Shown here: one piece after another, positions 1 through 64,000 of the stretch | Layout of the letters: each line of letters opens with the position of its first letter | How positions within the stretch are numbered: the stretch's first letter is position 1 | NCBI RefSeq assembly: GCF_032062135.1 | Contig: NC_092864.1 | Span: forward strand, 21,567,082-21,631,081 | DNA length: 64,000 nucleotides | Source: Pyxicephalus adspersus | Lineage: Eukaryota; Chordata; Amphibia; Anura; Pyxicephalidae | Reading direction: 5' to 3' | Made by a program: the position numbers and the translations under genes | The notes under the pieces: model-generated | The model's input: the letters and a program-made list of their open reading frames with translations, nothing else | What the model was told of the DNA's origin: nothing | Database searches by the model: none

Positions 1-618
1 GGCCTTTACTGGGTTAGCTTTTAAAAATGTAATGGTTGTTATTTTGCTCGTAAAACGTGTATTTTCTCTGTGTTTTCCTTTGTAACTCTTTTTCCAATCT
101 TCCTTTAGTGTTCTACCATTTTGTTTGCCCGTGGTGAAAGAAGACATAGCAATCATGCTCATAGAGGCCTTGAAAACCACCATTGGCTCTAAAAGATGAA
201 AGTGAAGTAAAGAGGCACTTCATTGCTCATAAAAGCATTTATTGATATATTGATAATGCCGAACTCCATCTGACAACTAAAAGGGCCTTTATGAAAGATT
301 TCTATTGCCATGTGACCTTCCATCCTTGGCGCTTCTTCTTTGATGGATCCATATCAAACACTGGTTCGGTGGATCTTGTTTTTCTCTTTCTCTTCTTGAC
401 CTTTTGACTTGATTTTATTATATAGTATACCTTATTTATTTTTAGAATTCATAGACATTGATATGTAACATGTTACCATGGAAATCATTTTTGGTTTAGA
501 GTTTAAAAAATAGGGCATGAATTGTTGTAGATTGGATTCTCTGTAGAATATTTTACATTTTAACTACAAGCAAACACGTGAGAAACACAAAACACATGAG
601 AATAGCATTTATATTACT
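1..618. other. AT-rich spacer, no gene recognised
   Basis: Ordinary AT-rich DNA with no open frame of note, no tandem repeat and no recognisable transposon ends. Confidence 0.5.
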
Positions 619-626
619 ATCTATCT

Positions 627-892
627 CAGGGTTTCTCTACCTTTTTAACATGGGGGAACCCTTTGAAATAATGTTAAGGTCTTCAGGGGATCCCTGCTAT
701 AAATACTCCACAGATCATAGTACATTATTGTTAAGGTCAGCCTCCTACATTGCTGGGGAGTGGGAAGCTTGCACACTTACAGAGAGCCATACGTATCTTT
801 GGTATCTGGTAAACTCACCTGAGAGGTACAAGTTGCTCATTGTTCAAGGAACCTCTAGTAACCTCTGGAGGAACCCTGGTTGAGAAACACTG
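627..892. mobile_element. hAT-like MITE
   Basis: The ends are inverted copies of each other: CAGGGTTTCTC at the left and GAGAAACACTG at the right. The flanking octamers, ATCTATCT (619-626) and CTCTACCT (893-900), match at 6 of 8 positions, as expected for a decayed 8-bp hAT target duplication. The 101-codon open frame overlapping it is a chance frame inside the repeat. The 266-bp length and lack of coding capacity make it a non-autonomous element. Confidence 0.6.
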
Positions 893-900
893 CTCTACCT

Positions 901-3087
901 AGTTCTTGAATTTTTTATAACCAAGCCAATGAGCACAGCACAATGATGTCACTTTCTTGACCGGCAGTTTAATTACAGAGCTTGGTCAAGAGCCTTCCCC
1001 TAGCCTATTACTTGACAGATACATCCATTCTTCTACTCACTTTGTTGTCTTTTTTGTCAGTATATTATTATCATTATATCGGCATGCCATTCTAACCTCC
1101 AGTGCTGCCCCTTCTATTAGAGTTATCCTCCATCATATAAAGTTAAAACTTTTTCATTTTGGATAGAATGTGGAAGATCTGCCATTCTGGTTTATATTAC
1201 CATATTTTTATTTATCCTCTCTAATGGTCATAGAGATTGTAGAAATGCAAGATGTTTTAGTAACAGGAACAGAAGAACAAAGGAAAACCTGTCCTGGTGA
1301 CACCCATCTTAAGGAAGATAACCCTTTATGTTTGAGGGATCTTTTGTTCCCTACTGTATTTTTGGGACAGAAAGGGAAGGGTAATTATCTTGATGAGACT
1401 GGAAAAAGAACATGGCATGAGACATAACTACTTTCTGTCCAAAAAAAAAAAAAAAAATAATGTACATAGAAAAATGACTCTTTGAATTTGACAATGAGAA
1501 ATATGAGTTGAATTCAACTGATTTTACTTGATAATTAGATCAATTTTGCACCAATTATGCATGTCCACTTTGTTTTCTTAAAAGTAATTGCAAAATATCA
1601 GGAATATCCCCAGTACAAAAATACACTAAGAGATACCTTCCTGGGTTTATGAATATTGAAGGAAAAAGTAGGAAATTCCTGGCATAAGTGCTTAATAAAA
1701 GAATTTACTCATTTTTATTCAGGACAATTTCCATAAACAAACCAAAGCAATAAATACATAAAAGCACAAGCATATTATGGTCACTTTGACAAAAGTTGCT
1801 TGAAATTGGCTAACGTTAATTTGTTCCATTGATACCCTGTAGACCTAGATAGACGTGTGTGCAGTAACAAGCTGTATTGCCAATGCATAGGTATGAGTAC
1901 TTCTATTGACTGGTAATTGTTAGCACCCAAATAATCAACAGCAAATGGGAGTAGCTACCGCTGCCCAATATACACGTACAGGGGTCACAGCCTAACTTTA
2001 GTACAGATTTGGCCATTCTGTAGACAAACCTTTCAGCAACCTACTTGTATTACATATTGATTGCGATTAAGAACCGGAAGAAGCACATCTTCCCAAATTG
2101 TGACAATTACTGAGTTATCTACAGTCCCGCATGGATCTTCTAAACATAGCAATTTCTCCTTTCACTCCTGACAGCTACTTCTTAGTAACATTCATATTTT
2201 ATGCCATTCAGATGAATTATGCAGGCCAGCCACAAAGCAGATTTAATGATATTTTGCTTTTTTTATGCCCATTATGCAACAGAATGAAGTCTTTGAATTA
2301 CATTTCATTTTCTCCTCAAAGCTGCACGGATGGAGATAGTCTCTCCCCTCCCTTAATCCAAAGAAACTATTTTTTTGACAAGCACACTTTGCAAATAAAA
2401 CCTAGTATTGATCTTTTGACGCCCTCCATGCTACAAGACCAGTAAACTTGATTTGAAGTCTTAGAGAGGAGAAAGCCCAGAAATAACAGTGTCAGGGAGC
2501 TGTCAAGGAGAGAGAGGGAGCTTGTCATAGGGTTCCTGTTGTTTAGACCTCACAATCCATTTTTCTGTTGCCTTTAGCTACCACCATTCAATTAGAGAAA
2601 TATTGGTTCTGTCCTATTGTGGTATTACTACTAATAATATGTTGTTTTGACTATGTATTTTAATGAATTTACCTCCTGTGTATAATTTTGAAATTAAATG
2701 TAGTACATAGATTGGTACATATAAATATTAATATTTTTATTATTTTTGTAAAATAAACCAAAGATCTTTAATTAAAAAAAATTTTTATACAGTGCAAAAC
2801 TTTTCCACCTATAAATCATAGTAATTGTACTTGTTCTTCTGACAGTTGACTAATAAAAGTTGCTTAAGTTTTGTTTTCATCCTCCCCTCTCCTCCCGCTG
2901 CTGATTGTGCCATGACCATCCAGCCCATTCATGAGGTCAGTCCCGTTCCTGCCATTTCTATAAGCCTATTAGTGTTTAACAATTATTTGAAAACCAGAAG
3001 ATCTCCAATTAGGTCAAGTAAAACAACGGGCAAATAATAAATGTTAAAAAAAACAATTCTTCCCATTTCCTAGCTGAAGAAAATATA
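901..3087. other. Spacer without recognised gene
   Basis: Several short open frames occur but none shows a domain, a codon pattern or splice support. An A-run lies near 1440-1458. The rest is AT-rich single-copy-looking DNA. Confidence 0.45.
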
Positions 3088-3153
3088 ATGCTTAATGTGT
3101 CAAATCTAACAGAGTTTATTGCAAGTTCTCACAACAGTCCTCTCTCTCTCCAG

Positions 3154-3321
3154 TGCTGGAATGTGGTTGGTAACACATTTAGTATCATCTACAAAGCAGG
3201 GCCAGTGGTGGTCAATGCATTGTACATGATGGCATTTGTGACACGGTTGGTGATAAAACTGGTTGTAGACAAGAAAAATGGCTTCTGGAGACCATTTATC
3301 CCAATCACAGTGGGATGGAAG
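3154..3321 (+). other. Candidate exon (unproven)
   Basis: A pyrimidine-rich run ending in CAG (about 3139-3153) precedes a 168-bp open stretch that ends at AAG|GTAACC, a fair donor site. The frame stays open through all 56 codons and both borders are in phase 0. The predicted peptide starts CWNVVGNTFSIIYKAGPVVV and is hydrophobic in the middle. I do not recognise a family. It could equally be an unlabelled repeat or chance. Confidence 0.15.
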
Positions 3322-3667
3322 GTAACCAGTGGGATCGTGGATTGGGTGAAGCTTCTTTGTAAGATCATTTGCCCGACACGCGCAACACTAATTCTTCATC
3401 AGCTGTGGATGATCTTTTTGTAAACCAATACACTTATAAGAACTGTACTATTGTGATTTACACAGTTTCCCTTTCTTTTATGAAAATGTCCAAACATCCA
3501 TATGAATTGCCACCAATCACATTGAAATGTGCCCTGGGAACTGACAAAGAATAAATGTTTTAAAGTAGACCTATCACCATAATTATTACCTAATATAGAG
3601 GATTAGATAATCCTTCTATATAAAGTAAAAGGTGATTTTTTTTTGTTTGTTTTTTTTGATTTGTTGC

Positions 3668-3672
<5 letters not shown>

Positions 3673-3698
<26 letters not shown>
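3673..3698. repeat. Poly(A) run
   Basis: An uninterrupted run of about 26 A residues, preceded by T-rich sequence. It may be the tail of a retroposon, but no target duplication was found around it. Confidence 0.8.
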
Positions 3699-3699
<1 letters not shown>

Positions 3700-4500
3700 T
3701 AAGCTTCTTCTGTCTTTACCGCAGCAATCGTAAAGACTGAACGAGAGTGCAGAGCCTCCTGTGATACGAATGTAACGAATCCTAAGAGGCTTCAGGCTGA
3801 TCCTTTTTTGCATGCCTGAAGACCAGACATGCAGAGAAGGAGATTTTCAATCAGTGAAAAAAAGGTGCACTTCTTTTTCACAACTACGGCAGGGTACGTC
3901 ACTTGATCTCATGTTTGTGCTTAGTGCAGAATCGGGTGATGTAGCCAGAAGGAAAATAATGGCGGTGTCCAGTGCTTCCTGCACACTGGGACAAAGCAAG
4001 AAACATAGCATGGGACGGTTTGGTAGACAGCTCCAAAGGAAGCACAGGATCTGCAGAAGTAAAGGTAATTGACTTTTTTGTTTTTACTTTAGCTATGCCT
4101 TAAAGTGACTTGACTGTTATAAGGCAATGAAGAAAAGTCTTTGGACCTGACTGTTGACCTGTTCTTTAGATTACCCTTGGTTTGGCAAGTGGATTCTGAT
4201 CTCCAGAATTCACTTTACCTGGCTACATGACCCTATTCCAGTTTATCACCTTGAACTTTCCAGCAAATTAACAACCTTGGCCTTTTGTCTGACTTCTACA
4301 AGACCACTAGTTGCCAACCTTAGCCTGTTCCTGACCTGCGTCTGTTCCAATGATTTTTACCGTTATCAGCTTTGACTGTCAGTGACTTCACCATTAGCCC
4401 TTGTGCTCCTCAAATTCTCTTTCCATTAAAGGTTCACCTAGGCCAGACAGGAAAAAGACGCTTACCAACTCAAACATCTACCAGGTACCTGATTTTGATG
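3699..4500. repeat. Repeat-like region, possible LTR fragment
   Basis: The first half (3700-4070) has CpG-containing sequence and an 86-codon open frame that looks like frog repeat DNA and not a gene. The second half (4140-4440) is C/T-rich with recurring TGACCTG/TGACTT words, similar in style to the LTR-like sequences at 45 and 56 kb. No ends or target duplications could be set. Confidence 0.3.
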
Positions 4501-5029
4501 GAACTGGATTATATTTAGCGGTTTAAAAATGAAATTTCAAGTGGTTTATACATCTGTTACTGTAAACAAAATATTCCTCCCCAGCCCACTTTTATATTAA
4601 CCCTACCATTAATGTCCAATAAGCATTGTCTCATATAGTTAGAAAACAACAAGACACAGTATGAAAAGAAGTAATATATTCCAAAATCCAGCTTCACAAT
4701 GTTGGATCATAAGCCGCTCTAGTTTTGAATCCCCGGCTTGTCTGAAGTACCCATCCTTATTTGTTCAATCGGATTTCATTCTCAGCGGCTTAGAGAGCTA
4801 TTGAGAAAACAAGCCAAGTAATTCCCGGGGGTAGAGACCCTGAAGAAAACAGAATTTTACCATGTTCTTCTATGCAATCCAGCCACCTAGTCAAGACCAG
4901 AAATGAGCTAATTCCAGGCCCTGGCACCAAGAATTATTATTTTTAGAAGAGAACCGTGCAATTACAGATTCTTCTTAAACACATGTTCCTGTAACATCTG
5001 CTGTAACTCTCTCTGCATCCATGCAGGCA

Positions 5030-5350
5030 GTGAGATAACAATTACAAATCAGATGGAATGTTTGACTGAGTCCTGAGTGAACTCAGCGCTCCTAGGAATA
5101 CTGCAGGCCATAAAACAACTGCCAATTAAAAAAGATCAGGGTGAGAGGCGCAGGATTCTGCTCCGGAACACTGAGCCGTAAGAAAGGATTGAGACTGACA
5201 GCAGGATAAATATCACGTGCTGCTAAATCTCCCCACTGTACAGAAAGCAGCCGAGTGATGAGAGTCTGAAGTGCCAACATTTCCTAATGTACATCACACA
5301 GCTGCCATTAATTTGATCCAGTTTCAACGTGTGCAATGCACTTACAGTGA
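5030..5350. other. Conserved-noncoding-like island
   Basis: A repeat-poor stretch of balanced composition with CACGTG-type and TTAAT words, standing out from AT-rich flanks. Regulatory function is only inferred; a cross-species alignment would decide. Confidence 0.25.
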
Positions 5351-6183
5351 TTGGAATGTTCGACGCCCATTAAAGAACATATAGGGAGTGATTTTATTAG
5401 GAAGTTTAGGTTCTTCATTTACCAAATTAATTTATTACCTAGCAAGTTTGAAATTTACTTAGCTTAGTTAATACAGTGAAAATACACTTAATAAAAATAG
5501 GAAAAGCAGGATTTTTCCTTGTACATGATTGACATCAACCAAGTTTTATGAATGTTGCCTTTTTATTTAATAGGCTAATTGAAATATTTATCAGAAATTA
5601 ATATTTCACTTGGTAAGTGAACAGCCTATATTTCTTTAGTAAATCAACCCCATGGCATCAAATAGAATAGTTATTATTAGGTCATTTGCACTATGTGGCT
5701 TTTGTTTATTCTTGTACGCATTTTTGTTATTGTTTGCATTATTTTATTATGGTTTTCAATGGTAAAAATAGTAGGCAATTTGGTTTACAATCAATAATTT
5801 AAAAACAGAATAGAAATCTGATATTCACAAGTAAACCTAAAGTTAAAAAAAAACACATATGCTGCAGAATTAAATTATCACTTCTTTTCCTCATTTTTTT
5901 TAAGTCCCTATAAATACATTTTCATTATTCCAAGTAACCACATCTGTATATTAATATATTGGTGGTCAGATTTCAGCTACATATTGATGACTCCCAACTG
6001 TTGGAAAGAAGAAAGGAGAAACTATTTATACCCAAACACAGGCAAAATAAAACAAACAGCAAAAATAAAGCCTGGCCACTTGGCCTCTAACTCACTGTTA
6101 GATTCCTTTACTAACAATCCAGCCAAAGCTAGTCCTGTGCAGGACTCTAAGGCCCTAACCATACATATTTCCCAACAAAGTCT

Positions 6184-6280
6184 GGGCCTTTACTCACAGT
6201 TCACCTTGGGCCTTTACTCACAGTTCACCTTGGGCCTTTACTCACAGTTCACCTTGGGCCTTTACTCACAGTTCACCTTG
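6184..6280. repeat. 24-bp tandem repeat in the LTR, four units
   Basis: Four almost identical units of GGCCTTTACTCACAGTTCAC plus CTTG in a row. Tandem repeats in the U3 part of an LTR often act as enhancer modules; here that role is inference. The other LTR lacks the array. Confidence 0.9.
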
Positions 6281-6337
6281 GACCTCCTCCCAGCTCACCA
6301 GCCAAGAACAGAGCCACAAGAATAAGCAGGCTGGGAG

Positions 6338-6343
6338 TTTATA
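6338..6343 (-). promoter_or_regulatory. TATA-like box in the LTR
   Basis: Read on the minus strand the LTR contains GGGGATATAAACTCCC, with TATAAA between the 24-bp repeats and the element-side half, in a position suited to a U3 promoter. No transcription start can be seen. Confidence 0.35.
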
Positions 6344-6585
6344 TCCCCAGCCTAATTTCCAGGATGCATTTCAGGTGAAACAATTACACCTGATCATACC
6401 CCGGCCTCTTTAGCTCCCCCACCTGGCCAAGAAGCTCATTGTCGTTCAGCCGGTACTTCAGCACCCTCTTCAGGTCAAAGGGAAAACTATCTGACTAAAC
6501 AGAAAAATACTGTGCGTATAACCTGTATCTGGGGCAAATGTACCTGTCATCCTGGACTAAACCCTGTGATTTCTTTGGCCAGCTG

Positions 6586-7192
6586 TTACATACTCCCCCC
6601 TCTTGTTTCAACTTTAGGGTTGGGACACAGGCTGCCAGGTAAGTATGAACTCTGAGATAAAGCATCAGAATGCCCCATCTGTACACCAGGACGATGCTTG
6701 ACAGTAAAACTAAATTCTTGAAGGGCTAAAAACCATCTATTAACCCTCTTGTTAGTCTCCTTGTTTTGGGCCATCCACTTTAATGGGACATGATCGGTTA
6801 TTAGGAGAAACTGTCTGCCCAGCAGATAGTACCTCAAGGAATCAAGAGCCCACTTCACAGCCAAACATTCTTTTTCAATCGTAGCATAATTTAACTCATG
6901 GGCCTTTACCTTCCGACTGGGGTAAACAATGGGGTGTTCTTCCCCATTTTGAACCTGGGACAGCATTCCTCCTAGTCCAACATCGGACACATCCGTCTGC
7001 ACCAAAAACTCCTGAGAAAAGTCAGGGGAATATAGCACTGGTTCGCTACTCAAAGCCTTCTTTAATGCCCCACAATAGCCAGCGATCCGTGGCCAATTCT
7101 GGATGGCTTCCACTTTCTTTTCCTGAGGATTTATTATTTCTCTTCCAATGTGTATCCCAGGAATTTGGCTTCTTTCAGCCCAATAGCGCACT
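6586..7192 (-). pseudogene. RNase H end of pol
   Basis: This frame runs open for about 200 codons. It starts in the connection segment (EAIQNWPR) and continues into RNase H. The first acidic residue lies in QTDVSD, the second in IEKECLAVKWAL, and the third in ITDHVPLKW, which together are the expected D-E-D pattern for Ty3/Gypsy RNase H. It ends with VNRWFLALQEF and HRPGVQMGHSDALSQ, the usual RNase H tail, and stops inside the polypurine tract region. There is no integrase after it, which fits the Gmr1-like order. Part of the connection is missing: WPRIAGYCGALKKAL is shorter than usual between the two conserved blocks. Confidence 0.85.
6591..6607 (-). other. Polypurine tract
   Basis: On the minus strand the sequence immediately upstream of the 3' LTR is AAGAGGGGGGAGTA, a purine run ending at the LTR start TGTAACA. 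This is the plus-strand primer site expected for an LTR retrotransposon and confirms the minus-strand orientation and the LTR border at 6590. Confidence 0.75.
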
Positions 7193-7671
7193 TTTTAGGG
7201 TTTGCAACAAACCCAGGTTTCCTTAGCACGTTTAGCACTGCCTGAACCTTTACTAAATGCGAGGCTCAATCTACACTATCACCCGCTGGTATGCTGGAAA
7301 GTAGCTGGAGCATTCTGTAGTCCGAAGGGCATATTTCTATACTGGAATGCTCTGTCAGGGGTCACAAAAGCAGTTTTCTCCTTAGCTGACTCAGATAGAG
7401 GGATCTGCCAATATCCTTTGGTGAGATCCAAGGTGGTCATGTATCTAGCCTTCCCCAACCGATCAATCAACTCCTCTATCCGGGGCAAAGGATGGGTGTC
7501 AAACTTTATGTTCTCATTCAGCTTACGGTAATCATTGCAGAATCTCCAGCTTCCATCTGGTTGGGGAACTAACACAATTGGGCTGGACCAATCTCTATTG
7601 GAAGAATTTTCAAGAATTTTTTTAACTTCTTGATGTATTACCTCTAGTCTAGCGTCAGGAATTCGATAGGA
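7193..7671 (-). pseudogene. Reverse transcriptase fragment of pol
   Basis: The frame on the minus strand opens near 7671 with the YRIPDARLEVI and IVLVPQPDGSWRFCNDYRKLN blocks that begin Gypsy reverse transcriptases. It goes on through TTLDLTKGYWQIPL, which carries the first catalytic Asp, and FGLQNAPATFQ. Then it breaks: stops and a short deletion remove the segment that should hold the YxDD active-site motif. Sequence of the downstream part (ending in the NPKKCAIGLKEAKFLG-type block) resumes in another frame near 7250. Enzyme activity is therefore excluded for this copy. Confidence 0.85.
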
Positions 7672-8470
7672 ATTTTCGGTACGGCTTGGGTACCACTAGC
7701 TATTCAATGGTTTCCCACCCACTTTGTGACACCGGATAGAGTAGGTCCTTTTCAATAATAAAGTATGGGAATGACACTCTCTCGTCTGGGTGCACTAGGT
7801 TCCCATGATTTTTTACGGTATTATCCCGGGCTTTAAACAATGTGGGGTTTTTCAATTGCTCTGTAACAAAGTTTTCTCTATGTACCTGTAAGTCAGGGAA
7901 TTCCATGGTTTGCTGGCTTTCCTCCGAAGTTGCCAGTTCTTCCCTAGGGTTAACTGTTTCCACAGACAAAGGAAACCCCAGAGTTCCCCCACAATCATCA
8001 GAGGATTCCTCGGTAGCCTCATGCTCTGAGGATGCCGGTACTGCATGGGGTGGGTGATCCCACAGCTCCCAGAATTTGGGAAAATCCTTCCCAATGATAG
8101 CATCATATGGTAAGTGGGGAACCAATCCCACCTGATGACACAGTTTACCTAGGGAGGTTTCAAAAGACACTGACATCACAGAAAACTCCCTAGTATCGTG
8201 TGGACACATGTTACCCCCCACTGTTTTAAGACAGGAGGTCTCTGTAACAACTAGCTCAGCTTTCACTAGCGTTACCACACTACCTAAGTCTAACAGCTCC
8301 ATAATCGGTTTGGTATTCATAAACATTTTACACCAATATTTTTCATCGACCCGTATAGCAGGGCATGCAATGGTGGCAAAAAGAGACTGTCGTCTGCCAC
8401 TCAGAAAGTGACAGTGCATTGGTTCATCCACCACAGGGCAATTTGCAGCAATATGTGTTTCTTCCCGGTT
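7672..8470 (-). pseudogene. Zinc knuckle, protease and integrase stub
   Basis: A 244-codon open frame (8434 to 7700) with a degraded CCHC zinc knuckle just upstream (THIAANCPVVDEPMHC, first Cys pair lost). The retropepsin-like active site reads ELLDLGSVVTLV, so the usual DSG/DTG is DLG. A second conserved block, AIIGKDFPKFWELW, fits the flap-distal IIG motif. After an acidic linker the frame ends with FPYFIIEKDLLYPVSQ, which matches the stretch just before the HHCC zinc finger of integrase. A stop follows, and within about 25 codons the sequence jumps into reverse transcriptase. The integrase zinc finger and DDE core are missing. Confidence 0.75.
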
Positions 8471-8537
8471 ACTTTTACCTACAGCTGGGGATGGTCTGGT
8501 CTTGGGGTGGAAAGTCCGTGAGTACTGAAGGGAGGTG

Positions 8538-9330
8538 TTAATCTCTAAAAATTAGAGGTGTTAAATTCTCGGCAGCCACGTACCTTTCCACTAGGTCCAC
8601 CAGCTTGTCGGCTGTTGACGGGTCTCCATGGCTCACCCACTTTTGTATGGAAACAGGGAGGAATCTTAGAAACTGGTCCATGACTACCCGTTCCACAATT
8701 TGCAGCCCTGACAACAGCTCTGGTTGTAGCCACTTCCTTGTTAGATGTATCAGTTCATACATCTGGGATCTGGGAGGTTTTCCTACTCGATGGGACGAGT
8801 TATACACCTGTTGGACCCGGACAGCCAGGGTGACACCCAGCTGTGCCAGTATTTCTGCCTTAAGGCAGACATAGTCGCTTGCTTCCGACAGCTCTAGGTC
8901 ATAATAGGCTTTTTTGGACTCTCAAGATAATAGCAGGGCCACTAATCCTGCCCACTCTTGGCAGTTCTTTCAAATGTGGTCAAAAACACCTTCAGGATCA
9001 TCATCCACAGTCATTTTTGGCAATAAATGGCTTACCAGGCAAACTGGCGAATGCCCAGCACCACTCTTGGCGTCAGCCTGCTCTCGTAAAGAGATATCTG
9101 CTGTTTTAGTGCATCGAATTGTTGTTGGTAGCTTTTGTGCTTGTTTTTCCAACAATTCCTTGTGGCAGGCTTCCGCTTTTTCCAGACCTAGCAGCAATTG
9201 TTGGTTAGTATGCTGTTAGTTGGCACTGGCCTGCTGTTGGTTGGCATTTGCCAAAACAAGCTGTTTTAGTATCTCCTCCAGGCTGGCCTTACAAACACCC
9301 TTTTATAAAGCTGCCCACATCCTCCACGAT
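8538..9330 (-). pseudogene. gag with SCAN-like capsid segment
   Basis: Broken into two main frames (9197-8970 and 8807-8538), with remnants between them including the words AYYDLELSEASDY and LKAEILAQLGVTLAV. The best preserved part, about 8760-8560, reads RKWLQPELLSGLQIVERVV followed by MDQFLRFLPVSIQKWV. Its spacing of W-L-P, then a hydrophobic helix, then LP, then WV matches the SCAN domain of vertebrate zinc-finger proteins, which is known to derive from gag of Gmr1-like Gypsy elements. The N-terminal frame (9197-8970) is rich in Gln, Glu and Lys and could be coiled coil. Several stops make it a pseudogene. Confidence 0.8.
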
Positions 9331-9399
9331 ATGTGAGATCGCCTGTAGCAACAGGGGGCGTTTCAAACAGGAAACAGGGCCAGCAGGTTATCCGTGCAA

Positions 9400-9686
9400 C
9401 AATGTTTTTTTTTCACTAATACTATTTACACACAAAAACAGGCAAAATAAAGCAAACAGCAAAAATAAAGCTTAGCCACTTGGCCTCACTGTTAGATTCC
9501 TTTACTAACAATCCAGCCCAACCTAGTGCTGTACAGGACTCCAAGGCCCTAACCATACAGCTTTTCCAACAAAGTCCGAGTCTTTACCGACTAAACAGAA
9601 AAATACTTTGCGTATAACCTGTATCTGGGGCAAATGTACCTGTCATCCTGGACTAAACCCTGTGATTTCTTTGGCCAGCTGTTACA
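9400..9686 (-). repeat. 5' LTR of the Gypsy element, internally deleted
   Basis: Shares 9590-9686 and 9421-9590 with the left LTR but lacks the central 310 bp with the 24-bp repeats and TATA-like box. Without that segment it has no visible promoter. A clear primer-binding site (TGG start) is not visible next to it; the inner border near 9400 is uncertain. Confidence 0.75.
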
Positions 9687-9927
9687 ATATTTATATATAA
9701 TATATAAATTTATATTCTCTCTATGCAAATAATGTAGAGGGTAAGAACAACCAATTGGCCATACAAGACCCTTCTGTGACTCCTTGATTCTCACCTCCCA
9801 ATTTTTCAAATGGACAAGTGGATGTGCATTTCATGCAGTCCTTCCTGAACACTGAAAGTGATGTTTAAGGTCTGTCTAGCTCAACCCATTGGTGCTGGAA
9901 GTTTGCAGAATGCAGACCCACCAGTTA

Positions 9928-10679
9928 NNNNNNNNNNNNNNNNNNNNNNNNNNNNNNNNNNNNNNNNNNNNNNNNNNNNNNNNNNNNNNNNNNNNNNNNN
10001 NNNNNNNNNNNNNNNNNNNNNNNNNNNNNNNNNNNNNNNNNNNNNNNNNNNNNNNNNNNNNNNNNNNNNNNNNNNNNNNNNNNNNNNNNNNNNNNNNNNN
10101 NNNNNNNNNNNNNNNNNNNNNNNNNNNNNNNNNNNNNNNNNNNNNNNNNNNNNNNNNNNNNNNNNNNNNNNNNNNNNNNNNNNNNNNNNNNNNNNNNNNN
10201 NNNNNNNNNNNNNNNNNNNNNNNNNNNNNNNNNNNNNNNNNNNNNNNNNNNNNNNNNNNNNNNNNNNNNNNNNNNNNNNNNNNNNNNNNNNNNNNNNNNN
10301 NNNNNNNNNNNNNNNNNNNNNNNNNNNNNNNNNNNNNNNNNNNNNNNNNNNNNNNNNNNNNNNNNNNNNNNNNNNNNNNNNNNNNNNNNNNNNNNNNNNN
10401 NNNNNNNNNNNNNNNNNNNNNNNNNNNNNNNNNNNNNNNNNNNNNNNNNNNNNNNNNNNNNNNNNNNNNNNNNNNNNNNNNNNNNNNNNNNNNNNNNNNN
10501 NNNNNNNNNNNNNNNNNNNNNNNNNNNNNNNNNNNNNNNNNNNNNNNNNNNNNNNNNNNNNNNNNNNNNNNNNNNNNNNNNNNNNNNNNNNNNNNNNNNN
10601 NNNNNNNNNNNNNNNNNNNNNNNNNNNNNNNNNNNNNNNNNNNNNNNNNNNNNNNNNNNNNNNNNNNNNNNNNNNNNNN
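9928..10679. other. Assembly gap (752 N)
   Basis: Unresolved bases. The open frames that appear to cross it are artefacts. The flanks show no shared repeat unit that would explain the gap. Confidence 1.
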
Positions 10680-13630
10680 CCACTACCTTCCCTAACATTC
10701 GCCAACCAATCTGGACACTGCTCGGCAGTAGCTCTTGGCTAGTTGGTAGCATATAAGATGGGCAGTTTTACTACTGGCTAACTGTATTTAGGGGTGGCAC
10801 CTCCACTTACAAACACCAGCCAATGGAAACACTGCTTGCTATTTACATTAGCAATCTTGTTTCCAGGCAGTTATCATAAAGTTGGCAGCTCCAGCCAGTT
10901 GGGATGATCCATGATTTTTAACATCAGAGCCTAGTCTAAGGTTTGCATATTTTTCCAATCAAATGAACAATCTGCACGTTGTTTAGGTTTCTGTAATGCA
11001 TTTTGGTTCCTTCAGACAACACAAAAGCATACAGCAAGATTTATTGATTTATTTAGAATTGCTTCTAGTTAGTATGTTTAACTCTTAGACTTGGACTTGG
11101 ACTTAGGGGTTTTCTGTATCTTGCAATGACCTGGAGAATGTCTATGTACCTAATAAATCCAACAGTTAAGTAGCACATTTATATTATAATAAAGAATTAA
11201 TAACATAAGTGGTCTTGGTGAAGAAGTTTACCCACCATATTGAAAGATGGTGGCTGCTGTCTGAGGTGCTGAATGCCCTTCCATGGTACTGGATGAAGCT
11301 TACTTCTTAGGAAATGGTTTTAGAAAATCAATATACTTAAGTAAACACTGTAAGGTTTATTCTTCCATGCATGTTCCTTCTTCTATACATATTTTTTCTA
11401 TACATACCAGTAGCTGATTTAGTGCCCCCTCCCATTTGTTGTTCTATAGACTGTAACTATAGATGTTAGGGGCATCTCCAATGGAATTTCAGCCTGTGTG
11501 TATATCATTTAGCTATGTAGAGACTGCCTGCATAGGAAGGTGCTACATATGGTATAACATTTCAGGCCACCCCATTGAGACCCAAGCTAATGGCATTGAA
11601 GATTTTATCCCAGTTTATAACTAAGTGGACCAATATTGAAGGATTATGGAAGCTGCCATTGCTAACCCGGTTTTACAAAATTCTTCTTGCCTGGTTGTTT
11701 TTTGCTCCCCCCCCCCAATAACACCTTTTGAATCTGTGACCCACAATAAATATGCAGCTCAGATGTTCAGCAAATTGCCACTTATTTATCTGCATGCTTG
11801 TCTTCGGTGCATATCTGAAACTATTGAAACCAAAAGATCAGTTTTACATCAATTACTATTCTGTAGAATGAGTTCAGCAATGGAAGCCTACACCATCTCT
11901 CAGTGGTAGGTCAGCATTAAGGGCACAAGGAACGACTCCAGGACTCCAATATCCGAACGTAGCGGGTTCTAAAAAACGGGTGAGCCTAGAGCCAGAAAAC
12001 ACATGATCTGCATATTTACTTGGCGAGATTTTCAATACCTTTCAGATTAGTAGACTATCTATAGGGATTTAGCTAGTAAGGCAGCTATCTACATAAGGAT
12101 AAATATAAGAAGAAACTAAGAGCCTTGAGCAGATAGACTGCTTCCTCAATTTGTGTAAAAATGCAAATACATCAAGATTGTCTATTGTGCACATTCATTA
12201 TGCCAGCGATGTGGAATTATATAGATATCATTACTTAGAATATAAGGCTTGGCATGACTTGGAGGTACTTCACAAGATGAATTGCTGGAAATACTATAAG
12301 CAGTGGGGCATGACACCTGCCACTGGTTAGTATGATGTACTTTCAACAGCAAATTTACAGGCAAAGGCTAAAAAAATACGCACAGACCACTTTTACACCT
12401 ACAGAGCTGAGGATAACGGGTTACTAGAAAGCTTAATTGTGCAGTTACAGAGAGTGACATATTGTGGACAGAGGAGGAATTATTGTATCAGAGGTGTCAG
12501 TCATCATTCACAGACAGGTCAAGTGTCATGTGTTTTCACATTACACATAGCGGCTGACAGATTTCTGCGCTGTGCTGAAGCTTTTCCAGTGTTTTGTATA
12601 TAGTTATAGCTGGGAAATGACAAACTTTTTAACATATCAGAAAATTCAGAATAACATTTTTTTAATGTTGTGTATTGATGATGACATTGTGAGTTAAAAA
12701 AAAACAAAGAGGAAAATTTTAAATGACTAAACACATCTTGTTCTATGTTGTTACTGATTTCATTTCCAAGATAGGAAGCAAAGGTGCAGTACACAACCAC
12801 TGATCGTAGATCTGTGCCACCTCTAAATCATCAGATTACCATCAGCTCACGTGAAAGCAAATCATTAAATACCTATAGGAGATGAGACTTTTTTCTGCCC
12901 TAGTCCTACAATTGCCTGCTTATGAAGAGGTGTAAATATACAGAGAATATAAAATAAATATATTTTCCTATGCATGCAAAAGCTTTTGCTGCAGTAGTAA
13001 CTCCAATCCAGGCATTGTCCCTGCAATACCTTTTTCTGCCACTAGATGCCTTTAGTATGATGGTTAGAATCATATAATCCATTTCCTCTGAGCCAAGGTC
13101 ATCCTTGACCTGTCTCAGCCTGTGAGTAGACAGAGAATGGAGACACAGCACAGTGATAAACACAGGTCTCTGGACTTATCAGTACGTGGCTTGTTAGCAA
13201 GTAAACTGGTTGGCTTACTGTGCTGTGTCTTTCTTTCATGCTGTAGCCCTGTTACTAGGTTAAATTCAGGTACTTACTTTTAGAAAATATATTTGATGAT
13301 GTGTTATTGAATACAGAGCTGCGTTATTTTGGAGCTGAATTACTAAAGGAATACAGGTTGTTCATTTAGCAAAGCTTTTCTGATATAAGATGCCTGGGGT
13401 TTTGGACACTCACTATGTAATAACATAAAATATAAAACATATCATTTGGAAATTATTCCTGGAGCTTTAATTCCCTGATTTTGCCTAAACTGTGATGATG
13501 CCATCAATCTGTTGTAGTTTGGAGGAGTTCTTCATTCTTTGCTCTATTATTGCTCAGATTGCAACATTGTAACTTTGCAGCAAGTCACAAGGTGAGAGCC
13601 TGAAGAAGGGGCTAACCTCTATAGACATTG
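10680..13630. other. Spacer without recognised gene
   Basis: AT-rich DNA with short chance frames only. A C-run lies at about 11707-11716. No transposon ends, tandem arrays or splice-bounded frames were found. Confidence 0.45.
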
Positions 13631-13906
13631 GGCCTGATTTATAAAAGCTACTCAAGCCTATAAAAGATAGACTATGATGGGAGAACCTGGGTGATCCAAC
13701 TGAAATTGACCTGATCCAAGACTGAAAACATTTGTCAACTAACAGATTTGCGATCCCTAGTGCTTATTATTGTGAAGGCAGGAATCCGGCTGGCAGTGAG
13801 GCGAGTGTACGCGCACACTCGAGTCCGGACCGCGGTATACCGCGATCGATGGCCGCGCGTACTTTCGCGCTTCCAGCGAGCGCGGATTTTATTGATGAAT
13901 CAGGGG
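13631..13906. mobile_element. Palindromic MITE, copy 1, CpG-rich interior
   Basis: The left end (GGCCTGATTTATAAAAGCT) and the inverted right end (ATTGATGAATCAGGGG) agree with the other copies at 22.9, 48.9 and 52.7 kb. The left arm follows the family up to about 13740. The interior (13790-13890) is replaced by a CpG-dense block that includes the perfect 14-bp palindrome CGCGGTATACCGCG. Confidence 0.55.
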
Positions 13907-13909
13907 CAT

Positions 13910-14962
13910 TATCTCAGTTCAGGAAGTAGTTACCCTGGCCAATGCTTCCATACAGACAGCTTTATCTATTAGTTATTAAAAGCATGCAATGTCAAGGGGT
14001 CTATTGTGATCCCGGTCAGATGTATCAAGTCCCTGGACAATGACTTAGCATGCATTTACTTGACATTTAGTGCCACTTTAAAAACAAATTTCTGCTTTCA
14101 TTTTACTAGTGGAGGTTACAAAAAATGAATGAAATCTATTAGTTGTTTGCTATGAGCCATTAATGTTGTAATGAAGTAATAAATGTGGTCCATATGGTGA
14201 CACATACCGTAGTTCACAAGTGACAACCGGTGCACAGAAACTCTACTTCTATAACTGAAATAATAACTGTAGCTTCTTCAATTCAGTGAATAACCATTGC
14301 CTTACAATACACTTCATGCTCGTCACTGACCTATATGTTTGATATTTCAGAAGAATATTCCTTTTACTCTTTCACTACTTAACTCATTTTTCACTTTTAC
14401 ACATATGCACAGTTTTCGGTTGCAAACTTAGAAAATATGCCTAAAACCCGAGAACAATAAATAAGTATATATACTTCCTAACTGTTGTGTAGATCCAATC
14501 ATCAGGTATTGAAAGTGTTTACTGAGATTTTTGCCAAATATAATAGTTTCCACCAGTTACTATATATAGCACTACGCAAAGTAAGGGGAATATGAAATGT
14601 TGTGTGTGCTGTTTGTTAAACTGGTTTACAGTTACATAGTTGTAGGAGAAGAACTTTGAAAAAATCTGCTATACTTCAGGCTATTGGGTCTGCTTCATTA
14701 AAATTGGAAAAAGTAAAGAAACTGAAAAGTAAACTTGCAAACTTGTAAACAGCAATTAACAATAATCAAACAGGTTGTACTCATTATTTTATAGAAGAGT
14801 GCCAAATGGTTACTATGAACAACAACAACAACACATTTTTTATTAATGCTTCTTTCTGAGAATAAAACTTGCACTTAAACAAAATATCAGCTTTTTCTAG
14901 GTGGTGAAGTGTTAACCAGCTGGACAAGCCCTCCATTTATTAGTGGTTCCCACAAGTCCTGT

Positions 14963-14963
<1 letters not shown>
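13910..14963. other. Spacer without recognised gene
   Basis: AT-rich, no repeat ends or coding signal seen; a short AAC run lies near 14820. Confidence 0.45.

Positions 14964-14964
<1 letters not shown>

Positions 14965-15000
<36 letters not shown>
14965..15000. repeat. (TA)18 microsatellite
   Basis: Eighteen uninterrupted TA units. Confidence 0.95.
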
Positions 15001-15001
<1 letters not shown>

Positions 15002-15646
15002 TGTGATTATAAATTATATATACTAAAGACTCTGTTAAGTTCCAGGTTTTTTGTGGGTGCTATTTAAATAAATGGGTATTTTAATATTATCATGGATAGG
15101 TGAACTGGACCAGAATCAGAAATCTTACAGGAAGATTCCCCAACTGGAGTATTTAGGTCATATTAACAAAATGGGGCTTACTCATCCCACCAGGTTTCTC
15201 CTGGTATTATCTTTGTGTTTTGCTGTTTTTTTTTTTGAAGCCTTGAATACATTAATTATACCATGAATATGGAGATCATATTTATGGTATTAAACTTATA
15301 GTTAAAAGATAGCTATACTTTTAGCTCCTCCCAGGAACCCAACCCAAGACATTTACTAGTTCTTATTCCTCTAAGGTCTTTGCTGTCCAGCCCACTTGGA
15401 ACCACACAATTTCTTCTTTGAAAAACTTTTGGCTGGGCTCTGTTTCTTTTGAGCATGTATGCCATGGGTGCTTTCCATTACTAATGGGAAATGCCATCCA
15501 AATTCTGTCTTATTAGTGGGCATGCTTTTTAATGGAATAAACAGAAACTGCAAAAAATAAATGTGGAGTTGGTGGAGTAGGGACAAATACGTTTAAGTTT
15601 GGGTGGAGCTGAGCAGGTTTGGAAAAATACCTTTACTAAAAGAAAA

Positions 15647-15661
15647 ATTATTATTATTATT

Positions 15662-15697
<36 letters not shown>

Positions 15698-15840
15698 CAG
15701 GATTTATATAGCGCCAACATATTACGCAACACTGTACAATAAATAGGGGTTGCAAATAACAAACAGATACACAGGAGGAGGAGAGGACCCTGCCCCAAAG
15801 AGCTTACAATCTAGGTGGTGGGGGAATTAACACACAATGG
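15647..15840. repeat. Interspersed repeat with (ATT)n/(AAT)n head, copy 1
   Basis: A self-complementary ATT/AAT microsatellite leads into ACAGGATTTATATAGCGCCA, then a polypurine middle (GGAGGAGAGGACCCTGCCC) and GAGCTTACAATCTA. The same order occurs at 33.6 kb, where the repeat is much longer; this copy is cut off near 15840. Family name not assigned. Confidence 0.8.
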
Positions 15841-17079
15841 GATAGGAAAACTCATTCTGGTATCAGAAAAATGATAATATTGTAAAAAATAATAAAGTGT
15901 ATGTCCAGCCAAAAGTTTTAGTTTGTGACTGAATGGAAGAATTAGAACCTTCATATCCAGGGCTCTGAGAGATTGCCCAACATTTACTATTTTGGTGACA
16001 ATGGTCTTTTTTCAGTACTGTAGTACTCTTTTTTTTTAGTTGAATGTGTCCCATTTGCAAAATAACCTGGGTTGTTGTTATCAAGACAGTACAATAAATC
16101 TTTCTAGAATAGAAGTAAAATTTAAATATATAGCCCAGATGCAGTGAACACAGACCCCTGAAACATGTTGATTCTTTTTTGGGTATATTCCAATTTTTTA
16201 AAGAATATCATAGTATGGTACATTTATTTGGACTAAGGGGCTACCCCTGGCAGAGTCAAGACCTCACAATTCTTTTTGTCTCTGTGATATTGTTATATTG
16301 TCATTTAATAAGCCTAATATTTCTATGTGTTAAAGACTATCAAAGTGCCCATTAGTGTTGCATTTCTTCTGTAGTAAAATTCAACAAGAGCTTTAATTGT
16401 TCCCCCACCCTATTGAAGACTACAAAGAAAAAGTTTTAGATGGACACCGTAATTTGTATTAGTTGCTTTGAGTTTGTTACCAATTGCACATACCATTACT
16501 TACTGTCTGCTTTCTTAGCCCTAAAAAGTTCCTGTTTTAAAGAGAAGCTGAAAACTTCCTGAAAAATGTCTTGCATGATTCCATATTTGCATCTAAATAG
16601 ATGTTTGTCAGGAGAATGCAAATGATGGCAGTCAGCAGTGCTGAGGGTACCATTATTATGTGACACTTGACAAACACAATCCGGATACGGGCACACTGTC
16701 CTAATTTTGCCACTTCTGCTTTTATAAATAGATTGTGTGCGAATGTCACCACTCCAGAATGGACGCAGGAAGTTAAAAGTGCAGATTCCTGTCAGGGGAA
16801 GTATTGTGCAGCTCCCGATGACAACTGTGTATCTGCTCAACTAATTGGAATGATGGTGCTTGTTGGTATAACATGATGTGAGTGACAGGCATCAGGCTTG
16901 GTGGCTGTGAGCACAGCATTATGAAATGGTGAAGATATACATTTACACTGAGCATATACAATTCTTAAGTCACAGCAGTTACATGTCTAAAAATGACATT
17001 TTTTGACTGTTTTATAGAAAGAAAAGCAAACTAAGGATTCTTGTACTGAGGGAAATATTGGTAAGAGGGAAGACCTGGT
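15841..17079. other. Spacer without recognised gene
   Basis: Short frames on both strands around 16500-16880 overlap each other and show no domain. No repeat boundary found. Confidence 0.4.
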
Positions 17080-17317
17080 GTGACAAACCCCTCAATGCAA
17101 ATGTGTAAATGAACACCTGTAATGAGGGGTATTGTTGTTAATGCGAGATTAGACCACCAAAGTGTGAGGGCAGAAAGCAACATTTGTGACGATATGAAAG
17201 AAAATGGCAAAACATGTCACACACTGTATTCATTCATAAATCCATATTCATTGGACCACCTTTAGTTTAGATAATGGCATGCACTTGTGTGGTATTGTTT
17301 TGATAAGCTTGTGCAAC

Positions 17318-17864
17318 GTCACAACTAGGGATGAGCAAGAATGCCTCCATCATTCTCGCAAAAATTTCCTCAAACCTCCGATGGGTCCGCAAAATCTCGT
17401 CGAACCGATTTTGCGAATCCATCGGAAGTTCCAGGAAATCAGTACAGGAGGATTTCCAGGACTGCATTAATTCATGAAGCCCTGAGAATCCTCCTGTGTG
17501 CGATCCCCAGGCACTAGAGGTTAATTAACCTCTATTGCCCAGGGATCGCAGTGGATTTCCAGGGCTGCATTCATTCATGATTGAGCGTCTTCAGGATTTT
17601 CCTTTCCTCAGAGAGCAGTAGAGGTTTTGAATGGGGAGACTTGTCCCCATTTAACCTCTAGTGCCGGGGATCACACACTGAGTTGATCAATGAATGCAAC
17701 CGTGGCTGCATTCATTGATCAGCACAACCCCCAATTTTTTTTTCTTAATTAAAATTCTGTCTCGTTTGGTGAAATTACACCGGCTGTTCTCGCTTACGTG
17801 AGAACGGGAGAATTCGCATCGAGATCAAGTTTTAACAACTCGCTCACTCATCCCTAGTCACAAC
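17318..17864. repeat. 8-bp target duplication around the hAT MITE
   Basis: GTCACAAC occurs exactly at 17318-17325 and again at 17857-17864, directly bordering the MITE. Removing the insert and one copy joins the Tc1-like reading frame VVTLHK to the upstream part, so the duplication marks a true insertion. Confidence 0.9.
17326..17856. mobile_element. hAT-type MITE, 531 bp
   Basis: Ends are TAGGGATGAGCAAG and, inverted, TAGGGATGAGTGAG, with an exact 8-bp target duplication: the hallmarks of the hAT superfamily. It has no transposase frame. The interior is packed with hairpins: 17500-17549, 17619-17660 and 17684-17721 are each near-perfect palindromes. It inserted into an older Tc1-like element. 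Confidence 0.9.
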
Positions 17865-18262
17865 ATTTATTTCTGGCCAGTGTTTCATTCAAAGTTTGTC
17901 ATGATGTTGTATTGATAATTGGAGTGTAAACTCATCACATAAAATCTTCCACAGCATAGCCCAAAATTCACAATGATGTTAAGATTTGGACTATATGTTG
18001 GCCAATCTATGCATCAAAATTATATCTCATGCTCCCTGAACCACTCATTCACAATTTGAGCCCGATGAATCCTGGCATTGTCATCTTGGAATATACCCAT
18101 GCCATCAAAGAAGAAAAAGATCCATTGATGGAAAAACCTGGGCATACAGTATACTCAGGTAGTCAGCTGATCTTATTTTTGTGTACATATTGTTGCTGAA
18201 CCAGGACCTGACCAACTGAAATAACCCCAGATCATAAAATTGCACCCTAAAGGCTTGGGACT

Positions 18263-19290
18263 TGGCCAAGCAGTGTATTTCAATGCATTTCTCAGAAATA
18301 GAATCACACGGTAACTAGAAAGAAAGGGCTGGAGGCAGAAGAAAGAAAAAAATAGGTGTAGGGGTTCAATAACTGGGAGTGGGGGGCAAACAGCCAGCTA
18401 AGCAGGGGTTAAATAAATGGCTAGATGATTAATGGGGAGGAGAGCTGGGTAGTTAAGGGGAAGAGATTGGATGGAGTAGTTAGAGGTGATAAAGGGGGGG
18501 GGGGAAGGTTGTCCTGCCTTTGTTTTTGTGGTAGGTCTGGAAGGGACTGTGTATGGGTGATATAGCTAGGATATGGTGGCTAGGGGCCACTTTTTCATAA
18601 GTGGAAGTTAAAGCAGTATTACCTGCTTTAAATTTCTTTAAATGTGTATATCCTGTAGTGACGAGATGATCAGTAGGAGGAACCACACGCATACACAGCA
18701 GGAGACACATCAATGCTTCTGGATTTGAAGCTTTTCAAAAGCTTACCTGTTCTTGTTCTGTTTTAGAGAACAATAAGATCCAGGTCTATTATCAAGCCCA
18801 CACATATTCTGTAGCTCAAGTGTTTACATTGGAGGACGGCAGTCTGGAAAACAGCAGGCAACTATAATTATATCTATTTATAATTTTGAATGGAGCTGAC
18901 CAAAAAAAAAAAAGAACATCAGAATGTTTTCTGACCCAGGGCATTACATGCTTGGTAGTGCCACGTGATGTGGTGTATTGTATTGCACATAGTTTGGGGC
19001 TGCATTGTCTTTGTGTTGGAGTGCACTAATATACACAACAACTCCCCCATCAAAATGTGTGTTTCTGCCCTAAAAAATTACCTAACATTGATCTCCTACA
19101 GCTGAATTAACAACTTGAATATCTGTACTTACATTGTCATCAGCAAATGTAGGAGGCCACCCTATATTGGAATGAGCATTAAAACTTTATGGTATTTGTG
19201 CCAAAAATAAAGCAGTTCTGGATTCTTGCTGAAAAGTAATAGATTGATATACAGTATATTAACACCTTTAGGTGTCATTTACTGTTAGTG
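18263..19290. other. Spacer, G-rich in part
   Basis: The stretch 18340-18600 is G-rich on the plus strand with a run of about nine G near 18494-18503. It recalls the G-rich block at 24600-24900 and may be part of the same unnamed repeat. No gene seen. Confidence 0.4.
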
Positions 19291-19309
19291 ACCCTCTTAT
19301 TTACATAAC

Positions 19310-19660
19310 TGTTGAGGCTGTTGTGCAAATGGCCAAAAATCAAGATGTCCTACAGCAAAACTAAACTTACCTATCCTTGCTCCATCACTGACATCATAAC
19401 CCAGTCTTCTTGCGGGTTCGAGTCTTTGGTCATATTGATTGGCCAGGCTGGAATTAAATAACTCTTGCGCATGCGTACCGGAATCCATTCATTCATAGCA
19501 ACCAACTATGCCAGGCTCATACACTGACCTGTGCATGCACATACATTCAACAAAAGATTGTGAACACGCAGATAAGTTTGTTTTATTGAAGAAGAGACAT
19601 AGCCTGTCTTCTGCAATTTTTTGTTGCTTAGGTTTATTGTATGCTTTAAGGTATTATCAC
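19310..19660. repeat. Interspersed repeat, diverged copy
   Basis: Contains AGATTGTGAACACGCAGATA followed by a TTTTATTGAAG end, a diverged version of the core shared by the copies at 20.2 and 54.2 kb. Borders are not visible. Confidence 0.4.
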
Positions 19661-19930
19661 TTAGGATAAAACGTTTTTAGGCTATTGTCGCTTTAAAGTT
19701 TGGCAATTTCTCCTCTAGGGGAATGTTCTTGGGCTATTTTCTCTTCTGGGTGAATGGGTTTAGGCTGTTTTCTATTCGAGTTGGGATATTTTCTCTTCTA
19801 GGTGAATGTTCATGGGCTATTTTTTTGCCAGGTGAATGTTTCTAGACTAATATTAATAGATCAAATGTTCTTAGCTTATTTAGACCTGTTAGGGAGAACT
19901 TACATTTTAAAAAATAACATTAAACACATG

Positions 19931-20253
19931 TTAAAGTGGAACTTTAACTGAACAGATATAAATAAATAAATAAAAATATTCTTACCTGCCTGTTCATTAT
20001 CTTCTTCTTGAAATACACTAAGCTGCACATGTTCGGCTCATTGTAGGATACCAGGATATACATGGGAGTTACGTTTTTCAGGCCTGGCCAATCAAGATCA
20101 GACAGACCTGACACCATGAGGAACAAGATAAGGGCACCTACAATGGAACGAGAACAGGTGAAAGCAAGCAAAAATTTGTGATCAGGCAGGTAAGGTTATT
20201 TTATTGCAGATGGTCAAAATGTTTTAATTTGGAACGTTTTGTTCAGCTTTAAT
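19931..20253. mobile_element. MITE-like repeat sharing a core with 54.2 kb
   Basis: Starts TTAAAGTGGAACTTT and ends, inverted, with ATTAAAGCTGAAC, a weak terminal inverted repeat. The core at about 20177-20213 (GTGATCAGGCAGGTAAGGTT plus ATTTTATTGCAGA) is nearly identical to 54166-54202. The 75-codon minus-strand frame within it is a chance frame. Confidence 0.5.
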
Positions 20254-20559
20254 AACATTTGCAGCTTTTTTCATGAATTTTGATACATTCATTCAGCATT
20301 TTTTAATGAATAGACTCTTAGGTGTCATAAAAAATGCATGATTTGAAGGTTCACATACTACACAGGTGTTCACAGATCTTCAGATTTTTCTTTCTTTAAA
20401 ATTTAAAACCAGAATAATATACTGTATGTGTAGCCACTACAAAGCCGTACTATGAAACTATGTGATGTTTCAGATGTGACCAAGATGTTAACAACTGCAT
20501 CAGACATGAGACGTGGTCTGCTGCCTGATCTGGCTGTAATGTTTGCAAGCATATTAATT

Positions 20560-20770
20560 CCTCGGTTTCTGGAAAGTTCAAAGCGAGAGACCTCCAGTCT
20601 TCTCTTTGTTCAGTGAACAGTTGAAAGGCAATACTAATTGCTGATATGTGTTGGAGTAATTAGCACCAATTACCATCTCATTAGTGCTTTAGTTTCCCAG
20701 GGACAGTGTGGGTTCATGGCCTTAACTGAACTGAGAACAATTAAAGACAGTATACCTGTTTAGGTTGGGT
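20560..20770. other. Conserved-noncoding-like island
   Basis: Repeat-poor block with closely spaced homeodomain-type words (TAATTG, TAATTAGC, CAATTACC, CATTAGTG) and paired CAGGG and AACTGA words. Regulatory role is inference only. Confidence 0.3.
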
Positions 20771-22920
20771 ATCAGTATTTCGGATATCAGCCTGAAATGA
20801 AGTGGGCTGCATTACTGTTCAATCTGGAATACGTGAGCTTGATTGCATCATTACAAAATAAAAAAGCAGGTGTATTCCTCAGTGATTAAATAAAAAAATC
20901 CAAAACCATTAACAACCAGTCGGAATATATCCCTTATTTGATTTAAAGTGGCATATGTTTATTTTTAATTATGTATAGACTGTGTAGGGGTTGGAACCCT
21001 TTCACTCCTAATACTGCCTGTATAGCTGTTTGGGAAATGCATTCTTTCTATTTCTCTTGGACTTAAATCACAGATTTTTAAATCACTTGGACTTCAAATC
21101 AGAAAATCAAAAATGTGTCACCAGAATAAGAATAGTTGGAAATTATTCCAATGGGAACAACTGTGACAGCTGGAGAATTGGAGATAAAATGGGATTTTAA
21201 TGGCATCAAATTGTATCAAATCACATCATACATTAAAAAAAGATAAAACATAATTAATTAGAAAAAACATTTGACACCCGTTACTTACACAATAATAAAT
21301 ACCAGCATCTTTCCTCTTATTGAACCTTTGAATTTGACTAATACGGGTTCTAATTTGACATTACTATGCCTGTTATTGACAAAAAATTATTCGTCTCTGC
21401 ATGGAGGAAACAATGCGCACCACTCACTTCTTTCCTCTTCTTCCGCTTTCTGCCATCTTGGACCATGCAGGCGCGAGATCAGGTCATGTAGTCTACTGTA
21501 AACGGGGGAGAAAGAGTGCTGATTTAACAGCGCATGCATTTTTTTCCCCATTGAAGAAAAATCTCTTTCTGCGCAAATGATCAGGTATGTGCAGGTGGAG
21601 CAGCCAGAAGCCTCTTGGGATGTGTGATGTAAGTATCCCAGGAGGTTCTGTGCTCCAATTCTGTCTTTATCATCGTGGCTATAAAGACAAAAGGGGAGAG
21701 GCTTAAAAGGGTTTTACCCTCCCAAAAAAAAGTTGTCCACCCTTTTATGTAAAGTAAACATTCTGGTAAAAGGTCTGCCTAAAAGCTTATCATACTGGTT
21801 AATATATTATTTATATATAACTAACTTATGATATGCTTCAACTAGGGTTCATAGATATCTTAAGGGTAACTTTTTCTGTGTATATGTATTAGATTTCCTA
21901 TATCGTCCGTACATATTTCTCTTTGTACTCTAATTATTTTCAATTTCAAAGGAATACCCAGTTTTACACCCCATTTTGCCTATAATACAAAATGCCTATA
22001 TTTTCAGAGATACAGCTCCTCAATCTACGCAGAATGTAAGCTTTGCTGATTGCAGAGCTTTGGTAATAACTATGGGTTGTCCATGGACAATAAGTAGACC
22101 ATGCTGGCCATATATAATACTCACCTACTGTACGCTACTGTCTGTAATACTCAGCGGCAGTGTACAGCATGCAGGTAGTTTTCCCTTACTTAAGCGTTTG
22201 GGTGGCAGAATAAAACTGTAGTAGCTTGATCCGAAAATCCTTTTATATGTGTTTTTACTAAAGAATAGGATGCATACAGGGAAAGGAATTAACGGTGCCT
22301 TGAATGGCATCACAATTGTGTTGTCAAACATCAGGCATCTTTCATAGTATAATGGTTTTAAAATGGAGGCTGAGAGCTGGGAGCAGAAGTGGGCCTGGCA
22401 GTTTTTGTGAAGAGATTCATCATTACCGCAGACCAAAGTGACAAGTGAGTGAGCAGGGAGAAAGCAATGTCTGTTACATTAGATAAACCTTTTTAACTTA
22501 ATAGGCATTACATTGTTGGCGATGTAAGTGAATGAGACCATGACAACCAGACACTGTTAAACGTGGAACAACGTGACTTGTGAATTATTTGCGCTAGTAC
22601 AGTAAAGTTTAAACATTATCATCAATTATCATAATTAAAGGGCAGAAGATTTTAAAATAGATATTGAAGTATGTTAACAGAGTCAATGTTAAAATATAAA
22701 AGTGGTTGTTAACCCTATTCTTTTCCTTACAATGCAAAGTAGTGCAAGGCATTTTCGGTGTAAAGCAGACATAGAATAAAAAAAAAAAATACTTTTTTAA
22801 AGTTAATTAAACTGTCCAGGTCATGTGACCTGGTCTCTGCTCATCCAGGTCATAAACTGTAGTGTGTTACGTGTGCTGGTGATTTCACTGCAGTCTCATC
22901 AGGCATTAATTAACATATTG
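20771..22920. other. Spacer, one possible repeat
   Basis: The stretch 21390-21720 has GCGCA/GCATGC words and looks like an old MITE, without definable ends. The rest is AT-rich. At 22815-22832 the arms CCAGGTCA and TGACCTGG form a small inverted repeat with a 2-nt spacer. Confidence 0.4.
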
Positions 22921-23122
22921 ATCCTGATTTATTATAGCTCTTTGGGCTTGGAGAGGATAGATTATCCAGAGAGAACCTGGAGGTTCCAGCAAACCTTGGA
23001 ATGGATCTGGTTCAGGATGGAAAAGATTTGCCAGCTAAGAAATCTATTCTAGTTTTGTTGGATCACCCAGGTTCTCCCATAATACCCTATCTCCTCCAGT
23101 CTTGGAGAGCTTTAGGGATAAG
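22921..23122. mobile_element. Palindromic MITE, copy 2
   Basis: Left arm starts CCTGATTTATTATAGCTC. The right arm carries the complement of the same landmarks (GGATCACCCAGGTTCTCCCA, then CTCCAGTCTTGGAGAGCTTT). The whole unit is one long imperfect hairpin without coding capacity. Confidence 0.7.
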
Positions 23123-25215
23123 GAAGCAAAGTATGCACAAAGAGGTGGCAATGCTGCAGAGCCTTAATCTGCAGATCGTTGCCAATATTACTTAATGGGG
23201 ATAGCTCACTAGCAGGAGGTATTTTCAAGACAAACCAAGTTCCAAAAAAAAAAAAGGCACAAATAATATGATATTTTCATTGGGAAGCATTATTGTTTTT
23301 TTTTTTTACCATTTTAAGTTTCCATACAGGATACAGAATTTAAATTATTTCATATTATCCTTAAGAAACAGCAGCAATAAACCTGACTCCTCTGCAGATT
23401 TACTGGGCAGCACTGAGGCAAGGTGAGGAACTCACCTCAAGGCAATGCAAAAACCAAAGTGAACTTAGGGCAGCCAAGGAGATTGACAGGGAAATGTAGC
23501 TAAGTTTTGGTTGTTGCTGTTAATGGTTGTGCGGTTGAAATAAACAAATCTTAACAAAAAAAAAAAAATATGTATTTTGTAAGAAATTTGAAATAATTAT
23601 GGTGTACATAATTTAAAACAATTGTTTGATTAATGCAATGTTTTTATTAAGTATATAATGCTCACGTTACGAGGCCAGAAGTTTGTGTAGACTTGGTCAT
23701 TACAAGGGTGCCACATCCTTCTTGTAAAAATCAATGCCTTCACTCTTTTTCAAGGTTTTCTGCCATATTTTGGGGCATGTTTGTGTAATTTATTCTTGTT
23801 CAGCCTTAAGAACTATTGTTAGGTCAGGTACTCATGGTTGTCAAGAAGATCTGTCTTGGAATTCCAGTTCATCGCAATGGTATTGAGTAGAGTTGAGGTG
23901 CAGAACAATGTATTTAGAACAACAAATGATTTCAGTCATGAGTGTGAAGCCTCAAGAAATTAATTTCTCCTAACCACAACCTCCCGAGAAATAAAACGTT
24001 ATTGTACCTCATTATACCCCTGAGCGCATAGCCTGGCCTTGATTGACTTTTCACCAATCCTGCTGGGCTTAACCAATAAAGCAAAGTGTGTTGGATACAT
24101 ATCTTTCCAGAGATGTAAACCGGGATGACCCTGCTAGGACAGAAAAGGGTCTTCTTCTTACTGTTGCCACAAGGTTGGAAATTCACACATAAGTAAAATG
24201 ACTTTATATTGTATACTGTATCATTACTACAATCTTTCACTGAACTACATAATTGGAAAAGGTGTTCAAATATTTTGGCTATGTAGTGTATCTGTTAGGA
24301 GCACAATACACTCGGAAAAATCATTAAAGCTTCAAGGAAAACAAAGGAATGTTACATTGTTACAACCTCTGCACTTTTCAATTTTAGTCCTTTTAAATAT
24401 TCAGCTCTAAATTGGTAACCATTGTCTTCAGGGGCATAGCTAAAACTGTACATGTTTTTATGCAAATTTAGGGAGTATTGTCCACCCCCTTGATGACCTC
24501 TTATTTACAGCCTTGTACCCCTATTTGTCACCCCATATTGGTGTTCAGTCTCCAACTACTTCCTTGTTTTACTACAGAGAGGCCCGCAGCAATAAGAATA
24601 ATCGGTGTAGGGCCTACATGACAGGGTGCGAGGCATAGCCCGGGGGAGGGGTGAGGGTTAAGGAGAAAAGGAAATGGCTAGAGAGTGGTTAAGAAGGTGA
24701 ACAGCTAGAGGTTAAAGTGGAGTGTAGTATGGTAAGGGTTAAAAAGGGTTGGATTTGAAAGTGGGAGGACTTTTTGGAAAGAAAAAGTTTCCCACCCACC
24801 CATCCCTATAGCGGATAAAGGGGGTGGTGTGGATTGGATAGGGCAGTTGGGTTTTGGAAGGCAAAGGTCCTGTTTGGTGGAACATTTTGCTATAGGGTAT
24901 CCTCTTGGGTAGGGTCATTACTTAAATAATTAGCGAATATGGCCCCTTGCGGCAGTTCCAGGTGGCTAGAGGCCAGTGTGGTGATGTATGCAGAATGGAA
25001 AACCCGTTGTGGTGCACACTTTTCTTTCTGAGACCTGCAGCTTGGTTGTTTGGGTTTAAAACAGGGAGGTTGAGGGGTTTACAGATAAGGGTTACATTTT
25101 TTACAGTTAGGGGTTAAATTGTTTATTTATTCATGTTATGTTAATGTATGCTTTGTTTATAAAAAGTTATAAAATTGATCGTTATTTAAATTTGAAAATG
25201 GTTATTTATTTAATA
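23123..25215. other. Spacer with G-rich block
   Basis: No gene recognised. The block 24620-24860 is G-rich with scattered AGGGTTA words that resemble, but do not form, a telomere array. Confidence 0.4.
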
Positions 25216-25671
25216 CAGGTAGTCCCCGGGTTACATACGAGATAGGGACATAGGTTTGCTCTTAAGTTGAATTTGTATGTAAGTCAGAACAGGTACATTA
25301 TTTTAATAAATGCAAATAGGAGAGATGTTTGTCTCAACATAATATTTGGCAGTGAGGTGTCAGTTACTGTATAAAATCCTTGCTGTGAATTAATCACAAA
25401 CAAAACAAGAAAAAAAAAATTAAAGTTAAGGAGCAACATTAATTTCTGGAGCAAGCTGTGCTTTGATATGCAAAAAGAAACAACTGCATGGTTTGTCTTG
25501 GCCATTAAAAAGTTATAAAAGCTTCCAGAACAGCAAAAGATTTCTTCCGCAAGTCATGCAAACTGCCTCCCCCCTATCAAGTTTCCGTCCTGCACATGAA
25601 CGAGCAGGGAAGCCCCGTTCGTATCTAGGTGTTGTCCCTATGTTGGATGTCCTTAATTCGGAGACTACCTA
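25216..25671 (+). mobile_element. TA-flanked DNA transposon, copy A
   Basis: Begins CAGGTAGTCCCCGGGTTAC and ends with the inverted counterpart (GGAGACTACCTA). TA dinucleotides border it at both sides (25214-25215 and 25672-25673), as for Tc1/mariner/pogo-type elements. At 456 bp it has no transposase and is non-autonomous. It matches copy B over its full length in opposite orientation. Confidence 0.8.
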
Positions 25672-26941
25672 TATGTCCAAATTACTTGTCAGAGTGTTTT
25701 TGGAGGTGGGGGTGGGTTGACAAGAAGGGTGGAGGGGAAGGTTTGAGGAAAAGGGGTAACAGTTTGAGCTACCCTGGGTAAGTACTAAACCTTAGACATC
25801 ATAGATTATGGTATCAAACACAGGGTATTATTGAGGCAGTATCAATGTGCATCGGCATGCTTTTCTATATTTCATGGAATATGTTTTGTAAAAACCCCTC
25901 TGCTAACATGCTTTGAATAATTGTAAATTTCACTATTTCATTATTTTGTATTTCATTTCATTCATTCACTAATTTCATTATTTTGTAATTTGGCCAAACT
26001 CACTCTTTCTCCCAGATCTGAGGCCCATTCACAGCTGCAACAGCCAATGCCCTCCTGAACCTTAAGTAAAAGAAAGCTCTGCTTGCTAACAGTATGTCTT
26101 TTTAAAGGGGCTTCGATGCTTAAAATTGCTTTCATTTTGTTTGATTATTGTGGCTTGGTTGTATGTTTTGTGTCATGAGGTTCATCTCCTACTTAGCTTG
26201 ATGTTAGTGGTCACAGGCTCAGACCCTAAAAATTCCAGCTATCTGAAAAGAGTGACACCTGCCCTTCCTAAGTTTAGAGGCTTAGCTTGAATTATAGTTC
26301 TACACTTGGATTTTGATTTTTATCCCCTGAACTGTGTTTTTCTGGTAGTCTGTCTGATATTCACAGAAAAGCCAAAAGGCTCTTGCTAAATTATGAACAC
26401 AGGAACTCAAAATTTTATCTGTGACTTGCACAAGCTTTAGTATGTGAGTGGTCTGTGAAATTGCATGTTAATAAAGTTTTAGACTTTTTTCATCAATGAC
26501 AATGAATAATCAGCAAGCGCTGTAGGGATCAGCCTGGCTGCCTGGGTGCCATAGTTAGGAAATGAACAGAATCATGGAGCAATTCCAAAGCAGACCAGAT
26601 TTTAAAATACATTTCATTGGTTGGAAACAAATGGAGAGATGGCAAAGCCATTTTATAAGCCTGTTTTGTTTATAATTCCAGTTATGGTTATCCTGGTTAG
26701 TAAATTAGATACATTTATATCTATGAGATACATTTTCTTTTCAGTGGTCTCATATCTTTAGTCTGTACACCACTGATTGGTTCCAATTGATCTGTACAGA
26801 GGTAATGTTATGAATGAAATGACATATGATGATTTCTATAGTTCTCATAGTATGGTATGTGTCAGATGAAGCCCTCTGTATTAAAATTGTGGGTCATGAT
26901 TGGGCAAAAGTGTAAATATGATAGCATAAAATATCACAAAA
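25672..26941. other. Spacer between inverted transposon copies
   Basis: 1.27 kb of AT-rich DNA with no gene or repeat ends recognised, bracketed by the two inverted copies. Confidence 0.5.
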
Positions 26942-27394
26942 CATGTAGTCCCCAAGTTAAGGACATTCAACATACGGACGACTCCTAGATACAAACATGG
27001 CTTCCCTGTTTGTTCGTGTGCAGGATGGCGGGGAGGGAGCAGTTTGCATGATGGGCCGAAGAAGTCTTTTTCTGTTCTCCAACCTCTTGTAACTCTTTAA
27101 TGACCAACACAAACTCTGCAGTTGTTTCTTCTTGCATATCAAAGCACAGCTTGCTCCAGAAGTTAACGGATGTCTAGGCTCCATAAAGCTTTTTTTTTTT
27201 TTGCTTTGTTTGTGATTAACTCACAGTGAGGATTTCATACAGTAACTGACACCTCACTGCCTAATAATATGTTGTGACAAACATCTGTCCTAATTGCATT
27301 TATTAAAATAATGTACCTGTTCCAACCTACATACAAATTCAATTCAAGAACAAACCTACAATCCCTATCTCGCATGTAACCTGGGGACTACCTG
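26942..27394 (-). mobile_element. TA-flanked DNA transposon, copy B (inverted)
   Basis: Starts CATGTAGTCCCCAAG and ends GGGGACTACCTG followed by TA. Read on the minus strand it aligns with copy A, including GTTTGTC and AGGCAGTGAGGTGTCAGTTA. The TA on the left side is lost (AA). Confidence 0.8.
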
Positions 27395-27779
27395 TAATAT
27401 GATAACCCCTAGGACAGCCTTAACCTCTTATTTTGACTTGAAAGCCCCATGAGAAAGCCTATCTAGGAGCACAGAAATTCATAATAATTGACACAAATGC
27501 ATAAAAGTTTGTTATTAAATCCTGATGTGACCTATATGTATCTACTTTTGTATTTAAACTATGAGTTGTTTGCATGCATGTGATGTGTGTGTGGTACAGC
27601 AACCTTCTCTCTGCTTATGTGCTATGCAGTCAAGTGTGACTATGCTGAGCCTCATGAATATACAGCAGTATTAACACAGATATAGATTGGCTTGTCTGTT
27701 TCTGTTTTTATGATATGGCATACTTGATGTATGATGCAGCCCGTCCTGTATGTAGAATGTCAAACTAAATCCTGAGCCA

Positions 27780-27920
27780 TAGGTCTATACATCACCCAAA
27801 TGCCAGCTGTTTTCTGTATGCATGATAAAAATGCGACATATGTGATTAATGAATTTGCATTTGTAAAGGTAAGAGTCTGCTCCTTCGCCGAATTTGAATA
27901 GGAACAAGGTTTCCCATTAT
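27780..27920. other. Conserved-noncoding-like island with octamer
   Basis: Contains the POU octamer ATTTGCAT next to GATTAATGAA in a repeat-poor setting. Function inferred only. Confidence 0.3.
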
Positions 27921-29604
27921 GTTTCGACTGATACATTTGCTCAGTGTATTGTGTGTATTCATAGTTTATTTCATGCTCTTATAGATTTTAAGGGTTTTAT
28001 CATAAAAATAGAACATTTTACAGTGACAAAGAAGGATTCTCCCATTCTGTGTCTCTAGCATTACTCTTTACATGGGAGATGCTAGTTTGTATTTGATCTG
28101 TATTATCACCAATGAAATCAAGAATTTAGAAAAGGGTTGCTCAATTTTTAACTTCAAGGATCACAAACAGGTTAGGTTTTTCTTTGTTAAACACCTTTGC
28201 TGTAGTCAGAGAAATAGAGGGTACTTTTCTTCATAGTACATGAGGCTAAAGAGATGCATTTGAATCAATACATTCAAGGATTTTCTTTTGACTACTTAGC
28301 TAAACTAAACCTTTTTTTCTATTTTTCACCTTGAGATGTCTCTATCACAACCAGACAGGCATTGGTATGTGAGGTCAATTTAAGTAAAACTTTATTAACT
28401 TAGCAAAATGTTCCAGATTGAACCCTATCAAGGAAAAACACACAACATAGGAAGAAAATCTATATGTTCCCCGCAGATTGTTTCACAATGGGAATACAAA
28501 ATAAAATCCTAGATGGCCTTGGGGGCCTCCTGCCATGGTCTACCATACTCCTTACTATAACCTAATAACCCCAACGTTATGGGCAAAACTCACAAACCAA
28601 GGGACACTAAGACCAATTCCTTCTTTGTGCAACAATGTCTTTCCCTACCAGACTCCATAACATACTTTTTTGTCCTTGGTCTGAACTGTAGCATCTACAG
28701 AAGGATGTATTCCCTGCCCAAGATGCTCCTGCTCCCCATTGGTCACTCACGTGATATTTCCACTTTGTATTCCTCCTCTTTTCGGGCTCTCTTAGTCTCC
28801 CTACAGCTGTTAGAGACATGGAATCAGCAATGTTCATTGAAGAGCAGGAGGGACAATGGTGGTTATCTCTACTAGGACAACATTTCTATATTCCAACTAT
28901 AATAGCTTCCTTCTTTGTTATTTTGTTTCCAGTATTTCATGCACAAGTTGTAGTATTGCAATTTTATAATGCTGATTAGTTATTACAATGAACTAGGTCT
29001 AGAGAAGGTTTCACCATGACACTCTTAATTCGTTCTATTTTGGCCCTTAGACTGCCTGTCAACCTAAAGATGGCTATCCAAAAGACAAAGGGGTCATATC
29101 ATTTTCATACAAGAAAGCCCTATTTGACGGAAAGGTACACTAGATGTCTCCAATTGTCTTCCAATAATATGAAATTCGAAAATGTTGCATTTCCTATATC
29201 TGCTGATGTCAAGTTCAATTGGACAATATGTCTGCAGATAGCAAAGATAGTTACCTTTTCAGGTGGAGTTTTCTTTGTATTACAGAAGAGATCTCTATCC
29301 CCACAACTTGACATGCCGAGTTCTCTCTGCTGCTACATCACCTAATTTAACAAATTTACTACATCACAAGAAAAAACGAAAACTAACATGTGACAATCAA
29401 ATATTAAGGCTCTGGGCCAGACAGTCTTCCTCATTCCTATACCAAGAAAATTCTGTATGCTAAAATTATAAGGATTAGGTAATAGAGAATAATTTTCCCT
29501 ATTTAGTTTCACAGGAAAACTTATTTTTCCTTAACACTACTCTCTCATATGTCTCATACTCTCTCATCTCTCTCTTAGTCATTCCCAGGTCTGAGAAGAA
29601 GCCC
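27921..29604. other. Spacer, possible decayed L1-like sequence
   Basis: The frame at 28579-28875 starts MGKTHKPRDTKTNSFF, a start style seen in some L1 ORF1 proteins. The frame at 29016-29345 has a vague resemblance to the ORF1 C-terminal region. Neither is strong enough to name, and the segments carry stops between them. Confidence 0.2.
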
Positions 29605-29815
29605 TTGGATCAGAGTGTCAAACTCAGGCCTGCGGGCCAAATCTGGCCTGCTTTGTAATTATATTTGGCCCACGAGAAAATACCAAATGTCTACTAGAGC
29701 CAGTAGACAGTGCATGCACCACTAATACTACAAACCCCACAATGCTCTGCTGGCGTGTCAATCAGGACCCACAAGCGCCCCCTCCTCTAATGACATTCAT
29801 TAGCGACCTTACTCA
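29605..29815. repeat. hAT-end-like repeat fragment
   Basis: GTGTCAAACTCAGGCCTGCG plus GGCCAAATCTGGCC resembles the terminal region of widespread vertebrate hAT-type repeats that begin with a GTGTCAAACTC motif. The opposite end was not found. Confidence 0.4.
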
Positions 29816-29989
29816 ATTGTTCTTTTTTTCCAATAAATATCAAGGTTTAAAAATTAAAGATAAAAGCCATAGCCTAACAAATTCCAAAGTTTCTCCACTT
29901 AAAACAATCACAGTGTAAGGCCCTGGTCCAGCAACAGTACTCGCCAGATACCAGTCCCCCAATCTAATGCCGGACATATAGCAATCCTC

Positions 29990-30490
29990 CACTTAGCTTC
30001 AGGAGGCTAAATGCGCCACCCCAATACATGGTTGCCCCCAGGACTTAATGTGCAAGGGATGGTGTCTGGGGAAGGACTGACAGAGGACCAGAAGCCCAGA
30101 ATGCAATACAAAAATTTCAAAGGTTCAAGTGCAGAATAAAGAGCCAGAGGACATATACAGGTAATTAGTCCACCCAATAAGGTATACAAGGGCAAGACAA
30201 AAGCAGAATCGGGGTCACAGGCAAAAGGCCAGTCCAGGCAGCATAGAATCACAGAATCAGGGAACAGGCAAGGTCACCAACAGTAAATCCTACGAAATCA
30301 CACACCAGAAGCAAGTCAGCCTAGTTTACCACTACAACAGGCACTGGGGACTGTGAATGGCAGAATGGCCATAATGTCCCAGCAGCCAATGACAGCACAG
30401 GAAAGAAACTAATCTGCCCCTAAATCCCCTTCAGCTATGCACAACCTCAGAGTGTGTGCAGGGGATGCCAATAAAGTATCTCAGGCTGCA
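29990..30490 (-). repeat. Possible LTR fragment, minus orientation
   Basis: A-rich, CAGG-rich plus strand with many short repeats of the words CAGGCAA, GGTCAC and CCAG; its complement resembles the C/T-rich LTR-like sequences at 45 and 56 kb. No terminal motif or target duplication. Confidence 0.3.
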
Positions 30491-31496
30491 TGGCTAAAGT
30501 CAAGCAAAGGCTACTGCCATTTCCTTGTTCTTCCTGCTGCTGTAGGTGGCATCACTGGACAGAATAAATGGTGTTTGATATTGCAATGGAGCACAGGTTC
30601 GCTGGACAGATAAATGTCTCCTAACACACTGATCTTCTGGTTGACCTTTCCAGCCTTCAATAGCGTTCTCTGCTATAATACAAATAAGCACTCTCTATGT
30701 GGATCCTCCACAGCGTTTAAAAAAAAACATGAATTCTCCATTATCACCTTGAATTTGCAACTTCTTTCTGTTACTAACATTTTTTGGTAGGGCAAAAACT
30801 GATTTTCCCCCAACATGGAAACAGAGCAATAAAAGCCTGAGGTCTGCACTCTCCTCTACCTCATCCAACACTAGAAAATAATGTTTTGGTTGGAATTACA
30901 CTGTGGTTTCACAAAGCTGTCAGGTCACCTAATTTTTTTAGGTGTCACCCAATTTTATTAGCCCCAGCTAGTCTTTCTACCAACATTGCAATATTCCAGG
31001 TCCTACAGAAGGAGAGGTAGGTAAGTAAACAAATCTGTTGGTCATCATTCACCTTTTAGATGGCAGCTCCTCCACTAATCCCGTAGTTCTAGTGATCTGC
31101 TTATAATGACATCATAGGTCACATGATAGACCCAGAGGAGCAGAAAGAAGAAAGGAGGAGCATACCTGGGCTGTTCCGCTTGTGAGGATGATAGGCAGCA
31201 GCAGCCCTAAAGTACAATCTGAACTATGTACTAAAAGGGCAAAGGATAATATTTGCTATTTTAAATAATCCAGGTGCCTTTTAACAGATTTTACCATACC
31301 CCTTTTTCATACCACCCTATAGTCTATGGATTTGTTACAGGTTCCATTCACAAAATTGCAAGACACTTGCTTTAAAAAATGATCTGAGATGGATGGGACT
31401 GGAAGGCTCATTTAAGGGCACTTCCTACACGTTCCGATTTAGATCATAGTATTGGGAGGCTGGAAGCAAGCTGTAAGGCGGAATTCCATCATATTC

Positions 31497-31600
31497 AACA
31501 AACCTTGCAACATAGGACAGATGTTTGTCTGAACATATTGTTAGGCAGCGTGGTGTCAATTACTATTACTATGTGAATTATTATATCATTCACCACTATC
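31497..31600 (-). mobile_element. Fragment of the TA-flanked transposon, copy C
   Basis: ATAGGACAGATGTTTGTCTG and the following AGGCAGCGTGGTGTCAATTA correspond to internal sequence of copies A and B, in the orientation in which copy B is read on the minus strand inverted. Both ends are missing. Confidence 0.6.
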
Positions 31601-31985
31601 AAGGCAGCGTATAGTTCAGAGTATCTGACTTCTACATTTATTAATTTTTAAACTTAGTGAAAAAGACCTATTTTTTGCTTTAAAATGTGATAAAATACCA
31701 TGTAATTTTAGCAGAAATATAATTCCTGGTCTTCTACTAAAGTGCTCCATGCTGGGGGAGATGAGTAAAGGCCCTTACCACATAGTGCTGCATAGACAGG
31801 AGAGCGTAATGTCAGACCAGGTCTGTAAGGTTACAGAGTGCTCCAGCCAGCATGGTCTTCTCTGGCTACTGTTACATTGTGCTGTCATATTTAGACACAC
31901 TGCCCAAAAATAGGAAAGTTAGCAATTTGTTAGCAAAATGTCTGTTTAACTATCTGTTTCTGTGACTTCAATTAAACTTTAAACA
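31601..31985. other. Spacer, nothing recognised
   Basis: AT-rich DNA without repeat or gene signal. Confidence 0.45.
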
Positions 31986-31989
31986 GCAA

Positions 31990-32230
31990 GGTGGCCTGAT
32001 GTGCTCTACTTATGCCTGCATATATAACAGAGCCTTTAATTAAGAGATCTTCATTTTAGTTCTTCTAGAAATGTAACTTTAACACTTGGCATTACACATA
32101 CAGCCCTTGAAGACTATTGCCATATCTTTTTTTTTTATTTGCATCGCTCCAGACGGCCACATATAGGAGCAGCTTGCAGCAATTAGAAGCATTGGGAATG
32201 GCTGATGTGGGTGATAACTCTGTTGCTTCT
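31990..32230. other. Conserved-noncoding-like island with octamer
   Basis: Includes TTTAATTAAGAG and the octamer ATTTGCAT followed by CGCTCC. Mixed composition, no repeat signature. Inference only. Confidence 0.3.
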
Positions 32231-32659
32231 CTCTACGTCTCATGATTTGTTGAGTTCTTTTTGCAAATTCCTCTTAGTAAAGGAAATAAAGTGTGATAAG
32301 AAATTCAGTGGTTACTGCCCGCCTCAGCCCTTCCCTGCAGTACGGCTGGCAGGTCGAACAGAAGGGCAATACACTGGAGCGGACAAAGTATTGATCACTA
32401 CCCCAGGGGTTGACAAGTGAATAAAGGAAATAATAGAAAAATGGAGTTAAATACACTATTCAATGCACTTGGTAAAAGAAAAACACGCTCGACTAATACC
32501 ATCAGTTCAAGGTCTGATGCAGCAAACTGGGTGCGCTCACCCATGTAACGCTCTAGTTAACCTGTTCTTAACCTCTTCACTGTTCTTTGGATTTGTAATA
32601 CATAATGCTCTCCTGTTTTTGTCCTGGTATGTTATAATGAATGACAGCAACATTTCATG

Positions 32660-32800
32660 ACAGAGTATAACTGATAAACTCATGATGAGCAAATCCCCTT
32701 CAGCTTTGGCAATTCCAAAGCCATTGTTTGAGTCACGGATCACTAGCATTAAATGGACTGGAAATTGGGATCCCTTACCAGTCACTTTTATTTACCACCC
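32660..32800. other. Conserved-noncoding-like island
   Basis: Contains the short inverted words TTTGGCAATTCC and TTTGAGTCACGG in balanced, repeat-poor DNA. Inference only. Confidence 0.22.
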
Positions 32801-33623
32801 TCTATTCAGGAGCAAGGGTCCTCCTACTACCAGTAATCCAGAGGAACAAAAGTCATTCAACCATTCACTAAGCCAATTTGTGATGAAGGGTATTAGTTTT
32901 GAAGCATGCAACCTTTTAGGTGTGTTATATTATCATGACTTAGATTTGGAGTCAACGCAATCCCAAATACGGTAGGAACATATAAATCACAATGATTCAA
33001 AGTGACATGTCATAAATATAATAGGTGTCCTTTTATTTTCCCATCCACTTATAAGAGAGCCAGATTGATTCACTGGGTACAGTAAAACAGCTATTTGTGG
33101 AAAACGCTCACTGCTATATGGACTAGCCTAATTTGCTTCTGATCTGCTTTTGGGAAAACAGAATAATTAAAGTACTGGTTCATCACATCAAAATAGCTGG
33201 CTGCATCCCCAAGTCAAATATTTTAACCAAAGACACATTTTATTGACTTTACCATATTTCAAACAGTATAAAATGTCCATTTTACTTCTATTTTTTCTTT
33301 AAAGTTTTGGGAAAAAAATGATTTGGGTTTTACTATTATCCAATCAAACCATTATATAGTAACAGAAACCACACCACTGAAAAAGTATGATGCCTACAGT
33401 CTAGGTTGAACGGTTGATTTGGCACTTGGTTTGGAAAAATCTAACCTAGCTTGACTATGCATAATTCCTAGACAGATCAATCTCTGTTTTCTGTGAAAAA
33501 AATATAAAAAAATAGTATATTGAGTGTGACAAACTGAAGGAAAGTGTATTGACTTGTTTGAAGATAAATCAATGTCCTATGTGCTAAATGTTCATGGAGA
33601 GCATTGACATGTTCTAAGATCTA

Positions 33624-33630
33624 TTATTAA

Positions 33631-33664
<34 letters not shown>

Positions 33665-34150
33665 AATATTAATAAACAGGATTTATATAGCGCCAACATA
33701 TTACGTAGCACTGTACAATAAATAGGGCTTATAAATTACAGACAAATACAGACAATGAGGAGAGGAGGAGGACCCTGCCCTGGAGGACCCTGCCCTGAAG
33801 GGCTTACAATCTACGAGGTGGGGGAATTAACACACATAAGGGGGAAGGGGGTTATGTAGTGGTGAGAAGTAGTGACGGTTTCAAAAGACAGAAGAAGATG
33901 GGTAGGCAAGTTTGAAAAAAATGGGTTTTGATTGCTCTTTTAAATGAGCAGAAAGTAGGAGCAAGCCGAATAGGATGAGGAAGACCATTCTTTAGAGTTC
34001 GGGCAGCTCTAGAAAAGTTTTGAAACCATCTGTGTGATGAGGTTATGAGTGACGAAGTTAGTAGTTGGTCACTGGAGGAACAAAGAGAGTGGCTAGAGGA
34101 GTATTTTTTTACCAGGTCAGAAAGGTAAAAATATAGAGAACAACATTAGT
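33624..34150. repeat. Interspersed repeat with (ATT)n/(AAT)n head, copy 2
   Basis: Same layout as the copy at 15.6 kb: a self-complementary ATT/AAT run, ACAGGATTTATATAGCGCCA, a GGA-rich middle with GGACCCTGCCCT duplicated once, then GGGCTTACAATCTACGAGG. It continues at least to 34150 with GCAGAAAGTAGGAGCAAGCC and GGCAGCTCTAGAAAAGTTTT. More complete than copy 1. Family not assigned. Confidence 0.8.
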
Positions 34151-34769
34151 AAATATAGTATCATAGATGAGAAAAGACAGAATGAGGAGTGGCTGCCAAT
34201 ATTATGTGTTTTTTTTGTGTGTGTGTTTTGGATAGAGTAGGGAAGGGTTCAAAAACTGATGGGTTATTTGCATTATTATAGTTTCCTTTTCTAGGTACAA
34301 ATTCAAAGCCAAAATATGCAGACATTTTTCAGTAAATATAAAAGTTAACCATAGAGCCCATATCCACAGAGAACACAAAATGGGAATACTTTCCAAATCC
34401 TCATTATGTAATTCCCAAAAAAAGCTTACATAGGAAAAAAGAATAAACCACATGAGCTGGTGAAGAAGGGTTCAATTCACAAAGGAGAAGTGGAATTTCC
34501 TTGGTGGCGGGCCAACAATAGCATTGGACAGACATAACATGGTAGCACCTATTCTGGTCAATGGTTCCCTTGAGAAGCCATCTTTTGTTTCCTGAGGTTA
34601 GTCTCACACTCAAATTACAAAACACAACAGCTAGATCCACAGAACTAGAGCTAGTATACCTGCAAGGGTTAACCTGGTCTCCTCTCCTGATATCTAAACT
34701 CACCAGAATCTTCAGCATTTTGTATTTCACACTCAGATGCTTCTTTTAGTTGCACCAGATCTGCCGCTA

Positions 34770-35180
34770 ATTGCTTATTCATGCCCGGCAGTCTCAGCAG
34801 GACCTTATAAGACGTCTCAGCTTCTCAACACGCAGCCAGTATGCCAATAGAAAATTAATTTTTAAACCTCTCTCGCCAAGTTGTGTGAAAAGGAATTCAA
34901 AATAAGGAGATTTCATTATGAGTAATGTGTCAGCCTGCATTATCCGATGCTTTGCAGAAGATAAAAGGCAACACGAAGGGCTCTTAAGGTGGCAAAATTT
35001 CCATATTTGTTTTAAATTGTTATTATTACTGCTCCATACAGGATACCAGTGAGCAAAGATGGAGTGAAAGTGATTAACCTTCTAGTGTCCATCCTGACAC
35101 ATCCGTTGTTTACAGAAATACGCCATTTATCAGCAGAAAAGATCTAACAAGGCCTTTTTCTAGGAGTGTTCTCACCACGT
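34770..35180. other. Conserved-noncoding-like island, about 400 bp
   Basis: Long repeat-poor block containing GCTAATTGCTTATTC, AATTAATTTTTAAAC and TTATGAGTAATG, with scattered CpGs, in contrast to its flanks. The best candidate regulatory element in this half of the window, but only by composition. Confidence 0.35.
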
Positions 35181-37120
35181 TCTTTTATAAGGGGCAAGTC
35201 AGGCTACATAAAATATAAGAAACACAGCATGAAAGTTTTCAGTCTAAAAATACTAAGCCTAACTATGTCATTAAAGGCAATATATAGCAATTTATAGATG
35301 GATCCAGACTTATTAATCTTGTCAAACATTTAAAAAAATATTTCTGTCGATGGCACCCCAATGCCTTAACCAACCTATGGTTGCCTACCCTGTTGGCTCA
35401 TGTAATCCAAAAACAAGACCTCTATGGAGGGGAGGATGGATTAGGTTAGATCAAGCAAGGGGAATTAGAATAGGAACATTTTTTCATAAATATTTTTTAC
35501 ATTTACTTTAATAAGGGAAAAGAGCACTACCTGCATGCACGTAGCCAAGTCCACGATAGTATCTTAGCAAGAATAAACTGCTATGGAAATGGATGTCTTT
35601 AATTTAAATTCCAGCTCAGCCAGTCACCCAAGCAGCAAAATCAAATATCTGAGGATGTTCATCTCACAAATTATGTTTCAAATCCCTCCCCTAACCCCCA
35701 AAGTCTCCCATAATACATGAAACTGATATTGGATTTTTTTGAAAATGTCAAGGTGGTTTAAATACAAATTTACAAATGGCTTATGTAACTGGCTCTGCCT
35801 TATAATAGCTTTTGTTGAGTAGAGATTTTCTTAGAATAAAGACAGAAAATTACAGTTTAAAAAAGTCACTGGTTGTAAATGATGGATGAAAGTGAGAGGA
35901 AGGGCACTTAACCATTGTGGCAGATAGGATAAAAACAATTCTATTTACAGAAGAATCCGGGGAAAGATGAGGTGTGATGGATTATGGCAAGCATTGGAAA
36001 CTAGAACAAAGTCTTCTGCAATGTGGTAGTAAGTCCCGTGGATTAGAGAAACAACCAATAGGTCAAACTGAGCTCTTTATCATCTCTTAAATGCTACAGT
36101 AAACCAACAAGATTTTCTATGGTGTCAAGGTTAAAGAGAAATCGAAACTCGAAATTTAGGTCTGATTTAAACACTTATGCATTAGGAAAATGTATTAGAA
36201 TGCATAGGCAGACATAGTACAAAGTATTATGAAATAATAAATATTATTGTGTATATATATATCTATTTGGATTTATATGAAGCACTTTTTTTTAGTGCTT
36301 CCTAGTAATGAAGAAAGAAATCACCAAAGTTCACACATCTTAGTTTTAAGGGATTAGATGACAGATTGCCAGGTATGGGCAGTTCAAATATAAAATAATT
36401 TTTTCCTCTGAAGTGGCTCTACCCACTGAAGTGATGGTCCCCAAATCGGTTATGTACAGGCTTCTGTTTTGAAGTACCCTTTCCTTTTTTCTTGGGCTTC
36501 CCCTTGCTAAAGTTAAGTCTCTTTCATCTTTGAATCACGCTTTTCCTCCTATGGGTCCATGATGTGAACCCCAGCCTGGCCAAACCCTGGGGCTCCAGGG
36601 CTACCCTGCCTTTGTTTCCTTTAGTATCTTTCAGTCATGCATGGTGTGAGCCCCTATAATTACATTTCTCCACGCATTTATTCTCTTTAAAATTACGCAA
36701 AATGCAACCATAGGTTTAAAACATAAATGCCTCTGAGTAGTATCTGGTTTCTATCTTGCTGGGTTCTGCCTCTGCAACAAAGGTAGCCAAGCATTACTGC
36801 CTGGGGGGAACATAGTTTAGAACAATCCAGTATGACCCAAAGTTAACCTTAAGGTAACGTGAACAAAAGCTATGCACTGGGGATCTGATGTCAATATGGA
36901 CTTCAGTTCAGGTTTTATGTAATGGCAATAGACTTTTCAACAGTGAGGTATATGAGCATTATCCCAGACCTACTTTTCCCTAAATTTTGCATTTATGCCT
37001 TTTACAAATAGTTTCTTAAATTATAATAGGGCTGGCAAATTTAGCTAGCTGCTAAAAATCCCAAAATTCCCGAAGAAAACATTAAAACATGACCTTAATA
37101 TGGCAAAGAAAAAACAGATA
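35181..37120. other. Spacer without recognised gene
   Basis: AT-rich with a short TA run near 36250; no repeat ends or coding signal recognised. Confidence 0.45.
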
Positions 37121-37121
37121 A

Positions 37122-37600
37122 GAGCAGGATTTATGTTTTGGGCATCAGGGTCATATAGATTACCTGTTAGACGGACTGGTACCAATTACAACCATTGACC
37201 CCACCCATTAGTATCCCCACCCATTAGTGTCCCCACCCATTAGCATCCCCACCCATAAGTGTCCCCACCCATTGCTGAGCATGCCATTGGAAGGCAGAAC
37301 TATAATTAATGCTTTGGGTTTCGGGATCATATTGAAAACCTGTTAGAATGACTTGATACCAAATATACCCATTGATGGGCATGCCATTGATAGATAGAGA
37401 CGGAATTTATGCTTTGGGCCTCAGAATCATATAGAAAACCTGTTAGAGTGACTGGCAACAATTAGAACCTGTGCTGGCCCTGCCTTTGGCAGGCAGAACT
37501 AGAATTATTGCTTTTGACATAAGGATCATATGGAGAACCTGCTAGAGTAACTGGTATCAATGATTCCTTCTATTGCTTGGATTGCCATTGCAGGAACATG
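37122..37600. repeat. About 100-bp tandem repeat, four units
   Basis: The landmark GCTTTGGG (first unit GTTTTGGG) occurs at about 37135, 37311, 37411 and 37510, each followed by GATCATAT, an AACCTGTTAGA-like word and GAC or AACTGGTA. The last three units are about 100 bp apart; the first is longer because it holds the 16-bp array. Confidence 0.85.
37198..37277. repeat. 16-bp tandem repeat, five units
   Basis: Five head-to-tail copies of TCCCCACCCATTAGTG with few changes, nested inside the first 100-bp unit. Confidence 0.95.
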
Positions 37601-40600
37601 ACTAAAACTGATAAATAATGGTGTAAATTATTTAGCACAATTTCTAGAAGTAGGACAATTGAACTCTTATCTACCACAGCCATGGTGATAAGTTTCCTTC
37701 AATCTCAAGGACTTCCAACCATCCCAGCAGTACTTAAAATGAAGAACATTATATGTACTTATATATATATATGTAACATTATATGTAACATTATATGTAT
37801 TGGTGCTGGCTGCTGTTGAAAAATAATATTTGCAATCTGTTGATGTTTTATGTATGTGTATGTTTCTGTTCCTTTGTGTCCTCAAACCACCAGAGTATAA
37901 GTATTTGATTTTGCACGAAAAACAAAAAAAATCTAATTTTCCTAGCAAAGCTGTTTGTGTGACACATATTCAGGTTAAAAGCTTTGTAACGGCTATGGAC
38001 ACTGGATCTTCACAGATGGCAGCGCCATCCTCAATCCTTACTTAACATAAGCAGATTGTAAATACAGGACAGAGAGGTACAAGACAGCCACTTTGTCAGC
38101 AGTCGTAGCAGCAGAAGCAGCACAGTTTTGTGATAGTAAGCTGGATAACACGTGGCGCTCTGCAGCAGATGGCTCTGGCAACATCAAATAATGGTTTCTC
38201 AAAGTCAGTTGACCATCCCGGATCTGAGTGTCAAGTATTTATCTTATAAAAATAAAAGCCTGCCACATGTTCCTAGGAGTCTGCAGTTTTAGAGACAGAA
38301 TTATATCATTTTTCTTCATACTGCAAGGTGGGAACTGAAACAACCTGCCTTGCAGAGAAGACTGGCTTGATTGGATATTTGCTGATCCTACATTTTCAGG
38401 TGTTTGGCCATAGAGAGAGCGAGATTTGTTATATATTATGGAGCGCATAAAGCAGCCAGAACAAGATATTGAAAAGAAGAAAAAGATGAAAACAGCACAT
38501 TGTGATAACTAAATACTAAATGAGAGATTCCCATAAAAGCAAGACTGATATGCATGTTAAAAATGGTGACATTATAGGCACTGCATTGTTAAAGAAACAC
38601 TGTCCCTATTACCAAAAAAATAACTATAGCATTATATTTTACAAATAAAAATAGCTAGTGTCTATAATTAAAAAAACACCAAAAAAGTAAGTGGTATATT
38701 CATGAATCCTGGTCTGTCCAACATCTGCCCTTACTTATGCCCATCCCCTAACCCGGATTGAACCCATTTTTTCCCTGCAAAAATAGCTTCAAACTAAATT
38801 GACCCAGGTAAAAAGTTAAAACTAAAGAATTTGTCCTATTTATGCACTATTTTGTTATTCATAATTTAGGGAGAGAAACACCTGCCTTTGGGATTAGGCC
38901 ATGTATTTGCTTACAAAAGGTACAAAAGATTTCTGGGAAAATTACATAGGAAATGTGGGACTCCACTGTGGTCATTTAGCTTACAGAAAGTGTTGAACCT
39001 GTGTTTTTTTTACAGGTTCAGAATTTCCAGGGTTTTTTGTATTTCCCCAAAATAGACTAGCCCAGGATAAAGGACATATAGGGTTATATCCACCTAGCAA
39101 AAGGGGCCTGCTGTGTAAATGCCCTTTAGAAGTAGTATGGGTCACTTTAGGAAGATTCCCCCATGCCAACAAGATTTACCATAAAAATGTTTGATTTTCA
39201 ATATGGGGAGTTCTGCCCAAAAATGCAGAGTAAATTCAATCAAATCTAAAATGCCAATTTATGTTCTAAGCAGTTTTACATTTTTATCCCTCACTTTTGC
39301 AGGCTTCCTCCCAACAGCATGACCTGTCCCATGAATCTGCCTCTTCATTGTTCTGTTGGTCACAGGCACTTTGATTTCTTAGCATGCAAAGGACCAGCAG
39401 CCCTACAATGTACCTGGGGATGCTAAGGGTCTGCGGATAACCTGGAAACCAAATGAGAAAAAATAAATGCTGGTCCTCAAGGGAGCAAAGGATGAGGTTA
39501 GTGTATTTGTCTTCTCTTTTCTCTCCTCTAAATAATAAAAAGCATTTGACCTTTACAATGCAGGGGGAGCCCACTGAAAGAATCACATCTGACTTAAACT
39601 AGAGTTTAGCTTTAAATACATTTATGCAAATTCCAAAAAAAAAGATCAGGTGGATTACAATTAGTTCCACATGAGAAGGATCACAGTTTCACTAAGCTGC
39701 AAAGCTGTGCTTCTTTTAATGGAGAAACGGCAGCATAATATTTTGTTTTACCAGCAGCAATATGCACAGAAAAAGATGACAAATTGCCCCCCATAGAGGC
39801 ATTTTTTTAGCATTGCCAATCAAAATTCAGCTCAATATGTCGATATTATGAAGGTCTGCTCTACAGTCCAGAGTCAACCCACCGGCCACCATAGTTTTAA
39901 CTTGCAAAACATTTTAGGCCCATCTGGCTATATCATCACAAAACCCACATCCAAAAATATTTTTAATGTATTGATTTGTTAGTTGCTTTACACACTGCTA
40001 ATATTCCAAAAGATTCATCAAACTGAATGTAAAACTTCTTTTATTTTTGTCTTAAAGTTTGAACCCCTATTATGTATTATGAGACAAAAGGTCTTGCTCT
40101 ATTTGGCCAAATGTTTTTACACTGGTCCTCAAACGTCATTCATCAATCCACTCTGGAGGAATAATGAACAACCAATTGGAAACAATCGCCGTGTTTCCCT
40201 ATAAAGGTGGACATGGTGGGGTGCTACTCACTCATCACCCCCCCTCCCCACTCAATAGAACACAATGGGTTTGTGTGTACAGCTCCCGTTCATTCATCTG
40301 TCACTGGAAACAATTCCAAAAGATTGTTACCAGTGACAGTGATCTGATGTCTATCTGATGTCTGTATGAGATAGTTGTCATCAGAACGTTAGGGAATTTC
40401 TAAAACTGTGCCTGTGTCTAAAGTTTAGTGCTTAGTTCACAAATTTTTAACTGAAAAGTAGCAGATGAGCTACAAAACAGGTCTGGCAGATAATAAGCAT
40501 CAGCAAACATTTTAACTGGAAGAGAACCAGTTCCTGAAGCCAGATGTGTTACCTTTTGCTGTCACATACAGTGCAATCAGCTCCCATAAAAACCTATTTG

Positions 40601-42908
40601 CAGTTAAAACAATTGGTTGTTAAAAGCTTCCAAAAATTGTGCTATGACCTCCCTGATCCTGCCACACCAAGAAGAATTGGTGCATTCTCTGTACCTGTGT
40701 GGAGTCCACATAGAAAGGAATTATCAACCAATTTTGCCATTTTTTTTTTTTTGCAGTATCGCCCTTATGGAGAAGAGCAGTCATGGAATGGAAAGTTTGC
40801 TCCCCTCCAGTGTTAAGTTCTCATCTATTCCTTAGTAATTTACCAGTTTTGCTGCAGGCCAGTGTCAGTTTTTGTTGATGTGTTCCTTCTATGCAGTTTA
40901 ATACCTGTCCAACTACTGAGCTTGTTGAATGACAATGTTTTTTGCTTTATTATACCTGCACCTCATACAATGTGTATGTAACATATGATATATGCTTTTA
41001 TATATCTGTGTACTCCCGGCACAATGTTTGTTTTCCTTTACCCATGTACAGTATGTGTCTATCTGCCCTGGCTTAGTGATTTATGATTTACCGTCTGTCT
41101 GTTCTTGCTCCATGTATGCTTTTTCTCTTTTTGGTCCATGCTCAGCCTGTACCCCTTCATACCTTCCAATTATCCCCTTTTCAGAACTAGGTCTCCCTTT
41201 CCTCCATAGCTGCATATACACCACTATAAAAAAACTATTAAAAAGTGTGGCACATAACATCTTATCCTGCCTCTAAATAATTCCATGTGCTAATTAAAAA
41301 AAGCTAATAGAATATATAAATGCAAAAATGAACTTGTTAGTTTCAATTATTATTTTTTCTGGTTCGTAAAGTAGTTTGCATATCAGGAGAGTATCATTTG
41401 CTTTCATACTTTGAGCTAAAAAGTGTCCCTCTTCTCTATCTCCAAACTTTGAGAAGTATGCCCTTGTTAGTGACCACTTGTCAGCATGCTTTACAGGGGC
41501 CGTCTTTATCCTAGTGCGTCTTTATGCTTTTATTTTTGAGGGGGAGGGAGTTAGCTTGGAGGATTGTTTAGATTGAACTGATTAGATTCCATACCATCAA
41601 TCACTCACTATATCAGCCCTCAAGCTGATCCTCTTCCTAATCCTATCTTTACCATCACAACTCCGGTTACCCTAACCCTCATACTAACCCCTCCTATAAC
41701 CCTAATTTTACCTCTTAAAAGCTAACACTCTTTGTATTTCCATCCACAACACTAACCTTCTTTGCAACCAGTGTGGATGCTAACCCACATTTTAAACCCA
41801 ACTCTAAAAATTACCATAACTAATGTAAATTTAATCTTTTGTTGACATTCTTAGCTTTCCAGTCCCAAGAGGCTCAGTGCTAAAAACCAAGCATCCTGCA
41901 CAAAAACATATACTGGCAACAATGTGGATATTTAGGAGTAATGGGAATGCCGAATCTGTGCCCAAAAAGTTAAGCACAGGGCAAATAGCTAATATACAGT
42001 ATTTCCTGTGGTCTCCTTGCATCTGATCTTTTATCTATAACTGATATACAATGACTTCTATACCATATCAGCACATGGACATCTTGGTAGAAGAAGAGCT
42101 TCAAGTCTTAGCCTCCAGTAAGGGTAACAGTAATCAAAATAGTGGGGTCATTACCAAATCTGGTAAGATTAACAACCTTAATCTGCTATTAGACTACTGG
42201 CCCATCCTAGGAAGCAAACAGCAATTTATCCATAGGAATTCCAAAATAAAGGTAGATATTTTACGGAAATACTTAAAATGAAATGTTTTAGATGCTCTAC
42301 CTTGATTACATTGTCTTACACAATCATATAACCCGTTAGCGCTATGATTCCCATTATTAGGCTCACAATCTGTTCTTTCATCTGCTTTACATTTGTCCTT
42401 TGCTGACTATTAGATTTCATAAATCATTGCCCAAATTATCACTTACTGGCCAAAGCCATCAGCATATGTTCTATGTTTTTTTTCCATGTGTTATTAATAT
42501 TATCAATGACATCATCGCCATTCTTTATTTATTTCTTTTTTTTCTGTTAAAGTATAGATTTATATCACATCACTGTACAATCAGTAAAGGTTACATTAAA
42601 AGACGTAATACAGGAACATACAACAAAGCAGACTGCTCATAGAATTCTGAGGTTGAGGTTTTTGAGTTATACAACAGACCAAAATATCAAAGACAGCCAA
42701 TGTCCAGCACAAATTCTTACTCTATAGAGCAGCTGATCATAGACTCCTCAGGAATATGAATAAAAACTATACTGAGCTTAGGATAAATGTTCTATATATT
42801 TCTGGAGCATTTTCAATATTTGGAAATTCATATCAAGACAACTATGGCCTTACTTTGTTCATTCTGCATATATTTGCACACAGGAATACCGATGTGTCAA
42901 GGCTATGC
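37601..42908. other. Long spacer, no gene recognised
   Basis: Low-complexity ACATTATATGTA copies lie at 37745-37800. The block 41640-41820 is C-rich on the plus strand with scattered CTAACCC words. Many short frames occur on both strands but none has splice support or a domain. Confidence 0.4.
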
Positions 42909-43506
42909 GTTTGCTGACTTTTATATATAATCATTTTTATTAAAATTTTTGCAAAACGTTAAAGAACAAATAAAGCCCTAGGAAGGAATAAAAAGACTAG
43001 GTTAGGGGAACAACAAACATAGTAAGAATCATACAGATATGAGATAATTTTATACACTTAGATACGTGGAATTTATCAAAAAAGGAATCACAACAAACAA
43101 TACTACAGTCCCATAAAGTTTGCAAATTAGACATAAACAACAGATCTATCTCCCACAGGTAAGTACAATATCAACACAACTCAACAGATTCCAGTAGCAA
43201 CCCAGAGAAAGACTGAAATATGTAACGCAGAATGTTCCTTTCCACACATGGTAAACGTGATATAACCAAAAAATACAAAAAAAAGAGTACAATAAATAGT
43301 AAAACTGGAAATGAGATAATGGTAAAAAAAATATATCAAGTTCAGCTCAAATAGGACTGAATATTGGGGATGACTGATTATCCCAGGTGTCCCCAGACTT
43401 TCTTATCAGTAGATTAGTTTTCATAGATTCAGTGTTATTACTTTACATGCTTATTCCGGCATGGATGGTACAGGTATTATGCCCCAATGATGTTTGCTGA
43501 CTTTTA
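42909..43506 (-). mobile_element. Retroposed insert with 15-bp target duplication
   Basis: GTTTGCTGACTTTTA occurs exactly at 42909-42923 and 43492-43506, enclosing 568 bp. On the minus strand the insert ends with TTTTAATAAAAATGATTATA, that is, an AATAAA signal close to the target duplication, as for a LINE 3' end or a processed transcript. No homopolymer tail remains and no reading frame is recognisable. Source unknown. Confidence 0.75.
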
Positions 43507-44054
43507 GAACTGCACACACTACCTACACCACCCCAATTTCATGATATTACTCAAGTTTAATGATTGACTGCTTAGGTTCCCAATGCTACATTGTGGCATA
43601 TAAGGGTAATGGTGGAGCAAGCGGAAAATTAGTAAATACATTTAAAGTGGATTTACCCCAAGGTTTTGGCACCCATTAGCCTTAACGGATTTGTGAATTA
43701 TGGCAAACATACTAGCTGAAAGAGAATCCTTTATTTCTGCACCATCCAGACTCCCCTTAGAGACTGGCACGTATATCTTTGCATATCTTTTTTGGAGGTA
43801 ATGTCTTTAACCATTGTCATTGGTCAGGTTGACATTACTTTTAAACATGAGCACAAGACTTACTTCATTCCAGTACAGAATCTTTCCTTTGATAAAGGGT
43901 TCACATTATTTTTTGTCTTAAAGAAAGCACCTGACTGTCAGCCCTTTTCATTAAGCTCAGTTTACTTCTACCTTAAAGTAATTATTTGCACAGCCAAAAC
44001 TTTTTTACTTTAGTCAATGACAAGCAGGGGGATTAGCCTTCGCTTTGCAGTAAT
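43507..44054. other. Spacer, nothing recognised
   Basis: A 73-codon chance frame only. Confidence 0.4.
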
Positions 44055-44094
44055 TTATTTTGCTTTCTTAGTACTTTCTTTGTGTTTGCAGTTG

Positions 44095-44195
44095 GAATAA
44101 GTTGGAATATTTATTATTGAGATATATATATTGAAATATGTATTATTGGGGTATATATTGGAATATTTATTATTGTGATATATATTGGAATATGC
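44095..44195. repeat. Local AT-rich tandem repeat
   Basis: About three copies of a unit of roughly 32 bp built on TGGAATATTTATTATTG followed by GATATATA. The repeat unit starts with the same GGAATATGCC-type word that ends the adjoining transposase fragment. Confidence 0.7.
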
Positions 44196-44335
44196 CTGTG
44201 CCACCAGGGAGGAAAAGTCCATAGATGGAAAAACTAGGTCATTCAATATATTCAGGTAGACAGCTGGGCTCATTTTGGGCACGTAACATTGCTGAACCTA
44301 GACCTGACCAAGTGAAGCTACCTCAGATCACAACC
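44187..44335 (-). pseudogene. Tc1-like transposase fragment, second copy
   Basis: On the minus strand the peptide AVYLNILNDLVFPSMDFSSL matches the segment just before the second catalytic Asp of Tc1-like transposases, and the corresponding part of the relic at 18.1 kb. It breaks off before the catalytic FQDDN block, where the reading frame continues into the tandem repeat. Upstream (to 44335) the frame is shifted and has a stop. Dead fragment. Confidence 0.75.
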
Positions 44336-44729
44336 TATGTCCCTACATATTGATTGTATTGTCATTTACATGTAGAAAGTAATGACCTGGCCTGGAACAA
44401 GAAAATGTGGCGACCACATCTATGCCAAATATATTTTGGTTCTTGGGTTTAGTTACCTTAAACAAAGAACGGAAAATAGGTCATCAGAAAAATATCCTTA
44501 AAGCCAGGGTTTGATCTTCTAATTTGCCTTCCTTGGTTCCTTCTTTTTCTCTCATCAACATGCTAATGATATCTATTTTTTATATAAAACCTTTTTGTTT
44601 TTATTGCATACTTTAGTTTTGATCCAGAGGCATCATTACTTTGTTTCTGGGTTTCTGTGCGCAATGAGGTGATGATGAGAATTGGCAGCAAAGTGCTATA
44701 CATGGCTTTTTGAAAACATAACAGAACCG

Positions 44730-44960
44730 TAAGTCATGATCACTGCCCATGGTAATGCTCACATGTGATGTCGAGCCTTTAATTAAAAACAGAAATCGAG
44801 CAAATGTGTTACTAATCCGCCAGGTGTCTTCCCTTTTGCCTGCAGTGTGCCCTTCAGTTGTTGCTCATGCAAATGTGCAGCTACACATGTGACACCATGC
44901 AGGACATTATGCACACTAGTTGCATGTGAACAAATGTGCACAGGTACAAACATATATACC
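44730..44960. other. Conserved-noncoding-like island with octamer
   Basis: Contains CCTTTAATTAAAAAC and the octamer ATGCAAAT within CTCATGCAAATGTGCAG, in repeat-poor DNA. Inference only. Confidence 0.3.
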
Positions 44961-44989
44961 AGGAATTTTATGCACTTTGGTTGATTGAT

Positions 44990-45370
44990 CCTTATCTTGT
45001 TACCTGTGTCTTTATTTATGTAAAGCTGTATTCTGCCTGATTGGCTTTCCAGAAACCTAAAATTTTGCTTGACCTCAACCCCGTTTCTTGCCTTCCTCCT
45101 TCTCCAACCATAAACTGCCTTGACCTTGATTCTCCAGTTTAACCGGTACCTGATCTCCAGCTGTCCCTACACCAAAACCCTCCCTGGTGGGGAGATTCTA
45201 GAGGCCACAACCTGGTGTTCTCCAAAAAGAAAATTAGTCTGGTGGCCACTAGAGTCACCAGCCCATCACTCTTTGTGGGGTGCTTTAGTGTAGAGCAGGA
45301 GACACAGACTCCACACCCCAAGTAATCCAGTGTCACCAGCCAGAGAGTGCAGTCCTAACAAAATGAAAGG
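44990..45370 (+). repeat. LTR-like sequence
   Basis: A C/T-rich upstream half (TTGACC, TGCCTTGACC words) leads into TCCCTGGTGGGGAGATTCTA and ends AGAGAGTGCAGTCCTAACA. This layout resembles amphibian Gypsy LTRs as I remember them; termini and target duplication are not clear. Probably a solo LTR or its 3' part. Confidence 0.4.
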
Positions 45371-47586
45371 GGCAGATGAGGAACAATTAGGTTGGAGAGG
45401 AAATGGATAGATGATGTTTGATGACCATCTGTAGACAAAAGCTAAATTTTCTCACCAATCTAACATGATCCCCCTCCCTCTTCCTCCCCTAAAACTATTC
45501 TACAAGGTCAATGTTTTCCTTGTCTTTTGAAGAAAGATATTCTCACCACTTAGGTCCCTGGACAGCATATCCTTCCATATCTGGGGACCACAGATCTACT
45601 GCTGCAAGGCACCTTGTGAACAGCAGTAGCCGCCAGTTCCCTTGTCCTTGTCCACTTCTGTCCCAACCAGAATTAGGACCTAGCTGCTAACAACCAATAA
45701 GCATCTACTTTGTACAGAGCAGGAAGCAGCTTCCCACTATGTATATCACTGTGGACCCTGAAAATCAGGGGGCCCGGACTACTCTATAATTTATTCATAT
45801 ATTACAGATATACAGTTATAATATATATACTGCATATAGTTGTAGCAGTATCCTTAATCTTCCTGAAATAGCCAGCCTTTAACAATAGGCTTACCCCAGC
45901 TCTTGCATCCAGAATTGAAGCTAGAACCAAGCTCTTTAAGAAATCCAAGGATTCATTTGCACCCCTTGACCACATTATATACAAGGTCTTCATATACCAA
46001 CTTTAAATCTGTTTAAAAGATGCATTTATTAAACAATAGTCTCTCCAGCTAATAATAATAAATAGAGCAGCACATTCTGCTGAAAATGATCAATATTAAG
46101 AATGTATTGTCATCATCTCATCATCATTTATTGTAATGCATAAGGATATTCAAGGGTTGGTTTAACATATTAATAGCCCCTTTGTGCGGTATGAACAGCA
46201 CTTCCTGCCCTGGGGGTAACATTGCTTCTGACAGCTCCATATGGCCCTCCTGGATTATATCATCAGATATTAAGTATCTGTTCACTACATCTTACAATGG
46301 CAGCAGTATCGTAACTGACAGCACCATATGGGATAGGAACAGAGAGTGGCCATGTATTGAGTGCTCTCAGTTTTGGCAACGCCATTCCACTTGAAAGCCA
46401 TATGGTACATCTGAAGAAAATGATAACCACTTTCAGTCTTATGACTGCTCAGAAGGATTACTTTGGATAGAAGTGAGTTTTGTACTAGAAATGATTGCAT
46501 TTTCTGTAATATAATTGCACAATTGAGAGAGGTTTGAATAATCTGTCAAGTAGGGCTCCCGAATATGTTCTGTTCTGCTCCTCACAGGTTCTACTGGGTA
46601 CCTAAAGCCTAACATCAAAGTGCATTCTAGATGCATAAAACTAAAAGTGTTGTGGACTTAAAGGTGGTTTTCTTTAGCATTCACAGCCAAAGTAGAAAAG
46701 CCTAAAGACTATAAGCAGAGAAGGATTTTGCTTTCTATGTGGAAGCAATGGTCTCTCTGCAGAAGTCTGACACCCTTGCTAAGAACTATAGCTCTGCAAT
46801 CAGTAGAGCTCATGTCCCTTGCTATCTGGAGAATGCTATCTTAAATACATAATAACATGACATGACTACTAAATATTTGTCACTGGAAAAAAGAAAAGTG
46901 TTTAAGTCATCAGTCACACATGAAACAGTTTTCCATTTCAAACCAACTTTGATAATAAACTGAACTCCAGGCAATAAAAAAACATTGTACTCAATTCTAT
47001 GTGCTGAACTATGGAAGACCCTTCCCTAGGGTTCTGAATTGAAATGAGCAGAATTACCAAACTTCACTTGACTGCTGAAATCTTTACAGAAACAAAGAAT
47101 TATATTGTGTATAGTAACATGTTCAGTCTTCACATCCTAATGCATGCATGGACTAATCTATGCATGCCAATGCATCATAACCTAGGTGTGCTGAAATTCA
47201 TTATAGTGTGTATTACAACACACATGTGGAACGTTAATTCATTTTTTTTATTTTCTCCATCACCCAACATGTGATCAGATTATGACACAAAGGTTCCAAC
47301 ACCTATTACCACAGTTTCTGAATAGTCATCGGGTATGGACAGTTCTGAGTACATTCATAGTTTTACTTTTTTAGGATGATATGTATAAGTAGTGTTGTGT
47401 TTCCCTTCAGATTGATAATAACTTTGTCTATGCCAACCAAGAAAAATACTTAAAAATGTGGAAACTAGTTTCAATGCCTGTAGTAGGTAGGTGTTTATGA
47501 AACCAGAAGGATGAAGGGTTTTCTTTGGGAAACAATATAACATTCAATTCAGTGATCGGTGTAAATATCAGTTAGACAAAGCTCAG
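45371..47586. other. Spacer without recognised gene
   Basis: Short frames around 46180-46640 overlap on both strands and show no domain. No repeats with clear ends. Confidence 0.4.
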
Positions 47587-47660
47587 CTATCCCCCGAGAG
47601 CGTTAGAATATTTTGTAATCCTGGTAACATCAGGTGTCGCAAAGGTGGCTGGGTCCCAAA

Positions 47661-47700
47661 TCCCAATGCGTTTTGTTGGGATCATTGGCTTTTTCAAGGG
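47661..47700 (-). repeat. Decayed relative of the hammerhead-like motif
   Basis: Minus strand: CCCTTGAAAAAGC, 14 nt, then AAAACGCATTGGG. Order and spacing agree with the motif at 50.5 kb (AAGC, 15 nt, AAACGCGTC), but the CUGAUGA box is lost and GAAA has become CAAA. Probably inactive kin. Confidence 0.35.
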
Positions 47701-47850
47701 CAAGGGCGGGACAAGGTTAGCAGTTGATGTGTCCCAGGCTGTGACACACGTAGACAAGTTGCTTGATTGTAGGACACTACCACTAAGAACACAGCTAGGC
47801 AAGTTCAGGTAGTTTTGGATAAAGAACACTTCTGCACCTTAGTTTGTCTC

Positions 47851-48003
47851 TTAAAGCCACCAATCATATTCCAGTCCATGGCCGTTCAATGAGATTGGGG
47901 GAGGGAGCTCCATTTATAACAGGAATAGCAGAGCCACCAGTCGGAGCTACTGTTTGATACCTGGAGGTCTTTTTTGAAGTGGAATATGATTGGTTGCTTT
48001 AAA
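47851..48003. mobile_element. Small fold-back element
   Basis: TTAAAGCCACCAATCATATT at the left is repeated inverted at the right (AATATGATTGGTTGCTTTAA), giving arms of about 23 bp with one or two mismatches around a 105-bp loop. No target duplication seen. Confidence 0.55.
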
Positions 48004-48159
48004 ATGCCATTTGTTAATTTACCTGGAGACTGGCAGCAGTTGGCACACTTTGACAGGGGCAGCATCCTACCCTTATCAGATAGAGGAACCTGCTACCTCC
48101 AAACAAACCCTGTCCCATTGTCCCATTTGCCAATGACACCACTGCATGTTTCTTCTGTG

Positions 48160-48420
48160 CTTTTTAAATGCGTGAAACTGAAAAGCTGTATGTACTTTAT
48201 AAATATTCATTTGGCTATGCCCCATCTACCTCGCCTCTGTTAGATGAATTTTTAACAAGCTTCTTAATCTGTTGCTCTTTGACAGAAAAGCAATATCATT
48301 TCTCAACTTTTCTTGCCTTCCATCTCCATTCTCCCATGGTGCAATCCTGTAATGGAATGAATTGAAAAGGAGGCAGCCTTTTGTTGAGGCATTCATCGAT
48401 AGCTTCAGCATCACCCTACG
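48160..48420. other. Conserved-noncoding-like island
   Basis: Repeat-poor block with ATAAATATTCATTTG, TTAACAAGCTTCTTAATC and a GATGCC-like end. Overlapping chance frames on both strands. Inference only. Confidence 0.25.
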
Positions 48421-48935
48421 TTTCTCGGTAATAGAAGAAAAGATAGTGTTGGGGAAAAGATTCTATCTTTTTAGGACTTTCAGGGAGATAATGTATATTT
48501 CTAATATATTTTTTTTATATTTCTGTTCGGTAACTGTCTGGAACATCAGAACTCTTGCAGCATCCCCTGTATGTAATACATTCCTGTATCAGGCAAATAA
48601 TGAAATTATATTACCTGCAGTGCGGTTACAACTGCCAGCTAGAGATACCTTGTTCAATACATTCAGTATTCTCTAAGTAGTCTGGTAATCAGTCTCCAAA
48701 TGTTACAGGGGATAAAAGTTAAAGTAGTTTTAAACCCACCAGGAAAAAAAAACATATTTAAGTTTTAATACATTTATTATATTAAAGAATATCTTTTTTT
48801 CTAAACTTATTTAAAGCATTTTAGAGAGCTGTATTCCCCTGGCCGAACTTCAGGAAGGGCTACATGCCCAGTGAGCACTTGTATGCTCATATACACAATG
48901 ATCTACTTAACACGTATGCACATTTTACATCTTCG

Positions 48936-49142
48936 TGCCAGATTTATTTAAGCTCCCCAAGACTGGAGCTATCACGGCAGAATGTGGGTGATTCATAAAA
49001 CCTGGAATGGACTTTTTAAATCACTTTCTATTATTTGGTAAAAGTTTTCAATCCTTGACCAAATCTTTTCTAGGTTTGCTGGACCTAGATTCTCCTATTA
49101 TAGTCTATCTTCTCCATTGTTAAAGAGCTTTAATAGATTATG
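48936..49142. mobile_element. Palindromic MITE, copy 3
   Basis: Left arm GCCAGATTTATTTAAGCTCC, centre TTTGGTAAAAGTTTTCAATC, right arm TTGTTAAAGAGCTTTAATAG. Landmarks agree with copies 2 and 4, with more divergence. Confidence 0.65.
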
Positions 49143-49400
49143 CCATTTGTTTCTAATGCACAGGAGCTAAGGCAGTCCCAGTATTCCCACCACCAATATT
49201 TACCTACTGCATACGTGCATGTGTTCAACTGTAGTACTGTGCATACATCAATTTTGGATAAAAGAACCCAGTTGTAGCTACTACTTCTTCTGTTTCAGTT
49301 TGTACCTTATGCAGTGCTTGTCCATGAACACAAAGTAAAAAAAAACCTGTATGAAGGATGAGCTACAACTTTATTACATACGTAAAATATAATATAATAT

Positions 49401-49483
49401 GTTCTTCAGGGGCAAGGACATCAATATGATTAAGTTCCTCAGGGGAAAGGACATTAATATAATTAAGTTCCCCAGGGGCAAGG
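49401..49483. repeat. 33-bp tandem repeat, 2.5 units
   Basis: Units start GTTCTTCAGGGGCAAGGACA, GTTCCTCAGGGGAAAGGACA and GTTCCCCAGGGGCAAGG. Confidence 0.85.
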
Positions 49484-50290
49484 CAACTGTTTCTGGTTTA
49501 CCCCTGAGGAAGAATGTATGCACCACTAAATTTAATAGATGATTCCACTTATTATGCCAATAAGTCAGCTTTAGTTTTACACTGAAATATAATACTGTAG
49601 CAAATTAGCAAGTTTTCTCTGCATATTAAATCACAGAAACAATTTGTAACTAAAAGCCTGCCAGCAAAGAAAGGTAAATGGACAAAGCATTAGCTGCAGG
49701 TTTGCCCACGTTCGTAAAAAGAGTTTTTTTCACGCTTTCACAGTATAACCTAACATGTGCCATTAAAAAGAAAAATCTCTAAAATTTAATTAGGCAACAT
49801 TTAAACTCTAAAATGCCCTTAAGCAAATTAATTCATGTGCATGTTCCTTTTGCAAGAACCATAAATGGATTTAAAACACTCACTTGAAATGCAAAAATAA
49901 AGTACTAGAAAATAAATTAGTTTATACTGATATTTTCTCTTCAGTTTTCATATAATGTCTTAGAGGTTTTATAAACTTCTTTTCACTTCTATGATATTAC
50001 AGGAAACTTTATAAAATGACGCAATTTACAAATGACCATTTAAAGAAACACTGGTGCACCCCAGTTGGAAATGAACATCCATTCAGGCAAACAGCCTACC
50101 TACAGCCTTTTTGCTTTTTCTCTTTGCATATTGCAGTGGACCAGCTTAAAATTTATTGTTCCTGCCATATTGCTGTTACAAGAAGTGAGAAGAAATGTTA
50201 AATATATTATTTTATAAGCTAACAAATGTACTCAAAATTAGACCTTTAAATTAGTGCAAATGATTAGAATATGCCACATCCCTTTCAATC

Positions 50291-50897
50291 TAACATTGCA
50301 AGACACTTTGTTTTGGCTGAGTCATTGGCTTTGGGACTTTTAAAGTATATAATATTTTTTGAACACTTCAAACAATATATTTAGAAATAATCTAATGATT
50401 TATTAATTTATAATTCATAAAACTTGGTTAAAAACATTACAAAAATCTAAAAGTTGGTACATATTAAATCCAGAGGTTGGTACATAATAAATAGGCTAAT
50501 GATATATCGACGCGTTTCTCAGAACAAAGTCCGCTTCATCAGGAGTTCATTAGCTGCTATCAATTGAGATGTCTATTTTCTGGATAAATAAGTTGCAGGA
50601 TCAATCAATACAGATATCCTATATCAGGTTAGTACAGGCTACACAGGCTATGCAATCCTTTCCAAACTAGTAATTTTCGTATTCCAATGTTAAGTGGATG
50701 TCCTATTAGGATTTGGTTCCAGGATAAGTTTGTTTACCTGCTGATCAACTTTTGGATTTGTGTGATGTTTTTAACCAAGTTTTATGAATTTTAAATGAAA
50801 AAATCATTGGATTATTTCTAAATATATTGTTTGAGGTGTTCAAAATGACCCAAAATGGGCCAATGACCCAGCCAAAACACAATGTTTTGCAATGTTA
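50291..50897. mobile_element. Fold-back element with 160-bp arms
   Basis: Left arm (50291-50458) starts TAACATTGCAAGACAC. The right arm (50740-50897) is its inverted copy ending GCAATGTTA; both hold TAAAACTTGGTTAAAAACAT-type and AACAATATATTTAGAAATAA sequence. Arms agree at roughly 85% by eye. The 280-bp loop contains the hammerhead-like motif. No clear target duplication. Confidence 0.75.
50495..50554 (-). ncRNA. Hammerhead-ribozyme-like motif (type I layout)
   Basis: On the minus strand the core box CUGAUGA lies at 50542-50536 and the GAAA box at 50518-50515, followed by the palindrome ACGCGU and then C at 50509, the expected cleavage position. Stem I: GCUAAUG (50554-50548) pairs perfectly with CAUUAGC (50501-50495), and two further pairs (C-G, U-A) sit next to the core after a 3x5 internal loop. 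Stem II (50535-50519) keeps four pairs around a UUU loop, but the pairs nearest the core are mismatched and one extra A follows CUGAUGA. A self-complementary stem III too short for a monomer is typical of hammerheads in Penelope-like elements, which are thought to act as dimers. Activity of this copy is doubtful because of stem II. Confidence 0.6.
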
Positions 50898-50952
50898 TAT
50901 TATTTTATAGGATGTATCTGCAAAAATGCAGCCTAGTTAATATAAACTCTAC

Positions 50953-51441
50953 CCAATTTGGGCTCTATGCCAGCTTTAAGAAAAAGAGGGTGGCATAATA
51001 TCCAACAAGATACTGCCCTAAATCAATATATAAATGGTCCATATAGTGAACTCTCTACTTTATTATTCAATTTAAGGACATTACATTTCTGGATAAGGAA
51101 GAGATTCTTCACAGTAAACTCTGTGAAAATGTGGAATAGGCTCCCTCAAGAAGTAATTTGAGCAAGTAATATAGATTGCTTAAAGAATAAATACTTAGAA
51201 GCACAGAATATAACTGGGTAATAAAGTTTTAAAGTAAAGATAACAGAGACTTTTTATGCAGAGAACATCTTATTGTCTTACAAGATCCCCTGTTGGAACA
51301 AATCGAACCAGGGTTTTTTTTTACCTCCCTCTGGATCACTTATGTCTATAGGATTTTTATGTGGAATATGTTTATTTGTGGTTGAACTTGATGGACTTAT
51401 GTCTTTGTTCAACCTTACTGACTATATGTAACTATGTAACT
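50953..51441 (+). mobile_element. LINE 3' end (CR1/L2/Rex-like C-terminus)
   Basis: The frame ending near 51161 reads RKRFFTVNSVKMWNRLPQEV, the conserved tail of non-LTR reverse-transcriptase proteins of the CR1/L2 group (F-F-x3-V-x3-WN-x-LP-x-EV). A stop follows, then the well-spread amphibian 3' sequence with GTTGAACTTGATGGACTT and a terminal run of short TAACTATGTAAC repeats. Only the last part of the protein is present, so this is a 5'-truncated insertion. The exact clade is not certain. Confidence 0.6.
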
Positions 51442-52284
51442 GCAAAAAATTATGAAATAAGTTTGAAATTATGAAATAAGTTTTAAATACATTTTAAAAT
51501 AAGTTTGAATACCAGGTAAACAGCTCAATACACATGTGATATGTATCGTTTAGGCCAAGGTACATACTTGCATTTGTATGATTTACAAAAACAATTTTAA
51601 TTATTTTTAATGACTACATAACTGAATTAATTGGTATATTACATAAGACCCAACTATAGCTTAAAGAATGTAAGATGCTAATTTTCTTATTTAGGTTTTT
51701 TGCCAATCACTAGTGTTTGTTTTTTTTTTTGATGGGAAGAACTGGAAAGTGTATAAAGCAATGCTTGCAACAGCATTCATTTATTATATGACCTTGGCAT
51801 TCTCTTTAGAACTTCCTGTTTGCGTTATGTCTGTTTTCTCCCAATAAAGAAGTGCCTGCATAGTGAAAACTGAATGCCAGTACCACCTGTATATTGCCAC
51901 ACTCCTCTGCTGACTGAACACATCAAATCATTACGTCTCTGCATCCAGTGTTGTCACCCAGCTGCTCATAGCTGGCTCACTGGCCAACAGGAGGCTCTGT
52001 AAATTGTAGGAAGCCCAGAGGACTTGGTTGGAAAGAAAGTGTGCACATTCCCGGGAAGCCCAGAGCTGGTGTCTCTGCCAAAGCATTTAATTACAACAAA
52101 TGATGCTGATGACAAAGGGATGATGCTTCTCTGGAGCTTTCATTTGGTGTGGGATCCCAGTGCTGAATGCCAATGTAGAAAATTTGAGCTAAACATTAAG
52201 CAGCACTTTAATATCATCGACAATGAAGGAAAACTGCTGATCTAGATGCCATTTGGATTGTACTACAACATTTAAAGGAAACTG

Positions 52285-52285
<1 letters not shown>
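51442..52285. other. Spacer; repeat-poor part at 51960-52245
   Basis: A 73-codon frame at 52024-52245 lies in repeat-poor DNA with GATGCTGATGACAAAGGGAT. It has no domain and no splice-like borders that I trust. It could be a conserved non-coding block. Confidence 0.3.
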
Positions 52286-52334
<49 letters not shown>

Positions 52335-52338
52335 ATTA
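52286..52338. repeat. (AT)n microsatellite
   Basis: About 50 bp of AT/TA dinucleotides with two phase breaks. Confidence 0.9.
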
Positions 52339-52701
52339 TCTGTTTTTGTTTTTGTACCTGTTTTTACATTTTTGGCACTCATGTTTCCAGTTTTCACTGC
52401 AGTCTTACAATACACATTAAGGTAGAAGGCTTTTTTTTCTAATCATTTGCACTACCTTTTGCTTTTTCTAACTTGAGCTTATTATTGCTTTGCTGAATTT
52501 AGAGCAGACATACATTGCGGGTCTTCAGTTGTCTTTGTGCTTCTGGTGTGCCCCTGAGTCTTTATAGAGGAATAGCCCACCTTCAATCCATGTATATATG
52601 CATTGCTATATATATATGTCACAATTTGGATGTTGAGTTAGGGTCTGCAATTTTCAGAGTGGTCATGATGCAGCAGCATGGCTGCAATTTACCTTACCCA
52701 T

Positions 52702-52908
52702 TGGACCTGGCTTTTTAAAGCTCTCCGAGGGTGGGGAGGATACACTTTCATCAGTAAAACTCGGTGATCCGGCAAACCTGTAATTTGCCATTTGTTAGCA
52801 AATGTTTCGAATCCTGGACCAGATCGCTTTCAGGTTTTCTGTATCACCCAGCTTTACCAATGAAGTGTATCCTCTCCAGCCTTGGAGAGTTTTATTAAAC
52901 CAGGTCCA
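52702..52908. mobile_element. Palindromic MITE, copy 4 (best preserved)
   Basis: A near-complete hairpin: GGACCTGGCTTTTTAAAGCT at the left against CCAAGGCTGGAGAGGATACA-type sequence read back from the right end CCAGGTCC. The centre is TTTGCCATTTGTTAGCAAAT. ATT precedes and follows the element, a possible 3-bp target duplication as in PIF/Harbinger elements; this is weak. Confidence 0.75.
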
Positions 52909-53754
52909 TTGACTCAAAAACATTTAGTACAATTGAATATTTTGCAGCTATTTGGGCTAATTTGGCTATTTTTCCCTTTAAAATAAAAAACACTAAAATA
53001 CGATGATATTAAACACATTTAGCGCAGTGTTTTTTTTTCTAGATGAGAGAATCTAAAGTCTTTTTTTTTTCAGGTAAAGCTCATATCCCCCAAAGAACAT
53101 CATTGCTATGGATTTAATGAACTCAGCAGTACAGTCACTAACTCATGTAGTATATAATGTAATTCCCTTTGATAAAATACTGTATAAACATATGGAGTGA
53201 AGGACCAATGTTTTTTCCTTTGTAGTGTTTGGAGAATTCGTTAGCAATGTTTGCCCCCAACTCTAATGATTCCAACAAAACAGTCAACTGTGATATATAA
53301 AACACACACAAGCACCCATACACACATAACATCTGTTTCACGTAATGACTATATTATTAATAAACATTGCCAAACAATCACCAGATGGTGCAAATTATAT
53401 GTTGATCCTATATATAGGAACAAACCTGTTTTCTTATAACATAACCTTAGTTGTAACATTTACTTGTATATGAGTGATTGGATGACACCCAAACATGAAG
53501 TTCTGTTCATTTGATTTTTCTATTCATCTGTTACAAATGTTCATTGCATGTTCTTTAGTTCTGAAATATAAATAAATGTGGGAGGTTGTTGGGTTTATAC
53601 TCAAGCACACATTTTTGTATATGTTGTGGTTTGTCAAAGGGGCAATCTACATAACAGTAAGTTTAGGTAAATGTGGCCTATGTTAGTCTTTGATTTTTTA
53701 TATATATTGGATTCTACAACAGTAAGATCTCCAACATATAATTTCATATTCTGT
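52909..53754. other. Spacer, nothing recognised
   Basis: AT-rich with T runs near 53032 and 53060; short frames without signal. Confidence 0.4.
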
Positions 53755-53970
53755 CCTGGAGTTTGTATATGCTAATGAAGGTTTCCTTCAGGCATCTAGT
53801 TTCCTCCCACTTCCCAAAAAATGCACTTAGGTTAATTGGCCGGCCAACAAAACTGGCATTGGACCATAGTAATGACATACGACTATGGTAGGGGCATTAG
53901 ATTTGAGGGACAGTTAGTGACATGACTATGGACTTTATAAACCATTTGTAATTTGTTGGTACTATATAAA
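53755..53970 (+). repeat. Interspersed repeat related to those at 15.6 and 33.6 kb
   Basis: Contains TAGTTTCCTCCCACTTCCCA, then GGGACAGTTAGTGACATGAC and ends with TTGTTGGTACTATATAAATAC, which is the complement of the ATTTATATAGCGCCAACA start of the other two. Opposite orientation; family not assigned. Confidence 0.6.
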
Positions 53971-53999
53971 TACATTATAATATAACACTATTAGCCCAC

Positions 54000-54282
54000 T
54001 GTGATGCTTTTAGTGTCTCCGCAAACCCAATGTGCGCATGTCCAAGACTTACTTCAGCATGGCCAGACCAATCAAGATGGCTAAAGATCTGGAAGCAGGA
54101 AGAGCAGCGGAAGAAGATGGTGGCTCCTGCCACAGAATGGGGTCAGGTGAGTGTAAATAAAAGATTGTGATCAGGCAGGTAAGGTTATTTTATTGCAGAA
54201 TAGGCGTCACCTGTCCCTTCTTTAATAAAGGACCTGCCTGGTTGTAATCGTGTTATGTGTTAGAATTTAGTTCCGCTTTAAA
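54000..54282. mobile_element. MITE-like repeat sharing a core with 20.2 kb
   Basis: Core GTGATCAGGCAGGTAAGGTT at about 54168, nearly identical over 37 bp to 20177-20213. Ends AGTTCCGCTTTAA, complementary to the TTAAAGTGGAACT start of the 19.9-kb copy. Confidence 0.55.
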
Positions 54283-54859
54283 TGTAAGATAATCCAACAA
54301 GTAGGTTTAAAAGTAAGTATATGAAAATACTATGGATACTACATGTATTGAAGTTCAGGAATGCAAATATAATATATATGAATAAATATATAGATTTTGA
54401 TGCAAGTTGTCCCTAAAGACTGACTATACCTGAAAAAGATGAGGTCATTGGGGTCAACAAAATGCTGTAGGTACCAGGAGGTGCCTACCCATACCTTCAA
54501 CAGCTTTCTAAATGTTCCTTAGCTGGGACTGATGAGACAGACAACGTGCTGGCACTTCCCAAGTGCCTGTGTCATTGAGCTGTTTCAAATGGGTTTTTCA
54601 TTTCAATAGACCTGCATGAGAATGAAGGACTAGTTTAAGTCAGCCCTTCAACATTGCCCCAACAGTTTCCTATCATAGACATAATCCAATAGCTTTGTGC
54701 GGGTACGAGCTGGTTGACACAAAGTAGTCAGAGATTCAGGTTGCGGCAGACAAACAAAGGTGCCTCTAAACACCTACCCTTCATACCCGCAGTAGTTTGT
54801 CCCCTACTGCCCACATAATAGGGTATTTTTTAAGTGTTTAAATAACTTGCATTGTAAGG

Positions 54860-55180
54860 TTGTTGTAAAGATTTCAGAGAAAACCATGACCAGCAATAAT
54901 AAGAAATTCTAAAGTGTCCAATTTTAATCCCATGCTACAGAGAGGCTTAACTTGGAGTTGGCAGTTGCCTAATTTGAGTATATTGATTTCCAAGTGCTGC
55001 GAGAAAGGTGATTGCCAACAAAAGCAAAGACAAAAACACAAACTAATTAATGTGAAGTCACTGATTAAGTGAATAACATTGTTTAAATGCATGAGAAGCA
55101 AGGCGGCAGCTTTTGTGACTATTTCACTTGAAATTGCTGTAAGTGGGTGTTTTTCAATCAAGGCTGTTTATTCTAAACTG
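54860..55180. other. Conserved-noncoding-like island
   Basis: Repeat-poor block with ACTAATTAATGTGAAGTCAC, TGATTAAGTGAATAAC and AACATTGTTTAAATGC. An unusual density of homeodomain and SOX-type words. Inference only. Confidence 0.35.
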
Positions 55181-55649
55181 TTAAACCAACCTTGTTACAA
55201 AACCACTGTAGTGTAGGTTTAGATGGGTACCTTGCCAGAAAAGTTGAGCAACTGCATAAAAATCTATTTCAGATTGAGTCATCCTTGTTATTCCGTCTGA
55301 TGGGGTTAGATTTACCTGCCCACTGTTTTCTGTGTTAAAGGTGCTAAATTGTTTGGGAAAATATAAACTCCCTGCAGTTATTACATTTATTTAAAAAGGT
55401 AAAACAAAAAATAAATTTATTCCAAGCCTTCTCCCTGCCATCCTACATTATGTCCCCCACTAACAAACCCACTCATGGTAACATTTCCATATCTGTGGAT
55501 GTCATTTCAAATGTATTATTTTCATCCTAATCCACTATATTTCTGTAGTAGGAGATCAAAGGGATACCTCTACTCCTTTACTTATTCTTTAAATTGCAAA
55601 AGTATCATAGAAAAAAAATTCTACATGCAGAGATCCAAATCTTAAAACT

Positions 55650-56560
55650 AGTACTATCAGCGTCATTGGTAGGGATGTAATGGGAACAAATATGTTTTTT
55701 TGCAGCACACATGTGCAGGTGATAAACATACTCTCCTGCACATGCAGGCAGTTCTGAGCCTGGGCATGCCTGCTCTTCCAGATTTAATAAGTATTACCCC
55801 TCCTGCCAGCCAATCAGGAAATAGCCTCCTAATCACCCTTGGCTATTTAGCTGGCTCAGTCACAGCACTCATGGTTTGTACAATGTGTCTCCACTAGTGT
55901 TGCACCCTCTAACTCTTCTACGCATTTCCCATACACCTGTCTGTTAAATTAGTTTGTACAGACAGTCCAGCTCCTGTGCTAACCCAATGTCCCCCAGCGT
56001 GTTGTTTCCCTGTCTGTTCCCTTGTGATGTTCCAGTGTTCTCCTGTGTCTGGGAAGGAAGTGGTAAGTGTGAAGAAGTGGTAAGTGTGACAAGAATGTTT
56101 GCTCTGACCCTTGTGTCTCCCATGCCTCTTGCGTCTCCTGCGTTCAAGTGTTTCTGGTGACCACCATGTCACCTGTGACTTCTGTCACATCCTGTGTCTC
56201 CTGTGTTCCCCTGTGCCTGCCATGACCCCTGTGTCACTGGTGTCTATTTCTTTGATTTTTGGTTCTTGGCCCCTGACTTTGTCTCTGACCTCTTTTACTT
56301 GCTGCCTGCCTTAACCCCAGCCTTCCTTGACTATTCTCCTGCTTAGTGATTCGGTACCACACTCAGTTTTGTCAACCATGGTGTGCCCAAGAACTGCAAC
56401 CTGGCAGCAGCCTGCAGTGCAACATCCTCACCACTAGAGACTCCAGAGAAGACCAGGCTTAGATCCTGCACCTTAGCCCTTCTCAGGGCTCTCAACACTA
56501 TAGCGCTATATCTCTCAGCACGCCATAGCGCCCCCTAGAGCACTCCCTCTAAGCGTGACA
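55650..56560 (+). repeat. Solo-LTR-like sequence
   Basis: Contains GGCTATTTAGCTGGCTCAG near 55838 as a possible promoter region, a long C/T-rich middle with repeated CCTGTGTC words, and an end ACCTGGCAGCAGCCTGCAGT to AGCGTGACA that I associate with amphibian Gypsy LTRs. The 3' end at 56560 (TGACA) is likely; the 5' end is unclear. ATTCT after the end also occurs at about 55617, a possible 5-bp duplication. Chance frames on both strands lie inside. Confidence 0.5.
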
Positions 56561-57079
56561 ATTCTGATAGAAGGAAGCAGAAGTGACATCATCAACACAC
56601 CACTGCATATACCTTTACAATCAGCATTAAACAGGGTGATCCTGCATATTTCTTTGATGTATTCTTATGCTTGTCTTTAGCTTTATTATGCTATACAAAT
56701 GTGGTAAAGAAATATTCTGCTACTGCAGAGAGCACATTTTTCTGGATACCTTACATACTTTTGCATTTCTTAGCAATATGTACATATCAGCAAGGAATTC
56801 ACCACACTCCAAGAACTGTCATCTTGACGAGGGCAGGACTTCATTGATTTGAGTACTTGATTCTTGCTGAAGTGAATGTTCAGAGGACATTGTATACTGA
56901 CAATTATGGTACATGGATCTCTAACTTCATCTAGTTTCTGAGCCTTAAGGCCGTTCTTTCTCCCTAGACATAATACCAGCATAACAATACATTCATAGCA
57001 GTAATGGAGGTGAACCAGTCAAGAGTTCAAAGGTCATATACTGTACACAAGCCAACTAAGGCTTCTCCACTAGGCCCTA

Positions 57080-57530
57080 GCATCATGCTGCTGGATTTAC
57101 TAGCAGTGATAAAGCTCAAAGACTGCTGCATGTCAGCTTTCATTAAATCAAGCACAGAAAAGCGTTAAAGCTAAGTTCTGTCTGGAGAGGTAGCTGGATG
57201 CAGCAGTCATTCTACCCTGTCTCTTCGGATGACATGGCGTATCAATTTGCACGCCCCCAAACACAATGTGAAAGCGTTTAGTAGCAACAAAAGCTGGTGG
57301 AAATGCATTTGTTTAAATTGTCAGGAAAAATTAACTTTTTAAGCTGCGAGGTGGAAGTATTTTCACAGACTGCAGTAGCTGTGGGACTAAGATTCAGAAT
57401 ATTTAATCTCCCGATTGGTTTATTTACAGAGTCTGTACCATGTTACTTTCAACACAATCATAGTTGTTTTCAAACAGTGCTTCCGTACACATTGATTGAT
57501 TTAGATCTGCCAGTTTAGATAAGTAAATTA
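57080..57530. other. Conserved-noncoding-like island
   Basis: Repeat-poor, moderately GC block with ATCAATTTGCACGCCC, AATGCATTTGTTTAAATTG and GATTGGTTTATTTACAG. Inference only. Confidence 0.3.
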
Positions 57531-58560
57531 CTGGTGTCAAATACAAGACAAATAAACATGAAGGGTTTTTCCTAAAATGAAATATACAAGTAAAAAAGTA
57601 AATTTAAATATTTGGACAGGAAAGACTGTATAAGTCTATACAACTATTTACCTAATATAATCATTTTTCTTATTTTTGCTCTTTTTCTTCTACCAGCTAA
57701 ATGTAAAATCTCATCTGTTTTTTTTGTATACAAAATACAGTTTTCATCTGTATGAATGTCTACCTTAATTTTCTTTCTAAATAAACTGACATTATAACAT
57801 AGTGAGGTTTATGGGCTTAACCAAAAACCTCCAAACTTAAAACAATCCTTCAGGAATTTTTGGTGGTCTGTAAGACATGGGACCAAATGATTATTCTTCT
57901 TCTTTAATTTTAAACCCAAATCAGGCTACAAAAAAGTTATTATCCCATTTAACTTCTGCTTCTCTTTGTGTTCTGCCATTTTATTCTCTCAAGCTGTGTA
58001 AATGTAAACTATGACCTTCTAAAAGACTTTATTGCAATCTATTTGCACCATTAAAGATGGCTGACTGGCTGATGTCTTTACCTACTTTAGTTCGGAGGAC
58101 CATACTTGCCCATGTAATGATTTTTGGGTTAAGAGCAGCTCAAAGGAGGTGATGAGAGCATTAGGCAAGAAGAAATCACTTTTCAATGCCAGACTAGCCT
58201 ATAAGTTGTGGGCAGGTATAATATAAAGATAGCAGAAAGTCTGTTGGCACACAGATTGGGGTAGAACTCTAAAAGAAAAGTTAGCTTTTCAGGTAAAAAT
58301 AAATAGATTTACTGGTGAATTTGCACACAAGTCTTTGGGTTGGGAGTCCATGTTCTTTTGTTTGAGATCGGTAATGGGAGGAAAAGTGAGCAGCACTAAG
58401 CTTCCTCAGGATTCATGGAATGGTGATGTTTGGAGACAATGTAGCTAAAGAAATGCAACTAAAAGAGTTTAAAGAGTTGTTTTTGGACTTGGCATAGAGC
58501 AAAATCCAGAGGAGTTATAGACTTTTCTTGTAGATGTATCAAGCCACACTTATGACGATA
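57531..58560. other. Spacer, nothing recognised
   Basis: AT-rich sequence without clear repeat or gene signal. Confidence 0.4.
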
Positions 58561-58900
58561 GACACTAAACAAGGAACAAAAAAAAATAGGAACCAGGGGT
58601 GGGACAAAGGCTAAGGCAGGAAGTGGAAAGGTACACAGGCATATTCAGGAAAAAGTAAAATTCTGGGATACAGAAACACAGGATCACAAGAACATACAGG
58701 GCCATACACATATACTTACATACATACACATACATACATACATACATACACAAGAGTCATGGAAGCACAAGGATCAGCAGCAGAAAGCTTGGCTCTACGT
58801 CACATTGGGAAGGTATAACAGCAGAGGCAAAGCTGTCAATCCAGAAACCAGTAGGCAGAACTAGATGTGGCCAGGTACTGAATGACAAACAGTAACAATT
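58561..58900. repeat. A/G-rich repeat-like stretch with CATA microsatellite
   Basis: GGAACAAG, ACACAGGCAT and similar words recall the sequence at 30.1-30.3 kb. It holds a (CATA)n run at about 58702-58751. Borders unknown. Confidence 0.4.
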
Positions 58901-60211
58901 CTGTGTGTTTTCATCCCAATGTAATACAAGAAGGAACAGTCTATTTGATAGTAACAACACCGTTGAGAATAGAATTAGCTTTGCCCAAAATTGATATACC
59001 ATACTTAACCTATAGTGGAGCGTCATTGTCACCCTTAGATAGGATATATATTCCACCATTCCCTTTCCTGCATACCACGGGTGTTAAGTGTTATGCAGTC
59101 CAAAAAATTAGCTGGGAACAATGCTAACTGATACCTAATGGTAGATTTCACAAGATTCTGTCCTTGGAGAAAAGGTAAATAGAAACACCTACACACGAAC
59201 ACACTGTAACACAAAGTCCTTAATTAAAAAATAAATTATATTTAATGATTTTTACAAATAAAACTTAAGTCTCTATCATTAATCTATCATTCAGTGATGT
59301 AAATTTGTATACAGATACATCATTAGCCCTTACGCATAAAGACACTGTGCAAACCATAGAAATAGTCCTTGATTTAAATAAAAAACATATACAAAATGAT
59401 TCCAAAAATAAAATGTATGTCCCCAGAAGCAGATAGAGCATCAATCATGGTGGCCAGGGATGTAAATCTATTGGCAGAACCAGACAACCGATGACGTTAA
59501 CCCATCATACTCTCATCACTTGACATGACATCACCAGCGCAGGGAATCCCAGGTGGCATCATTTACCATATTCCCTGTGCTCTTATTTATGTAACCTGCT
59601 CACCACAGTTCAAAAGCTATGCGATAACAAACCTCAAACATGCAAGATTGGACTTGAACTCAAGACAAACCTGAACCTAATCCGTACTTCTCACATTGAG
59701 TTCTGTAATTTATAGGAAGAAATAACAAAGATGATAATGATCAATCATGGTAACCCAACAATGGCATCACCAAGTAATTGTAACCAATCCTCTGCAAGGT
59801 AAATCAGGGGTAATTGTGTTGATCCGTAAATAACTGTACATGAAGATCATCTTTGGAAGTAAACTGTAATTATTGATTGAGCAAAGGGGTATCAGTCAGG
59901 GGCATTTTCAGATAAACAGATCGTTTCTTTAGATGACTGGTTTAGTGTTATTATTCATCAGCTTTATGTAAAAAAACTGGATGAAAATAATTGTAACTAT
60001 AGCAATATTCCATATTCCAGCTGTTATTTATCTGGCAAAGGTATAAACACGAGGGACCCTTACTGATTGGCCAGGGGCAACACCGCTATTTTTCTTCTGT
60101 CTTAGTATTTGTTCTTGAATCATATTGTTGCTGAGATTTATTTGTGTTCTATTAAATTACTGTTGATATTATTTGTGAAGAGACATGACTGTGGACTCCT
60201 AAGGTTGGAAG
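58901..60211. other. Spacer, nothing recognised
   Basis: No gene or repeat ends recognised. Confidence 0.4.
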
Positions 60212-60519
60212 TAGAGGTGAGCGGAATGGAAAAAATTTGGGGTGGAATGGATTTAAAGCAATTAATCCGGAAATCCCACCAGATTTTAAATCAAAAATTT
60301 AAATTTTTAATAAAAAAAAAGATTAAATACGCCAGATTGGGAGCTTATTTTTTATCTATCGGTTCAGCAGTCCATCTGGAAGCCATTGACAGCTATCTAC
60401 GTCCACCGGTTGAATTGGCTTCCAGTTGCTGGACTAAAATTAACATTTACCCAACATCAAAGAATGTTTATCTCACTTCCAAAACTTGAACCAAACTCAG
60501 GCATTTTTGCCTACCTCTA
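60212..60519. mobile_element. Old hAT-like MITE
   Basis: Left end TAGAGGTGAGCGGAATGG, right end inverted TAGAGGTAGGCAAAAATG. The ends resemble those of the MITE at 17.3 kb. An internal hairpin pairs CTGGAAGCCA with TGGCTTCCAG (about 60377-60428). No target duplication survives. The 126-codon frame across it is a chance frame. Confidence 0.55.
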
Positions 60520-62729
60520 ATAAAGTATTTGTCTATGCAGGGCAGGTTAAATAGGCAATATTAACCTTCTCACAAAATATTAGTAGGGAGGTTTTTGTGA
60601 CTTCATTGTAAAACTTGCAACATTCATACACAAATGTTTTAAAAAATAAAGTAATTTAGGTTTAGACTCAGTTTGACTGCTTATTATTTGACAGTTCTTG
60701 CTTTGCTTCATCGAAATAAGTGTTTTCGAAAATGGCATAGTTAAAAAAGCCCAATTTTACCAGGAAATTTACTCAGCTGTCTTTACAGTTAAATGATGTT
60801 CTTCTAAGTATAATTATGGGCAAAAATGGCATATAAAATTCAGTCAGTCAGTGGCATTAACACAGCAATTTTTTTTTGTTTACCCATATCCCTGAGAAAC
60901 AAAAACTACTGGCAGCATCAGCAGGTAATAAAACTGTATTACTGGGAGGACTCAAATACTGCCAAGGTAATGTAATGCATTAATGGCATCATATGTGTAA
61001 TTTTCGACTGTGCCCATCATTTCTTATTTAGAGGAATGATGTACCTTCTGAAATAAGTGATATTAGAGAATCAGTGTTCAGAACCCTACATATTATTACC
61101 TTACTTATTTACAGCGAGCAGCTTGTATTATGTAGAGCTTTCACCATGATGATCAAGAAGCAATTGGATTGTAAAGTAGAAAACCCTTTCATCAGAGTTC
61201 TTTTTTTACGGCAGTCACATTTTCCATGCAGACATTTTTTACATGCTATATTGCTGGAAGAGACTGGCATTTATCTCTATTCTATTTCACGGGGAGAAAC
61301 AGATGTGAAATACAATACTTTTTCTGGTGTGAGAACATCAGAATGAGATATGTGAGCAAAAACAGAAAAAGCTAGCTGGGCATGCTAATAGCTGGGGAGT
61401 GTTTTATGCAAAAACACCACCTCTTTATAGTTTGAGAAGACTGTTAGATACAGCAAGACCAGCTATATACAAAGACATAAAAGAACATCTGTGAAATTGA
61501 GATGTAGCACCTGAGTTCAGCACTGTGACAAATTCAGATTTTCTATATACAGCCTATCAACTGCCAGCTGTAATTTTTCCAGTTTAGTTTAAAAAAATAA
61601 AGGAAGCCTCTAACTGGTTAGTATATGCAACCAATACATTTCATGCAACTTTTATACTTTTTTATATTTTAATTAAAATTGGATGTGGAAAGACTTTTGT
61701 GAATGGGCTCATACTTTAAAGCAGACAGAAGTGAACACATTACCAACATTTAAATAGGAATTTTACTCCTTTTGTATGACTCCAGACAGTTTAGTATAGA
61801 GCTGGTGGTAGACCATTACAGCTACAGCTATGTGTATTATTCTAGATAGTCCTGTCATTTGCAGGGCACCTGCATTTGATATCCTGCTTAGAAAAGTTGT
61901 GTTGTACATTCCCAATCTAGACAACTAGACAATCCAGAGAAAAGCTCCCTGAAAATAAAGACCACTTGCATTATTCTCATAGAGCAAGTCATTGCACTCT
62001 GGGAAACTTGTTCCCTGCCAAAACTTACAAATAGCGAAACCTGTTTGTTCCTCAATAACGGTAGCAAATCTTCAAGGGAAGAAGGAAAAATGCCCTGTGT
62101 ACCCCAGCTTCTGATAAGTGTTTCTTATACTCAAATATAAGTCTCCTAGCGTGTTTATTGCCACTTGTATCCTTCCTGCATTTAAGCAGTTACTGATTCC
62201 TACTTCTCAAGTGACCAACTGTGCAGCTGCAGACTTTTTTAGGGACTATAGGACACCACCTGCTCAATGGTGAGCCTACTTCTCACTCTGAGTACACCTT
62301 GCAATAAACCATAATCTGTACAGAATTCCTGTAAAAAATTGTTTGGTTATGTGATCAACCAAAGACTTGCATTGACACATATTGCAGCCCATGGTATGAG
62401 TTGCATCTTGTCACACACATGTGAAAGCATGTTTTTGGAAAATGGTGAAATGGCAGAAGATGTATATATTTGATATAATGCTGCTTACTATATATATCTA
62501 TTTGTATTTTTCTTACTGCCAATAAAGAAATATTAAAAAAGAAAAGAAAGGAGACTAGGAAAGATGTTTTGTTGAAGCCACAAAATAGATGTGTATTGGT
62601 AGGAAACTGGTGATAGCAAATGGATAAATATATATAATTAGTACAGTATGTACATTAAATGTTTTACTGGTGCCTTACCCCATTCTCATGATGGAATTTA
62701 GAGGCTAGTGTCTATATTTTGGAACTGCT
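60520..62729. other. Spacer, possible LINE 3' tail
   Basis: GCCAATAAAGAAATATTAAA at about 62519 followed by an A/G-rich run looks like a poly(A)-signal-bearing retroposon end, but nothing upstream supports it. No gene recognised. Confidence 0.35.
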
Positions 62730-62775
62730 CCTTAAACCGACACAATTCAACCTTAGGCTTCCTCAGGGGTATTAG
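62730..62775 (-). repeat. Weak relative of the hammerhead-like motif
   Basis: Minus strand: CCCCTGAGGAAGCCTAAGG then TTGAATTGTGTCGG. Order recalls the motif at 50.5 kb with CUGAUGA changed to CUGAGGA and the GAAACGCGTC block decayed. Resemblance only. Confidence 0.25.
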
Positions 62776-63124
62776 AGCAGCCATGGAACAGAAATGTCAT
62801 CCATGGTGGGCGATGAAAAGGATAACAAAAGGGTTCACACACAGTTCATTCTCAATTTTTGGTAGGAGCTTTAAATAATGGAGATTGGTTTGTCATTTAC
62901 AGGAATTAATGGTAATAGAATTGATGGTGGTGTAGATTATTATGGATAAACAAGCTCCTTAGTGGTATTGCATAGTCAGTGTGTGGATGATGAACAGCAT
63001 AGACAGCATTTAAACATTTTAAAACATTGGCCTCAACAAAACGCTATTCCTCCTTTCTTATAATTTACTTCTGATTTGGTACAATGTTGCCCAGTTGCCA
63101 GTGCTGGCAGTGTTCTGTACTCAC

Positions 63125-63199
63125 CATGTCTGAATTCCTCTGCATCTCTGCAATGTCCACAAAGTTCCATACTCTTCTGCTGCAACCAGAACCATTGTC
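63125..63199 (-). other. Candidate exon (unproven)
   Basis: Read on the minus strand, a pyrimidine-rich run ending ACCCACCTGTACCCCAG precedes 75 bp that end at GACATG|GTGAGTACAG, a strong donor. The frame is open over 25 codons, in phase 0 at both borders. Peptide begins DNGSGCSRRVWNFVDIAEMQ. No family recognised; chance remains likely. Confidence 0.2.
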
Positions 63200-63325
63200 C
63201 TGGGGTACAGGTGGGTAAGGAAACCCCTCAGTTTCAACTAGGTATCTGACAATAAGCCAGGAAAGGAGACCCCTATACTGAACTATTTTCTGCCTGATAC
63301 CATTCAATGAGCTGACAATGCTCAT

Positions 63326-64000
63326 TTTTAATACGTTTCTTTATGTTGTTGTGCTGACAGCTTAATGTAAAAGACTGTTGATCTTCTGGTTCTGCTCTAC
63401 TTGTTTCTCCCAGTGGGTGAGCAGCTAAAGTTCAATCCGAGACCTGACACCATCCAACATTTAGATACTGATTATTAATAAATAAGAATTTTCACTTTGC
63501 ACAGTGCATGTCACTTCTCTACTGTGTCTGAATTATCGGTGAAAAAATGAGATATTCTTCCACAAATTTAGTTTTGTAGCTGGTAAAAGTTTCTTGGGAG
63601 TCTATTAACAGATCAGTAAGAATAAGGGAATACTTCATTATCTAGTTTCCTTATTCATTTCATCCTTCACATTATCACATTATCTCTTTATGAGCAATGG
63701 GAACCATGCAGTATTGAAATCAAAGGGATAACAGAGATCTAAAAGCAACTAAAAAAATCAAAGTTATAAACTCATAATCGGTTCACCATATGTTCAAGTT
63801 TGAAGGACATTGGGTAATTGTTACAAGGTATAATATACTGTCAATGTAAGAACTAGATCATGTAACCTGAATATTTACTATGGAGGGCACCTGCCAGCAC
63901 ATACCTGCATGGATCTGACATTATTTCAGATGTCTGTGGATTTTGATGCGCTGTAGATCCTATCCTTTAAAGAAATCCTATTTCCCCAAGACACATTCTA
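63326..64000. other. Spacer, nothing recognised
   Basis: AT-rich end of the window without gene or repeat signal. Confidence 0.4.

Follow-up and report, generated by a model that had tools for sequence, protein, structure and literature searches.

Minimal hammerhead ribozymes of the Penelope type were reportedly treated by Lunse et al. in 2017. In published descriptions, minimal type I motifs that lack most of helix III are dispersed by the thousands in metazoan genomes, with a role given as unknown, and they also occur in some of the pseudo-LTRs of Penelope-like elements (PMC7761336). Pseudo-LTRs of 181 to 218 bp are described elsewhere, in a source that also reports copies of Penelope arranged as head-to-head inverted repeats, with palindromes where the two halves meet (PMC3846280). 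In the type I hammerheads of amphibians, helix III is described as consisting of one pair with a palindromic tetraloop on top (PMC7229834), and hammerheads have been reported on interspersed repeats in Xenopus (PMC3088659). Hammerheads are said to form dimers only if the loop of stem III contains a palindrome and, in the eukaryotic case, if the copies lie in tandem (PMC6466107). In addition, a Penelope ribozyme from Anolis showed no cleavage without added protein (PMC11167929), and among mispaired combinations U.U allowed more cleavage than any other (PMC3088659; see also PMC6155905, PMC6431247 and PMC11620745 for further literature).

Direct reading and pattern search of the 64-kb window, meaning the whole stretch of DNA that was analysed, place a hammerhead-like motif with all of its core letters on the minus strand at 50495-50554 (Table 1). 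We read this motif, with a probability of roughly 0.58, as a relic, descended from a minimal type I hammerhead such as animal retroelements carry (in Penelope-like elements or in retrozymes of the amphibian type), that now stands between the arms of an inverted repeat. From 50554 to 50495 the minus strand reads GCUAAUGA-AC-UC-CUGAUGA-AGCGGACUUUGUUCUGA-GAA-A-CGCG-U-C-GA-UAUA-UCAUUAGC. The type I core, consisting of C3-U-G-A-N-G-A9, G12-A-A14, the pair A15.1-U16.1 and H17, is present by sequence, pattern and fold, and stem I closes the open end of the motif with eight perfect outer pairs and two possible inner pairs on either side of a 2+4 internal loop. The box ACGCGT at 50510 occurs this once in a window whose observed/expected CpG ratio is 0.25, and the motif holds four of the five CpGs of the 289-nt centre of the inverted repeat, the arms of which hold none. 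As RNA, ACGCGU is self-complementary, with a self-duplex energy of -7.5 kcal/mol.

Most of what the original prediction had described at this site was confirmed, including the boxes with their order and spacing, the C at the cleavage position (50509) and the asymmetric internal loop in stem I. It had also described a perfect outer stem I of 7 bp, which is indeed perfect and is one pair longer. With these 8 bp, its argument that stem I pairs independently of the core boxes holds, and the minimal, self-complementary stem III that it proposed agrees with what is described for the type I hammerheads of amphibians (PMC7229834).

Table 1. Positions of the parts of the hammerhead-like motif and of the repeats around it (numbering of the whole window)
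Feature	Position	Strand	Basis or remark
Outer stem I, 5' strand GCUAAUGA	50547..50554	-	sequence
Stem I internal loop, 5' side AC	50545..50546	-	sequence
Inner stem I, 5' strand UC	50543..50544	-	sequence
Core box CUGAUGA (C3 to A9)	50536..50542	-	sequence, pattern
Stem II stretch AGCGGACUUUGUUCUGA	50519..50535	-	two possible 4-bp registers, each mispaired beside the core
Core box GAA (G12 A13 A14)	50516..50518	-	sequence, pattern
Helix III, A15.1-CGCG-U16.1	50510..50515	-	one pair and a palindromic tetraloop; A15.1 at 50515, CGCG at 50514-50511, U16.1 at 50510
C17, expected cleavage position	50509..50509	-	cut would fall at 50509/50508, as judged from the position in the motif
Inner stem I, 3' strand GA	50507..50508	-	would pair with 50543-50544
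Stem I internal loop, 3' side UAUA	50503..50506	-	sequence
Outer stem I, 3' strand UCAUUAGC	50495..50502	-	sequence; pairs with 50547-50554
Two tandem 23-nt units	50443..50488		83% identical; follow closely on the 3' side of the motif (minus-strand sense)
Inverted repeat, left arm	50287..50456		weak, gapped extension to 50207
Inverted repeat, right arm	50746..50901		weak, gapped extension to 50984

The locus shares with the hammerheads of Penelope-like elements, as these are described in the cited papers, the core boxes, the near absence of helix III, a self-complementary sequence suited to dimers, and dispersal in repetitive DNA, and its A-CGCG-U provides both the minimal helix III and the dimer-capable palindrome of that type. 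It differs from them in standing between inverted-repeat arms, in the mispairing of its stem II, and in that no Penelope gene or pair of pseudo-LTRs was seen, with 17 open reading frames (ORFs) scanned. The hammerheads of amphibian satellites and retrozymes, of which the newt satellite and axolotl HHR_Amex1 are described (PMC7229834), resemble it in their type I stem order and in the one-pair helix III with its palindromic tetraloop, taking the pair here as 15.1-16.1, but they lie in tandem arrays of 330-350 bp, whereas the window holds no such array and no direct copy of the motif, and the base of stem II is mispaired here. The order of the core boxes is also that of Rfam family RF00163 (Hammerhead_1) and of phage type I hammerheads; these, however, have a stem II that rests on the core (a feature fixed by the search pattern in the phage set) and a helix III of several pairs, and the motif, which has neither, does not score with the corresponding models.

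Folding brought out the weakness of stem II. In a monomer of 62 nt, the outer stem I pairs had probabilities of 0.95-1.0 and the inner stem I 0.018. Stem II can be drawn in two registers: register A, which is that of the original prediction, has four pairs cut off from the core by A.A, G.G and C.U, and the more stable register B leaves an unpaired A and a G.A mismatch next to the core. Pair probabilities in the monomer were 0.005-0.019 for register A and 0.13-0.15 for register B, and neither register provides the pair 10.1-11.1 that would seat stem II on the core. The suspicion already voiced for this copy, that mispairing might make it weak or dead, is thereby supported in both registers. The minimum monomer fold, at -14.4 kcal/mol, is not hammerhead-shaped; hammerhead-shaped folds reach -8.3 (register B) and -5.7 (register A), so that the best of them lies 6 kcal/mol above the minimum. 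With two copies, the minimum was -34.7 kcal/mol versus -28.8 for two monomers, and in it the ACGCGU boxes and the outer stems I pair between molecules while the core is drawn into another, non-hammerhead hairpin. Dimers held in hammerhead shape came to -24.5 kcal/mol in register B and -22.5 in register A, and to -27.3 in register B when the inner stem I was left out. All of these energies, for monomer and dimer alike, leave out hammerhead tertiary contacts. The stability of the motif alone is unremarkable, with a z-score of -1.46 for the 72-nt fold and 14 of 200 shuffles equally stable.

The covariance-model check that had been suggested for this site was run, and at E <= 10 neither the Rfam hammerhead families nor a calibrated type I model matched the motif, an outcome that the original prediction had named as counting against it. 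At the gathering threshold no Rfam family matched in the window, and the Rfam hammerhead families gave no match at E <= 10 in either 2,001 nt or 121 nt. The Rfam threshold is strict, as on 11 phage loci it returned 14 matches, comprising 12 tRNAs, one Hammerhead_1 (L077) and one Hammerhead_II (L069), and missed hammerheads among these loci that are defined by pattern, for example those of L033 and L054. The type I model, R1, came from phage hammerheads fetched by a stem II pattern from at least 120 IMG/VR contigs; among the matches listed, 84 distinct type I-like sequences passed a filter that asked for pairing in stems I and III. An initial alignment (A1), made with 35 of them, was dropped because unequal helix III lengths shifted stem I out of register, and R1 was built from a second (A2) of 17 sequences with equal helix III length. 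Its 255 cells were 99.2% paired, with 68 double-sided changes versus 20.1 in shuffles, counts that are inflated because the 84 had been filtered for pairing of stems I and III and because most of stem II was already set by the pattern used to fetch them. Run on 22 control loci, R1 returned 48 matches at E <= 1, of which 45 fall below 0.01 and 42 below 1e-3; training sequences account for two of them. On the window, with filters off, it listed 22 matches at E <= 10, the best at 12.3 bits, and the motif was not among them. Both R1 and Rfam are built for a helix III that exceeds that of minimal hammerheads and for a stem II resting on the core. The model negatives speak against a hammerhead of the standard type and less strongly against one that is minimal or decayed, and because of the helix III length that both models expect they weigh more on a working ribozyme than on a relic.

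Five of the IMG/VR contigs (L033, L041, L045, L054 and L073) carry several type I matches on the same strand, a few hundred bases apart, with seven between 8689 and 13235 in L045. When 23 sites in these five contigs were checked, 6 overlapped no ORF of at least 60 aa, 10 overlapped one partly, and 7 lay wholly inside a possible ORF.

No relatives of the motif were found in viral and prokaryotic collections, where few eukaryotic repeats are expected. The stricter motif pattern matched 0 viral and 2 prokaryotic contigs. A looser motif matched 16 viral contigs, and two CGCG-type motifs matched 2 and 8; judged by eye alone, all 16 sites of the former and all 10 of the latter look like unrelated coding DNA without paired stems, with several of the 26 being near-identical copies of one site. 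Among the 19 papers containing at least one of five short motif strings, none was hammerhead-related by title.

The motif sits in the 289-nt centre of an inverted repeat of about 600 bp, whose arms are 78.7% identical over a 174-column alignment. Within them, one stretch of 100 nt matches at 92% and another of 43 nt at 88%. The segment 50270-50920 folds as one long hairpin, with a z-score of -14.9 against 20 shuffles that is driven by the arms, and the outer stem I of the motif is kept inside it. The tandem units next to the motif may also be delimited as 50443-50492, with 2.2 copies. Around the inverted repeat, the search for target-site duplications returned exact matches of 5-7 nt only, none of them placed symmetrically at the arm ends. 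No second or tandem copy of the motif occurs in the 64-kb window, where the only match besides the motif itself and the inverted arms is one of 18 nt at 52437-52454. Among the 17 ORFs sent to Pfam there was no Penelope gene and no GIY-YIG domain, and the single reverse transcriptase (7,282-7,695) lies in what appears to be a Gypsy-type element. None of the scanned ORFs within 1 kb of the motif matched a family; an ORF at 54877-55167 gave a sub-threshold match to CCER1 (E 0.05). The 41-residue translation across the motif shares three 5-residue words with no protein.

Other repeats were seen in the window. A plus-strand ORF at 50946-51161, which contains FFTVNSVKMWNRLPQEV and has no Pfam match, presumably resembles the tail of a non-LTR retrotransposon protein. 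The Gypsy-type LTR element occupies 6021-9686 on the minus strand, with reverse transcriptase, RNase H and SCAN domains by Pfam, and is flanked by direct repeats at 6021-6590 and 9421-9686 that share pieces of 67 to 103 nt at 89-99%. Its RNase H piece matched 89 proteins, of which those with named sources are mostly from turtles and fishes, with one from a bee and one from a bacterial bin. The SCAN domain of this element and the CpG depletion of the window point to a host that is probably a vertebrate, and the style of the repeats would suit an amphibian. The element adjoins an assembly gap, a run of N at about 9900-10680, and the window holds 752 N in all. A second long inverted repeat, with arms at 25251-25574 and 27031-27358 (169 nt at 90% and 136 nt at 85%), measures about 2.1 kb end to end and is DNA-transposon-like.

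The main competitor of the relic is that CUGAUGA, GAAACGCGUC and a short hairpin merely came together by chance in an unrelated repeat. The strict pattern CTGANGA-N6-30-GAAACGCGT was searched in the window and in 100 dinucleotide shuffles of it, and matched once in the 64 kb and in none of the shuffles. A broad descriptor (CUGANGA, a gap of 8-30, GAA, a palindrome between A and U, then H) was framed after the motif had been seen. In 400 first-order Markov sequences, each as long as the window, it turned up 1.14 times on average, so that hammerhead-like strings of this looser kind are to be expected by chance about once per 64 kb; in the real window, four sites fit it. Both figures speak for a coincidence. 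The other three sites have outer stems of 3, and no site in the 400 Markov sequences combined the descriptor with an outer stem I of at least 7 and a hairpin of at least 4. The probability of an outer stem of at least 8 was 0.0019 (200,000 draws) and that of a hairpin of at least 4 was 0.45 (40,000 draws). The product of measured frequencies puts the expectation at about 0.001 complete sites in 64 kb, and at 0.00004 when the palindrome is required to have an interior of at least 4, figures that flatter the motif and overstate the true surprise, because the descriptor postdates sight of a site picked from the whole window. The motif itself is genuine and not easily put down to chance. A coincidental origin draws further support from the misfit of stem II, the weak fold z-score and the absence of the motif from the lists of both Rfam and R1; against it stand the rarity of the full combination, the single ACGCGT in a CpG-poor window and a stem I that is independent of the boxes, and we regard it as unlikely, though serious enough to be kept in view.

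The remaining readings accept a hammerhead and differ over its state or its vehicle. The locus could be a monomer of a satellite-type retrozyme, like those of newt or axolotl, with small circular RNA as its means of spread; the form of helix III suits this (PMC7229834), but a repeat of 330-350 bp in tandem is lacking, with only the 18-nt match apart from the motif itself and the inverted arms, which makes it improbable. We give slightly less weight to a working minimal Penelope-like hammerhead that would be active as a dimer or with a protein of its element, by analogy with Poseidon of Anolis. The Anolis Penelope ribozyme showed no cleavage unless protein was added (PMC11167929), but the 17 scanned ORFs hold no Penelope gene, the window holds no tandem copy, and the base of stem II has A.A, whereas U.U is the best-cleaving mispair (PMC3088659). 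Also improbable is that the hammerhead travels as the loop of an inverted-repeat element, of a foldback or miniature DNA-transposon-like kind, and not as part of a retroelement. The long hairpin RNA formed by the arms would then carry the motif at its tip, and cleavage at that point would open the structure; the long fold of 50270-50920 with the outer stem I held inside it is consistent with such a vehicle. This reading concerns the vehicle only and is compatible with either a relic or a working ribozyme. It was also considered that a solo pseudo-LTR of Penelope type might have entered a palindromic element and now form the 289-nt centre, its length being of the same order as that described for pseudo-LTRs (PMC3846280).

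Returning to the decayed retroelement hammerhead, we infer descent of the motif from a hammerhead of that class, and its assignment to Penelope is plausible. In a working ancestor, stem I would have folded around the core and the self-complementary ACGCGU would have paired two copies in a tandem RNA; following the published mechanism, each copy would then have been cut after its own C17, yielding unit-length RNA with 5'-hydroxyl and cyclic-phosphate ends. The present copy probably no longer cuts, because the base of its stem II is mispaired, the predicted fold pulls the core into other pairs, and the window offers no second copy with which to form a dimer.

One more minimal type I hammerhead, and a likely dead one, adds little by itself, as the kind is known. 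Should the inverted repeat prove to represent a whole family whose loop has kept its ribozyme, the finding would matter, because the papers cited here link animal hammerheads to retroelements, to circular RNAs and to a small number of host introns.
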